A DNA stretch of 64,000 bases from Falsirhodobacter sp. alg1 (GTDB lineage Bacteria > Pseudomonadota > Alphaproteobacteria > Rhodobacterales > Rhodobacteraceae): NCBI RefSeq assembly GCF_000739715.2, contig NZ_BBJC02000001.1, positions 635,315-699,314 of the forward strand, in the 5' to 3' direction. Below, one piece after another: positions 1 through 64,000 of this stretch. Under the pieces are notes generated by a model. That model was not told where the DNA came from. It did no database searches and saw nothing but the letters and a program-made list of their open reading frames with translations. How positions within the stretch are numbered: the first letter of the stretch is position 1; every line of letters starts with the position of its first letter. The position numbers were made by a program, and so were the translations under genes.

Positions 1-2
1 CA

Positions 3-305
3 CGGATGGGGGCCACGTTTCTGCACGGAGCGGCCGTTACCATCCACAAGGCGCAGGGGTCGCAATGGGATCGCGTGCAGGTGTTCGCCCCCGATCTGTA
101 TGCCGCGGCACAGGCCGGACGGATGGAGGCGGGGCTGCCCTTGTGGAAACGGCTGGCCTATGTTGCCATCACGCGCGCCGAACGCCGGTTGTTATGGGTT
201 GTCCGCAACCGTCTGGCCCGCCCCAGTGAAGTGCTGGGCACCGATGATTTGCCCCGACCCGCCCCGCGGCTGAAACTGAACCCGACCGAAGGAAGCACCC
301 CGTGA
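3..305 (+). CDS. C-terminal fragment of a RecD/UvrD-like ATP-dependent DNA helicase
   Basis: The gene enters from outside the window, so only about 100 C-terminal residues are visible. They contain TIHKAQGSQWDRV and LAYVAITRAERRLL, which match helicase motifs V and VI of superfamily 1 enzymes (UvrD_C_2 fold, as in RecD-like helicases). These motifs couple ATP hydrolysis to DNA unwinding. The arginine of AITRAER is the expected arginine finger. The stop codon overlaps the GTG start of the next gene (GTGA), which suggests translational coupling. The exact helicase subfamily cannot be told without the N-terminus. Confidence 0.8.
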   Translation, partial: RMGATFLHGAAVTIHKAQGSQWDRVQVFAPDLYAAAQAGRMEAGLPLWKRLAYVAITRAERRLLWVVRNRLARPSEVLGTDDLPRPAPRLKLNPTEGSTP

Positions 306-538
306 ATTGTGTGTTCGTCCAGATCCGTTGCACCCCCGGCAAGACCTATGAGGTTGCCGATGCAATCTATGACCGCGAAGTGGTCTCGGAGCTTTATTCC
401 ACATCCGGAGAGTGGGACCTGATGGCCAAGCTATATGTGCCCGATGATGTCGATGTGGGCCATTATCTGGCCGAACAGCTGTTCGATGTGCCGCATATCC
501 AGCGCACCCTTACGACGATGACCTTCAAGGCGTTCTAG
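302..538 (+). CDS. Stand-alone Lrp/AsnC ligand-binding (RAM) domain protein
   Basis: A 78-residue protein that is only the alpha-beta RAM domain found at the C-terminus of Lrp/AsnC regulators; there is no helix-turn-helix. Features typical of the domain are the opening strand [18 protein letters not shown] and the central [11 protein letters not shown] segment. Such proteins usually form dimers or higher rings that bind amino acids, but the target is unknown. It starts with GTG overlapping the helicase stop, and its own stop overlaps the pyrD stop by 4 bases in convergent orientation. Confidence 0.85.
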
Positions 539-1593
539 AGCCAGGCCCCCCGGTCCGTCGCCACCGCATCCGCCACATTCGCATGGCCGTCCCGCTCCAG
601 CAGGCTATCCAGCCCCCGTGCAATGCGGGAGGCCAGTGAGATACCTTGGTACACCATTGCCGAATAGAGCTGGACGGCAGAGGCACCCGCGCGGATTTTG
701 GCATAGGCCTGTTCAGGTGTCGAAACGCCGCCGACCCCGATCAACGGTATCCGGCCATCCGTGGCCTGTGACATGCGTGCCAGCACCCGGGTGGAGCGTT
801 CGAACAGGGGCGCCCCCGACATTCCGCCCGCCTGATCCTTGGCCGGGTCGGTCAGCCCCTCACGCGAGAGGGTGGTGTTCGTGGTGATGATTGCCGCGAT
901 ACCGGAGGCAATGGCGACTTCGGCAATCTCTGCCAATTCGTCATCATTCAGATCGGGGGCGATTTTTAGGAATACGGGCACAGGCCGTGCCAGATTGCCC
1001 CGCACCTCCATCACACCGGCCAGAAGGGCTGTCAGCGCCGCGCGGCCCTGCAGATCGCGCAGGCGTTCGGTATTGGGAGAGGATACATTCACCGTGGCGA
1101 AATCGACGTGGGGCCCGCAGCTTGCCAGAACGGCGGCAAAATCGGCGGCACGGTCGCTGCTGGTCTTGTTCGCGCCAAGATTCAGGCCAACGGGGACCGG
1201 CCCCTTGGGGCGCATGGCAAGACGGGCGCTGATGGCACAGGCACCTTCGTTATTGAAACCGAAGCGGTTGATCACGGCCTGATCCGCTGTCAGCCGGAAG
1301 AGGCGCGGCTTGGGGTTTCCTGCCTGTGCCTCGGGGGTTGCGGCCCCCACCTCCAGAAATCCGAAACCGGAGCGCATCAGCGGGGCCAGGGCCACCGCGT
1401 TCTTGTCATAACCGGCAGCCAGCCCGACGGGGTTGGGCAATGACAGGCCTGCAAGTGTGCCTGCCAGACGTGATGACGTGACCACGCCGGGCATCGGCAT
1501 GACGCCGGACCGAAGCACGGCAAGCGATATCGAATGCGCGCGCTCCGGGTCCATCCGGTGCAATGCGGCAAGGCCCCAGCGTTCGATTGTCAT
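535..1593 (-). CDS. pyrD: Dihydroorotate dehydrogenase (quinone), class 2
   Basis: Oxidises dihydroorotate to orotate in pyrimidine synthesis and passes electrons to membrane quinone via FMN. The 352-residue product begins [17 protein letters not shown], the N-terminal helical segment of class 2 enzymes that docks on the membrane. The catalytic serine lies in VNVSSPNT, a lysine for FMN lies in VFLKIAPD, and the phosphate-binding stretch GVGGVST followed by LYSAMVY closes the TIM barrel. The ATG at 1593 was chosen because it begins the conserved N-terminus. It overlaps the stop of the upstream DUF952 gene by ATGA, so the two are probably cotranscribed. Confidence 0.95.
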
Positions 1594-1928
1594 ATGATGC
1601 CCTCGGGGAAGATGTGGCCGGAACTGCCAAGGGGCAGGGATTTGTCCCATACGACATCGGTGATGCGCATCGGCCGGTACAGATGCGGAAACAGAGCGCC
1701 GCCGCGGGACGGCTCCCACCGCAAATCCTCACCAAGTGCCTGATCATTAAGCGCAACGAGCACCAGATCGCTCTGGCCTGAAAAATGTTTTGCAGCCGTT
1801 TCCGCAACCTGTTGCGCGGTCGACATATGGATATAGCCGTCGGCAATATCAATCGGTGCGCCATTCGTCTGTCTGGCAACACAAAGCGCATCCCATTCGG
1901 CGCGGCGGAAGATCTTGTAAATAAGCAT
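1590..1928 (-). CDS. DUF952 family protein
   Basis: A protein of about 112 residues starting MLIYKIFR, with the family-typical [11 protein letters not shown] and the [18 protein letters not shown] block. The DUF952 fold resembles ADP-ribosyltransferase-like small domains, but no biochemical role is established that I know of. An earlier ATG at 1946 exists; 1928 was preferred because the family begins at MLIYKI. It lies directly upstream of and overlaps pyrD by four bases, an arrangement suggesting one transcript. Divergently oriented to the 5'-nucleotidase gene. Confidence 0.8.
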
Positions 1929-2035
1929 ATCGCGTCTTGCGCCCATTTTTTACGCCGGTCAATCCCGCCTATCTTGCTTTGACAGCCACGATTCTACACC
2001 ACACTGTTCTGTCATCGTTAATCGAGGATTCTTTG

Positions 2036-3595
2036 ATGCGAACCAGCCTGATAATGACTGCCGCCGCTCTGGCCCTGAGCGCGGGTACGGCCCATGCCGA
2101 CTTTACCATGACCATCCTGCATACGAACGACGTGCATGACCGGTTCGAGCCGATCACCTCCTCAGGGTCGACCTGTGGGGCCGAAGATGATGCCGCAGGA
2201 AAATGCTTTGGCGGTGTGGCCCGTCTGGTCACCGCTGTTCAGCAGGGCCGCGCAGCACATGAAAATACCTTGCTGCTGGATGCGGGTGACTGGTTTCAGG
2301 GCACGCTGTTCTACACCCGCTACAAGCATGAGGCGGCTGGCGGGTTTCTTGACCTGCTAGGATACGACGCGATGGCCGTGGGCAACCACGAGTTCGATGA
2401 TGGCCCGTCCGAGCTGGCAGCGCTGGCCGATGAAATCAACGTGCCGTTGCTGGCAGCCAATATGGATGACAGCAAGGAACCCTCGCTGGGCGATAAAATC
2501 CTGGCCAACACGGTTGTTACCGTGGCCGGGGAAAAGATCGGGATCATCGGGCTGACCCCGCAGGACAATGGCGAACTAGCCAGCCCCGGTCCGAATGTGA
2601 CCTTTGAAGCGCCGATTCCGGTCGTTCAGGCGCAGGTCGATGCAATGACGGAGCAGGGAATCAACAAGATCATCCTGCTGTCCCACTCGGGATATGTGGT
2701 CGATCAGCAGATTGCCGACAATACGCATGGAATCGATGTGATCGTCGGGGGGCATAGCCACACGCTGCTGTCCAACACGGATGAAAAAGCAGCGGGTCCA
2801 TATCCGACCGTGGTCAATTCCGTACCGATCGTCACGGCGGAATCCTATACCAAATATCTGGGTGAGCTGACGGTCACCTTTGATGACGATGGCAATGTCA
2901 TCACGGCCAAAGGGGCACCGCGCCTGCTGGATGCAAGCGTGGCCGAGGATGCCGATGCGAAGGCCCGTATTGCCAAGCTGGCCGAACCGCTGCAGGAAAT
3001 CCGTGAGCAGGTGGTAGGCGAGGCCACGGCCCCGATCGAAGGCGATCGCGATATCTGCCGTTTCCGGGAATGTAGCATGGGTGATCTGGTTGCCGAGGCG
3101 CAATTGGCCCGTGTCGCGGATCAGGGGGTGCAGATCTCGCTGGTGAACGGCGGCGGCTTGCGGGCCTCTATCGATCAGGGCCCGGTAACGATGGGCGAAG
3201 TGCTGACGGTTCTGCCATTCCTGAATACGCTGTCGACCTTCCAGATCACGGGGGCGCAACTGGCAGCCGCGCTGGAAAATGGCGCAAGCCAGATTGCCGA
3301 AGGCGGCGGTCGCTTCACCCAAGTTGCGGGCATGAGCTATACGATCGATACCAACGCGCCTGTGGGCGAGCGTATTAGCGACATCCTCGTGGGGGGGGAG
3401 CCGGTGGACATGGATGCGGAATACATGGCCGTATCGAACAACTATGTCCGCAATGGCGGCGACGGATTCTCCATGCTGGTGGATGCCAAGAATGCCTATG
3501 ACTACGGCCCGGATCTGGCCGAAGTGGTGGCGGATTATCTGGGTGAGCATCAACCCTACACACCGACAACCGACGGTCGCATCACCTTTAAATAA
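2036..3595 (+). CDS. Exported 5'-nucleotidase / UDP-sugar hydrolase family protein
   Basis: A 519-residue periplasmic metallophosphoesterase. A signal peptide (about residues 1-19, ending AHA) is followed by the dinuclear-metal motifs ILHTNDVHDRF, DAGDWFQGT, GNHEFD, LLSHSG and GGHSHT (residues about 22-250). The C-terminal substrate domain contains NGGGLRASIDQG and GDGFSML. Enzymes of this family release nucleosides and phosphate from extracellular nucleotides and can cleave UDP-sugars. The start at 2036 has a GAGGA ribosome-binding site seven bases upstream and gives a proper signal peptide, unlike the longer frame from 1937. Confidence 0.92.
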   Translation: MRTSLIMTAAALALSAGTAHADFTMTILHTNDVHDRFEPITSSGSTCGAEDDAAGKCFGGVARLVTAVQQGRAAHENTLLLDAGDWFQGTLFYTRYKHEAAGGFLDLLGYDAMAVGNHEFDDGPSELAALADEINVPLLAANMDDSKEPSLGDKILANTVVTVAGEKIGIIGLTPQDNGELASPGPNVTFEAPIPVVQAQVDAMTEQGINKIILLSHSGYVVDQQIADNTHGIDVIVGGHSHTLLSNTDEKAAGPYPTVVNSVPIVTAESYTKYLGELTVTFDDDGNVITAKGAPRLLDASVAEDADAKARIAKLAEPLQEIREQVVGEATAPIEGDRDICRFRECSMGDLVAEAQLARVADQGVQISLVNGGGLRASIDQGPVTMGEVLTVLPFLNTLSTFQITGAQLAAALENGASQIAEGGGRFTQVAGMSYTIDTNAPVGERISDILVGGEPVDMDAEYMAVSNNYVRNGGDGFSMLVDAKNAYDYGPDLAEVVADYLGEHQPYTPTTDGRITFK

Positions 3596-3603
3596 TAATG
3601 TGG

Positions 3604-3623
3604 CGGGGGCGTTCGCGCCCCCT
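3604..3623 (+). terminator. Hairpin after the nucleotidase gene
   Basis: GGGGGCG at 3605-3611 pairs with CGCCCCC at 3616-3622 around a TTCG tetraloop, just after the nucleotidase stop. There is no U-tract, so it may stabilise the mRNA end or terminate weakly. Confidence 0.45.
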
Positions 3624-3634
3624 CCCGCAAAGGG

Positions 3635-3663
3635 TTGCACCGGCCGATCGAAGCCGTTATAGA
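3635..3663 (+). promoter_or_regulatory. Sigma-70-type promoter of tRNA-Gly
   Basis: TTGCAC (3635-3640), a 17-base spacer and TATAGA (3658-3663), ending ten bases before the tRNA 5' end. The same layout occurs before the SRP RNA gene. Confidence 0.7.
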
Positions 3664-3673
3664 CACCTTCAGC

Positions 3674-3747
3674 GCGGGCGTTGTGTAATGGTAAGACCTT
3701 AGCCTTCCAAGCTAAAGACGCGGGTTCGATTCCCGCCGCCCGCTCCA
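3674..3747 (+). tRNA. tRNA-Gly (anticodon TCC), CCA encoded
   Basis: The 7-bp acceptor stem GCGGGCG/CGCCCGC is complete, the anticodon loop CTTCCAA carries TCC, and the T arm GCGGGTTCGATTCCCGC is canonical. The 3' CCA is encoded at 3745-3747. Length is 74 bases, normal for tRNA-Gly. Confidence 0.97.
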
Positions 3748-3897
3748 AAATACCCAGATATCATTGATCGATCAGTGCCATATGAACGCGCTCGGCAGGA
3801 TTTTTCATGTCTGTATGTGGGGGCTGGATGATTCGCGGCATTTTGCCGGTGATCAGGGCGGGAACGCGCCCCAATGGGGCACGCTCCGGTGTTTGGT

Positions 3898-4695
3898 TCA
3901 GTGGTTGTGCAGGTGATCAGGCTGCGGCATGCCCAGCACGTGATACCCGCCATCAACGCGGATGATCTCACCCGACGTCATGTTTCCGTAATCCGAAGCC
4001 AGATAGACCGCTGTTCCGCCGATGGATTCGAGTGTCGCATTGGAACGCATGGGGGCGTTGTGCTCGGTATGGCGGAAGGTGGCGCGGGCACCTGAAATGG
4101 CCGCACCGGCCAGCGTCTTCATCGGGCCGGGCGAAATCGCATTGACGCGGATTTTCTGCGGACCAAGGTCATTTGCCAGATAGCGTACGGCCGATTCCAG
4201 CGCAGCCTTGGCCACACCCATCACATTGTAGAAGGGGGTGACCGCATTGGAACCCTGATAGGTCAGGGTGATCAGGGTGCCGCCCTCGGGCATCAGTTCC
4301 GATGCGCGCTTGGCCACATCAATAAAGCTGTAGCACGAGATATTGAGCGAGTTCTGGAAGTTGCTGCGCGTGGTATTGGTGAAGCGCCCCGCCAGTTCCG
4401 ACTTGTCGGAAAACGCGATGGCGTGGACCAGAAAATCGATCTGGCCCCATTCATCCTTCAGCTTGGCGAAGGCAGCATCCATGCTGTCGTCATTGGTCAC
4501 ATCGACATCCAGCAGGATCGTGGAGTCCACCGTTGCGGCAAGGGGGGCAAGACGTTTGCCAAAGGCTTCACCTTGATAGGTGAAGGCCAGTTCGGCACCT
4601 TCTGCTGCCATGGCTTTCGCGATGCCCCATGCGATGGAGCGGTCATTCGCGACCCCCATCACAACCCCACGTTTCCCCTTCAAAAGCTCGGCCAT
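3898..4695 (-). CDS. fabI: Enoyl-[acyl-carrier-protein] reductase (NADH)
   Basis: Catalyses the last reduction of each fatty-acid elongation cycle. The 265-residue short-chain dehydrogenase-type protein has the FabI cofactor pattern GVANDRSIAWGIA near residue 15 and the catalytic Tyr-x6-Lys as YNVMGVAK. The C-terminal SGEIIRVDGGYHVLG is also family-typical. It ends the fabA-fabB-fabI cluster; only nine bases separate it from the fabB stop, so the three are almost surely one transcript. Confidence 0.96.
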   Translation of the reverse strand: MAELLKGKRGVVMGVANDRSIAWGIAKAMAAEGAELAFTYQGEAFGKRLAPLAATVDSTILLDVDVTNDDSMDAAFAKLKDEWGQIDFLVHAIAFSDKSELAGRFTNTTRSNFQNSLNISCYSFIDVAKRASELMPEGGTLITLTYQGSNAVTPFYNVMGVAKAALESAVRYLANDLGPQKIRVNAISPGPMKTLAGAAISGARATFRHTEHNAPMRSNATLESIGGTAVYLASDYGNMTSGEIIRVDGGYHVLGMPQPDHLHNH

Positions 4696-4704
4696 TGGCT
4701 GTTC

Positions 4705-5931
4705 CTATAGATATTTGCTCATGACAAGCGTGGCATTCGTGCCGCCGAAGCCGAAGCTGTTGGACAGGACAGAATCGATTTTTACGCCTTCGCGCAGGGT
4801 TGTCACCACCTCACCGTCGTGCAGTTCGGGATCCGGTGTGGTGACATTGGCCGAAGCCGCGATGAAATCGCCGTTCATCATCAGAAGCGAATAGATCGCC
4901 TCATGAACGCCGGTCGCGCCGAGCGAGTGGCCGGTCAGGGATTTCGTCGAGGTGACAGGCGGTGTGGCGCCTTCACCGAAGACACGACGGATCGCCTTGA
5001 TCTCGGTCAGATCGCCCACGCCGGTAGAGGTGCCGTGGCTGTTGATGTAATCCACGCTGCGGCCTTCGGGCAGGGTTGCCAGGGCCACCCGCATCGAACG
5101 CTCACCGCCTTCACCCGATGGGGCGACCATGTCGTAGCCGTCCGAGGTCGCGCCATAGCCGGTGACTTCGGCGTAGATCTTGGCGCCCCGCGCAAGTGCG
5201 TGCTCCAGCTCTTCCAGCACCACGACACCACCGCCACCGGCGATGACAAAGCCGTCCCGTGTCGCATCATAGGGGCGCGATGCGGTTTCCGGCGCGTCGT
5301 TGTATTTTGACGACATGGCTCCCATCGCGTCGAACAGGCAGGACAGGGTCCAGTCCAGCTCTTCGCCGCCCCCGGCGAATACGATGTCCTGCTTGCCCAT
5401 CTGGATCTGTTCCACACCGTTGCCGATGCAATGCGCCGAGGTGGAACATGCGGAGGTGATGGAATAGTTCACGCCCCGGATCTTGAACGGGGTGGCAAGG
5501 CAGGCGGAGTTCGTGGACGACATGCAGCGTGTGACCATGAACGGCCCCATGCGCTTGGGTGCGCCTTTTTCGATGACCGTCTTGTGGGCCTGAAAGAAGT
5601 TCGCGGTGGATGGGCCGCCGGACCCCATGACAAGCCCCGTGCGATCATGCGACACCTCATGCGGTTCCAGCCCCGCATGTTTGATCGCCTGTTCCATGGC
5701 AATGAAGTTGTAGGCGGCACCGGCCCCCATGAAGCGCAGGTCGCGCTTGTCGATATGATCTTCCAGCACGATCTGCGGCATGCCGTGCACCTGGCTGCGA
5801 AAGCCGTGCTCGGCATATTCCGGCGAGAAGATGATGCCGGAACGGCCTGCCCGCAAAGAGGCTTCGACCTCATCTGCGTTGTTGCCGATGGGCGATACGA
5901 TACCGTAACCGGTGATGACGACGCGTCGCAT
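4705..5931 (-). CDS. fabB: Beta-ketoacyl-ACP synthase I
   Basis: Condenses malonyl-ACP with growing acyl chains and is needed for unsaturated fatty acids. The 408-residue thiolase-fold protein has the nucleophilic cysteine in [10 protein letters not shown], the two active-site histidines in [11 protein letters not shown] and [11 protein letters not shown], and the conserved lysine in STKSLTGH. The partner gene fabA lies 23 bases upstream, the usual pairing that marks FabB rather than FabF. It is followed closely by fabI. Confidence 0.96.
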
Positions 5932-5954
5932 AGGCGTTTTCCTTCCAGTTCGGG

Positions 5955-6464
5955 TCAGCTCTCGGAAAGAGCGACCTTCATGTCCTTGACCTGATAGATC
6001 ACTTCGCCATCCGCTTCGACGCGGCCGTCGGCCACGCCCATCGTCAGGCGCCGTGTCTGAACGGCTTTGGTGAAATCCACATGGTAGCGCAGCATCTTGC
6101 GGTCGGGGCGGACCATTCCGGTCAGCTTCACCTCACCTACGCCAAGGGCGTATCCGCGCCCTTGCCAGCCACGCCAGCCCAGATTGAACCCGGTCAGCTG
6201 CCACAGTCCGTCCAGTCCCAGACAGCCGGGCATGATGGGGTTGCCGGGAAAATGGCATCCGAAGAACCACAGATCTGGCGAAATGTCGAATTCGGCAACG
6301 ATATATCCCTTGCCGTGGGCCCCGCCGTCCGAAGATACCTCGGTGATGCGGTCCATCATCAGCATTGGCGGTTCGGGAAGCTGGGCATTGCCAGGGCCGA
6401 ACAGCTCTCCCCGTGCGCATGCCAAAAGTGCTTCCTTGTCGAAACTCGTCGGATATTCCGCCAT
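5955..6464 (-). CDS. fabA: 3-hydroxydecanoyl-ACP dehydratase/isomerase
   Basis: Introduces the cis double bond of unsaturated fatty acids by dehydrating 3-hydroxydecanoyl-ACP and isomerising the product. The 169-residue hot-dog protein matches the family length of about 170. The catalytic histidine is in [15 protein letters not shown] and the aspartate in LGLDGLWQ. The start at 6464 is preceded by a GGGGAG ribosome-binding site and gives MAEYPTSF; longer frames into the irr spacer are not supported. First gene of fabA-fabB-fabI, divergent from irr. Confidence 0.96.
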
Positions 6465-6592
6465 CAGGCTCCCCATAAAAACTCGGACATCCTTTATCAC
6501 CGCAGCGGAAGGGGTGGCAAGTGCGTGGGGATTTCCGTTTGAAACCCACTGCCGACCCGAAGTATAGCAGGGGGATGAGAGGTGGCGCACCA

Positions 6593-7009
6593 ATGACCCA
6601 GACGGCAATTGAACGCGGAACTAAATGGCTGGATCGGGGCAATCTTCGCCCGACACGCCAACGCGTGGCACTGGCAACCTTGCTGGTCGGTGATGGCAAG
6701 GACAGGCATGTGACGGCGGAAACGTTGTTCGCATCCTGCACCGAAGCCGGAGAAAAGGTAAGTCTTGCAACGGTTTACAACACCCTGCGCGCATTCTGCG
6801 ATGCGGGCCTGATGCAAGAGGTGATTGTGGATGGTGCCAAAAGCTATTTCGACACCCGGATAGAAGACCATCCGCATTTCTTCTGGGAAGATTCATCGGC
6901 GCTGACGGATGCGCCGGCGGATGAACTGGTGATTTCCCGCCTGCCGGATGCCCCCGAAGGGGCGACAATCAGCCGTGTCGATGTGGTGATCCGTCTGCGC
7001 CGCGAATAG
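6593..7009 (+). CDS. irr: Fur-family iron response regulator Irr
   Basis: A 138-residue Fur-fold repressor/activator. The winged helix covers about residues 10-85 ([31 protein letters not shown]). The dimer domain keeps the histidine stretch DHPHFFWED that in Irr proteins binds haem or metal, but lacks the CxxC zinc pairs of true Fur, which is the Irr signature. In Rhodobacterales Irr controls iron genes. It is divergent from fabA over a 128-base spacer, a common order in this group. No clear iron-control-element palindrome was seen in the spacer. Confidence 0.88.
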
Positions 7010-7034
7010 GGAACCATTCATTCCCCTCTGCGTT
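7010..7034 (+). promoter_or_regulatory. EcfG-type general stress promoter
   Basis: GGAAC at 7010-7014, a 16-base spacer and CGTT at 7031-7034 match the known alphaproteobacterial EcfG consensus GGAAC-N16/17-CGTT exactly. It lies 29 bases before the transglutaminase-like gene and directly after the irr stop. Confidence 0.75.
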
Positions 7035-7062
7035 AGCCCCCTAACCTTACGGAGCGGGCGCA

Positions 7063-7875
7063 ATGCGGATCAGATTCGGTTACGATATCTCTGTCGGGTG
7101 TGAACAGCCCACCCATTTCGTTACCCGGATGGCCCTGCGGACCGAGCGACAGGACGATCTGGTTCAGGACGAAATCATCGAACTGTCCGAGGGGGTAACC
7201 GCAAGCGAGTTCAGGGACAGCTTCGGCAATCTCTGTCTGCGCTTCACCGCCCCCGAGGGAGAGACCCGTATCCGTTGTGACGGGTTGATCCATGACACGG
7301 GCCGACATGAACCCGTTCCTGCCGATGCGGAAGAGGTGCCGATTTCCGATCTGCCGGATGATGTGCTGCAGTTTCTGCTGCCAAGCCGATATTGCGAAAG
7401 CGATTCCCTGATGCCCTTTGCGTGGGAGGCATTCGGCCATCTGCCGCCCGGGTATGCCCGCGTACAGGCGATCTGCGATTATGTACATGGCGCGATCACA
7501 TTCGATTACCAGCGCGCCTCGGCCACCCGCACGGCGCAAGGTGCAATCGACGATGGTTACGGGGTGTGCCGTGATTTTGCGCATACAGCGGTTGCCCTGT
7601 GCCGCGCCATGTCGATCCCGGCGCGGTATGTGAACGGGTATCTGGGCGATATCGGTGTTCCCTACGCCGGTGCGATGGATTTCTCGGCGTGGTTCGAGGT
7701 GTATCTGGGTGGGAAATGGTATGCCTTTGATGCCCGGCATAACACGCCCCGTATTGGCCGGATCAATATCGCGATCGGCCGGGATGCGGCGGATGTGGCC
7801 ATGCTCCACAGCTTCGGTACGCATGAACTGCTGAATTTTACCGTGGTCTGTGAAGAGGAGGCCCAGCCGGATTAA
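7063..7875 (+). CDS. Transglutaminase-like cysteine protease-fold protein
   Basis: A 270-residue cytoplasmic protein with no signal peptide. It has an N-terminal beta-sandwich (about 1-90) and a transglutaminase core (about 130-240). The nucleophilic cysteine is in DDGYGVCRDFAHTAVALCR. The segment that normally supplies the catalytic histidine reads MDFSAWFEVYL, with serine in place of histidine, followed by WYAFDARHNTPRIGR with the usual aspartate. Related proteins in alphaproteobacteria seem to share this, so the chemistry may differ from classic transglutaminases. The stop overlaps that of convergent epmA. An EcfG promoter suggests stress induction. Confidence 0.85.
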   Translation: MRIRFGYDISVGCEQPTHFVTRMALRTERQDDLVQDEIIELSEGVTASEFRDSFGNLCLRFTAPEGETRIRCDGLIHDTGRHEPVPADAEEVPISDLPDDVLQFLLPSRYCESDSLMPFAWEAFGHLPPGYARVQAICDYVHGAITFDYQRASATRTAQGAIDDGYGVCRDFAHTAVALCRAMSIPARYVNGYLGDIGVPYAGAMDFSAWFEVYLGGKWYAFDARHNTPRIGRINIAIGRDAADVAMLHSFGTHELLNFTVVCEEEAQPD

Positions 7876-8903
7876 TATCCCGGCGGGGTCCATAAGACCG
7901 CATCGATATGCGGTGCTGCCGTTGCCAGCATGACCAAACGGTCAAAGCCCAATGCGATACCGCTTGCAGGTGGCATGTGGTGCAAGGCAGCAAGGAAATC
8001 TTCGTCCAGCGGATATGTCTCGCCGTAGACGCGCAGCTTTTCGGCCATTTCGGCCTTGAATCTGATGCGCTGCTCTACGGGGTCCGTTAGTTCTCCGAAA
8101 CCGTTGGCCAGCTCCACACCGCAGGCGTAAAGCTCGAACCGTTCGGCTTCTCGCGGATCGGCGGCGCGGCGGGCAAGGGCGGCTTCGGGGGCGGGATAGC
8201 GATCCAGAATCGTGGCACGTCCGTGGCCCAGATGCGGCTCTACCTTTTGCCCCAGGATGCGTGCGACCATATCGGACCATGTATCATCCGCCGCAAAGCG
8301 CACATCATCTGTCTGTGCGGCAAGGGCGGCGGCGTCGGTGGTTCCGTTGGGATTGATTGTCCGCAATAGATCGACCGAGGCATATCGATCAAAGGCCTCG
8401 GCAACGCTGATGCGCTCGGGGGGGGCGAACGGGTCACATTCGGCATTGCGGAACCGCAGCATGTCCGTGCCGGCCGCCCGTGCCGCAAGCCCCAGCATCA
8501 TGGCGCAATCCTGCATGAGTACGGGGTAATCCTGCCCCACGCGGTACCATTCCAGCATCGTGAATTCAGGGCTGTGCAGGGGGCCACGTTCACGGTTGCG
8601 GAAAACATGGGTAAAGGCCGCTATCCGCGTCTCTCCGGCAGCCAGCAGCTTTTTCATCGCGAATTCGGGGGATGTGTGCAGATGCACCTGCGTGGCATGG
8701 CCGTCATTGCCGATGGCATATGTAGAAAACGCGTGCAGATGCGCCTCGTTTCCCGGGCTGACCTGCGCGATAGCCGGATCCACCTCGATGAAGCCTTCGC
8801 TGTCCAGCCAGCCTTGCAGGGCGCGCTGGATGCGATTGCGGGCGATCAGGGCAGGGCGGCGGTCGGCATGGCGGCGGGCATCCCACCAAGGCGTGTCGGT
8901 CAT
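7872..8903 (-). CDS. epmA: EF-P (R)-beta-lysine ligase (LysRS-like, GenX/PoxA)
   Basis: Attaches (R)-beta-lysine to a conserved lysine of elongation factor P. The 343-residue protein is a class II lysyl-tRNA synthetase catalytic core without the anticodon-binding OB domain. Motif 2 is visible as FRNRERGPLHSPEFTMLEWYR (about 105-125) and motif 3 as SGIALGFDRLVML near the C-terminus. The start at 8903 gives MTDTPWWD; the longer frame adds a Pro/Arg-rich stretch. It is divergent from its substrate gene efp. The mutase partner EpmB is not in this window. Confidence 0.92.
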   Translation of the reverse strand: MTDTPWWDARRHADRRPALIARNRIQRALQGWLDSEGFIEVDPAIAQVSPGNEAHLHAFSTYAIGNDGHATQVHLHTSPEFAMKKLLAAGETRIAAFTHVFRNRERGPLHSPEFTMLEWYRVGQDYPVLMQDCAMMLGLAARAAGTDMLRFRNAECDPFAPPERISVAEAFDRYASVDLLRTINPNGTTDAAALAAQTDDVRFAADDTWSDMVARILGQKVEPHLGHGRATILDRYPAPEAALARRAADPREAERFELYACGVELANGFGELTDPVEQRIRFKAEMAEKLRVYGETYPLDEDFLAALHHMPPASGIALGFDRLVMLATAAPHIDAVLWTPPGY

Positions 8904-9004
8904 TAATGCGGCCTTTGGGCGTGAGGGCTTCCGATTGGGCGGGTAATGCGTTAGATCACGCGGCAAATCCGGTCAACTAGGGCCGCTTCATAAGGACATC
9001 ACGC

Positions 9005-9571
9005 GTGAAAGTCATCGCATCTTCGCTTCGTAAGGGCAATGTCGTCGAAATGGACAGCAAGCTCTATGTGGTTCTCAAGGCCGAGAACTTTCACCCCGGC
9101 AAGGGCACGCCGACCACCTCGGTCGACATGCGCCGCATTTCCGATGGTGTGAAGGTGTCCGAACGCTGGCGCACAACCGAGATGGTGGAAAAGGCCGTCG
9201 TGGATGAGCGCGAGTATGACTTCCTTTATGACGACGCCGAAGGTTACCATTTCATGGAGCCTGAAACCTACGAACAGCTGGCCGTTTCCGAGGAAGTCGT
9301 CGGTGATGACAAGGTATTCCTGAAAGAGGGTATTAAGGTTTACCTGCGTACCTATGAGGGCGTGGCCATCGCGCTGGAACTGCCGATGCGCGTCACCGTG
9401 GAGATCGATGAAACCGAGCCGGTCGTGAAGGGCCAGACGGCATCGTCGTCCTACAAGCCTGCGATGTGCACCAACGGTCTGCGCGTCATGGTTCCGCCGC
9501 ATATCGGTGCGGGCACACGTATCGTGATCAATACCGCCGACAACACCTATGTGGAGCGCGCCAAGGATTGA
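9005..9571 (+). CDS. efp: Elongation factor P
   Basis: Relieves ribosome stalling at polyproline. The 188-residue protein shows the KOW-like N-terminal domain with the modifiable lysine K33 in the loop HPGKGTP, and two OB domains, ending with [16 protein letters not shown]33 is the expected site for beta-lysylation by the divergently encoded EpmA. A rho-independent terminator follows. Confidence 0.96.
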
Positions 9572-9594
9572 TCGGCGCATAGCACCGCATGTGA

Positions 9595-9629
9595 AAACGG
9601 CCCGTCCTGAAAAGGGCGGGCCGTTTGCT
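9595..9629. terminator. Bidirectional terminator between efp and queH
   Basis: AAACGGCCCG (9595-9604) pairs with CGGGCCGTTT (9617-9626). The stem is flanked by A-rich sequence on the left and T-rich on the right, so it can serve both convergent genes. Confidence 0.85.
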
Positions 9630-9649
9630 TTCGGGTCCGGTCGCAATGC

Positions 9650-10312
9650 CTATTCTTCGGCGTTCTTGTCCTCGGAATAGTACATCGTGCCGATCTTGAT
9701 CTTTTCACGACCGCGCGAAATGCGGAAATCATTCGTGTCCCGCAGCGAATAGATGCAGCCGCAGTATTCCTGCATGTAGAATTCTTCGCGTTTGGAAATG
9801 TCGATCATGCGGGAAGAGCCGCCGCCCTTGCGCCAGTTGAATTCCCAATATTTCACACCGTCATAGGGTTCGGCCGCGCGGACACCGCAATCGTTGATCT
9901 GCGCCATATTCTTCCAGCGCGAGATTCCCAAGGATGATGTGATGACCGGAAAACCGTTTTCGTAGGCATAGAGGGCGGTCCGCTCGAACCGCATGTCGAA
10001 ACACATGGTACAGCGGATACCGCGCTCCGGCTCCCACTCCATGCCCTTGGCGCGGGCAAACCAGTTATCGGCGTCGTAATCGGCGTCGATGAACGGAATG
10101 TTGTGCTTTTCCGCAAAGCGGATGTTCTCATCCTTGCGAAGGGCATACTCCTTCTTGGGATGGATATTCGGGTTGTAGAAGAAGATGGTGTAATCGATGC
10201 CCGACGCGGTCATCGCCTCCATCACCTCACCCGAGCAGGGCGCGCAGCAGGAATGCAGAAGGACTTTCGTCTCTCCATCGGGGGGGGTGAGTTTGGGGCG
10301 TTCAAAATCCAT
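9650..10312 (-). CDS. queH: Epoxyqueuosine reductase QueH
   Basis: Performs the last step of queuosine synthesis, reducing epoxyqueuosine in tRNA; QueH is the non-cobalamin replacement for QueG. The 220-residue protein has the paired cysteines HSCCAPC near residue 19, [10 protein letters not shown] in the middle and [11 protein letters not shown] towards the C-terminus, which hold an iron-sulfur cluster and a metal. The start at 10312 gives MDFERPKL; the longer frame runs into the divergent glycosyltransferase promoter. Convergent with efp across a shared terminator. Confidence 0.92.
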
Positions 10313-10421
10313 GATTCGAGTGTACCAAATCCCCGCCACAGGGAAAAGAGGTGGCAAAGCGGGTTTACAGACGGTCATTGCAGGGCAACAGTGGAATCGT
10401 ATCAGCCCCAAGGTTCCGTAT

Positions 10422-12143
10422 ATGACGCTGCCCGCACTTGCTCAGGCCCGGCCCGACGATTTCTTTATTCCCGGGCTGGATCCGGGCTTGTCACTGGTGC
10501 AGCTGGAAAACCTGAAGATCGGAGTGGTTCCGCCGGTGAGGATAGAGGCCCTTGCCTTGGCATCGAACTTCGAACACCGGGTGCAGATTACCGACATCAT
10601 GGAGCGACATGCCCGCAGCAGATGGAAGAAGGGGGTCGTTTTTCCAACCGTGCTGGCCGTGGCCGAGGATCTGGCGCTCCGGCACCGGCTGCTGACGATC
10701 GGTGATAAGTATTTCATGAATTCCGAAGGCGGGTGGCGGATGCGGAACAGCTATGCCGGACAGAAAAACGGCAAAGCGTCAGACGCCGCATTGGTGGCCC
10801 ATCTTGCAGAAAAATCGTTCGAGAACCGTAGGCCCCTTCCACTGTTCAACGAAGATTATCGCCAGCTTGATTTCGTGATCGAAACCCGCAACTTTTATAA
10901 CTTCTATCATTTTACCAAAGAAACGCTGCCGCATCTGACGCTGGTCGAACGCTACGGGCTGACAGGGCGTGTCCTGATTGCGGGTCCGAACCGGAAAGTG
11001 TCCGACTTTGTCATGGATGCCGTCAAAGCGTGGTTTCCCGAGCTTGTGGACCGTGTTGAAATTACTGGCGACACGGTGGATTTCGGCAGAGCCTTGATCG
11101 GTCTGGATACACGCATCATGTATTACCAGTGCCGTGATGCACTGATCCCCTCCATCCAGGACGTGTCCGACGTGCCGGTAAAGCGGCGTTTCACCACTGG
11201 CAATCTGCGGCTCGCCTCGATCAACAGCTATGAACAGCCCTTGGGCGATCTACGGCAACGCGCGTTGGCTGTATTGCAGCCCGCGCCGCCAAGCCGCCGT
11301 CTGTTCGTTGTGCGTCGTTCGGGGCGCCAGCGGAACATGGTGGGGGGGGATCTGCTGGAGGCACGGCTGAAGGACATGGGCTTCGAAGTCGTGGCATTCG
11401 AGGATCATACCGTGGCCGAGCAGGCCCGTATGGTTGCCGAGGCCGAGGCTGTGGTGTTGCTGCACGGGGCCGGGACCACGAACATGCTCTATGTTCCTGA
11501 GGGCTGTCTGGTGGTTGAACTGTCGAACCTGCAAACCCTGCGAAAACGGTTTGGCGATTTCAATCCGATCGCCATCGCAGCAGGGGCGCGATACCTGCAT
11601 GTGTTTGCCGATCATGATTTCCCGAACCCCGATGTCGTTCCGGTTATCAGTGAGGATGGGCACCGCGGGGTTGTGCTGTCGTCCTTTGAGGCGGATGTGA
11701 TTGCATCGCATATCGCATCGGTGCTGGATCCGGCGCCGGCACAGCAGGCACTGGAGGCCTGCCGGGTCCTGAACGATGCACGCGAGACGGCTGCACTGTC
11801 AGCGGCGCTGGATGTTCATGCTGCGGTGATATCCCACGAGGCCGATTTCCATGTATGGCGCGCAAACGTGGCCTCTGACAGCGGTGACAAGATCGGCGCG
11901 CTGGAGCATTTGCGGCGGGCCCTGGTTCTGGCCCCCGGTCGTGTGCCATTGCTGACGCGGACCCTGAATGCGGCCCATGCGCAGGACGATCGCCGCCTGA
12001 TGATCGAGGCGGCCGCCCTGTTCCTGCTGCGCGCGCCCCGCAAGGCGGAAAAGCTGTTCAATGAAAAAGGATGGTCATTCGAAATTCCGCTGCCCGAGGC
12101 AGAGGAGGCGCCGGACTGGGACGAGGGTCGGGACGACACCTGA
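10422..12143 (+). CDS. GT61-family glycosyltransferase (DUF563)
   Basis: A 573-residue putative glycosyltransferase. The GT61 core is recognised by [17 protein letters not shown], the nucleotide-sugar region [16 protein letters not shown], and [20 protein letters not shown], where the GxG-N-x5-P pattern is family-typical. The last 130 residues are helical and TPR-like ([20 protein letters not shown]). Likely decorates a surface polysaccharide or lipid, but no polysaccharide cluster surrounds it. The start at 10422 has AAGG upstream; longer frames overlap queH. Confidence 0.82.
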
Positions 12144-12177
12144 TCCGGCAATGTCTGAAATTCGGACTTTTTGATGG

Positions 12178-12210
12178 TGCTACCATTACCCCTGTTCGGG
12201 GTGATGGTAG
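12178..12210. repeat. Hairpin sharing the 3' end of the tRNA gene
   Basis: GCTACCAT-ACCCC pairs with GGGGT-ATGGTAGC across a five-base loop, with one mismatch between the two stem halves. The right arm includes the CCA end of the minus-strand tRNA. Read on the minus strand it is followed by CACCATCAAAAAG, so it could terminate or help process the tRNA transcript. It also closes the glycosyltransferase transcript. Confidence 0.6.
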
Positions 12211-12281
12211 CGGAGGAGGGATTTGAACCCCCGACCTAAGGATTATGATTCCTCCGCTCTAACCAGCTGAGCTACTCCGCC
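12205..12281 (-). tRNA. tRNA with CAT anticodon (elongator Met, or Ile2)
   Basis: A 77-base cloverleaf: acceptor GGCGGAG/CTCCGCT, D arm GCTC...GAGC, anticodon loop ATCATAA, T arm with GGTTCAAATCC, encoded CCA at 12205-12207. The CAT anticodon is read as methionine unless C34 is lysidine-modified; the sequence alone does not separate elongator tRNA-Met from tRNA-Ile2. A minus-strand promoter TTGACC-N17-TAATTG lies at 12293-12321. Confidence 0.92.
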
Positions 12282-12340
12282 ATCGGGGCGGACAATTAGT
12301 TAAGGTGCCGGGTAAGGTCAAGCACCTTTTTACATTTTTC

Positions 12341-12817
12341 TTACACGACACCTGCCTGGCGCATGACACGGTATTGTTCTGTCGTATCGGCGGCAAAACG
12401 GTGGATGCGTTGGTCCAGCTGTCCCTGTATCTTGGCGCGGGCAAGACGCAGGGACTGGATCAGCAATCGGGCAGTCAGATTGCGGGGCTGCAATTCGATC
12501 GTGGTGACCAGACGTGATTTGTCACCCGCCAGGGCCACCAGATCCAGCAGGATGTCCACGTTAAGCGAGGGGTCTGCAATGGTCAGATGAATCTGCCGTT
12601 CGGGCTGCACATCCACAAGCGTTACCTTCATGTCGCGCACCCGACCCCGCAAACGGAAGCGGGTATCCCAGACAGTGCCGACATCAATCGGGCCAGGGCT
12701 GCGGGTCACGGTGGTGTTGCGCTTGCGCACAGCCGCTTCCCAGCCTTCAAAATCGGACATTTTCGCAAACACGAAAGAGGGCGGCGCAATCATGTCGCCT
12801 TTGCTCGTGAATTTCAT
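12341..12817 (-). CDS. SRPBCC-fold lipid/ligand-binding-like protein
   Basis: A 158-residue protein with the START/SRPBCC pattern: opening MKFTSKGDMIAPPSFVFAKM, a central VGTVWDTRFRLRGR and a long C-terminal helix (about 115-150). Members bind hydrophobic ligands or act as polyketide cyclases and coenzyme Q chaperones. Nothing nearby fixes its role. It sits between the tRNA and nudC and is codirectional with nudC, 36 bases downstream of it. Confidence 0.75.
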   Translation of the reverse strand: MKFTSKGDMIAPPSFVFAKMSDFEGWEAAVRKRNTTVTRSPGPIDVGTVWDTRFRLRGRVRDMKVTLVDVQPERQIHLTIADPSLNVDILLDLVALAGDKSRLVTTIELQPRNLTARLLIQSLRLARAKIQGQLDQRIHRFAADTTEQYRVMRQAGVV

Positions 12818-12853
12818 TTTCGCTCCGCGTTAGGTGTAGGGGCAGGTTTGCCG

Positions 12854-13717
12854 TTATTCCAGATCGTCTGCAATCCAGCGCATGATAAGATCGCGGGCAA
12901 TGGTTCCTTGTGCCGGCATTTCGATATTCGGCAGATGCCCGGCAATCGCGGCCATTGCCTGTTCCCGGCTGATCCAGAATGCATGTGCGATCTCGACAGG
13001 GTCAACGGTAATTTCGCCCGCGGTCGCATATCCCACGCACCCCATCATCAGGGACGAAGGGAAGGGCCAGGGCTGGCTTTGCAGGTAGCGTACCTTGCCG
13101 ACGGGAATCGCGGTTTCCTCAAGTACTTCGCGTCGAACGGCGGCCTCCAGCGTCTCGCCGGGTTCGACGAAGCCTGCAAGGCATGAATAGAACCCTTCGC
13201 GCCACGCCGGTGAGCGGCCGATGAGCGCCTCGTTTCCGCGCAGGATCAGCATGATCACCACGGGGTCTGTCCGGGGGAAATGATGTGTTCCGCATTCGGG
13301 GCAGGTGCGCCGCCATCCGCCATCCGTCATCTGTGATGCGTTGCCGCAGGCTGCGCAAAACTTGTGCGAGGCATGCCAGTTCAGCAACGCGCGTGCCGTG
13401 GCGGCCATTTCCCCCTCGGCGGCGGAAAGGGTCGTCATCATTGCGCGGAGTTCGGCGAATTCGGTGCCTGCAGGCAGGGTGGGCTCGTCCCCTGTGATTG
13501 CGCGCGCATGAACGGCGCGGCCATCGTGCAGGCCCAGAAAGATGGGCGAACCCGCATTTGCCAGCAGCGGGTCATCAGCCTCCCGCAGGGCCAGCCGCCC
13601 ATCGGCCGCCAGAATGCGCCCCTGATGCAGGGGCAAGACCTGCCGTACCTGCTCGTTGCTGCGTCGGTGGGCCGCCCTGTCGAGGTCCGAATCTCCGAAC
13701 GCCATAAGATGCTGCAT
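12854..13717 (-). CDS. nudC: NAD(+) diphosphatase / RNA-decapping Nudix hydrolase
   Basis: Cleaves NAD(H) and NAD-capped RNA. The 287-residue protein has an N-terminal NudC domain, a four-cysteine zinc ribbon (CAACGNAS...CPECGTHHFPR), the Nudix box GFVEPGETLEAAVRREVLEE and the NudC-specific SQPWPFPSSLM. A GGAGG site seven bases upstream selects the ATG at 13717; the frame continues further upstream but without a ribosome-binding site. Transcribed away from the SRP RNA gene. Confidence 0.93.
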   Translation of the reverse strand: MQHLMAFGDSDLDRAAHRRSNEQVRQVLPLHQGRILAADGRLALREADDPLLANAGSPIFLGLHDGRAVHARAITGDEPTLPAGTEFAELRAMMTTLSAAEGEMAATARALLNWHASHKFCAACGNASQMTDGGWRRTCPECGTHHFPRTDPVVIMLILRGNEALIGRSPAWREGFYSCLAGFVEPGETLEAAVRREVLEETAIPVGKVRYLQSQPWPFPSSLMMGCVGYATAGEITVDPVEIAHAFWISREQAMAAIAGHLPNIEMPAQGTIARDLIMRWIADDLE

Positions 13718-13841
13718 TCTTTCGCCTCCAATTCCATTCGCATCTTGATCCCACCCCTTGGTAAGGGGGGCAAGGGGGATCAACCTGCGGATGGGGCGAC
13801 GGATCTTCTGGGTGATGCGGGATAACTTGCAGCAGTGTGGC

Positions 13842-13870
13842 TTGCACCGCTTGGCGGTCATCGTTATAGG
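13842..13870 (+). promoter_or_regulatory. Promoter of the SRP RNA gene
   Basis: TTGCAC (13842-13847), 17 bases, TATAGG (13865-13870). Nearly identical hexamers and spacing to the tRNA-Gly promoter, placing RNA start near 13876. Confidence 0.7.
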
Positions 13871-13875
13871 GGGCG

Positions 13876-13974
13876 TCGAGAAGTTGGCGCGGGCATGCGC
13901 CTCGCCAAATCGGTCAGGTCCGGAAGGAAGCAGCCGTAACGAGTAACGCCTGGGTCGATGTCCAGCTTCTCACC
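13876..13974 (+). ncRNA. ffs: Signal recognition particle RNA (4.5S, bacterial small type)
   Basis: The nearly invariant domain IV core GGTCAGGTCCGGAAGGAAGC is present at 13911-13930, with the second asymmetric strand CAGCC following. The ends pair as GAGAAGTTGG (13878-13887) with CCAGCTTCTC (13962-13971), giving a single long hairpin of about 100 bases. It binds Ffh, encoded 8 kb downstream. Ends are approximate, set by the terminal helix and the upstream promoter. Confidence 0.95.
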
Positions 13975-14058
13975 TTTCCCAAATTGCTGAAAACGCTTTG
14001 CTGCTGTTGGCTGGATGCACAGGCCACGCCGCCCGCAAGCGCCATGGCCTGTCCCGGT

Positions 14059-14274
14059 TCAATGATGCGGTACGAACAGGCCCGCAACAACCAGAACCGC
14101 TGCGGCCGTTGCGGCAATGATCCCAAGGCCCGGACCGGCAGGGCCTGCGGGGCCGGCAACGGGTGCCGGGGCGTGCGGTACGGGTGCCGGTGCGGGGAAT
14201 GCCTGCGCAAATGACGCCGCAGGAATGGAAAGCACGGCAACAGTTGCCAATGTCTTCAGTAATTTCTGGAACAT
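14059..14274 (-). CDS. Small exported or membrane Pro/Ala-rich protein
   Basis: A 71-residue product starting MFQKLLKTLATVAVLSIPAA, a clear signal peptide ending at SFAQA, followed by a Pro/Ala/Gly-rich segment (FPAPAPVPHAPAPVAGPAGP) and a C-terminal hydrophobic helix (IIAATAAAVLVVAGLFV). A GGAG site sits six bases upstream. Family unknown to me. The segment between two hydrophobic stretches suggests a small envelope protein. A CGGAAC/GTTCCG inverted repeat at 14311-14331 lies 37 bases upstream. Confidence 0.6.
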   Translation of the reverse strand: MFQKLLKTLATVAVLSIPAASFAQAFPAPAPVPHAPAPVAGPAGPAGPGLGIIAATAAAVLVVAGLFVPHH

Positions 14275-14386
14275 GCCTATCTCCAATGACTGAGAGGATA
14301 TCCGCTTTAACGGAACACACCGTCAGTTCCGGCGCTGCTTTCAGGATTTTTTGCAGTCCACGGAATGCCTGTCGGGGCAGGGGGAA

Positions 14387-14857
14387 TCAGATGTTTGCAG
14401 CGCGTGGCGGTTTGGCGGGGGCAGTATCGGTGGGGTTGCGCAATCTGGCCGCCAGTGCCGAGATCTGGGTTTGAAGCTGAACCAGCGTATCGATATCCAG
14501 CCCGGTTTTTTCAAGCATGCAGGCAGGAATATGTGCCGTGCGATCCCGCAGGGCATGGCCTGCCTCTGTCAGGGTGATGCGGACCTGCCGCTCATCCTCC
14601 GGGTCGCGGGTGCGTATCACCAGCCCGCTTGCCTCAAGCCGTTTCAAAAGCGGGGTCAGCGTGCTCGAGTCCAGATGTACCTGTTGGCCGATACCCTTGA
14701 CCGTCAGCGGGTTTCTGGCCGTCCAGATCGTGCAGAGGACGAGATATTGCGGGTAGGTCAGCCCCAGATCCTCCAGTAGCGGACGATAGGCCTGCTGCAT
14801 GGCATTTGCAGCAGAATAAAGGCTGAAGCAGACCATGTCTGAAGGGGAGAGTGTCAT
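14387..14857 (-). CDS. ohrR: OhrR-like MarR-family peroxide-sensing repressor
   Basis: A 156-residue winged-helix protein. The reactive cysteine is C10 in MVCFSLYSA, aligned with the sensor cysteine of OhrR; QYLVLCTIW and the wing DPEDERQVRITLTEAG complete the MarR fold. Organic hydroperoxides oxidise the cysteine and release DNA. The divergent ohr gene and paired AT-rich half-sites in the shared spacer support autoregulation. A longer frame upstream overlaps ohr and was rejected. C-terminal residues are Pro/Ala-rich. Confidence 0.88.
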   Translation of the reverse strand: MTLSPSDMVCFSLYSAANAMQQAYRPLLEDLGLTYPQYLVLCTIWTARNPLTVKGIGQQVHLDSSTLTPLLKRLEASGLVIRTRDPEDERQVRITLTEAGHALRDRTAHIPACMLEKTGLDIDTLVQLQTQISALAARLRNPTDTAPAKPPRAANI

Positions 14858-14863
14858 ATGACC

Positions 14864-14945
14864 CGATTTAAATCGTTCGCGATATATTGGCAAGAGATTG
14901 ACATAAACGAGCTCGACATATAAATGGTCGTGCAAGTTTAAATCG
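14864..14945. promoter_or_regulatory. ohrR/ohr control region with paired TTTAAATCG sites
   Basis: A perfect palindrome CGATTTAAATCG lies at 14864-14875, just outside the ohrR start, and a second GTTTAAATCG lies at 14936-14945, close to the ohr start. Between them TTGACA (14898-14903) and TATAAA (14919-14924) form the ohr promoter with a short 15-base spacer. The second site overlies the likely start point, as expected for repression by OhrR. Confidence 0.65.
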
Positions 14946-14962
14946 CACACAAAGGAAATACT

Positions 14963-15391
14963 ATGTCCGTAGATCCGAAGTATCTGACCGAAGCCCGCGC
15001 GACCGGCGGTGGGCGGAACGGAATTGCCACCTTGAAAACGGGAATGCTGACGCTGACCATGACCAGCCCCAAGGAATTGGGGGGATCGGGCGCCGGTCAT
15101 AACCCGGAAGAATTATTCGCCCTTGGCTATGCCGCTTGCTTCCTGAGTGCGATGCGGTTTGCCGCGCAGAACGAGAAGCTGGGCGATGTGCCGGAAAGCG
15201 CCACGGTGGATGCGCAGGTCGGTATCGGCCCGCGGTCTGGTGGCGGTTTCGGACTGACGGTGCAGCTGAAAGTGGATATGCCCGGCCTTGATCGTGCCGT
15301 GGTGGAAACGATCGTGGAGCGTGGGCATTTCGTTTGTCCGTATTCGAACGCCACGAGCGGAAATATCGCGGTTGAAACGGTAATCGCCTGA
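14963..15391 (+). CDS. ohr: Organic hydroperoxide resistance protein Ohr
   Basis: Thiol peroxidase that reduces fatty-acid and other organic hydroperoxides. The 142-residue OsmC-fold protein carries both catalytic cysteines, in LGYAACFLSAM (about residue 57) and HFVCPYSNAT (about residue 122), and the arginine/glutamate environment NPEELFALGY. AAAGGA lies before the ATG. Controlled by the divergent ohrR gene. The product ends before a strong terminator. Confidence 0.95.
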   Translation: MSVDPKYLTEARATGGGRNGIATLKTGMLTLTMTSPKELGGSGAGHNPEELFALGYAACFLSAMRFAAQNEKLGDVPESATVDAQVGIGPRSGGGFGLTVQLKVDMPGLDRAVVETIVERGHFVCPYSNATSGNIAVETVIA

Positions 15392-15402
15392 CAATCTGTT
15401 CG

Positions 15403-15435
15403 GGTCAGGGCGGCATTTGCGGCCCTGACCTTTTC
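15403..15435 (+). terminator. Rho-independent terminator of ohr
   Basis: GGTCAGGGC (15403-15411) pairs with GCCCTGACC (15422-15430), followed by TTTTC. Confidence 0.85.
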
Positions 15436-15438
15436 TGG

Positions 15439-15714
15439 TTACGCCCGATGTTCCAGGGGATAGGATTTGCCCCATATCGCAGGGGCATCCCGGGCCAGCA
15501 TCCGCGCCTCGGCAGCGCAAAGGCATGCCTGTGCGTGGTGCGTGCAGTTCCGCTCGGCCAGCGCCTTGTTCCACAGGCGCAGCGCCGAAGGGGCGCTCCA
15601 GGGCAGGGCGGCATTCCGCAACCAGCCCCGCAGTTCCGACGGTAGCCTGTCATAGCCTGCCATGGGCGAAACCGTGCGCCGCTTCAGGGATGTGACGGTA
15701 TTGCGCCGCATCAT
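15439..15714 (-). CDS. Small conserved protein (possibly DUF6525)
   Basis: A 91-residue Arg- and Cys-containing protein ([40 protein letters not shown]). I recall the LRxWLxxAALPWS pattern from a small Rhodobacterales family, possibly DUF6525, but function is unknown. It begins with ATG overlapping the stop of the COG0523 GTPase (ATGA), so it is probably translated with that Zur-linked gene. Confidence 0.65.
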
Positions 15715-16931
15715 GCCACCTGTTTCCGGCCCCATGCGGGGAAGGGATCAGGCAAGCCGGCCCAAGCTGCGGGAGTGAAGTCATCCGCTTCGACCAGCGC
15801 CGCATCCAGATCGGCCACAATCGCATTCCGGTCCATTCCGGCACCGATGAACACCAGTTCCTGCCGGCGGTCGCCCCATGGGTCCTGCCAGACCTGACCC
15901 ACCTCGGCCAGGGCATCGGGATGGGTGGGCCAACGCGCGCGCGGAACACTGGCCCACCAGCCGCCCAGGGGTTTGATCGTGGAAATCGCGCCCGCAAGGC
16001 TGAATTCCACGGCCCAGTTCGGTCGGCTGGCAATCCACATGTGGCCCTTGGCGCGGATGACACCATCAAGGGGGCCATTCAGGACCCCGTGTATTCTGGC
16101 AGGGTGAAAGGGGCGGCGTGCGCGATAGACGAAGGAGGAAATTCCGTACTCCTCGGTCTCGGGCATGTGGTTTTCAAAACCGTACAGCTCCTTGGCCCAT
16201 AGGGGGTGTTCATGGGCACGGTCAAAGTCGAACAGGCCTGTGTCGAAAATCGCACCGGCGCCCACCACGCTGTAATCTGTTTCGATGATGCGGGCGTCGG
16301 GGTTCAGGGCGCGCACGATCTTGTGCGCCTGATCCAGCCGCAGGGGGCCAGCGGCTGTCACCTTGTTCAGGACGATCACATCCGCAAATTCCATCTGGTC
16401 GGTCAGCAGGTTCACAAGGGTCCGCTCATCCTCGTCACCCGACGTCTCACCACGATCCGAGAGGAAATCATGGCTGGAGAAATCACGCGTCAGATTCGCG
16501 GCATCCACGACGGTAACCATCGTATCCAGTCGGGCCACATCCGACAGGCTCTGGCCATCGGCATCGCGAAAATCGAAGGTGGCCGCAACGGGCAGGGGTT
16601 CGGCAATGCCGGTGCTTTCGATCAGCAGGTAATCGAAGCGACCTTCGGCAGCCAGCCGCCGCACCTCGATCAGCAGGTCATCGCGCAGGGTGCAGCAGAT
16701 GCAGCCGTTGGTCATCTCCACCAGTGTTTCTTCGGAGCGGGATAGTTCGGATCCCTCCCGGATCAGGTCGGCGTCGATGTTCACTTCTGACATGTCATTC
16801 ACGATGACCGCCACACGCCGGCCTTCGCGATTGTTCAGGATGTGGTTCAGCAGGGTGGTTTTGCCTGCGCCAAGAAAACCGGACAGAACGGTAACGGGGA
16901 GGCGGCGACCGGACGGGAGTGTCTTTGACAT
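15711..16931 (-). CDS. COG0523 (CobW/ZNG1-type) zinc metallochaperone GTPase
   Basis: A 406-residue GTPase. It has Walker [14 protein letters not shown] near residue 18, the metal-binding motif [12 protein letters not shown] (the CxCC hallmark) and the base-recognition NKVT. The C-terminal CobW_C domain runs from about residue 270 ([20 protein letters not shown]). ZNG1-type members hand zinc to client enzymes under zinc shortage. A Zur-like palindrome 15 bases upstream of the start supports a role in zinc rather than cobalt metabolism. Confidence 0.88.
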
Positions 16932-16945
16932 GGTGTGATTCCATT

Positions 16946-16962
16946 ACGTTATAACATAACGT
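16946..16962. promoter_or_regulatory. Probable Zur operator
   Basis: ACGTTATAACATAACGT is a perfect palindrome (7-bp arms, 3-base centre) and contains the GTTATAACATAAC core typical of alphaproteobacterial Zur boxes. It is located 15 bases upstream of the COG0523 gene. Confidence 0.75.
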
Positions 16963-17050
16963 TTATCCGCCAAGTTGAAAAAGGGCAAGCTGCCCCCATG
17001 CCGGTGCGGAATATGTGGCGTGCCATCCGTGGCGCGGATATAGCCATGGG

Positions 17051-17392
17051 ATGAATGACACCTTGCCCCCATGCCCCGAATGCGCCTCCATCTACAGCTA
17101 TCAGGTAGATGCCCTTTTGACCTGTCCGGAATGCGGCCATGAATGGCGGGCAGGCGATCCGGAAGGCGCCGAGGACGGCGTGCGTGACAGTGTGGGCAAT
17201 ACGCTGCACGATGGCGATACGGTTACCGTGATCAAGGATCTGAAGATCAAGGGATCATCCTCGGTCGTGAAGGTGGGCACCAAGGTGCGCAACATCCGTC
17301 TGGTGGACGGGGACCATGACATCGATTGCAAGATCCCTGGAATCGGCCAGATGGGGCTGAAATCCCAGTTCGTGAAAAAAGTCTCGGATTGA
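17051..17392 (+). CDS. yjdM: YjdM/PhnA-domain zinc-ribbon protein
   Basis: A 113-residue protein with an N-terminal zinc ribbon (CPECASIYSYQ...CPECGHEW) and the PhnA domain (TVTVIKDLKIKGSSSVVKVG, GLKSQFVKK). Despite the old name alkylphosphonate uptake protein, it is not part of phosphonate catabolism; the role is unclear. The start at 17051 gives MNDTLPPCPEC; a longer frame adds twelve unsupported residues. Confidence 0.88.
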   Translation: MNDTLPPCPECASIYSYQVDALLTCPECGHEWRAGDPEGAEDGVRDSVGNTLHDGDTVTVIKDLKIKGSSSVVKVGTKVRNIRLVDGDHDIDCKIPGIGQMGLKSQFVKKVSD

Positions 17393-17502
17393 ACGGCCCT
17401 GCGCAGATTGTCAGGTGGAGCTGCCGTGACCACGCTGCCATCCCTGAACGAGACCGGCGGATCGAAGCTGACCATCCCGGATAGCGTGTGGAATGATACA
17501 AA

Positions 17503-17529
17503 GGTTTCGTTCATCGGGTGGACGAAACC
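17503..17529 (+). other. Hairpin in the dnaX leader
   Basis: GGTTTCGT (17503-17510) pairs perfectly with ACGAAACC (17522-17529) around an 11-base loop, 46 bases before the dnaX start. No U-tract follows, so a leader structure or mRNA element is as likely as a terminator for yjdM. The rest of the 183-base spacer shows nothing recognisable. Confidence 0.45.
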
Positions 17530-17575
17530 GCTCCCGCTGCTTAGTTTGTAATCCATCCGAACGCGGGACTATACG

Positions 17576-19270
17576 ATGAATGACGCCCCTGCGGCCGCCT
17601 ATCAGGTCTTGGCCCGCAAATACCGCCCCGAAACCTTTGCCGATCTTGTCGGGCAGGAGGCGATGGTCCGCACGCTGAAGAATGCGTTTGCAGCGGACCG
17701 GATCGCCCATGCCTTCATCATGACGGGCATTCGCGGCACGGGAAAAACCACCACGGCGCGGATCATTGCCAAGGGTCTGAACTGTACCGGCCCGGACGGC
17801 AAAGGTGGCCCGACCACTGATCCATGCGGTGTCTGCGAAGCGTGCCGCGCCATTTCCGAGGGGCGTCATGTCGACGTTCTGGAGATGGATGCGGCCAGCC
17901 ATACCGGCGTTGATGCGATGCGGGATCTGACGGATTCCGTGCGTTATCGCGCGGCCTCGGCCCGCTACAAGATCTATATCATCGACGAAGTCCACATGCT
18001 GTCCACCAGTGCGTTCAACGCACTGCTGAAAACGCTGGAAGAGCCTCCTGCGCATGTGAAATTCATCTTTGCCACGACCGAGATCCGCAAGGTCCCGGTG
18101 ACGGTTCTGTCCCGTTGCCAGAGGTTCGACCTGAAACGGATCGAACCCGAGGTGATGATGGCCCTTTTGCGCCGTATCGCCACCGCCGAAGGGGCCGAGA
18201 TTGCCGAGGATGCGCTGTCGCTGATCGCCCGTGCGGCCGAAGGTTCGGCCCGCGATGCGACAAGCTTGCTGGACCAGGCCATTTCTCCGGGAGCGGGGGA
18301 GACGACTGCGGATCAGGTGCGGGCCATGCTGGGTCTTGCGGATCGTGGGCGGGTGCTGGACCTGTTCGACCTGATCATGACCGGCAATGCCGCCGGTGCG
18401 CTGGCCGAACTGTCGGCGCAATATGCCGATGGCGCCGATCCCATGGCCGTATTGCGCGATATCGCCGAGGTGACGCATTGGATCTCGGTCATCAAAGTCA
18501 CACCCGAGGCTGCCGAGGATCCGACGACCACCCCGGACGAACGTGTGCGGGGGCTGGAAATGTCCGAACGGCTGCCGATGCGGGTTCTGACCCGCGCATG
18601 GCAAATGTTGCTGAAGGCGCTGGAAGAAGTGGCTTTGGCCCCGAATGCGATGATGGCGGCCGAAATGGCGATCATCAGGTTGACCCATGTCGCCGACCTG
18701 CCGGACCCCGAGGCGCTGTTGCGCCGTATCCAGTCCCTGCCGCAGCCGACCCATGCGCCGGCCCGCGGGGCTGCCGCGCCGGCCGGGGGCGGCGGCGGTG
18801 GCCAGATGGCCCGTGTGGCTGGGGGAGCCGTTGCCATCGCCAGCACGCTTCCCGCCACGTTCGAGGGTGTGGTGGCCATACTGCGTGACAAGCGGGATAT
18901 GCGCCTGCTGACCGAGGTGGAGACAGGGCTGAAGCTGGTTGCCTACCAACCGGGGCGGATCGAGTTCGAGCCCGGCCCGCAGGCCCCGCCCGATCTGGCG
19001 CAACGGCTTGGCCAGCGGCTGCAATCCTGGACAGGGCAACGCTGGGTCATCACCGTTTCCAACGGGAATGGCGCCCCCACGATTGCCGAGGCACAGGCTG
19101 CAGCCGAGGATAGCGCCCGCGCTGTGGCCCGGAACCTGCCCATCGTGCAGGCGATTCTGGCGGCCTTTCCCGATGCCGAGATTGCCGAGATCCGTGCGCC
19201 GCTGGCCGATGCCGCCGCCGAGGCGCTGCCGGAAGTTGAAGATGAATGGGACCCTTTTGAGGAGGAATGA
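17576..19270 (+). CDS. dnaX: DNA polymerase III subunits gamma/tau
   Basis: Clamp-loader ATPase of the replisome. The 564-residue protein has Walker A GIRGTGKTTTARIIA near residue 46, a four-cysteine zinc module (LNC, CGVCEAC), Walker B YIIDEVHML and the SRC sensor LSRCQRFD. After about residue 380 a Pro/Gly/Ala-rich linker leads to the tau-type C-terminal domain. No A-rich slippery site for gamma frameshifting was noticed. The stop is next to the ybaB start, which has its GGAGG inside dnaX. Confidence 0.95.
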   Translation: MNDAPAAAYQVLARKYRPETFADLVGQEAMVRTLKNAFAADRIAHAFIMTGIRGTGKTTTARIIAKGLNCTGPDGKGGPTTDPCGVCEACRAISEGRHVDVLEMDAASHTGVDAMRDLTDSVRYRAASARYKIYIIDEVHMLSTSAFNALLKTLEEPPAHVKFIFATTEIRKVPVTVLSRCQRFDLKRIEPEVMMALLRRIATAEGAEIAEDALSLIARAAEGSARDATSLLDQAISPGAGETTADQVRAMLGLADRGRVLDLFDLIMTGNAAGALAELSAQYADGADPMAVLRDIAEVTHWISVIKVTPEAAEDPTTTPDERVRGLEMSERLPMRVLTRAWQMLLKALEEVALAPNAMMAAEMAIIRLTHVADLPDPEALLRRIQSLPQPTHAPARGAAAPAGGGGGGQMARVAGGAVAIASTLPATFEGVVAILRDKRDMRLLTEVETGLKLVAYQPGRIEFEPGPQAPPDLAQRLGQRLQSWTGQRWVITVSNGNGAPTIAEAQAAAEDSARAVARNLPIVQAILAAFPDAEIAEIRAPLADAAAEALPEVEDEWDPFEEE

Positions 19271-19612
19271 ATGTTCGGTTTGAATGGTTTGGGCGATATG
19301 TCCAAGATGATGAAGCAGGCACAGGATCTGCAAGGCAAGATGGCCGAAATGCAGGAAGAACTGGGGCGCATAGTCGTGACAGGCGAATCCGGCGCGGGCC
19401 TGGTCAAGGCGCGCTGCACGGCCAAAGGGGATCTGACGGGGCTGGATATCGATCCGTCGATCTTTGTCGCCTCGGAAAAGGAAGTGGTGGAGGATCTTAT
19501 CCTTGCCGCGATCAAGGAAGCACAGCGCGCGGCGGCTGAGCGCCATCAGGCGGAAATGGCCAAGATTACCGAAGGCCTGGGCCTGCCGGCCGGCATGAAG
19601 CTGCCTTTCTGA
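19271..19612 (+). CDS. ybaB: YbaB/EbfC nucleoid-associated protein
   Basis: A 113-residue DNA-binding protein beginning [20 protein letters not shown], with the family feature [12 protein letters not shown] and a C-terminal helix. YbaB dimers bind DNA and commonly sit between dnaX and recR, as here. The gene starts immediately after the dnaX stop and ends one base before recR, so all three are one operon. Confidence 0.94.
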
Positions 19613-19613
19613 T

Positions 19614-20210
19614 ATGGCGGATGCGCCCGGGAATATCGACCGGCTGATAGAGCTCATGGCCCGGTTGCCCGGGTTCGGGCCGCGGTCGGCCCGTCGCGCT
19701 GTCTTGTTGATGCTGAAAAAGCGGGGGCAGGTGATGGCCCCGCTGGCGCAGGTCATGGCCGAAGTGGCGCTGAATGCGCGCGATTGCCTGATCTGTGGCA
19801 ATATAGGTGACAGCGATGTCTGCTCTATCTGCCGCGACGAACGCCGCGCCACGGGTGAGGTTTGCGTGGTGGAAGATGTTGCCGACCTTTGGGCGATGGA
19901 ACGCGGCGGCGTGTTTCGCGGGCGCTACCATGTGCTGGGGGGGACGTTATCCGCATTGGATGCGATCGGCCCGGATGAATTGCGGATCCCGCGACTGGTG
20001 GACCGCGTGGAGGCCGAAAGCCTGACCGAAGTCATTCTGGCGTTGAATGCCACCGTCGATGGTCAGACAACCGCGCATTACATTGCCGATGTACTGGGGG
20101 ACAGTGTCCGCATCACCACCCTTGCGCAAGGCGTTCCTGTGGGGGGAGAGCTGGATTATCTGGATGATGGAACGATCGGGGCCGCGCTGCGGGCGCGGCG
20201 CCAGATCTAG
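19614..20210 (+). CDS. recR: Recombination protein RecR
   Basis: Works with RecO and RecF to load RecA on gapped DNA. The 198-residue protein has the helix-hairpin-helix [16 protein letters not shown] at residues about 10-25, the C4 zinc finger [18 protein letters not shown] and the Toprim domain ([36 protein letters not shown]). Third gene of dnaX-ybaB-recR. Confidence 0.96.
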
Positions 20211-20222
20211 GGTAGGGCAGCC

Positions 20223-20891
20223 CTAGAATGCGTTGTGGATCAGGAAGACCGCAGCCGCAATCATTGCCCAGATAACCCCCCAGACAACCACCAGCGACAG
20301 CACGCCCAGTGCCAGTCCGATCATGACCCACAGCCCGTCCCGCTCCAGCATGCCAAGCGAGATGAGCGTCATGGCAAAGGCGGGCAGCATGTTGCCCAAG
20401 GGGATCGGCATTGCCAGAACGATTGCTAGGATCAGAAGGGCCGCCCCCAGAAACCGCTCGGCGGTAGAGCTGACCATGAATGTCAGGCGGGGCACCAGCA
20501 GCCGCTCTGCCCGCCCCAGGATCGGAGTCATCTTGCCGACCAGGGTGGCGAAGGCCGTCCGCTCCATCGACCGTGTGGCGATGAAGGCGGGCAGCCACGG
20601 CGCGCGCCCCATCATCAGCTGCGCCGCCAGAAAGATCAGCGGAAGCCCCAGAATGCCCGATGTTCCGGGCGGGGTCGGCAGCACATTGGGCAGGGCGAAA
20701 ATCAGCAGCAGGGCGCCGAAGGCCCGCCCGTCCATCGCCTGCACCAGATCCGAGATGGAAATGCGCTGGCGTTCCGGATCGTGGGCAATGCTTTCCAGAA
20801 CCTCGGACAAACGGCGGCGTGTGGGTTTGCGGGGGCGTTCTGACTCATCGGGAAGGTCAGTCTCTGGACGGTCTGTGTCGTCGGGGATCAT
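20223..20891 (-). CDS. ExoD-family membrane protein
   Basis: A 222-residue inner-membrane protein. A charged N-terminal tail (about 1-40) precedes RISISDLVQAMDGRAFGALLLIFALPNVLPTPPG-like ExoD sequence and four or so hydrophobic helices, the last at AMIAAAVFLIH. ExoD was named for an exopolysaccharide phenotype in rhizobia; its molecular activity is unknown. Convergent with recR, 12 bases apart. Confidence 0.85.
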   Translation of the reverse strand: MIPDDTDRPETDLPDESERPRKPTRRRLSEVLESIAHDPERQRISISDLVQAMDGRAFGALLLIFALPNVLPTPPGTSGILGLPLIFLAAQLMMGRAPWLPAFIATRSMERTAFATLVGKMTPILGRAERLLVPRLTFMVSSTAERFLGAALLILAIVLAMPIPLGNMLPAFAMTLISLGMLERDGLWVMIGLALGVLSLVVVWGVIWAMIAAAVFLIHNAF

Positions 20892-20954
20892 GTCGTTTCC
20901 TGAATGCAGTACGCGATCAATGTGGCGACATGCAGGGCGGGGTGCAATGGGGGG

Positions 20955-21842
20955 TTACATATCCGGCCAGTCTTTCGCCGCCTGCTTCAGGTGCGTCAGA
21001 AAGGAGCTGACCTTCAGCGTGCGGTGCAGATCGACGTGGGTAACCAGCCATAATACGGCCTCCCATTCGGGGGCGGGGGGCAGAACCTCTATCAGATCGG
21101 GTATGCCAGCGGCGCGATACAGGGGCAGAAAACCGATGCCGGCCCCGGACAGGACCGCCGTCTGCATTGCCAGACCTTCGGATGCCATTACCCGCATCGA
21201 TTCGCCGGGTACGTTGTCGCGCATCCACCGGTGGAAGACTGCACGCGCCGCAGGGCCTTCGGCGGTGACGAACCGGTGCTTGTGGGCATCGCGGATGCCG
21301 TCGGGCATGCCATAGCGCTCTACATAGCTGCGCGCGGCATAAAGCCCGCTGCGCAGTTTTGTCAGGGGCTGGACCACATTGTCGGGCTCCTCGGGGGGGC
21401 CACCCGCGCGGACCGCCACATGGGCCTCGCCGTAATCCAGCCGGAAAATGCGGCTGTCGGACAGGTAGCGCACGGTTAGGGCGGCATGTTCGTGCTGGAA
21501 GCTGGTCAGGACAGGCATGAGCAGATCGGCGATCCCGGAGATGGAGGTGACCACCAGCTCGCCGCAGACCTCTTCTCCCTGACCGGTGATGCGGCTGGCC
21601 AGCTGGTTGAACTGGTCATCCGTGGTCTGCGCCACGGTCAGCAGGTCGCGTCCGGCCTCTGTCGGGGTGTAGCCGCGGGCATGGCGCTGGAACAGCCGTG
21701 TTCCCAGCCGTTTCTCCAAAGAATCGATGTGGCGTATGACGGTGGCATGATGGACGCCAAGCGCCTCTGCGGCGCCGGACACGGTGCCCATCCGCGCAAC
21801 CTGAAAGGCTGTGCGCACCTCGTCCCAATTCTCCAGCCCCAT
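20955..21842 (-). CDS. LysR-family transcriptional regulator
   Basis: A 295-residue protein with an N-terminal helix-turn-helix (about 5-65: FQVARMGTVSGAAEALGVHHATVIRHIDSLE, shown in part) and the periplasmic-binding-like effector domain (about 90-290). LysR proteins usually control a divergent neighbour; the divergent gene here is ffh, an unlikely target, so the regulon is unclear. The start at 21842 gives MGLENWDEV. The effector is not predictable. Confidence 0.88.
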   Translation of the reverse strand: MGLENWDEVRTAFQVARMGTVSGAAEALGVHHATVIRHIDSLEKRLGTRLFQRHARGYTPTEAGRDLLTVAQTTDDQFNQLASRITGQGEEVCGELVVTSISGIADLLMPVLTSFQHEHAALTVRYLSDSRIFRLDYGEAHVAVRAGGPPEEPDNVVQPLTKLRSGLYAARSYVERYGMPDGIRDAHKHRFVTAEGPAARAVFHRWMRDNVPGESMRVMASEGLAMQTAVLSGAGIGFLPLYRAAGIPDLIEVLPPAPEWEAVLWLVTHVDLHRTLKVSSFLTHLKQAAKDWPDM

Positions 21843-21961
21843 CCGGTTTGCACCCTCTGTTGTGCATTCGCCTTTAGGATAGCGTTGCAGGCCCCCGACA
21901 CAAGGGAGCGTGGCGTGGCTTGACTCGGGGGTGTGAAAGGGGTAGGCCAAACCCCAGTTTT

Positions 21962-22071
21962 CCGGAGTTCGATATGACTCCGGTCCCCGCATGAGGTGGG
22001 GATCGCCATCCACCAGCGCGTTGCGCCCGTGGGTGACGTTGGTCTTTGGAGCGTTCCCGGCCCATGCCGGG
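21962..22071 (+). ncRNA. Structured leader upstream of ffh (candidate cis-acting RNA)
   Basis: Three clear hairpins lie in the 5' region: CCGGAGT/ACTCCGG (21962-21983), TCCCC/GGGGA (21984-22002) and CCCGGC/GCCGGG with a CCAT loop (22056-22071), the last ending 23 bases before the ffh ATG. The middle stretch also holds a GCGC-GTT-GCGC element. I recall an alphaproteobacterial ffh RNA motif from comparative genomics, but cannot confirm a match from memory. Confidence 0.5.
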
Positions 22072-22094
22072 GCAGGCAGATGAAAGGAATGCCC

Positions 22095-23582
22095 ATGTTC
22101 GAGAATCTTTCGGAACGGCTGGGTGGGGTCTTTGATCGGCTGACCCGTCAGGGCGCGCTGACCGATGAAGACGTCGCCACCGCGCTGCGCGAGGTGCGTA
22201 CCGCCCTGCTGGAGGCGGATGTCTCGCTGCCGGTTGCGCGGGAATTTACCAAGCGTGTGCAGGCCAAGGCGGCCGGCCAGCATGTCACCCGCTCTGTCAC
22301 GCCGGGTCAGCAGGTTGTCAAGATCGTCCATGACGAGCTGATTTCAGTGCTGCAGGGTGAAGGCCCTGCGGATGCGCTGAAGATCGACAATCCGCCGGCC
22401 TCTATCCTGATGGTAGGTCTGCAGGGGTCGGGTAAGACCACGACAACGGCCAAGCTGGCCAAGCGGCTCAAGGACCGTGAGGGCAAGCGGATCCTGCTGG
22501 CCTCTCTGGATACCAACCGTCCCGCCGCGATGGAGCAATTGGCCATTCTGGCCACCCAGGTCGGTGTTGACAGCCTGCCCATCGTCAAGGGCGAGAGCGC
22601 AATCCAGATCGCGAAGCGGGCAAAGACCCAGGGTGCGATGGGCGGCTATGATGTCGTCATCTTCGACACCGCGGGTCGTCTGCACATCGACGAAGTGCTG
22701 ATGTCCGAGGTTCAGGCGGTCCGCGATATCGCGCAGCCGCGGGAAACGCTGCTGGTGGTCGATGGCCTGACAGGGCAGGACGCGGTGAACGTGGCCACCC
22801 AGTTCGACGGGCAGGTCGGCATTTCCGGTGTCGTGCTGACACGCATGGATGGTGATGGTCGTGGCGGTGCAGCCCTGTCCATGCGCCATGTGACGGGCAA
22901 GCCGATCCGATTTGTCGGCCTTGGCGAGAAGATGGACGCGCTGGAAACCTTCGACCCCGAGCGGGTTGCAGGGCGGATCCTCGGCATGGGCGATATCGTC
23001 GCCCTTGTGGAAAAGGCACGCGAGACCTTCGAGGCCGAACAGGCAGAGCGCATGGCGCGCCGTTTCTCCAAGGGGTTGTTCAACATGAACGACCTGAAGG
23101 GGCAGCTTGAACAGATGCTGAAGATGGGCGGCATGCAGGGCGTCATGGGCATGCTTCCGGGCATGGGCAAGATGCAGAAGGCAGCCGAAGCCGCCGGCAT
23201 GGATGACAAGATGCTGCGTCGGCAGATTGCCCTGATCAATTCCATGACCAAGCGTGAACGCGCGAACCCGGATCTTCTGCAAGCCAGCCGCAAGAAGCGG
23301 ATCGCGGCCGGTGCCGGGCTGGATGTGTCCGATCTTAACAAGCTTCTGAAGCAGCATCGCCAGATGGCCGACATGATGAAGAAGATGGGCAAGGGCGGCG
23401 CCATGAAGCAGGCGCTGAAGAACATGGTCGGCGGGAAGACACCTGATCCGTCCACCATGGACCCTGCGCAGCTTGAAGCCGCGGCCAAGGCGATGAAAAG
23501 CCAGATGCCTGCCGGTTTCGGTGGCATGCCACGCGGAATGACCCTTCCTGCCGGTCTGTCGGGGATGATGAAGAAGAAATGA
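22095..23582 (+). CDS. ffh: Signal recognition particle protein Ffh
   Basis: GTPase that targets nascent membrane proteins to FtsY and SecYEG together with the 4.5S RNA encoded at 13.9 kb. The 495-residue protein has an N domain, a G domain with GLQGSGKTTTTAKLA (about 107-121), DTAGRLH and TRMDGDGRGG, then a methionine-rich M domain (MLKMGGMQGVMGMLPGMGKM) that holds the RNA and the signal peptide. The C-terminal 60 residues are Met/Gly/Lys-rich. AAGGA precedes the start at 22095. Confidence 0.97.
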   Translation: MFENLSERLGGVFDRLTRQGALTDEDVATALREVRTALLEADVSLPVAREFTKRVQAKAAGQHVTRSVTPGQQVVKIVHDELISVLQGEGPADALKIDNPPASILMVGLQGSGKTTTTAKLAKRLKDREGKRILLASLDTNRPAAMEQLAILATQVGVDSLPIVKGESAIQIAKRAKTQGAMGGYDVVIFDTAGRLHIDEVLMSEVQAVRDIAQPRETLLVVDGLTGQDAVNVATQFDGQVGISGVVLTRMDGDGRGGAALSMRHVTGKPIRFVGLGEKMDALETFDPERVAGRILGMGDIVALVEKARETFEAEQAERMARRFSKGLFNMNDLKGQLEQMLKMGGMQGVMGMLPGMGKMQKAAEAAGMDDKMLRRQIALINSMTKRERANPDLLQASRKKRIAAGAGLDVSDLNKLLKQHRQMADMMKKMGKGGAMKQALKNMVGGKTPDPSTMDPAQLEAAAKAMKSQMPAGFGGMPRGMTLPAGLSGMMKKK

Positions 23583-24112
23583 TCTCGCTGACCGCCACAC
23601 CGGTTCTGGAGACGGAACGCCTTGTCCTGCGGGCCCCTGTGCCCACGGATTATGCGCTGTTTGCAGAGTTCTACGCGACGGATCGGTCCCGCCATATGGG
23701 CGGACCGCTGGCGCGTGACCGGGCATGGCGGGCATTCGGGCACAGCATCGGCCATTGGGCCATGCGGGGTTTCGGGATGTTTGTCCTGACGGAAAAGCAT
23801 GGCGGCACGCCGCTTGGCATGGCTGGTCCGTGGTTCCCTGAAGGCTGGCCCGAACGCGAGGTCGGCTGGTCGCTGTGGTCAGCAGAGCATGAAGGGCAGG
23901 GATATGCATCCGAAGCGGCGCGCGCCGTCCTGTCCCACGTCTGGGGCAATCTGGGCTGGTCCACCGCGGTCAGCTATATCGCGCCGGAAAACACCGCCTC
24001 GGCCGCCCTGGCCGTCCGGCTCGGGGCCGTACGGGACCCCGATGCGAAGATGCCCGACGTGGGCGATGTCAGCCATGTTTACCGTCACCCCAAACCTAAG
24101 GGCCTTGCATGA
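23579..24112 (+). CDS. GNAT-family N-acetyltransferase (RimJ/RimL type)
   Basis: A 177-residue protein with the GNAT pattern: LETERLVLRAPVPTDYALFAEF at the start, EVGWSLWSAEHEGQGYASEAA containing the acetyl-CoA loop, and an end segment SAALAVRLGAVRDPDAKMPD. Such enzymes acetylate protein N-termini or small amines; the substrate is unknown. It overlaps both the ffh stop and the aroQ start by four bases, so translation is coupled along the operon. Confidence 0.88.
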   Translation: MISLTATPVLETERLVLRAPVPTDYALFAEFYATDRSRHMGGPLARDRAWRAFGHSIGHWAMRGFGMFVLTEKHGGTPLGMAGPWFPEGWPEREVGWSLWSAEHEGQGYASEAARAVLSHVWGNLGWSTAVSYIAPENTASAALAVRLGAVRDPDAKMPDVGDVSHVYRHPKPKGLA

Positions 24113-24405
24113 CCGATTCTGCTGCCCGCGCGCAGGCGCTGTTGAAGGATCACCGCGAAAGCATTGACCGGCTTGACGCGATCCTTGTGTACACACTGGC
24201 CGAACGGTTCAAGCAGACGCAGGCCGTTGGCCGGCTGAAGGCGGAATACAACCTGCCGCCCGCCGACCCCTCACGCGAGGCGAGCCAGATCGAACGACTG
24301 GAGTGGTTGAGCCGCGAGGCCGATCTCGATCCCGAGTTCGCCAAGAAATTCCTGAACTTCGTCATTGCCGAAGTGATCAGGCATCACGAACAACACCAGA
24401 AATGA
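24109..24405 (+). CDS. Chorismate mutase (AroQ type)
   Basis: A 98-residue all-helical protein converting chorismate to prephenate for Phe/Tyr synthesis. The first long helix carries [20 protein letters not shown], followed by [21 protein letters not shown], matching the AroQ alpha subclass. It overlaps the GNAT gene and precedes rpsP; a chorismate-pathway gene (aroA) occurs further along the same block. Confidence 0.9.
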
Positions 24406-24442
24406 CCGCATCGCGGTCTGCCATACCCAAGGAGACTTCCTA

Positions 24443-24808
24443 ATGTCCATGAAAATCCGTCTTGCCCGCGGTGGTTCGAAAAAGCGCCCGCACTATGCAA
24501 TCGTAGCAACCGACTCGCGTATGCCCCGCGACGGCCGCTTTCTTGAAAAGCTGGGCACCTACAACCCGCTGCTGGCCAAAGACAGCGAAAACCGCGTTGT
24601 AATGAATGTCGAGCGTGTAAAATACTGGATGGAAAAAGGCGCACAGCCGACCGACCGCGTTGCACGCTTTCTGGAAGCAGCCGGCCTGAAGGAAAAGACG
24701 GTTCGCAACAACCCGAAAGCCGCTGTTCCCGGCAAGAAGGCAACCGATCTGGCTGCGAAAAAAGCTGCCCGTAACGCTGCACCTGCCGAAGCTGCTGCAG
24801 AAGAGTGA
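24443..24808 (+). CDS. rpsP: 30S ribosomal protein S16
   Basis: Small-subunit ribosomal protein. [20 protein letters not shown] and the segment [16 protein letters not shown] are diagnostic. At 121 residues it is longer than the usual 80-90 owing to an Ala/Lys-rich C-terminal tail (from about residue 90), common in alphaproteobacteria. A GGAGA site precedes it. A GGGGGC/GCCCCC hairpin at 24816-24831 separates it from rimM. Confidence 0.96.
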
Positions 24809-24852
24809 TCGGGCGGGGGGCTTAGGCCCCCTTCCTTCATGGGGGAATGGCG

Positions 24853-25347
24853 ATGGCTGACAGGATCTGCGTAGGCGCTATTTCCGGCGCGTTCGGTGTT
24901 CGGGGAGAGGTGCGGCTGAAAAGCTTCTGCGCCGTGCCCGAAGCGATTGCCGATTACGGCCCGCTTGGTACCGAGGATGGACGCAGTTTTCGTATCACAT
25001 TGACGCGGCCTGTGGCTGGCGGCCTTGGCGCGCGCCTCTCGGGCGTGACGGACAAGGACGCGGCCGATGCCCTGCGGGGTACCCGGCTGTATGTTGACCG
25101 TGACAAGCTGCCCGCCCCTGCCGATGACGAATATTACCACTCCGATCTGATCGGACTGGAAGTGCGCGATACCGGAGGCGTCCTGTTGGGCCGCGTCAGT
25201 GCCGTGCACAACTACGGGGCGGATGATCTGCTCGAAGTTCAGGGTGCGGGGGAAAGCGTGCTGCTGCCTTTTACCCAGGCCGTCATCCCGACTGTTGATC
25301 TGGCCGCTGGCCGTATTGTGGCCGACCCGCCGGAGGCGTCCGAATGA
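24853..25347 (+). CDS. rimM: Ribosome maturation factor RimM
   Basis: Assists 30S head assembly with S19. The 164-residue protein has the RimM N-terminal barrel ([20 protein letters not shown]) and the C-terminal PRC barrel ([33 protein letters not shown]). Of two adjacent ATGs (24847, 24853) the second is favoured because GGGGG lies seven bases upstream. In many relatives trmD and rplS follow; here the next gene is trmB, overlapping by ATGA. Confidence 0.94.
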
Positions 25348-26030
25348 GCGAACAACGCACCGAACGCCGGAATTTCTACGGCCGCGTTCATGGCAAGACA
25401 TTGCGGAGCAGCCAGAAAGGCTATCTGGCCGAGGATCTGGGCCCGCTGAGCCTGCCGGATGTAACGGTGGCCGATAACCCCGAACGCAAGCTGATCGACC
25501 CTGCTGCGCATTTTGACGGGCGGCCGGTCTGGCTGGAGGTCGGTTTCGGCGGGGGTGAGCATATGGTGGCCATGGCCGCCCGCTACCCCGAGGTCGGGAT
25601 CATCGGATGCGAGCCCTTTGTGAACGGCATCGCCATGCTGCTGGGAAAGATCCGTGCAGCGGGCGTGACGAATGTCGCCATCCATCCCGGCGATGCGCGC
25701 GACCTGATGGACGTGCTGCCCGAGGGTAGCATCGCCAAGGCGTTCCTGAATTATCCCGATCCGTGGCCCAAGGCGCGACACCATCGCCGCCGCTTTGTCA
25801 CGCCCGATCACCTTCAGCCCCTGTATCGGGCCATGGCCCCAGGTGCCGAATTCCGCGTGGCCTCGGATATTCCGGATTATATCCGGCAGACGCTGGAAGA
25901 AGGTCCTGCGGCCGGCTTTACGCTGGTGGCCGAAGGCCCCGATCCGTGGGAAGACTGGTATTCGACCCGTTACGAACAGAAGGCCCTGCGAGAGGGCCGC
26001 TCCCCGCATTACGTCACATTCCGCCGTTAA
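25344..26030 (+). CDS. trmB: tRNA (guanine-N7)-methyltransferase
   Basis: Methylates G46 of tRNAs using S-adenosylmethionine. The 228-residue protein has the SAM motif [14 protein letters not shown] (about 55-68) and the family signature [17 protein letters not shown] (about 137-153). The N-terminus is [10 protein letters not shown]. It overlaps rimM by four bases. A ribosome-binding site for aroA, AAGGAG, sits just after its stop. Confidence 0.95.
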
Positions 26031-26043
26031 GGAGATACCCCCG

Positions 26044-27378
26044 ATGTCCGGCCATGGAACGCCTCAGCCCCTTACAGCCCACCGCTCTGGCCCGCTGAAG
26101 GGCGTGGCCGAGGTGCCGGGCGATAAATCCATCAGCCACCGCTCCCTGATCCTCGGGGCGATGGCCGTGGGTGAAACCCGGATCACGGGTCTGCTTGAAG
26201 GGCAGGATGTGCTGGATACAGCCGCCGCGATGCGGGCGTTCGGTGCAGAGGTGACGCAGCACGGGGCCGGTGCATGGTCGGTTCACGGTGTGGGCGTCGG
26301 CGGGTTCCGGGAGCCGGAGCAGGTGATCGACTGCGGCAATTCGGGCACGAGCGTGCGGCTGATCATGGGGGCCATGGCGACATCGGCCATGACGGCAACC
26401 TTTACGGGGGATGCCAGCCTGCGCAAGCGTCCGATGGCGCGGGTAACGGACCCGCTGTCGCTGTTCGGCACGCAGGCCTATGGCCGCAAGGGCGGGCGCC
26501 TGCCGATGACCGTCGTCGGTGCTGCCGACCCTGTTGCCGTGCGATACACCACGCCGATGCCTTCGGCGCAGGTGAAATCCGCTGTCCTGTTGGCTGGTCT
26601 GAATGCACCGGGCGAGACCGTCGTGATCGAGCGTGAGGCGACACGCGACCATTCGGAACGGATGCTGGCAGGCTTTGGCGCCCAGATCCATGTGGAGCGC
26701 ACCTCCGAGGGCAATGTCATCACCCTGACAGGCCAGCCGGAACTGCGCCCTCAGGTGGTGGCGGTGCCCCGCGATCCCAGTTCGGCCGCATTTCCGGTCT
26801 GCGCTGCGCTGATCGTGGAGGGGTCCGATATTCTGGTGCCGGGTGTCAGCCAGAACCCGACGCGCAACGGTCTATATCCGACATTGGTGGAGATGGGGGC
26901 CGACATCACGTTCGAAAATCCGTGTGAAGAGGGTGGCGAGCCTGTGGCCGATCTGCGGGTCCGTTTCTCGGCGCTGAAGGGTATCGAGGTTCCACCGGAG
27001 CGGGCCTCGTCCATGATCGATGAGTATCCGGTTCTGGCCGCTGTCGCAGCCTTTGCCCAGGGGCGGACCGTCATGCGCGGTGTCAAGGAACTGCGGGTCA
27101 AGGAAAGCGACCGGATCGATGCCATGGCGCGGGGGCTGGAAGCCTGTGGCGTGCGGATCGAGGAAGACGAGGATACGCTGATCGTTCATGGCATGGCGGG
27201 GGATGTGCCCGGCGGCGCGACGGTTGCCGTGCATCTGGACCACCGCATCGCCATGAGCTTCATGGTGTTGGGCATGGCTGCAAAGTCCCCGGTGACGGTG
27301 GATGACGGCACGGCCATTTCCACGTCGTTTCCGATTTTCACACGGCTGATGGGCGATCTGGGCGCGCGGTTCGCATGA
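26044..27378 (+). CDS. aroA: 3-phosphoshikimate 1-carboxyvinyltransferase (EPSP synthase)
   Basis: Joins shikimate-3-phosphate and phosphoenolpyruvate in the chorismate pathway. The 444-residue two-domain protein has [17 protein letters not shown] near residue 25, the [14 protein letters not shown] active-site loop, [20 protein letters not shown] and [11 protein letters not shown]. The alanine in the GNSGTS region resembles class II enzymes, which are often less sensitive to glyphosate. The start at 26044 has GGAG upstream. It overlaps cmk by ATGA. Confidence 0.96.
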
Positions 27379-27980
27379 TCTTTACCGTTGCCATCGACGG
27401 GCCGGCGGCTGCGGGCAAGGGAACGATCGCGCGGACGCTCGCGGCGCAATTCGGCTTTCGGCATCTTGATACCGGGCTGATCTATCGCGCTGTCGGGGCA
27501 AAGGTAGCCGAAGGCGCCGATCCGGTCGAGGCGGCAATAACATTGCAGCCCGCCGACATGGCACGCGATGATCTGCGCAGCCTTCAGGCCGGGGAAGGCG
27601 CAAGCCGTGTGGCGGTCATGCCCGAGGTGCGTGCCGCGCTGGTGGAATTCCAGCGCCGTTTTGCCCGCGTCGATGGAGGGGCCGTTCTGGATGGTCGCGA
27701 TATCGGCACGGTGATCTGCCCCGAGGCGGAGGTGAAGCTGTTCGTAACCGCAAGCGCCGAGGTGCGCGCCCACCGTCGCTGGCTGGAAGTGGGGGGCGAT
27801 GCGGCGGATGTGCTGGCGCAGGTGATCGAGCGTGACCGGCGTGATGCCGAGCGGGCCACCGCCCCGATGGTGGCAGCGGCCGATGCACTCTTGATTGACA
27901 CGACGGAATTGAGTATAGCCGCCGCAGTCGAGAGGGCCGCAAGAGCCGTCCGCACGAGGATGGATGAGGGTCGGGCGTAA
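27375..27980 (+). CDS. cmk: Cytidylate kinase
   Basis: Phosphorylates CMP/dCMP. The 201-residue P-loop protein has [18 protein letters not shown] at the N-terminus, [13 protein letters not shown], the [12 protein letters not shown] substrate loop and [13 protein letters not shown], the lid arginines. The aroA-cmk-rpsA order is widespread in bacteria. It overlaps aroA by four bases and is followed by a 96-base spacer before rpsA. Confidence 0.96.
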
Positions 27981-28076
27981 GCCGCGACCCTTTGCATATT
28001 CCGCGCGGCCCTGTCGAAAAGACCGGTGGAGACAACCACCTGGCCCGTATAAAAATGTAAAGGAAACTGTTTACGC

Positions 28077-29756
28077 ATGTGCGCTAAAGCTACTATGGAC
28101 GAATTTGAAGCCCTTCTGAAGGAAAGCTTCGAGATCGACACCCCGGACGAAGGTTCGGTTGTCAAAGGCAAGGTCATCGCTATTGAAGCGGGGCAGGCCA
28201 TCATCGACGTCGGCTACAAGATGGAAGGCCGCGTTGATCTTAAAGAATTCGCAAACCCCGGCGAAACGCCCGACATCAATGTCGGCGACGAAGTCGAGGT
28301 TTATCTGGACCGCGTTGAAAACGCGCGTGGCGAGGCTGTCATCAGCCGTGAGAAAGCCCGCCGTGAAGAAGCGTGGGACCGTCTGGAAAAAGCATACGCT
28401 TCGGAAGCTCGCGTCGATGGTGCGATCTTTGGTCGCGTCAAAGGCGGCTTCACTGTCGATCTGGGCGGCGCTGTTGCGTTCCTGCCGGGTTCGCAGGTTG
28501 ACGTGCGCCCCGTGCGTGATGCCGGCCCGCTGATGGGTCTGAAGCAGCCGTTCCAGATCCTGAAAATGGACCGTCGTCGCGGCAACATCGTTGTATCGCG
28601 TCGTGCCATCCTTGAAGAGTCGCGCGCCGAACAGCGTGCCGAAGTCATCTCGGCGCTGCACGAAGGCCAGACTGTTGACGGCGTGGTCAAGAACATCACC
28701 GAATACGGTGCGTTCGTTGATCTGGGCGGCGTAGACGGCCTGCTGCACGTGACCGACATGGCTTGGCGTCGTGTGAACCACCCGTCCGAGATCCTTGCGA
28801 TCGGTGAAACGGTCAAGGTTCAGGTCATCAAGATCAACAAGGACACGCACCGCATCAGCCTCGGCATGAAGCAGCTGCAGTCGGATCCGTGGGACGCTGT
28901 CGAGATCCAGTACCCGCTGGGTTCGGTCCACAAGGGCCGCGTAACCAACATCACCGATTACGGCGCATTCGTAGAGCTGGAAGCCGGTGTCGAAGGTCTT
29001 GTCCACGTTTCGGAAATGAGCTGGACCAAGAAGAACGTACACCCCGGCAAGATCGTCTCCACCTCGCAAGAGGTTGACGTGATGGTTCTGGAAATCGACA
29101 GCTCCAAGCGTCGTGTTTCGCTGGGTCTGAAGCAGACCATGCGCAACCCGTGGGAAGTATTTGCTGAAACCCACCCCGTTGGCACGGCCATCGAGGGCGA
29201 AGTCAAGAACATCACCGAATTCGGTCTGTTCGTTGGCCTCGACAACGACATCGACGGCATGGTTCACCTGTCCGACCTGTCGTGGGACCAGCGCGGCGAA
29301 GATGCGATCCAGAACTACCGCAAGGGCGACGTGGTTCAGGCCGCTGTCACCGAAGTGGACGTCGAGAAAGAGCGTATCTCGCTCTCGGTCAAAGCTCTGG
29401 GCGAAGACACCTTCTCCGATGCGGTTGACGGCGTGAAGCGCGGTTCGATCGTGACTTGTGAAGTGACTGCGATCGAAGATGGCGGCATCGAGGTTGAGTA
29501 CAACCAGATGAAAGCCTTCATCCGTCGTTCGGATCTGGCCCGTGACCGTGCCGACCAGCGCCCCGAGCGTTTCCAGGTTGGTGACAAGGTTGATGCCCGC
29601 GTAACGAACGTGGACAGCAAAACCCGTCGTCTGGGTCTGTCGATCAAGGCCCGCGAGATCGCGGAAGAGAAAGAAGCCGTAGAGCAGTATGGCTCGTCGG
29701 ATTCCGGTGCGTCCTTGGGCGACATCCTCGGCGCGGCTCTCAAAGACCGTAGCTAA
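28077..29756 (+). CDS. rpsA: 30S ribosomal protein S1
   Basis: RNA-binding ribosomal protein that loads mRNA on the 30S subunit. The 559-residue length and six S1/OB repeats match the proteobacterial form (first repeat GSVVKGKVIAIEAGQAIIDV; later ones marked by NITEYGAFVDLGGVDGLLHV and relatives). Codons are strongly biased, as expected for high expression. The leader holds a GGTGG/CCACC hairpin near 28024-28040 and AAAGGA before the ATG. A strong terminator follows. Confidence 0.97.
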   Translation: MCAKATMDEFEALLKESFEIDTPDEGSVVKGKVIAIEAGQAIIDVGYKMEGRVDLKEFANPGETPDINVGDEVEVYLDRVENARGEAVISREKARREEAWDRLEKAYASEARVDGAIFGRVKGGFTVDLGGAVAFLPGSQVDVRPVRDAGPLMGLKQPFQILKMDRRRGNIVVSRRAILEESRAEQRAEVISALHEGQTVDGVVKNITEYGAFVDLGGVDGLLHVTDMAWRRVNHPSEILAIGETVKVQVIKINKDTHRISLGMKQLQSDPWDAVEIQYPLGSVHKGRVTNITDYGAFVELEAGVEGLVHVSEMSWTKKNVHPGKIVSTSQEVDVMVLEIDSSKRRVSLGLKQTMRNPWEVFAETHPVGTAIEGEVKNITEFGLFVGLDNDIDGMVHLSDLSWDQRGEDAIQNYRKGDVVQAAVTEVDVEKERISLSVKALGEDTFSDAVDGVKRGSIVTCEVTAIEDGGIEVEYNQMKAFIRRSDLARDRADQRPERFQVGDKVDARVTNVDSKTRRLGLSIKAREIAEEKEAVEQYGSSDSGASLGDILGAALKDRS

Positions 29757-29775
29757 GCGATCCTGAATTGTTGAA

Positions 29776-29806
29776 AAGGCCCCGTGCAGTCGCACGGGGC
29801 CTTTTT
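29776..29806 (+). terminator. Rho-independent terminator of rpsA
   Basis: AAGGCCCCGTGC (29776-29787) pairs with GCACGGGGCCTT (29792-29803) over an AGTC loop and is followed by TTT. Confidence 0.93.
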
Positions 29807-29816
29807 GCATTGATGT

Positions 29817-29845
29817 TTGTTTTCTCGGGTAAACTGCCCTATATC
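29817..29845 (+). promoter_or_regulatory. Promoter of the ihfB operon
   Basis: TTGTTT (29817-29822), 17 bases, TATATC (29840-29845), about 39 bases upstream of ihfB and immediately after the rpsA terminator. Confidence 0.55.
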
Positions 29846-29883
29846 CGAAAATACACGCAACCCTTTAAGAGACCGGGGGGGAC

Positions 29884-30165
29884 ATGATCCGATCAGAGCT
29901 GATCCAGAAGATTGCTGAAGAGAATCCGCATTTGACACAGCGTCATGTGGAGCGGATCGTCCATACCGTCTTTGACGAAATCACCGAGGCGCTGTCGCGC
30001 GGGGATCGTGTGGAACTGCGCGGTTTCGGCGCATTTTCCGTCAAGGCGCGGGATGCCCGTACGGGCCGTAACCCGCGCACGGGTGAGGCGGTCAAGGTTG
30101 ACGACAAGAATGTCCCGTTCTTCAAGACGGGGAAACTGCTGAGGGATCGTTTGAATGGGCGCTAA
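29884..30165 (+). CDS. ihfB: Integration host factor subunit beta
   Basis: DNA-bending architectural protein, partner of IhfA. The 93-residue protein has [17 protein letters not shown] at the N-terminus and the beta-arm region [21 protein letters not shown], with the proline that wedges into the minor groove. A G-rich GGGGGGA stretch precedes the ATG. Its end overlaps the lapA start by 11 bases. Shares the transcript with lapA, trpF and probably trpB. Confidence 0.95.
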
Positions 30166-30517
30166 GGTCATGCGGGCCGTTCGCATTGTCGTTCTGGTTA
30201 TTCTGGCTCTGATCCTGTTGGGCGTTGCCATTGCCAACCGTGGTATGGTGACGATCAGCCTGCTGCCGCAAAGCGTCGGATCATTTCTGGGGTGGGACTG
30301 GTCGCTGCAACTGCCGTTGTTCCTTGTCATTCTGGTGGCCGCCGCGCTTGGCCTGCTGATCGGTTTCATCTGGGAGTTCCTGCGCGAACACCGGATCCGT
30401 GCAACGGCCATCGAAAGCCAGCGTGAGAACCAGAAGCTACATGCCGAGCTTGCGACTTTGCGGAAAGACCCGCCAAAGGACGAAATTCTGGCACTTCTGG
30501 ATCGTAAGGCGGGCTGA
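30155..30517 (+). CDS. lapA: LapA-family (DUF1049) inner-membrane protein
   Basis: A 120-residue protein with two transmembrane helices (about 8-28 and 51-72) and a C-terminal coiled-coil helix ([20 protein letters not shown]). In E. coli LapA works with LapB in lipopolysaccharide regulation; here no lapB is adjacent and the ihfB-lapA order is the usual alphaproteobacterial one. Starts inside ihfB and ends at the base before trpF. Confidence 0.85.
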
Positions 30518-31180
30518 ATGTCGGCCATACGTGTCAAGATCTGCGGGCTGAAAACGCCCGAGGACATGCTGGTTGTCGCCAAGGCGGGGGCGCATTACGC
30601 TGGGCTGGTGTTCTATCCGCCATCGCCACGGAATCTGGATTTGCAGACGGCGCGGGACGTGGCATTGGCGGCACCCGTCGGGCTGGCCAAGGTTGCCCTT
30701 GTTGTCGATGCAAGTGATGATGATCTGGATGCCTTGGTGGCCGAGGTGCCTTTGGACATGCTGCAGCTGCATGGTTCCGAAACTCCGGAGCGGGTTGCCG
30801 AAATCCGTGCCCGTTTCGGTTTGCCTGTCATGAAGGCAATCGGCGTGGCCGACGAAGGGGATCTGGCCGGCCTTATGGAAATGAGCCTTGTCGCCGATCA
30901 GCTGTTGATCGATGCCAAGCCGCCGAAGAACGCCGATCTGCCCGGCGGCAACGGTCTTTCATTCGATTGGCGGCTGGTCGCACAGCGGCGCTGGTTGAAG
31001 CCGTGGATGCTGGCAGGCGGCCTCTCGGCGGAAAACGTGGCCGAAGCGATCCGGCTGACCAATGCCCGTCAGGTCGATGTATCCTCGGGGGTGGAATCTG
31101 TCCGGGGCATCAAGGATCATGGCAAGATCGCGGCCTTTGCCCGTGCGGCAATGGCACCGCCAATACCAAGGCTGCGCTGA
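30518..31180 (+). CDS. trpF: Phosphoribosylanthranilate isomerase
   Basis: Third step of tryptophan synthesis. The 220-residue TIM barrel starts with [14 protein letters not shown], the general-base cysteine being in ICGL. The phosphate region [19 protein letters not shown] and the closing [15 protein letters not shown] are diagnostic. It follows lapA directly and precedes trpB by 56 bases; trpA is not in the window, a split common in this order. Confidence 0.95.
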
Positions 31181-31236
31181 CTTTACCGCGCGCGCCAACG
31201 GGTATATCCCGAACCGACCCCAGCAGGAGACGCGGC

Positions 31237-32469
31237 ATGGCCGAGAACGGCATCAACAGCTTCATGAACGCCCCCGATGAACAGGGACGCTTCGGTATTT
31301 TCGGCGGCCGCTTTGTATCGGAAACGCTGATGCCCCTGATCCTTGAATTGCAGGAGCGGTATGAATTCGCCAAGACCGATCCCGAATTCTGGGCGGAAAT
31401 GGACGATCTCTGGACGCATTATGTCGGTCGCCCATCGCCGTTGTATTACGCGGATCGTCTGACGAAGCATCTGGGCGGTGCCAAGATCTATCTGAAGCGG
31501 GACGAACTGAACCATACTGGCGCGCATAAGATCAACAACGTGCTGGGGCAGATCATTCTTGCCCGTCGTATGGGCAAGACGCGCATCATCGCAGAAACTG
31601 GTGCCGGCCAGCATGGTGTGGCCACGGCAACTGTTTGCGCCAAGTTCGGCCTGAAGTGTGTGGTCTATATGGGCGCACATGATGTGGAGCGGCAGGCCCC
31701 CAACGTTTTCCGCATGCGTCTTCTGGGCGCAGAGGTGGTTCCGGTCACCTCGGGTCGCGGGACGCTGAAGGACGCGATGAACGACGCGCTGCGGGACTGG
31801 GTTACCAACGTACGCGATACCTTCTATTGCATCGGCACAGTAGCCGGTCCGCACCCCTATCCGGCAATGGTCCGGGATTTCCAGTCGATCATCGGCAAGG
31901 AGGTTCGCTGGCAGTTGGCCCAGCAGGAAGGTGAGGGACGTCTGCCTGATACCGTAATCGCTGCAATCGGCGGTGGATCGAATGCGATGGGGCTGTTCCA
32001 TCCGTTCCTTGATGACCCTTCGGTGCGGATCATCGGCGTCGAAGCGGGTGGCAAGGGTGTTGACGAGACGATGCAGCACAGTGCCAGCCTGACCGGCGGC
32101 CGCCCCGGGGTGCTGCACGGCAATCGTACCTACCTGCTGCAGGATGATGACGGCCAGATTTTGGAAGGGTTCTCCATCTCGGCCGGTCTGGATTATCCGG
32201 GCATCGGCCCCGAGCATGCCTGGCTGCATGAAACCAAGCGCGCGGAATACGTATCCATCACCGATAAGGAAGCGCTTGAGGCCTTCCAGCTGTGCTGTGC
32301 GATGGAGGGGATCATTCCCGCGCTGGAGCCGAGCCATGCCTTGGCCCATGTGATGAAGATCGCACCTGATCTGCCCGAGGACCATATCATCGTGATGAAC
32401 ATGTGTGGTCGGGGGGACAAGGATATCTTCACCGTGGCCAAACACCTCGGGTTCGATATGAAAATCTGA
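31237..32469 (+). CDS. trpB: Tryptophan synthase beta chain
   Basis: Condenses indole and serine using PLP. The 410-residue protein has the PLP lysine in [13 protein letters not shown], the phosphate cradle GGGSNAMG, and the ammonium/ indole channel segments [13 protein letters not shown]. The start at 31237 ([20 protein letters not shown]) agrees with the family; GGAGA precedes it. A strong terminator follows the stop. Confidence 0.97.
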
Positions 32470-32472
32470 TGA

Positions 32473-32507
32473 AAAGCCCCGATCCTTCAACAGGATCGGG
32501 GCTTTGT
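32473..32507. terminator. Terminator between trpB and the DUF2237 gene
   Basis: AAAGCCCCGATCC (32473-32485) pairs with GGATCGGGGCTTT (32493-32505). The flanks suit both directions, so it may serve the convergent pth-DUF2237 transcript too. Confidence 0.9.
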
Positions 32508-32508
32508 C

Positions 32509-32874
32509 TTATACGGCGTATTGTTTCAGAATATCCAGGGTAACCACTGACAAGGTGTTCAGATGGGTTGCCTCAAGATGCACCTTCGGCGCTGCCCCTT
32601 CTTCATGTGCCTGCAGAAAACGCGCTGCGCAAAGGCACCACTGATCACCCGGTTTCAACCCCGTAAAACCATACTCGGGCCGCGGTGTGGTCAGGTCATT
32701 TCCCAGATAGCGAGACAGGGCCAGAAACTCTGCCGTCATGATGGCGCAGACGGTATGGCGGCCCACATCCGACGGGCCGGTGTCACAGCAGCCGTTGCGG
32801 TAGAACCCTGTGACCGGATCAAGCGAACATGTTTTCAGCGGGCCGCCAAGGACGTTGCGCGATGGTTCCATCAT
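32509..32874 (-). CDS. DUF2237 family protein
   Basis: A 121-residue protein with the family pattern NVLGGPLKTCSLDPVTGFYR, GCCDTGPSDVGRHTVCA, LSRYLGNDLTTP and PGDQWCLCAARF. Several conserved cysteines hint at metal or redox chemistry, but no function is established. It overlaps the pth stop by ATGA and is therefore likely the last gene of the rplY-pth-DUF2237 group. Confidence 0.85.
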   Translation of the reverse strand: MMEPSRNVLGGPLKTCSLDPVTGFYRNGCCDTGPSDVGRHTVCAIMTAEFLALSRYLGNDLTTPRPEYGFTGLKPGDQWCLCAARFLQAHEEGAAPKVHLEATHLNTLSVVTLDILKQYAV

Positions 32875-33551
32875 TTGAACCGCTCCATCAGTTTCTGCAT
32901 CGGGGTGCGTGTATCTTCGGCAGGGGCCGGTGTGGCGGTGGGGGGCGGGTTTGCAGGCCTTCCCGTGCCGGTAGAGGGACGGGAAGGCGAGACACGCAGC
33001 GCGACGGCATTCAGGAACTTTGCACCTTCACCTGCGGCAAGTGATCTCGCGCCGTCGGAAATGCCGCGCAGGACATCATCCAGCCAATCGGCCTCGGCCT
33101 TGGCGAAATCGGACAGCACATATCCCGCCACACGATCCTTGTGCCCCGGGTGGCCTATTCCCATCCGGACGCGGTCATATTCCTCACCGATATGCGCATG
33201 GATCGATCGCAAGCCGTTGTGGCCTGCATGCCCGCCACCCGTTTTGAGGCGCAGCTTGCCGGGGGCCAGATCCAACTCGTCATGAAAGACGATGACATCT
33301 GCCGGCGCCATCTTCCAGAAGCGCATGGCCTCACCAACGGATTGGCCGGACAGGTTCATGAAGGTGTCCGGCTTCAGCAGGGCCACTTTCTCGGAGCCCA
33401 GGCGGCCTTCGCTGACCTGCCCTTGAAAGCCTTTTCGCCACGGCGAAAATCCGTGATCCTCGGCAATCCGTTCTACGGCCATGAAGCCGATATTGTGCCG
33501 GTTTGCGGCATATTTCGCGCCCGGGTTTCCCAGACCGACCATCAGTTTCAT
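32871..33551 (-). CDS. pth: Peptidyl-tRNA hydrolase
   Basis: Recycles peptidyl-tRNA released from stalled ribosomes. The 226-residue protein has the catalytic histidine in YAANRHNIGFMA, the conserved FMNLSGQSV, DELDLAPGKLRLK and GGGHAGHNGLRSI. Beyond residue 190 a Pro/Thr-rich tail (RPSTGTGRPANPPPTATPAP) is added, not part of the fold. The start at 33551 gives MKLMVGLGNPG. Downstream of rplY, a frequent pairing. Confidence 0.95.
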   Translation of the reverse strand: MKLMVGLGNPGAKYAANRHNIGFMAVERIAEDHGFSPWRKGFQGQVSEGRLGSEKVALLKPDTFMNLSGQSVGEAMRFWKMAPADVIVFHDELDLAPGKLRLKTGGGHAGHNGLRSIHAHIGEEYDRVRMGIGHPGHKDRVAGYVLSDFAKAEADWLDDVLRGISDGARSLAAGEGAKFLNAVALRVSPSRPSTGTGRPANPPPTATPAPAEDTRTPMQKLMERFK

Positions 33552-33613
33552 CCGCGCCTCCGTTTGGGGCGAATGTATCAGGGCTGGCGGGGCGGGCGCA
33601 ACCGCGCCATGCA

Positions 33614-33642
33614 AAAGGGCGCGCGGAACCCGCGCGCCCTTT
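33614..33642. terminator. Hairpin between rplY and pth
   Basis: AAAGGGCGCGCG (33614-33625) pairs with CGCGCGCCCTTT (33631-33642), loop GAACC. It lies after the rplY stop on the minus strand, so it may reduce readthrough into pth. Confidence 0.85.
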
Positions 33643-33659
33643 CATGAAGTGCGAAAGGC

Positions 33660-34280
33660 TTATGCCTCTGCTGCGTCTTCACCTTCTTCTGCATTCTCTT
33701 CCGAGCGCAGGCCCGACGGAGCCGAGATGTTGGCAACGACGAAGTTGCGGTCGATGACCGGCTTCACGCCTTTGGGCAGTTCGATGTCCTGGATGTGGAT
33801 CACGTCGCCGATCTGTTTGCCGGTCAGGTCGACCGTCAGGTGATCAGGGATGTCCGAAGCCAGAACTTCCAGTTCAACTTCGTTACGCACGACAACCAGC
33901 GTGCCGCCTTTTTTCAGGCCGGGTGCTGCATCGTGGTTTTCGAAGTCAACGTGGATGAACAGTTTGATGCGGCTGGTGCGACGCAAACGCATGAAATCGA
34001 CGTGGGTCGGAAGATCCTTGACCACGTTGCGCTGAACGCCACGGCAGATGACGCGAACGTCGTCTTCGCCTTCAACTTTCAGGTTGAACAGCGTGGACAG
34101 GAACCGGCCCTGCTTCAGCTTCTTCAACAGGTAGTTGTAGTTCATGTTGATGGAAAGCGGCTCTTTACCGTCTCCATAAACGATGCCGGGCACATAGCCC
34201 TCACGGCGTGCTTGACGAGCGGCCCCCTTGCCTGTCCCCGTCCGCACCACGGCCTGAAGATCTGGGATCTCTTTTGCCAT
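33660..34280 (-). CDS. rplY: 50S ribosomal protein L25/general stress protein Ctc
   Basis: Binds 5S rRNA. The 206-residue two-domain form has the N-terminal L25 domain ([18 protein letters not shown]) and the C-terminal TL5 domain ([35 protein letters not shown]). The acidic tail [13 protein letters not shown] is typical. The start at 34280 (MAKEIPDLQ) has GGAG nine bases upstream; an ATG 15 bases earlier is less likely. Confidence 0.95.
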
Positions 34281-34377
34281 TGGTAAATTCTCCATATATG
34301 AAACGCCCCGTCCTCCAAGGGTGAGCGGGGTCGAAGGCGCGCGTATACTGGATATACCAGAAAAAGGAAAGGTTTTT

Positions 34378-34848
34378 TCAGGCGCCTTCGGGCATCAGGA
34401 AATGGCCTGTGGCCTGCGCGAACAGGCGGGCGCGGTTATCCTGCCATGCCTCCACGTGGACACTGGCATAACGGCGACCGAAGCGGTTGATCCGCGCGCG
34501 TGCATAGGCATCCCGGGGAAGGCCGGGGCGCAGGTAATCCACGGTCAGGTTGATGGTACGGGGCAGGCGGGGCATCTCCTCTCCCGCCTCGATTCTGGCC
34601 CAGCTGCTGGACCATGCCAGCTCTATCAGGGCTGCGCTTTCCAGAAATGCCGCCGTAGCGCCACCATGGATGGCGGGCGGGGTTGGAACACCGATAAGCG
34701 ATGGGGCAAAGGGCAGGATCGCGGTCAACTCGTCTCCGCGCCGGTCGAATTTGATGCCCAGCACGTTCAGATAGGGGACGCTGCGCACCAGATCGGCCAA
34801 TGCGGCGTCGCGCCGTGCGCGGATAACCTCGACAGGTTCATACATCAT
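34378..34848 (-). CDS. PaaI-type hot-dog thioesterase (first of a tandem pair)
   Basis: A 156-residue single hot-dog protein. The catalytic region is [19 protein letters not shown], where the HGG loop and the acidic residue on the following helix are hallmarks of PaaI enzymes that hydrolyse acyl-CoA thioesters. It is translationally coupled (ATGA) to the upstream paralogue, so the two may act as a heteromer or on different chain lengths. Substrate unknown. Confidence 0.85.
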
Positions 34849-35288
34849 GCTTCTGTCCCGGATGGCTGCGCACGGATGACTGTGAATGTCCCATTGGCGA
34901 TGGCGACAGGGCGGGTTTCATCCTCATCGTAGGCAAAAGCGCGGACAAAGGCGACATGGGTCGTGACATGATGGCATTCTGCCCGGGCAATGATGCGCTG
35001 GCCGGGCGTGGCGGAGCGCATGTAGTCGATCCGCAGATCGATCGTGGCAGTCAGGCCGTGGGCGTCGGGATGGGCCATGACGGCGGCCCCTGCGGCCGTA
35101 TCCATCAGGACGGATACGGCGCCGCCTGCAATAACGCCTGTTGCCGGATCACCCACCAGGCGCACATCATAGGGCAAGCCCAGCGTGACGGCGGCATTTG
35201 CCGTATCCACCACATGGATGCCGAGCGCTGCGCAATGTGGAATGGCGGCGACGAATTCTTTGGAGCGGTTCGAGAGGTCCATCAGCAA
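34845..35288 (-). CDS. PaaI-type hot-dog thioesterase (second of a tandem pair)
   Basis: About 147 residues with LVGDPATGVIAGGAVSVLMDTAAGAAVM, shown in part, where the usual histidine of HGG is replaced (IAGGAV). The following aspartate is kept. A TTG at 35288 has GGAG eight bases upstream, better placed than the ATG at 35282, so a TTG start is likely. The replacement of the HGG histidine suggests altered or partner-dependent activity. Divergent from a MerR regulator that may control the pair. Confidence 0.8.
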   Translation of the reverse strand: MLMDLSNRSKEFVAAIPHCAALGIHVVDTANAAVTLGLPYDVRLVGDPATGVIAGGAVSVLMDTAAGAAVMAHPDAHGLTATIDLRIDYMRSATPGQRIIARAECHHVTTHVAFVRAFAYDEDETRPVAIANGTFTVIRAQPSGTEA

Positions 35289-35311
35289 AGTTTATGCTCC
35301 TGTCGAAACCG

Positions 35312-35329
35312 CAGCAAGCTGAATTGCTG
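35312..35329. promoter_or_regulatory. Inverted repeat between thioesterase and merR genes
   Basis: CAGCAA (35312-35317) and TTGCTG (35324-35329) form an inverted repeat with a six-base centre in the divergent spacer. A plausible operator for the MerR protein. Confidence 0.45.
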
Positions 35330-35381
35330 ATCGCGCGTTGCATGCTATATTACTTGGTCGGATGCGTTTATGGGCGAGCCT

Positions 35382-35741
35382 ATGCTTAACTTCAAAGAGA
35401 TGTGTGCCAAATTTCAGGTAACCCCGCGCACATTGCGATACTACGAATACATCGAATTGCTCGTTCCGCATAAAGAAGGCCGGATGCGATTTTACGGTGA
35501 TGCCGAGGTGCGGCGCATGGAGGTGATCCTGCGGGGCAAGCGGTTCGGCTTTTCCTTGGAGGAAATCCGTCAATGGTTGATCACATCGGCCCAGCAGGGC
35601 GATGAAGAGCAGAAGAAAAGTCTGGTGAAACTGGCAGATCGCAAGCTGGAGGAGTTGGAGAACCAGCGCGCGCTTCTGGATATTGCAATTGCGGATCTGC
35701 GCGAACTGCGCGCGGCATCTATATCGAAAAACGCCGAATAG
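35382..35741 (+). CDS. MerR-family transcriptional regulator
   Basis: About 119 residues: winged helix MCAKFQVTPRTLRYYEYIELL (shown in part), RMRFYGDAEVRRMEVILRGKRFGFSLEEI and a C-terminal coiled coil (ADRKLEELENQRALLDIAIADL). No cysteine set for metal sensing is present, so this is not a metal regulator. Similar small MerR proteins in this group govern fatty or branched-chain acyl-CoA genes, which fits the divergent thioesterases. The start could also be the ATG at 35370. Confidence 0.85.
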   Translation: MLNFKEMCAKFQVTPRTLRYYEYIELLVPHKEGRMRFYGDAEVRRMEVILRGKRFGFSLEEIRQWLITSAQQGDEEQKKSLVKLADRKLEELENQRALLDIAIADLRELRAASISKNAE

Positions 35742-35744
35742 CGA

Positions 35745-36083
35745 TCAGAATAACCGCGCACCGGCTGGTACGACTTGATCGGGGCCGACCAGAACCACAT
35801 CCCCCTTGGCATCCGGCACCCCCAGAACAAGCACCTCCGACATGACCTTGCCGATCTGCCGGGGTGGAAAGTTGACCACGGCCAGAACCTGACGGCCGAC
35901 TAACGCATCTGCCGTATAATGCGCGACAAGCTGGGCAGAGGACCGCTTTTCCCCGATCTCCGCCCCGAAATCAATCCAGAGCTTCAGCGCCGGCTTGCGG
36001 GCCTCAGGATAGGGTTCGGCCCGCGTGATGCGTCCCACCCGGATATCGACCGCGGCAAATTCATCATAGGTAATCATCTGCAT
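35745..36083 (-). CDS. tRNA-binding domain protein (CsaA-like)
   Basis: A 112-residue OB-fold protein: YDEFAAVDIRVGRITRAEPYPEAR, LWIDFGAEIGEKRSSAQLVAHY and VNFPPRQIGKVMSEVLVLG are the EMAP/CsaA tRNA-binding pattern. CsaA acts as a chaperone linked to export in some bacteria. GGGGA lies a few bases upstream of the ATG. Convergent with the MerR gene, stop codons three bases apart. Confidence 0.88.
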   Translation of the reverse strand: MQMITYDEFAAVDIRVGRITRAEPYPEARKPALKLWIDFGAEIGEKRSSAQLVAHYTADALVGRQVLAVVNFPPRQIGKVMSEVLVLGVPDAKGDVVLVGPDQVVPAGARLF

Positions 36084-36137
36084 ATATCCCCGTCGTGGTT
36101 GGTCAGGCGGGCATCCGTCAGGCTGCAAAGAATATCG

Positions 36138-36641
36138 TCAGGCGCGCCCATAGGTTTCGGCAATGGCGATATGGATCGCCTGTGCGGGGGGCGTGTTGCC
36201 CCAAGCGACCAGTTGGAACGCGGGGTAGAAACGCTCGGCCGCGGAAACCGCGTCATGCATCAGCCGCTCGATCTGTTCCGGCCCTACGGTCTGACCGCCG
36301 GACAGCAGCAACCCGTACCGCCAGACCATCATTTTCTGTTCTGTCCAATACGAGAAGCAGCCGCACCAGACGCTGTCATTCACGCGGTTCAGCAGATCAT
36401 ACAGCATGCCCCGCCGGGCCTTTGGCGGGTCCATTTCGAACGTGCAGATCAGACGCAGCGTTTCATCTGCGGCAGACCACGCAAGGGTCAGGGAATAGGT
36501 ACGCCACAGGCCGGTAACGGTCAGGGCGATGCGGTCGTCATTCAGCCGGTCGAACGACCAGTCCTTGGCTTGTGCCACACTTTCCACCGCATCGATCGGG
36601 TGGAGGTCGGCATCGACCAAGTTGGTGTCCAGCATCGACAT
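36138..36641 (-). CDS. YbjN-domain protein
   Basis: A 167-residue protein with the YbjN fold (type III chaperone-like): DWSFDRLNDDRIALTVTGLW, LRLICTFEMDPP, RMLYDLLNRVNDSVWCGCFSYW-like sequence and QIERLMHDAVSAAERFYPAF. Its role is unknown; overproduction of YbjN in enterobacteria affects stress traits. An AGGGG site precedes the ATG at 36641. It is next to the general-stress genes nepR and ecfG. Confidence 0.8.
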   Translation of the reverse strand: MSMLDTNLVDADLHPIDAVESVAQAKDWSFDRLNDDRIALTVTGLWRTYSLTLAWSAADETLRLICTFEMDPPKARRGMLYDLLNRVNDSVWCGCFSYWTEQKMMVWRYGLLLSGGQTVGPEQIERLMHDAVSAAERFYPAFQLVAWGNTPPAQAIHIAIAETYGRA

Positions 36642-36767
36642 GAAACGCCCCTTCAGGATTACGCCACCACGAGGATGCGGTGGACGTGTGCGAATCATAC
36701 TAGATTTGGGGATGGCATATGTGAATCCGCAAAACGCGATGGAATGCGAATCTCTTGGGGATAAAAA

Positions 36768-36929
36768 TCATCCGCCTGTGGACGCAAATGTCAATAACTC
36801 TTGTAACCGCTCGGTAAGACTCAGAATTTCGTCCGGTACGGTTTCCTGCGCAATCGTTGCCAGAATCCGCTCTCCAATTGCTTCAAGATCGTCATCGACC
36901 GTGTTCAGGGCGATATCCGTGGTCTGCAT
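36768..36929 (-). CDS. NepR-like anti-sigma factor
   Basis: A 53-residue frame too short for routine calling. It reads MQTTDIALNTVDDDLEAIGE and continues RILATIAQETVPDEILSLTE, then ERLQELLTFASTGG. The IGxxI...xETVPDEILSLTERL pattern resembles NepR (IGxxLRxxY...EPVPDRFxxLLxxL), the anti-sigma factor of EcfG that is itself captured by PhyR. It is divergent from the sigma gene 101 bases away rather than upstream in one operon, as usual elsewhere. No strong ribosome-binding site was seen, so expression needs proof. Confidence 0.6.
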   Translation of the reverse strand: MQTTDIALNTVDDDLEAIGERILATIAQETVPDEILSLTERLQELLTFASTGG

Positions 36930-36970
36930 TGGTCCGATCCCCGATTATTCCATTCGATCCGCGCCGGGCG

Positions 36971-36995
36971 GGAACCAAAGCATAAACCCTGAGTT
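36971..36995 (+). promoter_or_regulatory. EcfG-type promoter upstream of ecfG
   Basis: GGAAC (36971-36975), a 17-base spacer and GTT (36993-36995) fit the general-stress promoter pattern and predict autoregulation of the sigma gene, which starts at 37031. Confidence 0.65.
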
Positions 36996-37030
36996 GGACC
37001 TGTATCAACCGACAGTGAAGGGGGGATGGC

Positions 37031-37531
37031 ATGAATAATCGCGGCGATGATGCCATCGTTCCTGATGTCCTGACCCTAATTCCCCCCTTGCGTGCTTATG
37101 CGCGTGCGCTTTGCAAAAATGCCACAGATGCAGATGATCTTGTGCAGGACACATTGGTCAAGGCGCTTGGCAATACCGATAAGTTTCAGCAAGGAACACA
37201 ACTACGTGCGTGGCTTTTCACCATCATGCGGAACACCTTTTTTACTGCGGCAAAGGTGCGCGCGCGTGAAAGCACCGCCGGAGATGACTGCGTTTCGGTG
37301 ATACCTGTATCCGCAGGCGATCAGGAATGGTATATTCGGGGGCAAGAGCTGATGGCCGCCGTGGAACGTCTGCCGTCGCGCTACCGGGAAATGCTGATCC
37401 TGGTGGTGATGTTGGGGGAAAGTTACGAGACGGCCGCGACGATCTGTGACTGCGCAGTCGGCACTGTTAAAAGTCGTGTTAACCGTGCGCGTCAGATGGT
37501 GATCGAGGATCTGGGCGTTGATGCGCTATGA
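37031..37531 (+). CDS. ecfG: EcfG-type RNA polymerase sigma factor (general stress)
   Basis: A 166-residue ECF sigma factor. Region 2 spans about 15-80 (LRAYARALCKNATDADDLVQ, LRAWLFTIMRNTFF) and region 4 about 105-160 (AVERLPSRYREMLILVVMLG, YETAATICDCAVGTVKSRVN). The LP-RYREMLILV and GTVKSRVNRAR segments are typical of the ECF15 group controlled by NepR/PhyR. A NepR-like frame is divergent and a matching promoter precedes the gene. PhyR is not in the window. Confidence 0.9.
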   Translation: MNNRGDDAIVPDVLTLIPPLRAYARALCKNATDADDLVQDTLVKALGNTDKFQQGTQLRAWLFTIMRNTFFTAAKVRARESTAGDDCVSVIPVSAGDQEWYIRGQELMAAVERLPSRYREMLILVVMLGESYETAATICDCAVGTVKSRVNRARQMVIEDLGVDAL

Positions 37532-37614
37532 AACGATGAGCGGACATGTCGGAAGAGAGACAATCCAACACAACGAAGCGCCGCAGGACCAGCAGGCATA
37601 AGGGAGAGGATACC

Positions 37615-37743
37615 ATGCTGTCACGACCAGACCATCAATATCGCGCCGAAGGGGAATGCCCCGATCGTATGAGTGTACCCTATATCTGCCTGATTGCCGT
37701 GGTTGCGGTTCTGGCCGGCGTGGTTCTTGCCTGGATCGGCTGA
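37615..37743 (+). CDS. Small single-span membrane protein
   Basis: A 42-residue product with one hydrophobic helix (PYICLIAVVAVLAGVVLAWI) after a polar head. GAGAGGA precedes the ATG at 37615; an in-frame ATG at 37546 would add 23 basic residues. It follows ecfG by 83 bases and precedes a terminator, so it is probably in the stress operon. No family known. Confidence 0.55.
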   Translation: MLSRPDHQYRAEGECPDRMSVPYICLIAVVAVLAGVVLAWIG

Positions 37744-37760
37744 TCTGCCGGACCGGATGA

Positions 37761-37790
37761 AAAAAGGGCGCCCCGACGGGCGCCCTTTTT
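37761..37790. terminator. Bidirectional terminator between the ecfG operon and the PQQ dehydrogenase gene
   Basis: AAAAAGGGCGCCC (37761-37773) pairs with GGGCGCCCTTTTT (37778-37790), loop CGAC. A/T-rich on both sides. Confidence 0.93.
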
Positions 37791-37791
37791 C

Positions 37792-40158
37792 TTATTGGGG
37801 CAGGGTGTAGGCGATCACGTAATCGCCCGGTTTGGTGCCGACAGAACCATGGCCACCCGCCACGATCAGGACATACTGGCGACCGTCCTGTTCATAGGTC
37901 ATGGGGGTCGATTGTCCGCCTGCCGGAAGCCGTGCCTTCCACAGAACCTCGCCCGTGGTCAGATCGTATCCGCGCAGGTAATCGTCCACCGCCGCCCCGA
38001 GAAAGGCAACGCCCCCCTTGGTGATCATCGGCCCGCCGATACCCGGCACCCCCAGCTCGAAGGGGAGGGGAAGGGGGGTCATGTCGCGTACGGTGCCGTT
38101 CTTGTGCTTCCATGCGATATCACCCGTGGTGACATCGGCCCCTGCAACATAGCCCCAAGGTGGCGCCTGACAGGGAATTCCAAGCTTGCTGAGGAACGGT
38201 CCCATGACGACACCGTAGGGGGCGCCGTCGTTGCGGTTCAGGCCCTGTTCGCTGGCCGTGGCACCGGCATCCTTGGGCGGAATGTCGGCGCGTGGCACCA
38301 GCCGCGAGGTAAAGGCCAGATAGGTGGGCATACCGAACATCACCTGACGTTCCGGGTCCACTGCGATCGAACCCCAGTTGAACACACCGAAGTTCCCCGG
38401 ATAGATCAGCGATCCATTCAGCGAAGGCGGAGTGTAGCGACCTTCGTAGTTCAACCGGTTGAATTCGATCCGGCACATCAGCTGGTCAAAGATCGACATG
38501 CCCCACATGTCGGATTCACGCAGGGGCTCGGGATTGAAGCTCAGCGCTGATACGGGCTGCGTCGGAGCGGAGAAATCCTCGGGGATCGTGCCACCGGGTG
38601 CAGGCTGTTCTGTCACGGGCAGGATGGGTTCGCCCGTTTCCCGGTTCAGCACATAGATATCGCCCTGTTTGGTGGGGCCGACCAATGCGGGAACACTCGC
38701 CCCGTCAATTGTCAGATCCACCAGAACGGGCTGGGCCGGAACATCCATGTCCCACAGATCATGATGGACAGTCTGGAAAACCCAGCGTTTCTGCCCGTCA
38801 TTGATATCAAGGGCCACGATAGAGGACGAATGCTCTTCTACCGCGTCGGAGCGGCCCATGCCCAGTTGGTCAGGCACCTGGTTGCCCAGGGGAATGTAGA
38901 TCAGCCCTCGTTCCTCATCGACCGAGAAGACGGACCAGCTGTTGGGCGAATTGGCGGTATAGGTTTCGCCTTGATCGATGTTGATCGGCGCCGTTTCCTC
39001 CGGATTGCCGCTGTCCCAGTTCCAGAGCAATTCCCCGGTGTTGATGTCGAACGCGCGGATCACGCCCGAAGGGGAAAAGATCGAGAAGTTGTCATTGACC
39101 GCGCCGCCGATGATCAGCTTGCCGTCGACCGCGCTGGGCGGGGAGGTGGAGTAGTAATAGCCTGCGGGGTTGTAGGGCATTCCCCGTTCAAGGTGCAGCG
39201 TCCCGTTGTCGGCAAAGCTGGTGCAAACCTCCCCCGTTTCGGCATCAAGCGCGATCAGGCGCGCATCCGCCGTCGGCATGTACACGCGGGTGATGCAGGC
39301 GGTATCAGCCGTCTGTGCCGGTGGTTCGGGTTGCTGGCTCCGCGTGTCCCAATAGGTTACGCCGCGGCAGGTCTGGTGCTGGCGATCGGGGTTCATGCCC
39401 GACTGCGCGTTATAGCGCCAGATTTCTTCACCGGTTTTTGCGTCCAGTGCGATGGCAAGGTTGTGCGGGGTGCAGATGTAGAGCTTGTTGCCGACCTTCA
39501 GCGGTGTCACCTGGTAGGTGGTTTCACCCACGTCGTTCGGAAGCTTCACATCCCCTGTCTGATAGCGCCAGGCCTCTGTCAGATCCTTAATGTTCGCGGG
39601 GGTGATTTCAGCCAGCGGAGACCAGCGTTGTCCGAAATTGGTGCGGCCGTATTGATGCCATTCGCCATCGGGAATGCTGTTTCCGGTTGACGGGGCCTCG
39701 TTGACGATCTGGGTCGGGAGATTGCCAGCAACATCGTGAGGGTCTTGGAACATCGAATAGACAGCCACCACAACGGCCACCAGAACCGAAAGGGCGATCG
39801 GCAGGCCCGGTGTGCGGTTGGGGGTATCGGATTGCGCCAGCCCATAGGTCCATAGACGATTGCGAACGAACGGCAGCCACAGCCAGATGCCCAGCAACAC
39901 GACGATGCCGCCATAGGGCACCAGTCCCCACCAGAAGAACCCGACCTGTGAGACCGCAAATATCAGCCAGCCTATTATGGTCAGGGCAAATACGGTCAGG
40001 GCGGACGCGCGCCGCTTTGCCAGAAGATATGTCGTCAGCCAGAATGCGAGCGCCAGAATCAGATAAGCGGGAGAGCCGCCTAACAGCGCAAGCCACGCGC
40101 CGAGGATCGTCAGCGCGAGTGCCGCCAATCCGAATATGAGTACGGTGAATGCAATCAC
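37792..40158 (-). CDS. gcd: Membrane-bound PQQ-dependent dehydrogenase, glucose/quinate type
   Basis: Oxidises glucose or a polyol/quinate in the periplasm and reduces ubiquinone. The N-terminus has about five transmembrane helices (residues about 1-130), then an eight-bladed PQQ propeller with repeated docking motifs (LDAKTGEEIWRYN, FDINTGELLWNWD, ADVTTGDIAWKH, YDLTTGEVLWKA). At 788 residues it equals Gcd size. A GTG at 40158 with GGGG seven bases upstream is favoured; an ATG at 40203 is also in frame. No PQQ synthesis genes are in the window, and the substrate cannot be settled. Confidence 0.9.
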   Translation of the reverse strand: MIAFTVLIFGLAALALTILGAWLALLGGSPAYLILALAFWLTTYLLAKRRASALTVFALTIIGWLIFAVSQVGFFWWGLVPYGGIVVLLGIWLWLPFVRNRLWTYGLAQSDTPNRTPGLPIALSVLVAVVVAVYSMFQDPHDVAGNLPTQIVNEAPSTGNSIPDGEWHQYGRTNFGQRWSPLAEITPANIKDLTEAWRYQTGDVKLPNDVGETTYQVTPLKVGNKLYICTPHNLAIALDAKTGEEIWRYNAQSGMNPDRQHQTCRGVTYWDTRSQQPEPPAQTADTACITRVYMPTADARLIALDAETGEVCTSFADNGTLHLERGMPYNPAGYYYSTSPPSAVDGKLIIGGAVNDNFSIFSPSGVIRAFDINTGELLWNWDSGNPEETAPINIDQGETYTANSPNSWSVFSVDEERGLIYIPLGNQVPDQLGMGRSDAVEEHSSSIVALDINDGQKRWVFQTVHHDLWDMDVPAQPVLVDLTIDGASVPALVGPTKQGDIYVLNRETGEPILPVTEQPAPGGTIPEDFSAPTQPVSALSFNPEPLRESDMWGMSIFDQLMCRIEFNRLNYEGRYTPPSLNGSLIYPGNFGVFNWGSIAVDPERQVMFGMPTYLAFTSRLVPRADIPPKDAGATASEQGLNRNDGAPYGVVMGPFLSKLGIPCQAPPWGYVAGADVTTGDIAWKHKNGTVRDMTPLPLPFELGVPGIGGPMITKGGVAFLGAAVDDYLRGYDLTTGEVLWKARLPAGGQSTPMTYEQDGRQYVLIVAGGHGSVGTKPGDYVIAYTLPQ

Positions 40159-40493
40159 GTCGCTGCCCCTTTTTCGGTTCCCGAGGGTATGTGGTTCCCT
40201 CATGTGATAACTTCTTGATCAAAATTTATCGCAATTATCCCCCAAACACACCCCGCGACGAAAATTTCTGACATCGGAGGGGATTTTCTTGGGTGGAAAT
40301 GACGCATTGTCATGCAGTGATCGGGTATGGTGCGGATACCTGATAGGCATCCGACCCCTATGTAACAGGATCATGAGGCGGAGCTTTGTAGCCAACCCGA
40401 TCATTTTCCGGGTCCGGCAGATGATGCTGACCCGTGCCCGAAACCGACATTGCAGGGAGCGGCGCCCGATTGCCCCTGTTTGTCGAAAAGCAC
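40159..40493. other. Non-coding spacer between gcd and tRNA-Ser
   Basis: About 335 bases with no convincing gene. It must hold the gcd promoter on the minus strand. A GGAAC-like element near 40182 on the minus strand has the wrong partner hexamer (CGTG) and overlaps the likely ribosome-binding site. Confidence 0.6.
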
Positions 40494-40522
40494 TTGTCAC
40501 TTTGTGGCGCGGGCAATATACG
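40494..40522 (+). promoter_or_regulatory. Promoter of tRNA-Ser
   Basis: TTGTCA (40494-40499), 17 bases, TATACG (40517-40522), eight bases before the tRNA. Confidence 0.65.
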
Positions 40523-40529
40523 CGTCTGC

Positions 40530-40619
40530 GGAGATGTGGCCGAGTGGTCGAAGGCACACCCCTGCTAAGGGTGCAGGCCCGGAAGGGTCTCGAGGGTTCG
40601 AATCCCTTCGTCTCCGCCA
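40530..40619 (+). tRNA. tRNA-Ser (anticodon GCT), CCA encoded
   Basis: A 90-base tRNA with the long variable arm of the serine type (GCAGGCCCGGAAGGGTCTCG), acceptor GGAGATG/CGTCTCC, anticodon loop CTGCTAA and T loop TTCGAAT. CCA is at 40617-40619. It borders a lower-GC gap and the unusual gene at 41072. Confidence 0.96.
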
Positions 40620-41071
40620 CCTTACTTTTGAGATTGCCGATACATTCTGTTGCGGCGGGCTGATCGTATGCCTAAATTCAGTAACGCACTTTCGCCAATT
40701 TGATGTGCCGTTATATTGCCGTCGCAAAGCCCGTATTAAAAATTGGCAATAACCCGGCAATAATCATTTCAACAATGTATTGCCTGGTGAAACTTTTTCA
40801 GTTGTCCGATCCATAAGGTCCACGCTGCTTTTCTACGCAGCAGATCCTGCGGCGAATGCTGGAAAAAGGGTTAGTTTCTGGATTTGGTTAGGCTTCTTGC
40901 GAAGTGTGGGGGGCGTGTATAACGTGGAAGTGTACCGCCCGACGATGTATGCCGTAACTCTATTTTCTGGTGTGATTTCTGTCAGACTTCAGAGGCAGAT
41001 GATCGGTGTAAGTCGTTATTTCGACCGAAATCTGTCTGTTTATCGCATGAAACTGTAAGAGTGGGACTTCC
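40620..41071. other. Lower-GC spacer upstream of the three-domain gene
   Basis: About 450 bases, visibly richer in A and T than flanking DNA. An open frame at 40780-41058 lacks a ribosome-binding site and resembles no family. No direct copy of the tRNA-Ser 3' end was noticed, so an integration site is not demonstrated. It must carry the promoter of the next gene. Confidence 0.6.
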
Positions 41072-44000
41072 ATGTCTATATCGACCGTCGTCACCTCAAT
41101 GAAAGACGAAGCACCCTATGTGATCGAATGGGTGGCCTACCATCGGGCGCTGGGGTTCGACAAGGTCGTCCTGCTGGCCAATGACTGTACCGACGGCACC
41201 CATGAGATGCTTTTGCGGCTGCATGAGATGGGGGCGATTTCGTATTATGAGAACGAGGTTCCGGTGGGGGCCAAACCCCATTCGCGTGCGTTGAAAATCG
41301 CGAATACGACACCCGAGGTGAAGTCGGCCGATTTCGTCATGGTTCTGGACGCGGACGAGTTTCTGGTAGTGAAGCGCGCCCCGCATACGCTGGATGTCCT
41401 GCTTGACGTGATGCAGGACAAGTCGAGCGACATGATGGTCATTCCGTGGCGGATGTTCGGATCGTCGCATAATGCTGAATTTCAGGATCGCCCGGTAATC
41501 GAGCGGTTCACGCAGTCGATGGATGCCTCTGCCAGGCCCAAGGTCGGGGTCAAGACGCTGTTCCGCAACTCGGACAATCTGCGATTGGCGATCCATTTCC
41601 CGAAGCCCCTGATGAAAGGGGGAAAGCCTGTTGAATCCCCTGCGAATTCGTCATGGATCGATGCGGGCGGGCAGCCGTTAGATCCTGTGGGTCTGACGTG
41701 GAATGGCGGTCGGCAGACGATCCATCGTGATCTGGCCGAAGTCGCGCACTTCATGATCAAGAGCCTTGATGAATATCTGCTGAAAATCTTTCGTGGTGAT
41801 GGCCTGATGAATTCGAGCCGCCATGGAATCGATTACTGGCGCAACGCCGACTATAATGATGTGTCCGATCTGGTGGTCGCCGACAACGTGTCAGGCTTTG
41901 TGGAGGAGCGCGACCGTCTGTTTGCGGACCCTGTTCTGGCCGAGTTGCACCGCAGATCCGTGGCGAACCGCTTTGCGAAGCTTGAGAATATTCTCGCGAA
42001 CCCGGATGTTCAGACCCTTCGCGGCATTCTGAAGAAAAGCACGAGTGGCGAACTGACCGAGGAGGATGCTCTGCGGTCCCGTGAGCTGGTCAAGCAGATG
42101 TCACCGGTGGTCAAGACGGATAAACTGATCGACGGGGATGTGCCCCATTCCACGCTACTGACTATCACCGATGCCGGCACGGCCATAGGGTCGGGTGTTG
42201 CGTGGCGGATGTCGAAGAAGGCACCGCAGGACAAGGTGATGTTCCTGCCCGAGAAGAAGTTCGGGGCCCGTCCCATCACCAACCTGATCGAAGCCATGAA
42301 GCGAACGCAGGCGGACGAGGACAAGGAGGCGAGCCTTCTGATCCGGTGGTTCTACAATTATACGGTTACCAACGCGAAGGACGACTGGCCGCTAGACGAA
42401 GAGCATCTGGTCGTGGTGACGCGTGATGATGAGAACCTGCTGGCCGATTACCCGGGCTATATCGCAAAGACCAAGGCAAAATATGTTTTGCAATCGCAGA
42501 ACGGAAAGCCCGCACTTCGCGAGGTTTTCAACGGCACCGAGACCGCTGCCGAAGTCGAGGCGCTGATCGCGGCAGGGAAGGTCGAGGATCCGCGGCTGAA
42601 GCTGCGGGAATTCGTAGAGGCAAACCCCCGCGCCATTCTTCTGAACATCGACCGGCCGGACGATCTGATGTCCAAGCTGGAGGATATCGAGGACAGTGGC
42701 CCATCCGGTCCGCTGGTGGCCAAGCTGTTGCGTGAGACGCTGGATCTGGATCTGTCGCAGGTGGTTCCACCCCCGGCTCTTCAGAAGGAAATGGCGGTAG
42801 CACCTGCTGCGGTTGCGCCCCTGCCATCCGAAGCCCCGGCTCTGGATATCTCGGAACCGGTGTCGCCTGCCTCTTCGGCATCCAAGCAGATCGGCATCAT
42901 GACCCTGCCGATGAACCGCAACTACGGCGGCAATCTTCAGGCATTCGCCCTGATGAAAACCCTCAGGGGGCTTGGTCACCGCCCTGTTTTGCTGAACCGG
43001 CGTAACAGCAAGGCGGAACCGAGCAAGACCCCCGAGGATCTGGCACTGGATGCGGCAATTCCGCTTTATTCGTCCAATATCGGATTGGGCAAGAACGTTC
43101 CGAACCGCGTTTTTGTCGAAGAGCATATGACGCCTATTTCCCGCCAGTTCTATTCGAGCTTTGCGATGAACAGGCATATCGACCGATATGAACTGGACGC
43201 GGTTATTGTCGGAAGCGACCAGGTTTGGCGCCCCAAATATTCCCGCGATATTTTAAGCGACTTCTTCCTGAATTTCCTTGAAGGGACAAAGCGCCCTGTA
43301 AAACGGATTTCCTACGCGGCATCTTTTGGCAGCGAGCATGACGAATACAGTCGCTCGGAAAAGGCCATGGCAACGCCGCTGCTGCAATCTTTCGACGCTG
43401 TTGCAGTCCGTGAGGATTGTGCCGTCGATATGTGCAGGGAAATGTTCGGGGTCGAGGCACAGCATGTTCTGGACCCGACCATGCTGCTGACGCGGGATGA
43501 TTACGCCGAGCTGTTGTCCGAAGAGCAGAGAACAGCAGCAGGCAATCATCTGCTAACCTATGTGCTGGATGCGACCCCCGACAAGCTGGATGTCATCAAC
43601 CGCATTTCGGAAACGCTGTCGATCGATCCTGTAACAACCAGCGGACTGCCTTTTGAATCGGCCGATCCGTTGAAGTCGAAAGGCGGGGACAAATCTGTCG
43701 AAGGGTGGCTGGCTGCCTTCCGCAACGCCGCCTATGTGGTCACGGATTCGTTCCACGGCGTGGCATTTTCCATCATCTTCAACCGGCCTTTTGTGGCCTA
43801 TGGCAATGCCGAACGGGGCCTTGCCCGCTTCAAGTCGTTGTTGAAGGCTGTCGGTCTGGAAGACCGGATCGTGGTGAAATCGGACGAGGTGGATGTCGAT
43901 CGGCTGCTGCTTCCGATCGACTGGCCCGCGGTCAACCAACGCCTTGCGGCACTGCGCGAAAAATCGGTCAGGTTCCTGGTGGATGCGCTGTCCGACCAGC

Positions 44001-45622
44001 CCGGCGGCGATGGGGGCGGTGGAGGCCGGAAAAGCAGCCCTGCATCCATCCCGGCGCCCGAGGTGCGCAACACCGGTGCGTTGCCCACACCTGCGACCGC
44101 TGCAACGCATGCCGCGCCCGCTGCGGCCACCATGACTGAGGAAAAGCATCCGCTGAATGTCCAGTGCACGGGCTGCGGTGTTTGCGTGTCCGAGGCGGAT
44201 GGCGCGCTCAAGATGGGCTGGACGAAAAACGGTTTTCTGGAACCTCGGGCCACAGGCAAGGCCATTCCCGACAATGCCATCCGTGTCTGCCCCTTCAATC
44301 CTGCCCCCGAAAAGGCCGTTCAGGACGAAGATGCGCTGGCCGAGATCTTTCTGCCCGAGGCGGACCGGACGGATGCACGGTTGGGGCGGTTTCTTGGCAC
44401 ATATGTCGGATACAGCAAGGCATTCAGGCCCACATCCTCTTCGGGGGGAATTGCAACCTATGTGTTCGACAAGCTGCTGGAAAAGGGGGTTGTGGACTGG
44501 CTGTTCGTGGTGCGCAAAACCCCGGATGGCTATTACGCCTACCGGGCCTTCCAGAAGACCGAAGATGTGAAAACCATGTCGAAGACACGGTATTTTCCGG
44601 TCACGATGGAACATCTGTTTTCCATGATTGAAAACATCGAAGGCCGCGTGGCGGTTTCCGGCGTGGCCTGTTTTCTGAAGGCGATCCGGCTGAAGCAGCA
44701 TTACCATCCGGAACTGAAAGAAAAGATCCCGTTTCTTGCCGGTATCATCTGTGGTGGGCTGAAAAGCCATTTCTATACCGATTTTCTGGCGCAAAGCACC
44801 GGCATCCGGGATGGCTATACCGATGCCGAATACCGCGTGAAGAACCCTAAAAGCCTGTCGAGCGATTATATATTCGCGGCAAAGGATCTGCGCGGGGAAG
44901 AACACCGTGTCCGCATGCAGAAGTTGGGGGACATGTGGGGAACCGGACTGTTCAAATCCAAAGCCTGCGATTTCTGCACCGATGTCATGACCGAACTGGC
45001 CGATATTTCCTTGGGCGATGCCTGGCTGCCGGAATACAAGCAGGACGGAATGGGCAACAGCGTAATCATCACCCGGACGCGGCTTGCGGATAATATCATC
45101 CTGAACGGCATCCAGACCGGAGAGCTGGAGGCCAAGGTGGTTTCCAACGATATTGCCGCCAGAACGCAAAGCGGCGGTTTCAATCACAAGCAGAAGGCAG
45201 TCAAATTCCGCATGGTGATGCAAGATATGGCGGACGATAAGGCGATTCCCTTTGTCCGCCCCCGCATTCAGGCCGAAAGCTCCATTGCCGAAATGCTGGT
45301 GCAGATCCTTCGCGAACGGTCGCGCGGGCGGAGCCTGACCATCTGGAAAGAACAGGATGACAACAGGCGGTTCATGCGCCGCATGCGTCCTACGCTGCGC
45401 CTTCTGTCGGCGGTAACAAATTCGCGCAAGCAATCGGACAAGGTGCAAAGCGCGGTCATGCAGGCTCTTGAGGCGCCTGCAAAGCGGACCGTGGTGGATG
45501 AGCAGATTGCAGCCATTCGCCCCATGATCATCTGGGTGAAAAACAGGCTTGCAAGCGGAGAGGTCGATATCAATTTCCTTGCCCGTATTTTGCCGGGTGG
45601 ACCGACGCAGATCAGGCAATAG
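41072..45622 (+). CDS. Three-domain fusion: glycosyltransferase 2-like / pyruvyl transferase / FrhB-type Fe-S protein
   Basis: A 1516-residue protein. Residues 1-300 are a family-2-like glycosyltransferase (VVTSMKDEAPYVIEWVAYHR, VMVLDADEFLVV with D93-x-D95). Residues 340-562 form an unassigned segment. A Pro/Ala linker (563-605) leads to a polysaccharide pyruvyl transferase domain (607-970: MNRNYGGNLQAFALMKTLRG, VGSDQVWRP, ISYAASFG, TDSFHGVAFS). A Gly/Pro/Ala linker (975-1023) leads to an F420-hydrogenase beta-like domain (1028-1390) with C1032-x2-C-x2-C, C1073-P and C1299-x2-C1302, suited to iron-sulfur clusters. The last 120 residues are basic and helical. Probably makes or caps a surface glycan. 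Stand-alone neighbours of these families are common in polysaccharide loci; a single chain of all three is unusual. Confidence 0.85.
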   Translation: MSISTVVTSMKDEAPYVIEWVAYHRALGFDKVVLLANDCTDGTHEMLLRLHEMGAISYYENEVPVGAKPHSRALKIANTTPEVKSADFVMVLDADEFLVVKRAPHTLDVLLDVMQDKSSDMMVIPWRMFGSSHNAEFQDRPVIERFTQSMDASARPKVGVKTLFRNSDNLRLAIHFPKPLMKGGKPVESPANSSWIDAGGQPLDPVGLTWNGGRQTIHRDLAEVAHFMIKSLDEYLLKIFRGDGLMNSSRHGIDYWRNADYNDVSDLVVADNVSGFVEERDRLFADPVLAELHRRSVANRFAKLENILANPDVQTLRGILKKSTSGELTEEDALRSRELVKQMSPVVKTDKLIDGDVPHSTLLTITDAGTAIGSGVAWRMSKKAPQDKVMFLPEKKFGARPITNLIEAMKRTQADEDKEASLLIRWFYNYTVTNAKDDWPLDEEHLVVVTRDDENLLADYPGYIAKTKAKYVLQSQNGKPALREVFNGTETAAEVEALIAAGKVEDPRLKLREFVEANPRAILLNIDRPDDLMSKLEDIEDSGPSGPLVAKLLRETLDLDLSQVVPPPALQKEMAVAPAAVAPLPSEAPALDISEPVSPASSASKQIGIMTLPMNRNYGGNLQAFALMKTLRGLGHRPVLLNRRNSKAEPSKTPEDLALDAAIPLYSSNIGLGKNVPNRVFVEEHMTPISRQFYSSFAMNRHIDRYELDAVIVGSDQVWRPKYSRDILSDFFLNFLEGTKRPVKRISYAASFGSEHDEYSRSEKAMATPLLQSFDAVAVREDCAVDMCREMFGVEAQHVLDPTMLLTRDDYAELLSEEQRTAAGNHLLTYVLDATPDKLDVINRISETLSIDPVTTSGLPFESADPLKSKGGDKSVEGWLAAFRNAAYVVTDSFHGVAFSIIFNRPFVAYGNAERGLARFKSLLKAVGLEDRIVVKSDEVDVDRLLLPIDWPAVNQRLAALREKSVRFLVDALSDQPGGDGGGGGRKSSPASIPAPEVRNTGALPTPATAATHAAPAAATMTEEKHPLNVQCTGCGVCVSEADGALKMGWTKNGFLEPRATGKAIPDNAIRVCPFNPAPEKAVQDEDALAEIFLPEADRTDARLGRFLGTYVGYSKAFRPTSSSGGIATYVFDKLLEKGVVDWLFVVRKTPDGYYAYRAFQKTEDVKTMSKTRYFPVTMEHLFSMIENIEGRVAVSGVACFLKAIRLKQHYHPELKEKIPFLAGIICGGLKSHFYTDFLAQSTGIRDGYTDAEYRVKNPKSLSSDYIFAAKDLRGEEHRVRMQKLGDMWGTGLFKSKACDFCTDVMTELADISLGDAWLPEYKQDGMGNSVIITRTRLADNIILNGIQTGELEAKVVSNDIAARTQSGGFNHKQKAVKFRMVMQDMADDKAIPFVRPRIQAESSIAEMLVQILRERSRGRSLTIWKEQDDNRRFMRRMRPTLRLLSAVTNSRKQSDKVQSAVMQALEAPAKRTVVDEQIAAIRPMIIWVKNRLASGEVDINFLARILPGGPTQIRQ

Positions 45623-45721
45623 GCCTGCTGGACCAGAAATATTTTGCTTGCGCGGGGGGCAGGTTCACCCTGCGATGCCCGTATCGGGTTCGGGCGCATC
45701 GCCGGGTCATATGTTTGCGGA

Positions 45722-47041
45722 TCAGCGGCGGGCTGCAGGTTGGCCCCAATCCAGAATGGCACGTTCGCCGCCGCCTTTGGCCGGGCGCAGTGTCAACCGC
45801 CCACCCAGCCGCTCCATGGCCGCGTTTGCGATTGAAAGCCCCAGACCGCTTCCGCCCGGTTTCGGGTGTGAACCGCGATAGAAGCGTTCGGTGATCCGCG
45901 CGCGGTCATCAGGGTTGATGCCTGTTCCGGTATCCTCCACCTCGATCCAATGCGGACCGGCGTTTATCGTTACGGTGCCGCCCTTGGGGGAGGCATGGAC
46001 CGCGTTTTCAAGCAGGTTTCGCAGGGCTGCACCCAGAAGCAGACGGTCCTGGCGGATTGCGGGAATATCGCCCACCTCTACCGTCACCTCCATATCCGTG
46101 GCAAGCATCGCCGTTGCGTCCACACAGTCCTGCACGATCGCGGAGAGCGCCGCACAGTCCGTACCCGCTTGGCGGGCATCGACAGCCATCATGTCCAGCA
46201 GTTGGCGCACAAGGCGGTCAGACCTTGCGACGCTTTGCTCTATCTGGGCCAATGCACGGGCCCGCTGCGCATCATTGCCACGAAGGGCGATTTGCGATTG
46301 GGTTTTCAATCCTGCCAGCGGTGTCTTCAATTCATGCGCGGCAAAGGCCGTGAATGTCCTTTCGCGTTCCCGTGCCTCCTCTACCCGGATGAACAGATCG
46401 TTCATCGCACTGCGGATAGGGGACAGCTCGGGGGGAAGGGGGCGGTTCAGCGGGCGCAGATCATCGGCATTCCGCGCCGAAAGATCGCCAGCCAGACGGT
46501 GCAGGGGCCGTAATCCCTGACTGAGCCCCAGCCAGATCAACCCCGCCAGAATAGGCAGGATTGCCAGCGATGGCAGGATCAGCCCGCGCGTCACATCCGA
46601 GATCAGGCCGTTGCGCAGGGCAATGCTGTCTCCGACCATCACACGGACTCCGCGTTCGGCATTCACGATGGAATAGACGCGCCATGCCGTTCCATCGACG
46701 ACATTGGTCCCGAAGCCGTCATCCTGCGCCAGCTGAAGCTGGGGCGCATCGGCCGAACCTGCGATACGCGCGCCATCCAGCCGCCATATCTGGCAGGAAA
46801 GCTGCCGGGAATAGCCGTCGGCAGGGTTAGGTTGCGTAGCCATGGAAACAGCATGTTCCACGTCGATCCGCTGATCGGAAATCAGCGATGATACCATGCG
46901 GGCCGCTTCGGCCAGACGGGCGTCCAGCACATGGTCCATCTTGGCGGTCGTGGAATGGTGTATCCATGCGAACCCCGACACCCAGATCACACAGGTCGCG
47001 GCAAGCAGCAGAAGGAACATGCGCAGGCGTAACGAAATCAT
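45722..47041 (-). CDS. Sensor histidine kinase (QseC-like)
   Basis: A 439-residue membrane kinase. Two transmembrane helices (about 7-27 and 150-172) flank a small periplasmic sensor. A short HAMP-like stretch precedes the H-box FAAHELKTPLAGLK (phosphorylated histidine near residue 235), the N-box LRNLLENAVHAS and the G-boxes VEDTGTGI and GGSGLGLSIANAA. It overlaps the response regulator by four bases, so the pair is one unit. The signal is unknown. Confidence 0.92.
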   Translation of the reverse strand: MISLRLRMFLLLLAATCVIWVSGFAWIHHSTTAKMDHVLDARLAEAARMVSSLISDQRIDVEHAVSMATQPNPADGYSRQLSCQIWRLDGARIAGSADAPQLQLAQDDGFGTNVVDGTAWRVYSIVNAERGVRVMVGDSIALRNGLISDVTRGLILPSLAILPILAGLIWLGLSQGLRPLHRLAGDLSARNADDLRPLNRPLPPELSPIRSAMNDLFIRVEEARERERTFTAFAAHELKTPLAGLKTQSQIALRGNDAQRARALAQIEQSVARSDRLVRQLLDMMAVDARQAGTDCAALSAIVQDCVDATAMLATDMEVTVEVGDIPAIRQDRLLLGAALRNLLENAVHASPKGGTVTINAGPHWIEVEDTGTGINPDDRARITERFYRGSHPKPGGSGLGLSIANAAMERLGGRLTLRPAKGGGERAILDWGQPAARR

Positions 47042-47697
47042 GCGGTAGCCAGCCGATACCCGACGCCACGCACCGTTTCGATAAAATCGGACCCGAGTTT
47101 TACCCGCAGCTTGTGGATATGCACCTCAACGGTGTTGCTTTCGATATCTTCCTGCCAGCCATACAGCCGCTCTTCCAATGCGGATTTGGGCAGGATTACC
47201 CCGGGCCGTTCCATCAGGGCATGAAGCAGCGTGAACTCACGATGTGAAAAGCGCAGGTTCGTGCCCTTGTGGTTGCCCGTCATGCGCGCCGGATCAAGGC
47301 TGAGTCCGTTCCAATCCAGAACCGGCGCTGCCCGGCCTTCGGCACGGCGCAGGATCGCGCGCAGGCGTGCCGAAAGTTCTTCCAGATCGAAAGGCTTTCC
47401 AAGGTAGTCATCCGCGCCCCGATCCAGTCCGGCAATCCGTTCCGTGACCTGATCGCGCGCGGTCAGCACCAGCACGGGCAATGTCATGCCCTGTGCGCGC
47501 CATTCCGCCAGTAGATCAAGGCCCGAGCCGTCCGGCAGCATCACGTCCAGCACAACCCCGTCGAACCCGCCGGCAGCCAGCGCATGGCGGGCATCGGCCA
47601 GCGTTTCCACCGCTTCGGATGTGAATCCGGACAGGCCAAGCCCCACGCTTAGCCCGTCCTGCAGAATGGGGTCATCCTCAACGATCAGCAGCCGCAT
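47038..47697 (-). CDS. OmpR-family response regulator (QseB-like)
   Basis: A 219-residue protein with a receiver domain (MRLLIVEDDPILQDGLSVGL, phospho-acceptor Asp in VVLDVMLPDGSG, Lys in YLGKPF) and a winged-helix DNA-binding domain (NLRFSHREFTLLHALMERPG, VEVHIHKLRVKLG). It is seven bases downstream of an L,D-transpeptidase gene, so cell-wall stress may be the regulated process. Pairs with the kinase encoded next. Confidence 0.94.
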   Translation of the reverse strand: MRLLIVEDDPILQDGLSVGLGLSGFTSEAVETLADARHALAAGGFDGVVLDVMLPDGSGLDLLAEWRAQGMTLPVLVLTARDQVTERIAGLDRGADDYLGKPFDLEELSARLRAILRRAEGRAAPVLDWNGLSLDPARMTGNHKGTNLRFSHREFTLLHALMERPGVILPKSALEERLYGWQEDIESNTVEVHIHKLRVKLGSDFIETVRGVGYRLATA

Positions 47698-47704
47698 GGC
47701 ATCC

Positions 47705-48253
47705 TCAGAACAGCCGGACCTTGGTGCCGACCTGTGCCATGGTAAAAAGCTCTTCTACATGCTCGTTGTAAAGCCCTACGCAGCCCGAGGACGAAGGGCG
47801 GCCGATCTTGCGCGTATCGTGGGTGCCGTGGATGATATAGGCGGGCCATGACAGATACATCGCCCGGGTTCCGAGCGGGCATTCCGGGCCTGGCGGTACA
47901 TAGGCGGGCAGGGACGGATCGCGGCGCAGCATGTCCGCCGTCGGCCGCCAATCCGGATCGACCCGTTTCCGCACGATTTCGGTATAGCCGCGGCGTGTCA
48001 GCTCCTCGGTCAAGGGGATGGAGCTGGGATAAAGGCGGTATGTTCCATCGGGTGCCCAGTAGTGCACCGCGCGGGATGTCAGATCGGCAAGGATTACCCC
48101 CTTGCCGATGGAATCGAAATGGTCGCGCCAATCTTGCATCGCAAAACTGGAGATATTGCTTCGGGTTGACGGCACCTGCGCGCGCAGGGGGGTGGCCAGC
48201 AATGCGGGGGCTGCCAACGCTGTCAACAGAAGGGTGCGGCGTGGAAGGGTCAT
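47705..48253 (-). CDS. Periplasmic L,D-transpeptidase (YkuD)
   Basis: Forms 3-3 peptidoglycan crosslinks or anchors envelope proteins. The 182-residue protein has a signal peptide with an RR pair (MTLPRRTLLLTALAAPALLA), a YkuD domain and the catalytic motif YIIHGTHDTRKIGRPSSSGC followed by VGLYN, with the histidine and cysteine in place. AGAGG precedes the ATG. Likely first gene of an operon with the two-component system. Confidence 0.93.
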   Translation of the reverse strand: MTLPRRTLLLTALAAPALLATPLRAQVPSTRSNISSFAMQDWRDHFDSIGKGVILADLTSRAVHYWAPDGTYRLYPSSIPLTEELTRRGYTEIVRKRVDPDWRPTADMLRRDPSLPAYVPPGPECPLGTRAMYLSWPAYIIHGTHDTRKIGRPSSSGCVGLYNEHVEELFTMAQVGTKVRLF

Positions 48254-48349
48254 GAAGAGGCCTCTTTGTCAATTTTACCCCGATTCCCCCATGAACCTTA
48301 AGCCAGCCTGAAGGAAGCCTGGACCCCGTCAGCAAGACATATGAAAAGA

Positions 48350-48373
48350 TCCGGCGCATGGATATGCGCCGGA
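48350..48373. terminator. Terminator after dctP
   Basis: TCCGGCGCAT (48350-48359) and ATGCGCCGGA (48364-48373) form a perfect 10-bp stem with a four-base loop. Read on the minus strand it is followed by TCTTTTC, so it ends the dctP transcript. Confidence 0.85.
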
Positions 48374-48401
48374 CCGGGTCCTCGACGATAATCGGGGCGG
48401 T

Positions 48402-49409
48402 TCAGTTGCCGCGCAGGTCGGCCAGTGTGTTCTGCACCTGATCGACCACATCGGCACCGATTTCGGCCTTGTGCTTTTCGTAGACCACCTGCGATTTTTC
48501 CAGCATCTCGGCCTGGGCTTCGGGCGTGATGGTATTGAACTGCAGGCCGGCCTCTTCCATTTTTTCCAGCGACTGCCTGTTCAGATCCTGGATCGTTGTC
48601 CGTTCCAGATCGCGCCCGACATTTGCGCAGTCCCGCAGGGCCTGCTGCTCCTCATCCGAATAGCTGTTGAAGATGGCCTTGGAGTATAGGAACAAAAAGG
48701 GCGTATAGGCATGGTTCGTCTCGCTGAGGTAGGATTGCACCTCGTAGAACTTGGACGTGTCGATGGTGACATAGGGGTTTTCCTGCGCATCGATCGCCTT
48801 CGTCTCCAACGCCGAGAACACCTCGCCGAAGGACATGGGCGTCGCATTCGCGCCAAAGTTCTTGAAGGTATCAAGGAAGATGTTGTTCTGCATGACGCGG
48901 ATCTTCATCCCCTCGAAATCCTCCCACGTCTTGATCGGACGTTCGGAGTTCGACATGTTGCGGAACCCGTTTTCCCAGTATCCGAGGTTCACGAGGCCGA
49001 TCGCATCCAGCTTCTCGCTCAGCATGTCGCCGAAGGGGCCGTCCATCACTGCATAGGCTTCTTCGGGGGTGCGGAACAGGAATGGCAGATCGAACACGCC
49101 AAGTGCCGGCAGCATTCCGACGAGGGGTGAGGATGATGTGATCACCGCCTCCTGCAATCCGCTGCGCACCGCCTGCGTTGCCTGCAGATCGCCGCCAAGC
49201 GCGCCGCCGAAGAATCCCTGCATGGTCATCTTGCCGCCGGTCTTTTCATCCAGGCACACCTGCATGGCCTCCATCCCGACGCTTACGGGGTGATCCGCCG
49301 TCACGCCGTTCGAGACACGGAATGTGCGGTTCTGGAAGTCAGCGAAGGCCGGGGCCGCCGCGGTCATGATGGCCGTAAAGCAGAGGGCCGCCTTGAGTTT
49401 CGTTTTCAT
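48402..49409 (-). CDS. dctP: TRAP transporter solute-binding protein
   Basis: Periplasmic receptor of a sodium- or proton-driven organic-acid importer. The 335-residue protein has a signal peptide (to AFA, about residue 23), then the DctP fold: FRVSNGVTADHPVSVGMEAM, KIRVMQNNIFLDTFKNFGAN and EVFSALETKAIDAQENP. The conserved arginine in KIRVM normally clamps the carboxylate of the ligand. AGGAG precedes the start. Last gene of the xylX-dctQMP transcript, so an acid sugar is the likely cargo. Confidence 0.93.
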   Translation of the reverse strand: MKTKLKAALCFTAIMTAAAPAFADFQNRTFRVSNGVTADHPVSVGMEAMQVCLDEKTGGKMTMQGFFGGALGGDLQATQAVRSGLQEAVITSSSPLVGMLPALGVFDLPFLFRTPEEAYAVMDGPFGDMLSEKLDAIGLVNLGYWENGFRNMSNSERPIKTWEDFEGMKIRVMQNNIFLDTFKNFGANATPMSFGEVFSALETKAIDAQENPYVTIDTSKFYEVQSYLSETNHAYTPFLFLYSKAIFNSYSDEEQQALRDCANVGRDLERTTIQDLNRQSLEKMEEAGLQFNTITPEAQAEMLEKSQVVYEKHKAEIGADVVDQVQNTLADLRGN

Positions 49410-49433
49410 AATAGTCTCCTCCCTATTTTGAAA

Positions 49434-50711
49434 TCAGTAGAACCAGTTGGCGGGGACAGTCACGATGGACGGGAACATGATCAGCAGCAGCAGGATCGCG
49501 ACCTGTGCCAGCAGAAACGGCCAGACGCCGCCGATCACCTTGCCCAATGGAACGCGTCCCACGCCGCTGACCACGTTCAGCACGACGCCGACCGGTGGTG
49601 TCAGCAGGCCGATGCAGCAGTTCATGATGAACATCACGCCGAAATAGACGGGGTCTATCCCTGCCTGCTTGATGATGGGCATCAGGACAGGGGTCAGGAT
49701 CAGGATGGTCGGTGTCAGATCCAGGGCCGTGCCGACGACAAGGATCAGAACCATGATCACCAGCATCAACAGACGGGGGCTGTCGATCAGGGGTGCGATG
49801 TATCCCGTAATCTCGGCGGGAATGTTCGCAGCGGTAATGAGCCATGCGGAAACAAGCGCCGCGCAGACCAGAAACATGATGGTGGCCGTGGTACGCCCGG
49901 CCGCGATCAGCACGCGCGGCAGATCCCGGATCTTCAGTTCGCGGTACACGACCATTCCGACAAACAGCGCGTAGAACGCCGCAATGACCGCAGCCTCGGT
50001 CGGGGTGACGACACCCAGCTTGATGCCACCCAGAATGATGACCGGCATTCCCAGGGCCCATACCGCCCGACCGGATGCCTTGCCGCATTCCGCCCAGCTT
50101 GAACGGGGCAGGGTATCGACCTTGTCGTTCCGCGCCACGATCAGCCAGGTGATGACCAATGCGATCGCCATCATCACACCCGGTACGATCCCGGCCATGA
50201 ACAGCGCTGAGATGGACACATTTGCCGCCACCCCGAAGATGATGAATGCCATGGACGGCGGAATAACGGGGGCAATCACGCCGCCCGCCGCGATCAGACC
50301 GGCCGATCGTGGCAGGTTATAACCGGCCTTTGCCATCATCGGGATCAGGATGGCGGCCAGTGCCGCCGTATCCGCTGCCGCCGACCCGGAGATCGAGGCC
50401 ATGATGATGGCCGCTATGATCGCCACCAGCCCCAGCCCGCCGCGGATGTGGCCCACACAGGTGATTGCGAATTCGATGATGCGCTTGGACAGGCCGCCTG
50501 CATTCATCAGCTCTCCGGCCAGAATGAAGAACGGAATGGCCAGCAGGGTGAATGTATCTGCGCCGACCAGCATGTTCTGTGCGATGATCTGCGTATTGAA
50601 CATGCCCATATAGGACATGAGCGTCACACCGCAGAAGATGAGCGCGAAGGCGACAGGTACCCCGATCGACATGGAGCCGAGCAGCGAGACGATGAAGACC
50701 AGAAGGGTCAT
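49434..50711 (-). CDS. dctM: TRAP transporter large permease
   Basis: A 425-residue protein with about twelve transmembrane helices, beginning MTLLVFIVSLLGSMSIGVPV. GELMNAGGLSKRIIEFA and PPVGVVLNVVSGV are DctM features. It forms the transport channel with DctQ, whose stop it overlaps by four bases. It is followed after 24 bases by dctP. Confidence 0.94.
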   Translation of the reverse strand: MTLLVFIVSLLGSMSIGVPVAFALIFCGVTLMSYMGMFNTQIIAQNMLVGADTFTLLAIPFFILAGELMNAGGLSKRIIEFAITCVGHIRGGLGLVAIIAAIIMASISGSAAADTAALAAILIPMMAKAGYNLPRSAGLIAAGGVIAPVIPPSMAFIIFGVAANVSISALFMAGIVPGVMMAIALVITWLIVARNDKVDTLPRSSWAECGKASGRAVWALGMPVIILGGIKLGVVTPTEAAVIAAFYALFVGMVVYRELKIRDLPRVLIAAGRTTATIMFLVCAALVSAWLITAANIPAEITGYIAPLIDSPRLLMLVIMVLILVVGTALDLTPTILILTPVLMPIIKQAGIDPVYFGVMFIMNCCIGLLTPPVGVVLNVVSGVGRVPLGKVIGGVWPFLLAQVAILLLLIMFPSIVTVPANWFY

Positions 50712-51247
50712 GATATCGGCCCCCCTGTATGTTCATCGGCCAGCGTCATCTCGCCACCGAACCGGCGGATCTCCTCGTCGGTGATACGGCCCGTGAACAG
50801 TCGGATCAGACGTTCCGCAGTGATGATCGCGATGCCTACGCCTGTGAAGATCCCAATGCCGTAGACCCAGGCCATCGAAATGCCCGACACCGCCGCATTC
50901 ATGCTGGCGTTGATCGGCAGCTGTTTCCATGTGCCGACGGTCAGTACGATGGCCCCGCCCAGGATAACCGCATCGGACGCCCCCATCAGGATCATCCGTC
51001 CGCGCCGGCCAAAGCGGGCGACCAGCGTTTCCATTCCCATGTGCAGGTGATGGTGATGCGCCACTACCGCGCCGATGAATGTCAGCCAGACAAAGGCAAA
51101 GCGGGAAAGCTCGTCGGAAATGGCGATACCCGAATTCATGGTATAGCGCATGATGACATTCACAAAGACCATGATGGCCATGGTGCTGATCAGCACTGCC
51201 AGCATGATGTCGAGAATATCGAAGAAGATCCGCACAAATCGTGCCAT
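50708..51247 (-). CDS. dctQ: TRAP transporter small permease
   Basis: A 179-residue protein with four transmembrane helices (about 5-28, 40-62, 80-102, 125-150), typical of DctQ. The start at 51247 (MARFVRIFFDILDIMLAVLI) was chosen over an earlier frame start at 51271 that overlaps the upstream gene. It lies one base after the xylX-like stop. Confidence 0.92.
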   Translation of the reverse strand: MARFVRIFFDILDIMLAVLISTMAIMVFVNVIMRYTMNSGIAISDELSRFAFVWLTFIGAVVAHHHHLHMGMETLVARFGRRGRMILMGASDAVILGGAIVLTVGTWKQLPINASMNAAVSGISMAWVYGIGIFTGVGIAIITAERLIRLFTGRITDEEIRRFGGEMTLADEHTGGPIS

Positions 51248-51248
51248 G

Positions 51249-52415
51249 TCAGATCCTTTCGCCCAGACCACGTCCGATCAGGTTCTGGAAAAGGGCGCGT
51301 GTGCCGAACTGCCATTCGGGACATTTATCCGTCCGGTCGACCCAGTTGATCAGGGTACCGAGGCGGGGTGAGGCAATCTCGACGCGGTCCCCGATATCAT
51401 GGGTAAACCCCTGTCCGGCACCGTGGCGATCCTTGACCGGGGCGAACATCGTTCCCAGAAACAGCACCACGCCGTCCGGATACTGATGGGACCGGTTCAG
51501 CATCTGGCCCACCAGATCGACGGGTGCGCGGCTGATCGCTTCCATCGCGCTTTCACCCGTCATGACGAAACCGTCCTCGCCCTCTACCCGCAGGGTGACG
51601 ATCGCGCGGTCCAGATCGGCCTGGGTAAAGGCGTTATCGAACAGGCGGATGAATGGCCCGATGGCACAAGAGGCGTTGTTGTCCTTGGCCTTGCCCAGCA
51701 GCAGGGCCGAACGCCCCTCCACATCGCGCAGGTTCACGTCATTGCCCAAGGTGGCGCCCAATACGGTACCATCGGACCTGATGACCAGCACCACCTCCGG
51801 TTCGGGGTTGTTCCAGTCGGAAATGGGGTGGATGCCTACGGTATCACCGCAGCCCATGGAGGACATCGGCTGTGCCTTGGTGAATACCTCGGCGTCAGGA
51901 CCGATGCCCACCTCAAGGTATTGCGACCACATGCCCATTTCCTGAAGCAGTTTCTTGATCCGTTTGGCCTGATCGGAGCCGGCCTGCACATCGCGCAGGT
52001 TCTCTCCGACGATCGGGGTCAGGCGGGCGCGGATCTCTTGGGCACGGGTGCTGTCACCGCGCGCCTGCTCCTCGATCACCCGCTCCAGCATGCTCTCGGC
52101 AAAGGTCACACCTGCGGCCTTGATGGATTGCAGATCGACGGGGGCCAGCAGATGTCCTGCCGTCTTGTCCAGAAACGCATCCAGCGGTCCCAGATCGACC
52201 GTATCCGCCGCCTGCAGGGCATCGGCCAGATCGGGCCGCTCCAGCAGGCCCGACATCGTGGCCGAGACATTGCTCAGATCAAGAACACGGCCAGCGCGGA
52301 TCAGAACGGGGCAGGGCCCACCCGCCGCGTTCGACCAGACACGACCCAATAGCGTCGCACGATCCGCATCCTGCGGCAAAAGCGCGGATGCGGTCAAAGG
52401 TTGCTGTACTGCCAC
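51249..52415 (-). CDS. XylX-like 2-keto-3-deoxy-acid dehydratase (FAH superfamily)
   Basis: A 388-residue fumarylacetoacetate hydrolase-fold protein. Segments LLAPVDLQSIKAAGVTFAES, WSQYLEVGIGPDAEVFTKAQ, WNNPEPEVVLVI and GNDVNLRDVEGRSALLLGKA, as I recall the sequence, closely follow XylX of Caulobacter, which dehydrates 2-keto-3-deoxy-D-xylonate to alpha-ketoglutarate semialdehyde. The metal glutamates sit in NPEPEV. A GTG at 52415 with AGGGAGGAG just upstream is the start. First gene of the transport operon, behind a GntR-type operator. Confidence 0.85.
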   Translation of the reverse strand: MAVQQPLTASALLPQDADRATLLGRVWSNAAGGPCPVLIRAGRVLDLSNVSATMSGLLERPDLADALQAADTVDLGPLDAFLDKTAGHLLAPVDLQSIKAAGVTFAESMLERVIEEQARGDSTRAQEIRARLTPIVGENLRDVQAGSDQAKRIKKLLQEMGMWSQYLEVGIGPDAEVFTKAQPMSSMGCGDTVGIHPISDWNNPEPEVVLVIRSDGTVLGATLGNDVNLRDVEGRSALLLGKAKDNNASCAIGPFIRLFDNAFTQADLDRAIVTLRVEGEDGFVMTGESAMEAISRAPVDLVGQMLNRSHQYPDGVVLFLGTMFAPVKDRHGAGQGFTHDIGDRVEIASPRLGTLINWVDRTDKCPEWQFGTRALFQNLIGRGLGERI

Positions 52416-52465
52416 CTTGCTCCTCCCTAATGTAACGACGCCCTCCAGCGTCGCGTTGCCCGTAG

Positions 52466-52483
52466 ATGTCAGACAACAATATA
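52466..52483. promoter_or_regulatory. GntR operator A with minus-strand -10 element
   Basis: ATGTCAGACAAC at 52466-52477 contains the palindrome TGTC-A-GACA. On the minus strand TATATT (52478-52483) directly precedes it and may be the -10 box of the xylX-dctQMP transcript. The ten bases GTCAGACAAC recur at operator B. Confidence 0.65.
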
Positions 52484-52546
52484 ACATGATGGTAAGCCGA
52501 GGATGGAGAGGCTGTCCACCAGAATATTCAGGAATCCGCCATTGCC

Positions 52547-53263
52547 TCAGGGATAGAACTCGAAATCCAGCGCCACCCGTTTGGCCGAACCGGCCATATG
52601 TACGCGCATCGCCTCGCGTGCCTGGGCCGCATCGCCCGCTGCAATGGCGTCCCGCAAGGCCGTATGCTCGGTTGCGACAACCTCGATCAGCTCTGTCAAC
52701 TTGATCCGTTTGCGAGAGGTCACGATCGTGTGCATGACCCTGTCCGAGATCGCGCCAAGGAATTGCACAAAATAATCGTTGCCTGTGGCCACCGCGATTG
52801 TGCGGTGGAAATCCAGATCGGCAAGCATTCCATCGGGGGCTTCCTTGCCAGCCGCAGCCATGCGGGCCAGCGCATCGTCAAGCTGCCGGATGTGTTCGGG
52901 CGTGCGATTCTGTGCCGCCAGCCCTGCCGCCTCGATCTCCAGCGGCAGGCGAAGCTGGAACAGGTGGCGAAATGCCTCCTTGTCCATGTCGGTGCTGTCA
53001 TCCAGCCGGATGTGGCGGGCCGAACGCTCGATCACAAAGGCCCCAACACCTTGGCGCGTCTCGATCATGCCTTCGTTGCGCAGTTGCGCGATCGCCTCAC
53101 GGATGACGGTACGGCTGACGCCAAAATTCTTCGACAGTTCATGTTCGGTGGGCAGCTTGTCACCCGCCTTCAGCAAACCCTTCTGGATCTGCTGGGTGAA
53201 CTGGGCCGCAATCCGTGTCGGCAGATGTTCGGTGCGGGCAATCTGTGTATAGTCGACGTTCAT
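52547..53263 (-). CDS. GntR-family regulator, FadR subfamily
   Basis: A 238-residue protein with a winged helix (about 12-75: LLKAGDKLPTEHELSKNFGV, SRTVIREAIAQLRNEGMIET) and an all-helical FCD effector domain with the metal-binding pattern (LDFHRTIAVATGND and a histidine in TEHTALRDAI). FCD domains bind organic acids. A GAGGAG site precedes the ATG. It lies 31 bases after the FAD oxidase stop and is probably cotranscribed with it. Likely represses the whole acid-sugar locus. Confidence 0.9.
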   Translation of the reverse strand: MNVDYTQIARTEHLPTRIAAQFTQQIQKGLLKAGDKLPTEHELSKNFGVSRTVIREAIAQLRNEGMIETRQGVGAFVIERSARHIRLDDSTDMDKEAFRHLFQLRLPLEIEAAGLAAQNRTPEHIRQLDDALARMAAAGKEAPDGMLADLDFHRTIAVATGNDYFVQFLGAISDRVMHTIVTSRKRIKLTELIEVVATEHTALRDAIAAGDAAQAREAMRVHMAGSAKRVALDFEFYP

Positions 53264-53294
53264 CGGGATGCTCCTCGGGCATACGCAAGACGGG

Positions 53295-54734
53295 TCAGGG
53301 CAGGTCGATCTGGCATCCCGGATTCATGATCAGGTGGGGATCCACAGCGCGTTTGATGGATGTCAGAAGGGCACGATGAACGTCGGGCAGGCGTGCTTCG
53401 AAATCCTCCTTCTTCAATCGGCCAATTCCATGTTCGGCACTGATGGAGCCGTCATAGCGGTCCAAGACCGCATTCATGATCTTCTTGGCCATGCTGATCT
53501 GCGGATCGATCTGGTCTTCGCCCAGGCTGTAGTCGGGCATTACGTTCAGATGGACGTTGCCGTCGCCAATATGGCCATAGGACACGCAGACACAGCCGGG
53601 CATTTCAGCAGTCAGGGCGGCTTCGGCCTCGGTTACGAATTCTGCCAGACGGGACAGCGGCACGGATATGTCGCTACGCATGTGCCGGCCGCGCTCGGCC
53701 TGGCCCAGGTTCATCCCTTCGCGGATATCCCAAAGGTTCTTTGCCTGCGCATGGGATTGCGCCACCACGCCATCAAGGGCCAGCCCGCTTTCAAACGCCG
53801 TTTCCAGAAAACGCTCCATCAGCGCGTCAATATCGACCAGCCCGGAGCCTGAAATCTCGATCAACGCATAGGCCGGGTATCCGGTCAGCGGAATCTGCAG
53901 ATCGGGCATCGCCTCCTTGGCCAGGACCATGGCCAGCGGAGGCATGAATTCGAACGCGGACATCAGATCACAGCATTCGCGCCGCGCGCGGCGATAAAGA
54001 TCGATCGCGTCGGCCAGTTTCGGCAATGCGATCAGCGCCGTTGCCACCTGATCGGGGGCAGGCAGAAGTTTGACCGATACGGCGGTGATGATTCCCAATG
54101 TCCCCTCTGCACCGATGAACATCTGCTTCAGATCGATTCCCCGGTTGTCCTTGCGCAGAAGCGACAGCCCCTCAAAAAGGCTGCCATCGGGCAGGACCAC
54201 CTCCAGACCCAGAACCAGATCGCGTGTCATGCCGTACCGCAGGACATTCACGCCGCCTGCGTTCGTCGCCACATTGCCCCCGATTCGACAGCTGCCCTGC
54301 GCGCCAAGGGTGAGCGGAAAGAACAGTCCGGCCTTGGCAACCGTTTCCTTGAACTGCTCCAGCACGACGCCCGCCTCGACCACGGCCGAAAAGTTGTCGA
54401 CATCCAGCGTGCGGACCTGCGTCATCCTCTCCAGCGTGATGACCACCTGCGCACCCGATGATTCCGGAACAGCCCCGAGGACAAGACCCGTATTGCCACC
54501 CTGTGGCACCACGCCCAGCCGCAGTGCGGCGGCGGCCTTCACGCAGGCCTGCACCTCGGGTGTCGATCGCGGACGAAGCACTGCAATTGCACCGGTCTGC
54601 ACATCGCCATGCCAGTCGCGGCAATAGGGCAATGTCGCCTCTCCCGTCAGCACGAGATCCGGGCCCAGCATCTCGACCAGTTGCGCTGCTGGAGACATGT
54701 CACCGGTTTGCGCCGTCTTGTCCATTTCAATCAT
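53295..54734 (-). CDS. FAD-linked 2-hydroxyacid oxidase/dehydrogenase (GlcD/D2HGDH type)
   Basis: A 479-residue protein with an FAD-binding domain of the p-cresol methylhydroxylase fold (VVPQGGNTGLVLGAVPESSG, LTLGAQGSCRIGGNVATNAG, EGTLGIITAVSVKLLP) and the C-terminal cap (SYGHIGDGNVHLNVMPDYS, SAEHGIGRLK, IKRAVDPHLIMNPG) with the metal-binding histidines. Such enzymes oxidise D-2-hydroxy acids to keto acids, so it may start sugar-acid breakdown. A second ATG at 54725 is possible. Confidence 0.88.
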   Translation of the reverse strand: MIEMDKTAQTGDMSPAAQLVEMLGPDLVLTGEATLPYCRDWHGDVQTGAIAVLRPRSTPEVQACVKAAAALRLGVVPQGGNTGLVLGAVPESSGAQVVITLERMTQVRTLDVDNFSAVVEAGVVLEQFKETVAKAGLFFPLTLGAQGSCRIGGNVATNAGGVNVLRYGMTRDLVLGLEVVLPDGSLFEGLSLLRKDNRGIDLKQMFIGAEGTLGIITAVSVKLLPAPDQVATALIALPKLADAIDLYRRARRECCDLMSAFEFMPPLAMVLAKEAMPDLQIPLTGYPAYALIEISGSGLVDIDALMERFLETAFESGLALDGVVAQSHAQAKNLWDIREGMNLGQAERGRHMRSDISVPLSRLAEFVTEAEAALTAEMPGCVCVSYGHIGDGNVHLNVMPDYSLGEDQIDPQISMAKKIMNAVLDRYDGSISAEHGIGRLKKEDFEARLPDVHRALLTSIKRAVDPHLIMNPGCQIDLP

Positions 54735-54758
54735 CAGAAGGTTTTCCGTAACTTGGGG

Positions 54759-54786
54759 TTTACAGGTCGTCAGACAACCATACTAT
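54759..54786. promoter_or_regulatory. Divergent promoter region with GntR operator B
   Basis: CGTCAGACAACC (54768-54779) lies between TTTACA (54759-54764) and TACTAT (54781-54786), a 16-base-spaced promoter reading towards the DenD-like gene. Occupancy would block it. The complement reads TTGTCTGACGA, fitting the FadR-subfamily pattern TNGTNNNACNA. Confidence 0.65.
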
Positions 54787-54835
54787 ACCACCTCAGGGAG
54801 AATACGAAACGTGATCTTTGGGGGAGGAGTACCAA

Positions 54836-55819
54836 ATGCACATTCTGATCATCGGCGCAGCCGGTATGATGGGCAAGAAACTGATCCAGCGGCTGATGGA
54901 AGACGGGGGACTGAAGGGCAGCCCGATCACCGAATTCACATTGGTTGATGTTATCCAGCCGGAGGTTCCTGCAGGATTTGCCGGCAAGACCACCTGCCTG
55001 GCCGCAGATATGTCCATCGGTGATACAGCCGCGCAGCTGGTGGAGGGGCGGCCGGATATCATTTTCCATTTTGCCGCGATCGTGTCGGGTGAGGCCGAGG
55101 CCGACTTCGACAAGGGATACCGTATCAACCTTGATGGCACCCGCATGCTGTTCGATGCGATTCGGATGGCACATGCAGCAGACGGGTATTTCCCGCGCAT
55201 GGTCTTTGCATCATCCATCGCGGTTGTCGGCGCGCCGCTGCCGTTCCCGATTCCGGATGATTTCCACAGTACGCCCCTGACCAGCTATGGCACCCAGAAG
55301 GCCATATGCGAGCTTCTGCTGTCTGATTATACCCGTCGCGGTTTCATGGATGGCATCGGCATTCGCCTGCCTACCATCTGCATCCGCCCCGGCAAACCGA
55401 ATAAGGCGGCCTCCGGCTTCTTTTCCAACATCCTGCGTGAGCCGCTGATCGGCCAGACCGCCGTCCTTCCGGTGCCGGACGATATCCGCCATTGGCATAC
55501 GTCCCCCCGGTCGGGTGTGGGCTTCATGATCCATGCGGCGACCATGGATCTGGATCAGGTCGGCCCGCGCCGGAACCTGTCCATGCCGGGGCTGAGCGCC
55601 ACTGTCGGAGAGCAGATCGAGGCGCTGCGTCGCGTGGCGGGGGATAAGGCCGTTGCCCTGATTCGCCGCGAGCCTGATCCCGCCATCACCTTGATGTGCG
55701 AAGGCTGGGCACCAGGTTTTGAGGCAACGCGCGCCCGTGCGTTGGGCTTTGTGGCCGAAGACAGCTTTGATGCCATAATTCAGGCCCATATCGAGGACGA
55801 ATTGGGAGGTTCCCTATGA
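54836..55819 (+). CDS. DenD-like NAD-dependent sugar-acid dehydrogenase (extended SDR)
   Basis: A 327-residue Rossmann protein with the coenzyme motif LIIGAAGMMGKKL, the SDR Tyr-x3-Lys as YGTQK and the family-specific FHFAAIVSGEAEADFDKGYR and IRLPTICIRPGKPNKAASGF. These stretches resemble D-erythronate dehydrogenase DenD as I recall it. No DUF1537 kinase, the usual DenD partner, is present, so the substrate may differ. GGAGGAG precedes the start at 54836. First gene of a three-gene operon. Confidence 0.85.
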   Translation: MHILIIGAAGMMGKKLIQRLMEDGGLKGSPITEFTLVDVIQPEVPAGFAGKTTCLAADMSIGDTAAQLVEGRPDIIFHFAAIVSGEAEADFDKGYRINLDGTRMLFDAIRMAHAADGYFPRMVFASSIAVVGAPLPFPIPDDFHSTPLTSYGTQKAICELLLSDYTRRGFMDGIGIRLPTICIRPGKPNKAASGFFSNILREPLIGQTAVLPVPDDIRHWHTSPRSGVGFMIHAATMDLDQVGPRRNLSMPGLSATVGEQIEALRRVAGDKAVALIRREPDPAITLMCEGWAPGFEATRARALGFVAEDSFDAIIQAHIEDELGGSL

Positions 55820-56706
55820 CCGGTAAACGGATCGCCTTTCTGGGGACGGGGCTTATGGGGGCACCTATGGCGCGACGGCTGGTTGACGCCGGCCATCAGG
55901 TCACGGTTTGGAATCGCTCACCGGACAAGGCTGCTGCAATTACGGGGGCGACGGCCGTGGCCGATCCTGCCGCTGCCGTGGGAAATGCAGAAATCGTTTT
56001 CACCATGTTGTCGGACGGTCTGGCGGTTCGGGATGTATTGTTCGGCCAGGGTGTTGCGGATGCCATGCTGGCGGGGGCGGTATGTGTCGATACCTCTTCC
56101 ATCGCGCCGCATATCGCCCGTGAAAATGCCGCACGACTGGAATCGATGGGAATTGCCGCCGTGGATTGCCCTGTCTCTGGCGGTGTGAAAGGGGCCGAGG
56201 AGGGAACTCTGGCCCTTATGGCCGGCGGTTCCGGGGCGGTCATAGACGGGATTGCCCCTGTCATGGCATCCTTGGGCCGGTTGACCCGTGTCGGCCCGTC
56301 GGGAACGGGGCAGGTATGCAAACTGGCCAACCAGCAGATTGTGGCGATCACGATCGGCGCGGTGGCCGAGGCAATGGTACTCGTATCTGCCGGAGGGGCT
56401 GACCGCGCGAAATTCCGTGAAGCCATTCGCGGTGGGTTTGCCGAAAGCAGGATCCTCGATCTGCATGGCGCGCGGATGGTAGATCGTGACTTCACACCCG
56501 GTGGGCCATCACGTCTGCAACTGAAGGATCTGGATGCCGTGATCGAACTGGCGCAGACTTCAGGACTGGCGTTGCCGCTGACGGATGGCATCCGGTCCGC
56601 ATTCGCGGATTTTGTCGCCTCTGGACATGGCGACACGGATCATAGCGGACTGCTTTTGCATATCGAGGCAAACAACCCCGCGTTTCAGAGCAAGGAAGAC
56701 CGATGA
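55816..56706 (+). CDS. Beta-hydroxyacid dehydrogenase (3-HIBADH/LtnD-like)
   Basis: A 296-residue NAD(P)-dependent oxidoreductase. The cofactor motif is FLGTGLMGAPMARRLVDAGH, the substrate motif DCPVSGGVKGAEEGTL, and the catalytic lysine is in GQVCKLANQQIV. Related enzymes oxidise tartronate semialdehyde, 3-hydroxyisobutyrate or L-threonate. It overlaps the genes on either side by ATGA, so it is translated with the DenD-like and dehydratase genes. Confidence 0.88.
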   Translation: MTGKRIAFLGTGLMGAPMARRLVDAGHQVTVWNRSPDKAAAITGATAVADPAAAVGNAEIVFTMLSDGLAVRDVLFGQGVADAMLAGAVCVDTSSIAPHIARENAARLESMGIAAVDCPVSGGVKGAEEGTLALMAGGSGAVIDGIAPVMASLGRLTRVGPSGTGQVCKLANQQIVAITIGAVAEAMVLVSAGGADRAKFREAIRGGFAESRILDLHGARMVDRDFTPGGPSRLQLKDLDAVIELAQTSGLALPLTDGIRSAFADFVASGHGDTDHSGLLLHIEANNPAFQSKEDR

Positions 56707-58484
56707 GCACGTCCGACCAACCCCGCCGCCTGCGTTCACAGGACTGGTTCGACAATCCCGATCATGCCGATATGACCGCCCTGTACCTAGAGCGGTTCAT
56801 GAACTACGGCACCACCCCCGAAGAGTTGCGTTCGGGCAAGCCGATCATCGGTATCGCGCAATCGGGCAGCGATCTGAACCCCTGCAACCGGCATCACCTG
56901 GATCTGGCAAAACGGGTTCGCGACGGCATCCGGGATGCTGGCGGCATTCCGATAGAGTTTCCGTCGCACCCGCTGTTCGAGAATTGCAAACGTCCCACAG
57001 CGGCCCTTGACCGGAACCTTGCCTATATGGGGTTGGTGGAACTTCTCTATGGCTATCCGTTTGACGGTGTCGTGCTGACCACGGGGTGTGACAAGACGAC
57101 GCCCTCGGCGCTGATGGCTGCGGCCACGGTCGATCTGCCTGCCATCGTCTTGTCGGGCGGGCCGATGCTGGACGGTTGGCACGAGGGGTCCTTGGTTGGG
57201 TCCGGTACGGTCATCTGGCAATCGCGCCGCAAATATGCCGCGGGTGAGATCACGCGGGAACAGTTTCTGGAAACCGCACTCGATTCCGCGCCCTCCATTG
57301 GACACTGCAATACGATGGGCACCGCCTCGACGATGAATGCCATCGCCGAGGCCTTGGGAATGTCGCTGACCGGCTGTGCCGCCATCCCCGCCGCCTATCG
57401 TGAGCGTGGCCAGATGGCCTATCGCACCGGTGTCCGCGCGGTAGAGCTGGTGCGCGAGGATATCCGCCCGTCGCATATCCTGACACGGGCCGCTTTCCTG
57501 AATGCCATTCGCATGAATTCGGCCATCGGCGGATCGACCAATGCCCAGCCGCACCTGATGGCCATGGCAAAGCATGCGGGTGCGGACCTGCGGGCCGAGG
57601 ATTGGCAGAACCATGGCTACGATATTCCACTGCTGGCCAACGTGCAGCCCGCCGGTGCCTATCTGGGAGAGCGTTTCCACCGTGCCGGGGGCGTGCCCGC
57701 CATCATGTGGGAACTGATGCAGGCCGGTCGTCTGGAGCCCGGGTGCCACACCGTGACGGGCAAGACGATGGAGGAAAATCTGGCAGGGCGCGAAAGCACG
57801 GACCGCGAGGTGATCAAGCCGTTCAACGCGCCGATGATGGAACGCGCCGGTTTCATGGTGCTGCGAGGCAACCTGTTCGACTTCGCCATCATGAAGACTA
57901 GCGTCATCTCCGAAGAGTTCCGTGCCCGCTATCTGTCCGAGCCGGGCCGCAAGGATGTGTTCGAAGGAACCGCCTTTGTCTTTGACGGCTCCACGGATTA
58001 CCACAACCGCATCAACGATCCCGCGCTGGACATTGATGAGCGGTCCATTCTGGTGATCCGCGGGGCGGGCTCGCTTGGCTGGCCGGGATCGGCCGAGGTG
58101 GTGAACATGCAGCCGCCGGATCGCCTGATCCAGCGCGGCATTCGCAGCCTGCCCACGATCGGTGACGGGCGCCAGTCCGGCACAGCCGACAGCCCCTCGA
58201 TCCTGAATGCCTCACCCGAAAGTGCTGCAGGGGGTGGCCTGGCATGGCTGCGGACCGGCGATACAATCCGGATCGATCTGGTGAACGGAACCTGTGATAT
58301 GCTGGTGGATGAGGCGGAGATCACGCGGCGCAAGGCTGATGGCCTGCCTCCCGTACCGGCCTCGGCAACGCCATGGCAAAAGATGTACCGCGATACCGTC
58401 ACGCAGATGGTGGACGGGGCAACCATTGATGGCGCCGAGGAGTTCCAGCGCATCAGCGCAACCCTGCCGCGCCACAACCACTGA
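56703..58484 (+). CDS. XylD-like sugar-acid dehydratase (IlvD/Edd family)
   Basis: A 593-residue iron-sulfur dehydratase. The cluster cysteines are C61 (NPCNRHH), C129 (TTGCDKTTP) and C202 (GHCNTMGTAS). The N-terminus DWFDNPDHADMTALYLERFM and the end LPRHNH follow D-xylonate dehydratase XylD as I recall it. It would turn an aldonic acid such as D-xylonate or L-arabinonate into a 2-keto-3-deoxy acid for the XylX-like enzyme. Last gene of the operon; a strong terminator follows. Confidence 0.88.
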   Translation: MSTSDQPRRLRSQDWFDNPDHADMTALYLERFMNYGTTPEELRSGKPIIGIAQSGSDLNPCNRHHLDLAKRVRDGIRDAGGIPIEFPSHPLFENCKRPTAALDRNLAYMGLVELLYGYPFDGVVLTTGCDKTTPSALMAAATVDLPAIVLSGGPMLDGWHEGSLVGSGTVIWQSRRKYAAGEITREQFLETALDSAPSIGHCNTMGTASTMNAIAEALGMSLTGCAAIPAAYRERGQMAYRTGVRAVELVREDIRPSHILTRAAFLNAIRMNSAIGGSTNAQPHLMAMAKHAGADLRAEDWQNHGYDIPLLANVQPAGAYLGERFHRAGGVPAIMWELMQAGRLEPGCHTVTGKTMEENLAGRESTDREVIKPFNAPMMERAGFMVLRGNLFDFAIMKTSVISEEFRARYLSEPGRKDVFEGTAFVFDGSTDYHNRINDPALDIDERSILVIRGAGSLGWPGSAEVVNMQPPDRLIQRGIRSLPTIGDGRQSGTADSPSILNASPESAAGGGLAWLRTGDTIRIDLVNGTCDMLVDEAEITRRKADGLPPVPASATPWQKMYRDTVTQMVDGATIDGAEEFQRISATLPRHNH

Positions 58485-58500
58485 TCGGTCCTGTCAAGAA

Positions 58501-58538
58501 AATGCCCGCCCGTCGACATGTGACGGGCGGGCATTTTC
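58501..58538. terminator. Terminator between the dehydratase and racemase genes
   Basis: AATGCCCGCCCGTC (58501-58514) pairs with GACGGGCGGGCATT (58522-58535), followed by TTCTG. A/T-rich flanks suit both convergent genes. Confidence 0.92.
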
Positions 58539-58564
58539 TGTTATCCTTATATTGCGGCCTTGGG

Positions 58565-59269
58565 TCAGGCTCGGGGGCACTCATCCGAAGTTGCCTGTTC
58601 CACGATTGCCAGAACCAGCCGGTCCAGCGTGTCGAATGCCGTCGCGTCGGGCGAGACTGCATCGGGGATCAATGAAAATTCGGTGCAGGCAATAAGCTGA
58701 ACCACGGCGCCCCGTGCCAGCAGTGCCTTGGATGCCTCATTCAGAAGGTGGCGTGCCTCGGGCTGCGGGCCTTTTGATTTCAACTGGCGGATCGCCGTCA
58801 GCGTTGCCTCTTCATCCTCGGCATAGATGGCTGTCAGTCCATGGCGCGCCAGCGCCGGTTCGAACAGCCCGACCTTGCGCAGCACAGGGGATCCGAGAAT
58901 GCCCACAACCCCTTCGGGCCCGGCTAGGGTTGCCGCGTGTGCTGCGGCCAGTTCGATCATGTCCAGTAGCGGGACCGATACGCTGTCCTTGATGTAATTG
59001 GCGTAATGATGCGCGGTATTGCATGGAATGGCCAGAGCTACCGCCCCGCCGGCGACCAGGCGGCGGGCCATGTCGCCGATTACCGGGCCGGGATTGACAT
59101 TGCTACCTTCCAGCAGATGCGCAATCCGCGAAGGGATTTGCGTGTTCTGGTCCACCAGCAGCGGAATATGATCGCCGTCATCTTTGGCCGCTACACTGGC
59201 CAGCAACTTTTGCATGACAAGGATCGTTGCCTCGGGGCCCATACCGCCGAGAATTCCGATACGTTGCAT
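58565..59269 (-). CDS. Aspartate/glutamate racemase-family protein
   Basis: A 234-residue protein with the two catalytic cysteines in AIPCNTAHHYAN (about residue 83) and QLIACTEFSLIPDA (about 195), and the start MQRIGILGGMGPEATI. Family members racemise amino acids or, in sugar-acid clusters, isomerise small acids. A longer frame upstream lacks support; 59269 begins the conserved sequence. A perfect GntR-like palindrome lies 218 bases upstream. Confidence 0.88.
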   Translation of the reverse strand: MQRIGILGGMGPEATILVMQKLLASVAAKDDGDHIPLLVDQNTQIPSRIAHLLEGSNVNPGPVIGDMARRLVAGGAVALAIPCNTAHHYANYIKDSVSVPLLDMIELAAAHAATLAGPEGVVGILGSPVLRKVGLFEPALARHGLTAIYAEDEEATLTAIRQLKSKGPQPEARHLLNEASKALLARGAVVQLIACTEFSLIPDAVSPDATAFDTLDRLVLAIVEQATSDECPRA

Positions 59270-59486
59270 CAAAAATGTCCTCCGATCTATGTTGTGTCGA
59301 TTGCATCTTTGACGCGATCGGCCAGCAATGCACAGTCCTTCAGGCGAAAAGTTAGCAAAAAGCGTATATTGAGCAGCCAAGGCTGGAGCGTTGCAAGTCG
59401 TGGTGCCCGCGGTGTCAATCAGGGGGGGCCATAGACATGGAACGTCATTTCCCCCTTGGGATGCGCTGCCACCGAAAGGCCCCAAT

Positions 59487-59505
59487 AAATCTGTCAGACA
59501 GATTT
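59487..59505. promoter_or_regulatory. GntR operator C, perfect palindrome
   Basis: AAATCTGTCAGACAGATTT is a perfect 19-base palindrome with nine-base arms. Its core TGTCAGACA equals operator A and nearly equals operator B. It is the best-formed of the three and lies upstream of the racemase gene. Confidence 0.65.
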
Positions 59506-60071
59506 TTGTGTGACGATTTGTGGCGTTGCCCGAGGAGACGGCTGCGGCAAACATAATTGGTCAAAGGGGAAATTTGGCCCCCCCGACAGGTGAGTCTGTT
59601 CGGACTGAATTAGCAGCGAATTGTAATGTAGCCCGAACTTTTGGCAATAATTCAAGAATAAAAAGCCAATTCTTGAGTGGAAATTTTCATATGTTGCGTT
59701 GAAATAACTTTCGTACTGCCGATCAAATTAATGATGCAGATGAACGCTTTGTATTGAATTTTAATGAATATTTTATTTATACAATAACATAATATCTCTT
59801 TCTCGTGATTTCATCCTCCGGCAGGATCTGGTGCGTCATATTGCCGCAAATTTGCCTGTTTCGGCCTTGGGCTAGTGTCGCAGAAGGCTAGAGACCAAGT
59901 AGAAAATAGCCAGTTTCATGCAACTTATGGTTTAGAGGGCTGCCGTTTTCTACGCGAAGTTTCCAAGCCTCTACTACGACAATGGAGTCCGAAAATAATT
60001 GAAACAATCTTTACGAATGTTTTCTTGTCATGCAATGTTCACTGGCACGTGATGTTCTGTGTGATGCGGTG

Positions 60072-60099
60072 AATCAGGTTTTTGGGCGTTAACCTGATT
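60072..60099. repeat. Inverted repeat upstream of the sulfatase gene
   Basis: AATCAGGTT (60072-60080) and AACCTGATT (60091-60099) are perfect 9-base arms around a ten-base centre, 78 bases before the sulfatase start. Could be an operator or an RNA hairpin in its leader. Confidence 0.55.
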
Positions 60100-60176
60100 A
60101 ATGGCCAAGCAATTGGTTCCTACGCCCAAGAAACGCCCGGGCCCTTATTGGGCGCGCGAATATTCGGGAGATTGTG

Positions 60177-61742
60177 ATGATCAAGAAACTAGGGTTGGCA
60201 GCGGCCCTGACGGTATGCACAAGCGGTTTTGTGTATGCGCAAGATCAGGAGAACTCTGCCAAGCCGAACATCCTCGTGATTTTCGGGGATGATATCGGTC
60301 AGGGAAACATTTCGGCTTATACGAAAGGTCTGATGGGTTATACGACCCCGAATATCGACAGTATTGCCAATGAAGGCATGATCTTTACCGATTATTATGC
60401 CGAGCAAAGCTGTACTGCGGGCCGTTCGACGTTCCTGACAGGTCAGAGCACGCTGCGGACAGGTATGTCCAAGGTTGGTCTGCCGGGTGCGAATGCCGGT
60501 CTGCAGGCTTCGGATGTGACCCTTGCATCGGCGCTGAAGGATCAGGGCTATGCCACTGGCCAATTCGGTAAGAACCACCTGGGCGATCGGGACGAATTCC
60601 TGCCGACCGCGCATGGCTTCGACGAATTCTTCGGCAACCTCTATCACCTGAACGCCGAGGAAGAGCCGGAAAACTTCAACTACCCGACAGACCCGGAATT
60701 CGCCGAGCGTTTCGGCCCCCGCGGTGTCATCAAATCCACGGCTGATGGCGAAATCGAAGATACCGGCCCGCTTACCAAAAAGCGCATGGAAACGATCGAC
60801 GACGAAACTTCCGCCGCCGCAATCGACTTCATGGAGCGTCAGCACGAAGCCGGTACGCCGTTCTTCACATGGATGAACGCAACGCGCATGCACTTCCGCA
60901 CCCACGTGCGTGACGAGCACCGGAGCGAGCCGGGCCTGACCGCCCTGACCGAATATGCCGACGGCATGATCGAGCATGACAACATGGTTGGTGAAATCCT
61001 CGCCTCGCTGGACGAGATGGGCATCGCCGACAACACGATCGTCATCTACACGACCGATAACGGTCCGCACCAGAACACATGGCCCGATGCAGGAACTACG
61101 CCGTTCCGTTCGGAAAAGAACACGAACTGGGAAGGTGCGTTCCGCGTTCCTGCCATGATCCGCTGGCCGGGCCACATCGAGCCGGATTCTGTCGCGAACG
61201 ACATGTTCTCCGGTCTTGACTGGCTGCCGACCCTGATGGCTGCCGCAGGTGATACCGACATCAAGGAACGTCTCCTTGAGGGAACGACGATCGACGGTGC
61301 CGAGTACAAGAACCACCTCGATGGCTACAACCAGCTTCCCTACCTGACCGGTGAAGCTGATGAAGGCGCCCGTCACGAGTTCTTCTACTTCAACGACGAC
61401 GGTGAAATGGTCGCTCTGCGGTTTGAGAACTGGAAGGTTGTCTTCCAGGAGCAGCGTGAAGTCGGCACCCTGAACATCTGGGCCGAACCCTTCACCAAAC
61501 TGCGTGTGCCCAAACTGTTCGACCTGCGTGCCGACCCCTATGAGCGTGCCGATATCACGTCGAACACCTACTATGACTGGCTGATGGACCACGTCTATCT
61601 GCTGGCACCAGCACAGGCCATGGCCGGCGAATTCCTTGCAACATTCGAGGAATTCCCGCCTGCACAGCGCCCGGACAGCTTCTCGATCGACCAGATCCAG
61701 GAAGAGCTGAACGCGCAATTCAACAGCATGGCCGGTCAGTGA
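60177..61742 (+). CDS. Exported type I arylsulfatase-family hydrolase
   Basis: A 521-residue periplasmic sulfatase. Signal peptide to about residue 21 (YAQ). Metal aspartates D38 and D39 lie in VIFGDDIGQGN. C79 of CTAGR is the cysteine that must become formylglycine. GKNHLGD and TTDNGPHQNTW complete the active site. Substrates may be sulfate or phosphate esters. GGGAG precedes the ATG at 60177, six bases apart. Codon use (many AAC, GGT, CTG) suggests high expression. No formylglycine-generating enzyme or anSME is nearby. Confidence 0.92.
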   Translation: MIKKLGLAAALTVCTSGFVYAQDQENSAKPNILVIFGDDIGQGNISAYTKGLMGYTTPNIDSIANEGMIFTDYYAEQSCTAGRSTFLTGQSTLRTGMSKVGLPGANAGLQASDVTLASALKDQGYATGQFGKNHLGDRDEFLPTAHGFDEFFGNLYHLNAEEEPENFNYPTDPEFAERFGPRGVIKSTADGEIEDTGPLTKKRMETIDDETSAAAIDFMERQHEAGTPFFTWMNATRMHFRTHVRDEHRSEPGLTALTEYADGMIEHDNMVGEILASLDEMGIADNTIVIYTTDNGPHQNTWPDAGTTPFRSEKNTNWEGAFRVPAMIRWPGHIEPDSVANDMFSGLDWLPTLMAAAGDTDIKERLLEGTTIDGAEYKNHLDGYNQLPYLTGEADEGARHEFFYFNDDGEMVALRFENWKVVFQEQREVGTLNIWAEPFTKLRVPKLFDLRADPYERADITSNTYYDWLMDHVYLLAPAQAMAGEFLATFEEFPPAQRPDSFSIDQIQEELNAQFNSMAGQ

Positions 61743-61754
61743 TCTGACCCGTTT

Positions 61755-61774
61755 CGGGGGCGGCGACGCCCCCG
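61755..61774 (+). other. Hairpin between sulfatase and moxR
   Basis: CGGGGGCG (61755-61762) pairs with CGCCCCCG (61767-61774) over GCGA. Weak T content follows, so it may stabilise the abundant sulfatase mRNA and lower moxR readthrough. Confidence 0.5.
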
Positions 61775-61808
61775 ATCCTTTGCGTGCATATGACCGGCAG
61801 GTATCCGA

Positions 61809-62798
61809 ATGACGATCCGTGACGACATCCAAGCTTTGCAGACTGCAATGAATGCCTCCGTGATCGGTCAGGAACGTGTTGTGGAGCGAATGGTGATCGG
61901 CCTTCTGGCAGATGGCCATGTGCTGATCGAAGGGCTGCCCGGCCTTGCCAAGACCCGCGCCGTCAAGGCGATGGCCAAGGCGCTTGCCGCAGATTTCACC
62001 CGTATCCAGTTTACACCGGATCTGTTGCCCTCTGATGTAACAGGGTCCGACGTCTATTATTCCAAGGATGGTGCAGGAGAGTTCCGGTTCCAGCCTGGCC
62101 CCGTTTTCGGCAACATCCTTTTGGCCGACGAAATCAACCGTGCCCCTGCGAAGGTTCAGGCCGCACTGCTGGAGGCGATGGAGGAACGGCAGGTCACTGT
62201 TGGCAGCAACAGTCATGCCCTTCCGTCCCCCTTCATGGTGCTGGCAACGCAGAACCCCGTGGAACAGGAAGGCACTTACGCCTTGCCCGAGGCACAGACC
62301 GACCGTTTCCTGATGAAGATCCTTGTGGAATATCCAGCCCCCGCCGATGAGCGCGGCGTTCTGCGCATGGTCCGGAATGAAGAGCTTGCATCCGTATCCG
62401 GCACCCCCGCGCGTCATTCGACGCAGCAGGCCGAGGCAATTCCCCTGTCGGTGGTTGCCGCCGCGCGGGCCGAGATTGCCGCAATCCATGTGGCCGAGGG
62501 GATCGAGAGTTATATCATCGATATCATCAATGCGACGCGCAACCCTGCCGCCGTTTCCGAAGAACTGGGGCGTCTGATCGAACTGGGCGCCAGCCCCCGG
62601 GGTGGTATCGCACTGGATCGATGTGCCCGCGTCCATGCCTGGCTGCAGGGGCAGGATTTCGTATCGCCGGCCAACGTGCAGGCCATCGCCCCGGACGTGC
62701 TGCGCCATCGTCTTGCGCTCAGCTACGAGGCGCATGGCACGGGTCGCACCGCCGACGAGATTATTGCCGACCTTATGAAACTGGTTTCCGTTGCCTAG
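61809..62798 (+). CDS. MoxR-family AAA+ ATPase
   Basis: A 329-residue AAA+ protein. Walker A is GLPGLAKT (42-49), Walker B LLADEINRAP, sensor 1 LATQNPVEQEG and the arginine PEAQTDRF. MoxR ATPases work with von Willebrand A and DUF58 proteins to activate or insert cofactors into client enzymes, often exported ones. It sits 66 bases after the sulfatase and nine bases before a secreted phosphatase, so one of these may be the client. Confidence 0.93.
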   Translation: MTIRDDIQALQTAMNASVIGQERVVERMVIGLLADGHVLIEGLPGLAKTRAVKAMAKALAADFTRIQFTPDLLPSDVTGSDVYYSKDGAGEFRFQPGPVFGNILLADEINRAPAKVQAALLEAMEERQVTVGSNSHALPSPFMVLATQNPVEQEGTYALPEAQTDRFLMKILVEYPAPADERGVLRMVRNEELASVSGTPARHSTQQAEAIPLSVVAAARAEIAAIHVAEGIESYIIDIINATRNPAAVSEELGRLIELGASPRGGIALDRCARVHAWLQGQDFVSPANVQAIAPDVLRHRLALSYEAHGTGRTADEIIADLMKLVSVA

Positions 62799-62807
62799 GA
62801 GATGACG

Positions 62808-63797
62808 ATGAAATCCCGCGGATTTGTAACCGGCCTTGGCCTCGCCGCAGCGATGCTGACATCGACTGCTGCATTGGCCCAGGATTTGCCCTCGTGGAAC
62901 GATACGGCCTCCAGGCAGGCCATTGTCGATTTCGTCACGGCGGCCACTACCGAAGGGGACGAAGGATATGTCGCCCCCGAGGACAGGATTGCCGTGTTCG
63001 ATAACGACGGGACGTTGTGGTCCGAATATCCGACATATTTCCAGGCGCTGTTCATATTCGATCGCGTCAGGGAAATGGCACCCGATCATCCCGAATGGGC
63101 CGATGAACAACCGTTCAAGGGCGTTCTGGATGGTGACATGGCCGCCGTTGCCGCAACCGGCGAGGAAGGGTTGATGAAGCTGGTCGCCGTCACACATGCC
63201 GGCAGCACCGACGAGGAATTCACGGCGGCGGTGACCGAATGGTTTACCACGGCCCGTCACCCCGATAGCGGCCGCCCGTTCACCGAAATGACGTTCGAGC
63301 CGATGATCGAGGTGCTGGAGTATCTGCGCGACAACGGATTCCAGACATGGATCGTCTCGGGCGGCGGGATCGACTTCATGCGCCCGATGACAGAAGACGT
63401 CTATGGCATTCCTCCGCAGCAGGTGGTCGGGTCGCAGATCGGCAAGGAATATCAGGTCATTGATGGCAAGCCGCAACTGGTGCGTACACCCGAACTGTTC
63501 TTTCTGGATGACAAGGTGGGCAAACCCGTGGGAATCAGCCGCCATATCGGCAAACGCCCGGTCATGGCCTTTGGCAATTCCGATGGTGATTACGAAATGC
63601 TGGAATACACCACCAGCGGCGATGGTCCGAGCCTGGGGGTGATCGTCCATCATACCGATGCCGTGCGGGAATACGCCTACGACCGCGACAGCCAGGCCGG
63701 CAAGCTGGACCGTGCCCTGGACGACGCGCCAAAGAACGGCTGGGTCATCATCGATATGGCCGCAGATTGGGCGCGCGTGAACGCGGACCCGCAGTGA
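62808..63797 (+). CDS. Exported HAD-superfamily phosphatase
   Basis: A 329-residue secreted protein. Signal peptide to about residue 24 (ALAQ). HAD motif I is AVFDNDGTLWSEYP (D65, D67), motif II is in TWIVSGGGIDFM, motif III lysine in QIGKEYQVIDG and motif IV GNSDGDYEML. It resembles phosphoserine phosphatase-like periplasmic HADs. Start 62808 has GGAG seven bases upstream, unlike the ATG at 62802. GTGA overlap with the next gene. Confidence 0.9.
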   Translation: MKSRGFVTGLGLAAAMLTSTAALAQDLPSWNDTASRQAIVDFVTAATTEGDEGYVAPEDRIAVFDNDGTLWSEYPTYFQALFIFDRVREMAPDHPEWADEQPFKGVLDGDMAAVAATGEEGLMKLVAVTHAGSTDEEFTAAVTEWFTTARHPDSGRPFTEMTFEPMIEVLEYLRDNGFQTWIVSGGGIDFMRPMTEDVYGIPPQQVVGSQIGKEYQVIDGKPQLVRTPELFFLDDKVGKPVGISRHIGKRPVMAFGNSDGDYEMLEYTTSGDGPSLGVIVHHTDAVREYAYDRDSQAGKLDRALDDAPKNGWVIIDMAADWARVNADPQ

Positions 63798-64000
63798 CGG
63801 CGCCGCAGCCAGAAGCACAGGACAGCCGCATTCGTGTCGGCCTGTCCCATCTGGCTGCATTGGAGGCCAAGGCAAAAGGCTTCGACTTTTTGCCCCGTCA
63901 GCCTGTGGGCAGCATCCTGTCCGGTCGGCGCGCCTCGCGTATGCGCGGGCGGGGAATGGAATTCGACGAAATCCGCGGTTACCTGCCCGGAGATGATCCC
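63794..64000 (+). CDS. DUF58 protein, N-terminal part
   Basis: Starts with GTG inside the phosphatase stop (GTGA) and is open to the window end, giving 69 codons. The sequence includes GLSHLAALEAKAKGFDFLPR and GRGMEFDEIRGYLPGDDP, the classic DUF58 N-terminus. DUF58 proteins pair with MoxR and often precede von Willebrand A genes. Too short for routine calling because the stop lies outside. Confidence 0.9.
   Translation, partial: MTAPQPEAQDSRIRVGLSHLAALEAKAKGFDFLPRQPVGSILSGRRASRMRGRGMEFDEIRGYLPGDDP

What the first reader, a model, noticed from the sequence alone, without database searches (positions are those of the whole stretch)
41072..45622. Single polypeptide joining glycosyltransferase, pyruvyl transferase and FrhB-type Fe-S domains
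The sequence shows three catalytic-type domains in one 1516-residue chain, separated by Pro/Ala/Gly linkers at about 563-605 and 975-1023. The last domain has CxxCxxC at 1032-1038, C1073 and C1299/C1302. Pyruvyl transferases and FrhB-like proteins are known as neighbours in polysaccharide loci. Fusion of both with a glycosyltransferase suggests substrate channelling: transfer of a sugar, pyruvyl ketal addition, and a flavin or iron-sulfur redox step whose role is unknown.
Basis: partly seen in the sequence, partly recalled or inferred. Interest (0 to 1): 0.82.

Follow-up and report, generated by a model that had tools for sequence, protein, structure and literature searches.

The report
Fused enzyme, probable sugar lactyl-ether maker
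One large bacterial protein joins a sugar-adding enzyme, an enzyme that attaches a pyruvate-derived group, and an iron-sulfur flavin reductase, and related genes in gut bacteria suggest that the last two together put a lactic-acid ether on surface sugars.

Summary
The ORF at 41072-45622 is one 1516-residue chain: glycosyltransferase (PF13704), an unnamed domain (311-564), pyruvyltransferase (PF04230) and an FrhB domain whose eight cysteines are invariant in 18 aligned sequences. It is no assembly join: a 1509-residue homologue (55% identical) occurs in another Rhodobacteraceae genome. The interpretation needs changing. In Paracoccus nototheniae the same chain ends in a nitroreductase instead of FrhB. 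On one E. coli plasmid two 86%-identical pyruvyltransferases sit next to an FrhB fragment and a nitroreductase. So two unrelated flavin-enzyme families fill one slot beside this pyruvyltransferase. A close FrhB relative (54%) lies in the E. coli O124/O164 O-antigen cluster; a Shigella dysenteriae O antigen, the related type by recall, carries 4-O-[(R)-1-carboxyethyl]-glucose. The three Klebsiella capsules with O-lactyl groups (K22, K37, K66) are three of the four recorded as unpyruvylated yet holding a pyruvyltransferase gene. Best explanation (0.6): a lactyl-ether synthase using MurA/MurB-like chemistry, enolpyruvyl transfer from PEP followed by flavin reduction. The fusion is a variant of a known gene trio; the mechanism is untested, and I found no paper linking these genes to lactyl ethers.

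The parts
41072..42001 (+). Glycosyltransferase domain (aa 1-310; PF13704, weak GT92), DAD motif at aa 93-95
   Evidence: Pfam; 62% identical to the GT-middle paralogue in the same genome; D93, A94, D95 invariant in 4 aligned sequences
42002..42763 (+). Domain of unknown fold (aa 311-564) that follows this glycosyltransferase in all 7 chains seen
   Evidence: 7 chains; no Pfam match there, no PHROGs match; found in 1 of 394 family genomes and 2 of 72,556 plasmid records
42764..42886 (+). Linker 1 (aa 565-605), Pro/Ala-rich
   Evidence: composition
42887..43996 (+). Polysaccharide pyruvyltransferase domain (aa 606-975)
   Evidence: Pfam 6.9e-30; 36.6% identical to the E. coli O124/O164-type PT over 372 aa, no hit to WcaK at E up to 1
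43748..43759 (+). SFHG motif (aa 893-896) with the invariant His of the aligned pyruvyltransferases
   Evidence: His and Gly invariant in 17 sequences; position; the catalytic role is recalled
43997..44143 (+). Linker 2 (aa 976-1024), Gly/Pro/Ala-rich
   Evidence: composition
44144..45181 (+). FrhB-type Fe-S flavoprotein domain (aa 1025-1370)
   Evidence: Pfam; PDB profile matches to FrhB, Fsr and HCAR; 53.9% identical to the E. coli O124/O164-type FrhB over 349 aa
44165..44185 (+). CTGCGVC (C1032, C1035, C1038); with C1073 (44288-44290) a probable [4Fe-4S] site
   Evidence: all four Cys invariant in 18 sequences; cluster inferred
44435..44449 (+). SSSGG (aa 1122-1126), putative flavin-binding turn
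   Evidence: GG invariant in 18 sequences; flavin role inferred from the family
44669..44671 (+). C1200, with C1227 (44750-44752) part of a probable second [4Fe-4S] site
44966..44977 (+). CDFC (C1299, C1302), completing the probable second [4Fe-4S] site
   Evidence: invariant in 18 sequences; cluster inferred
45182..45619 (+). C-terminal extension (aa 1371-1516)
   Evidence: 38% and 46% identical stretches in P0003 and P0004; fold not determined (model pLDDT 40)

Best explanation
A one-chain enzyme that adds a sugar and decorates a sugar with a lactyl (1-carboxyethyl) ether. Proposed order: (1) the glycosyltransferase domain adds a hexose to a lipid-linked or polysaccharide acceptor (inferred). 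(2) The PF04230 domain transfers the enolpyruvyl group of PEP to a sugar hydroxyl (inferred from the family). (3) Before a second hydroxyl closes the ketal, the flavin of the FrhB domain, fed through two Fe-S clusters, reduces the double bond to give -O-CH(CH3)-COO- (inferred). This is the logic of MurA plus MurB, built from unrelated proteins. Fusion would hand the labile intermediate from PT to FrhB. Shown by computation: the fusion, its conservation, interchange of FrhB and nitroreductase beside closely similar PTs, and presence of a related FrhB-PT pair in the O124/O164 O-antigen cluster. Not shown: any activity, the acceptor, or the electron donor (probably not F420, since two marker genes of its synthesis were not found).
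For: (a) Same GT-PT chain, swapped reductase: window and GH2-2 end in FrhB, P. nototheniae in a nitroreductase; PT of window and P. nototheniae 75% identical. (b) The same swap elsewhere: on p30COLEC-2 two PTs 86% identical over 369 aa, one next to an FrhB fragment, one next to a nitroreductase; plasmid pBDSF8-3_3 has an FrhB next to one PT and a shortened nitroreductase next to another. (c) My note named E. coli O124 (with O58 and S. dysenteriae 3 and 5) as places to look for FrhB or NTR plus PT. A later probe from p30COLEC-2 hit five E. coli chromosomes, all the O124/O164 cluster, wzx-FrhB-PT-GT, 5 of 5426 genomes. Its FrhB is 53.9% identical to the window's and in one clade with it, support 0.998. 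The other genes of the cluster are transferases, glf, wzx and wzy, so the lactyl ether is the only evident task for PT plus FrhB. [quoted passage not shown] PMC13161533 reference title: O164 cross-reacts with S. dysenteriae type 3; PMC4732683 passages: O124 and O164 clusters 98-99.9% identical. (e) Klebsiella: O-lactyl only in K22, K37 and K66 (PMC6856556 Table 1); PT genes in capsules recorded as unpyruvylated: K8, K22, K37, K66; 79 loci hold 2 nitroreductases and 1 coenzyme F420 hydrogenase (PMC4616057 passages). Chance that all three fall among 4 of 46: 2.6e-4, or 0.003 with K22/K37 counted once. (f) The colanic-acid PT WcaK (ketal enzyme by recall) has no such reductase beside it in the stretches fetched.
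Against: No biochemistry. That E. coli O124 itself has the lactyl ether, and that the S. dysenteriae type concerned is type 3, is recalled. In 3 of the 5 O124/O164-type genomes the PT gene is broken. E. coli O58, named in the same note, was not found and stays untested; the DNA probes are insensitive, since the first one (Klebsiella plasmid FrhB-PT) matched nothing, not even the O124/O164 locus. Which Klebsiella loci hold the nitroreductase or FrhB gene is not stated in the text I saw; K8 has a PT gene and no lactyl (though PMC6856556 lists a pyruvate on it). PTs of this group also occur without FrhB or NTR in the stretch fetched: G130 (L080), G046 (L082, near a contig end) and, with 1.5 kb on each side, G562 (L050). 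GT-middle chains with another PT and no reductase domain exist in Rhodobacter CZR27 and P. algae. The R. leguminosarum relative of the nitroreductase has no PT within 4 kb; Croceicoccus FrhB has none within 9 kb. No surface polysaccharide is known to me for this organism. Both structure predictions failed.
Confidence: 0.6

Rival explanations
1. One reading: PT makes an ordinary cyclic pyruvate ketal, and the FrhB domain does an unrelated redox step.
For: The pyruvyltransferases treated in the review PMC6801904 are ketal enzymes apart from MurA and NikO, which are of another family (passages; the family difference is recalled); the PT histidine motif is intact; some PTs of this group stand without a reductase (L080, L082).
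Against: Of 79 Klebsiella loci with 35 pyruvyltransferase genes only 3 reductase genes of these kinds are counted, so ketals do not need them. FrhB and NTR swap beside closely similar PTs. The O124/O164 cluster has FrhB-PT but no other evident redox task.
Confidence: 0.2
2. The FrhB or nitroreductase partner acts on the sugar itself (a hydroxyl, keto or deoxy position), and PT then modifies that sugar.
For: FrhB-family enzymes reduce diverse substrates (one search hits include F420 hydrogenase, sulfite reductase and 7-hydroxymethyl chlorophyll a reductase); an SDR is fused to a PT in G345.
Against: The recorded K22, K37 and K66 units contain common sugars with O-lactyl (and O-acetyl in K22) only, and the S. 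dysenteriae unit a lactyl-glucose; none shows an oddly oxidised sugar. The NTR and FrhB swap would then need two unrelated families to share one sugar reaction.
Confidence: 0.12
3. The FrhB domain depends on cofactor F420, as its name says.
For: Pfam and NCBIfam names.
Against: No CofH and no CofE match in the genome, while the archaeal controls ring in both searches. NCBIfam F420 models score far below cut-off, 48.7 against 269 bits at best. Only two of the pathway's genes were searched.
Confidence: 0.03
4. Artefact: separate genes joined by assembly or frameshift.
For: None beyond the draft state of the assembly (154 contigs).
Against: Same order in an independent genome over 1509 aa; PT-FrhB chains in G239 and G286; P. 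nototheniae GT-PT-NTR chain.
Confidence: 0.01

Closest known systems
FrhB-PT gene pair of the E. coli O124/O164 O-antigen cluster
   Same: FrhB 53.9% and PT 36.6% identical to the window's domains; adjacent genes followed by a GT2 gene
   Different: separate genes inside a Wzx/Wzy O-antigen operon; no fusion; PT broken in 3 of 5 genomes
MurA plus MurB (UDP-GlcNAc enolpyruvyl transfer, then flavin reduction to the lactyl ether of MurNAc)
   Same: proposed chemistry: PEP enolpyruvyl transfer, then flavin reduction to a 1-carboxyethyl ether
   Different: unrelated protein families; acceptor probably a lipid-linked glycan, not UDP-GlcNAc; Fe-S clusters present here
Ketal pyruvyltransferases (CsaB, Pvg1p, WcaK)
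   Same: PF04230 family (membership of these three recalled)
   Different: they make cyclic ketals alone; no BLAST hit between the window PT and WcaK at E up to 1
FrhB, F420-dependent sulfite reductase (7np8) and 7-hydroxymethyl chlorophyll a reductase (5dqr)
   Same: profile matches 1.6e-22 (3zfs), 4.8e-19 and 8.8e-9; eight-Cys pattern compatible with two [4Fe-4S] clusters (the HCAR comparison is recalled)
   Different: F420 is probably not the donor here; different substrate; fused to glycan enzymes
Paracoccus nototheniae GT-PT-nitroreductase chain (L032)
   Same: GT 85%, middle domain 59%, PT 75% identical
   Different: FrhB replaced by a nitroreductase-family domain (PF00881)
G581 GT2-FrhB-PT chain, about 1120 aa (L077)
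   Same: all three functions in one polypeptide
   Different: other order, other GT2 type, ferredoxin-like two-motif FrhB N-terminus: an independent fusion

Membership tests
Glycosyltransferase PF13704 | profile score over curated cut-off | tested here: met
   64.2 against 27.5 bits
Glycosyltransferase PF13704 | DxD-type metal/nucleotide-sugar motif | tested here: met
   D93-A94-D95 invariant in 4 aligned sequences; role recalled
Polysaccharide pyruvyltransferase PF04230 | profile score over cut-off and conserved SFHG histidine | tested here: met
   105.3 against 25.3 bits; His invariant in 17
Polysaccharide pyruvyltransferase PF04230 | product is a cyclic pyruvate ketal made from PEP | not testable with these tools
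   needs enzyme assay
FrhB/FdhB family (PF04422, PF04432) | both profile halves over cut-off | tested here: met
   35.4 against 22 and 76.4 against 23.3 bits
FrhB/FdhB family (PF04422, PF04432) | cysteines for Fe-S clusters conserved | tested here: met
   eight Cys invariant in 18 sequences
F420 hydrogenase beta subunit (TIGR03289 frhB) | score over the equivalog cut-off | tested here: not met
   32.9 against 331.5 bits
F420 hydrogenase beta subunit (TIGR03289 frhB) | organism makes F420 | tested here: not met
   CofH and CofE not found; other genes of the pathway not searched
Lactyl-ether synthase of the O124/K22 kind (proposed) | PT paired with FrhB or nitroreductase | tested here: met
   window, P. 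nototheniae, O124/O164, p30COLEC-2
Lactyl-ether synthase of the O124/K22 kind (proposed) | polysaccharide of the carrier contains a 1-carboxyethyl ether | not testable with these tools
   no polysaccharide structure at hand for this organism
MurA / MurB | sequence family of MurA or MurB | tested here: not met
   no MurA or MurB family among Pfam and NCBIfam matches at E up to 0.001; works-like claim only

The most novel reading that the evidence does not exclude
A second natural route to lactyl ethers, independent of MurA/MurB: a PF04230 enzyme supplies an enolpyruvyl (or oxocarbenium) intermediate that an Fe-S flavoprotein of the FrhB family, or interchangeably a nitroreductase-family flavoprotein, reduces to a 1-carboxyethyl ether. 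The window's chain would be a complete glycosylation-plus-lactylation enzyme, and the 'F420 hydrogenase' and 'nitroreductase' genes of many capsule and O-antigen loci would be lactyl-ether reductases.
Probability: 0.55. Interest if true: 0.82.

Novelty: new variant of a known kind. Interest (0 to 1): 0.66.

Why it matters
Lactyl (1-carboxyethyl) ethers occur in several bacterial surface glycans (PMC10609480 and PMC8466920, passages; PMC6856556, table), and I found no paper in the searched library that assigns their genes (searches; subscription reviews are not held). If the reading is right, misnamed 'F420 hydrogenase' and 'nitroreductase' genes beside pyruvyltransferases predict a chemical group on capsules and O antigens, which helps serotyping. 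It would also be a clear case of two unrelated flavoprotein families filling one biosynthetic slot, and the fusion gives a single protein in which to test it.

Tried and rejected
Assembly artefact: rejected by the GH2-2 homologue and the other fusions. F420 dependence: CofH and CofE not found. Structure prediction of GT plus middle domain (4 sequences) and of FrhB (2 sequences): mean pLDDT 44.9 and 40.5, so no fold search was made and the 311-564 domain stays unidentified. A thought that 311-564 might be a worn sulfotransferase rests on eye alone and is not claimed. Polysaccharide operon around the gene: not seen among the neighbours scanned (nine of them). FrhB-PT DNA of the Klebsiella plasmid against E. 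coli genomes: no match. PDB sequence match for the pyruvyltransferase profile: none. PHROGs for the middle domain: none. Papers linking carboxyethyl ethers with F420 or nitroreductase genes: none beyond the Klebsiella survey, which does not make the link. Papers opened without bearing on the link, passages only: PMC13343947, PMC11766843 (used for a ketal NMR value), PMC8657804, PMC5359410, PMC7246685, PMC9912281 (used for a lactyl NMR value), PMC11989651. Promoter and terminator scans of 40620-45740 were at or below chance level. E. coli O58 and S. dysenteriae 3 and 5, named in my note, were not tested.

Full report
Observation. The ORF 41072-45622(+) codes for 1516 residues without a stop. 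Pfam finds a PF13704 glycosyltransferase (GT), PF04230 pyruvyltransferase (PT) and PF04422/PF04432 FrhB domains, all over their cut-offs. The FrhB domain holds exactly eight cysteines (1032, 1035, 1038, 1073, 1200, 1227, 1299, 1302), all invariant in 18 aligned sequences, window included, which suggests two [4Fe-4S] clusters.

Not an artefact. A pattern scan of the species-genome collection, which finds close relatives only, gave two: Rhodobacteraceae GH2-2, 1509 aa with the same order, and Paracoccus nototheniae, 1385 aa with the same GT, middle and PT domains but a nitroreductase (NTR) at the end. An independent fusion in another order, GT2-FrhB-PT, lies in G581, and FrhB-PT chains lie on viral contigs L093 and L094. 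The GT-middle unit also precedes a different PT in Rhodobacter CZR27 (Pfam) and, judged from the sequence by eye, in Pseudooceanicola algae. It stands alone in the own genome (L002) and in GH2-2. So these are modules joined repeatedly.

Surroundings. Upstream are tRNA-Ser (40530-40619) and a membrane PQQ dehydrogenase on the other strand. Downstream is a convergent two-component system, then a TRAP-transporter sugar-acid region. No polysaccharide operon was seen nearby. The genome has no other PF04230 or PF04432 match and no CofH or CofE match, so F420 is an unlikely donor.

What FrhB does beside PT. From the FrhB-only plasmid search (93 records) I opened 6 contexts. PT is the next gene in 4 (Paracoccus yeei, Ensifer, Dinoroseobacter, E. 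coli p30COLEC-2, the last with an FrhB fragment), about 8.4 kb away in 1 (Alloyangia), and not seen within 9 kb in 1 (Croceicoccus). From the nitroreductase search (37 records) I opened 5: PT is fused in 2 (Paracoccus alcaliphilus, Gemmobacter), within about 1.5 kb in 2 (Lactiplantibacillus plantarum, Pseudorhodobacter), absent within 4 kb in 1 (Rhizobium leguminosarum; Rhizobium makes up 24 of the 37 records). The swap is visible twice at close range: window against P. nototheniae (PT 75% identical), and two PTs 86% identical on p30COLEC-2, one beside an FrhB fragment, one beside NTR. Plasmid pBDSF8-3_3 has an FrhB next to a PT and a shortened NTR next to another PT. PTs of this group without either reductase in the fetched stretch are L080, L082 and, with short flanks, L050; G345 has an SDR fused to its PT.

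Link to a product. After reading the Klebsiella survey I wrote down the idea that PT plus a flavin reductase makes lactyl ethers and named E. coli O124, O58 and S. dysenteriae 3 and 5 as tests. A first probe, the FrhB-PT DNA of a Klebsiella plasmid, found nothing in E. coli. A probe from the p30COLEC-2 NTR-PT pair then hit 8 of 5426 E. coli genomes: three on plasmids and five on chromosomes. All five chromosomal loci are the O124/O164 O-antigen cluster with FrhB and PT between wzx and a GT2 gene (seen in full; all five); PT is broken in 3 of 5. O58 was not found and stays untested. The window FrhB is 53.9% identical to that FrhB, more than to the two other enterobacterial ones compared (42% and 33%), in one clade with support 0.998. 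The lactyl ether in a S. dysenteriae O antigen is from PMC10609480 (passages), the O164 cross-reaction with type 3 from a reference title in PMC13161533, the near-identity of the O124 and O164 clusters from PMC4732683 (passages). That O124 itself carries the ether, and that the S. dysenteriae type is 3, is recalled.

Klebsiella. PMC6856556 Table 1 (read) lists O-lactyl only in K22, K37 and K66. PMC4616057 (passages) reports PT genes in four capsules recorded as unpyruvylated: K8, K22, K37 and K66; among 79 loci there are 35 pyruvyltransferases, 2 nitroreductases and 1 coenzyme F420 hydrogenase. PMC6856556 lists a pyruvate on K8, so K8 may not be an exception. K22 and K37 share all cps genes but a frameshifted acetyltransferase (PMC3857182, passages), which fits two nitroreductases; which loci hold the reductases is my inference. 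PMC3857182 cites the K22 structure as containing 4-O-[(S)-1-carboxyethyl]-D-glucuronic acid (reference title).

Mechanism. MurA transfers enolpyruvate and MurB reduces it. The same logic with PF04230 and FrhB (or NTR) would explain why a reductase sits beside some PTs and not others, and why the two reductase types are interchangeable. Fusion with a GT would let one chain add and modify a sugar. Whether reduction acts on the enol ether or on an oxocarbenium, which sugar is modified and what donates electrons are open.

Limits. No assay exists. Structure models were too poor to use. The literature library holds open-licence papers only; the main reviews of Shigella and E. coli O antigens were not seen, so a published proposal may exist.

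Noticed in passing
L051/L078 (G345), 667 aa frame: Short-chain dehydrogenase fused to a pyruvyltransferase: possibly a third reductase type in the same slot.
   Followed up: no
L093 and L094 (IMG/VR viral contigs): FrhB-PT fusions on contigs classed as viral; L093 has a further unidentified C-terminal domain.
   Followed up: partly
L043 8346-12482 (G286): 1378-aa chain with an unknown N-terminal stretch, PT, FrhB and a second PT.
   Followed up: partly
L045, L084, L086: Similar clusters on Sinorhizobium pSymB, Ensifer and Paracoccus yeei plasmids: PT-FrhB with inositol-3-phosphate synthase, beta-xylosidase or glycosyl hydrolase, histidine phosphatase, Gfo/Idh and epimerases or SDRs. Product unknown.
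   Followed up: no
L033 1153-6214: GH2-2 has a CysN-CysC-like (APS kinase) gene and a GT-middle paralogue upstream of the fusion, which may point to sulfation.
   Followed up: no
window 48402-56706: TRAP transporter with D-erythronate dehydrogenase, 2-hydroxy-3-oxopropionate reductase-like and GlcD-like genes: a probable sugar-acid catabolic cluster.
   Followed up: no
L081 8997-10787 (own genome C2): GT-middle paralogue without PT; nearby genes include an autotransporter-domain protein and a FecCD-type permease.
   Followed up: partly
L088, L091: Small E. coli plasmids carry both FrhB-PT and NTR-PT units, some shortened, among insertion sequences; L091 also has a Wzc remnant.
   Followed up: partly
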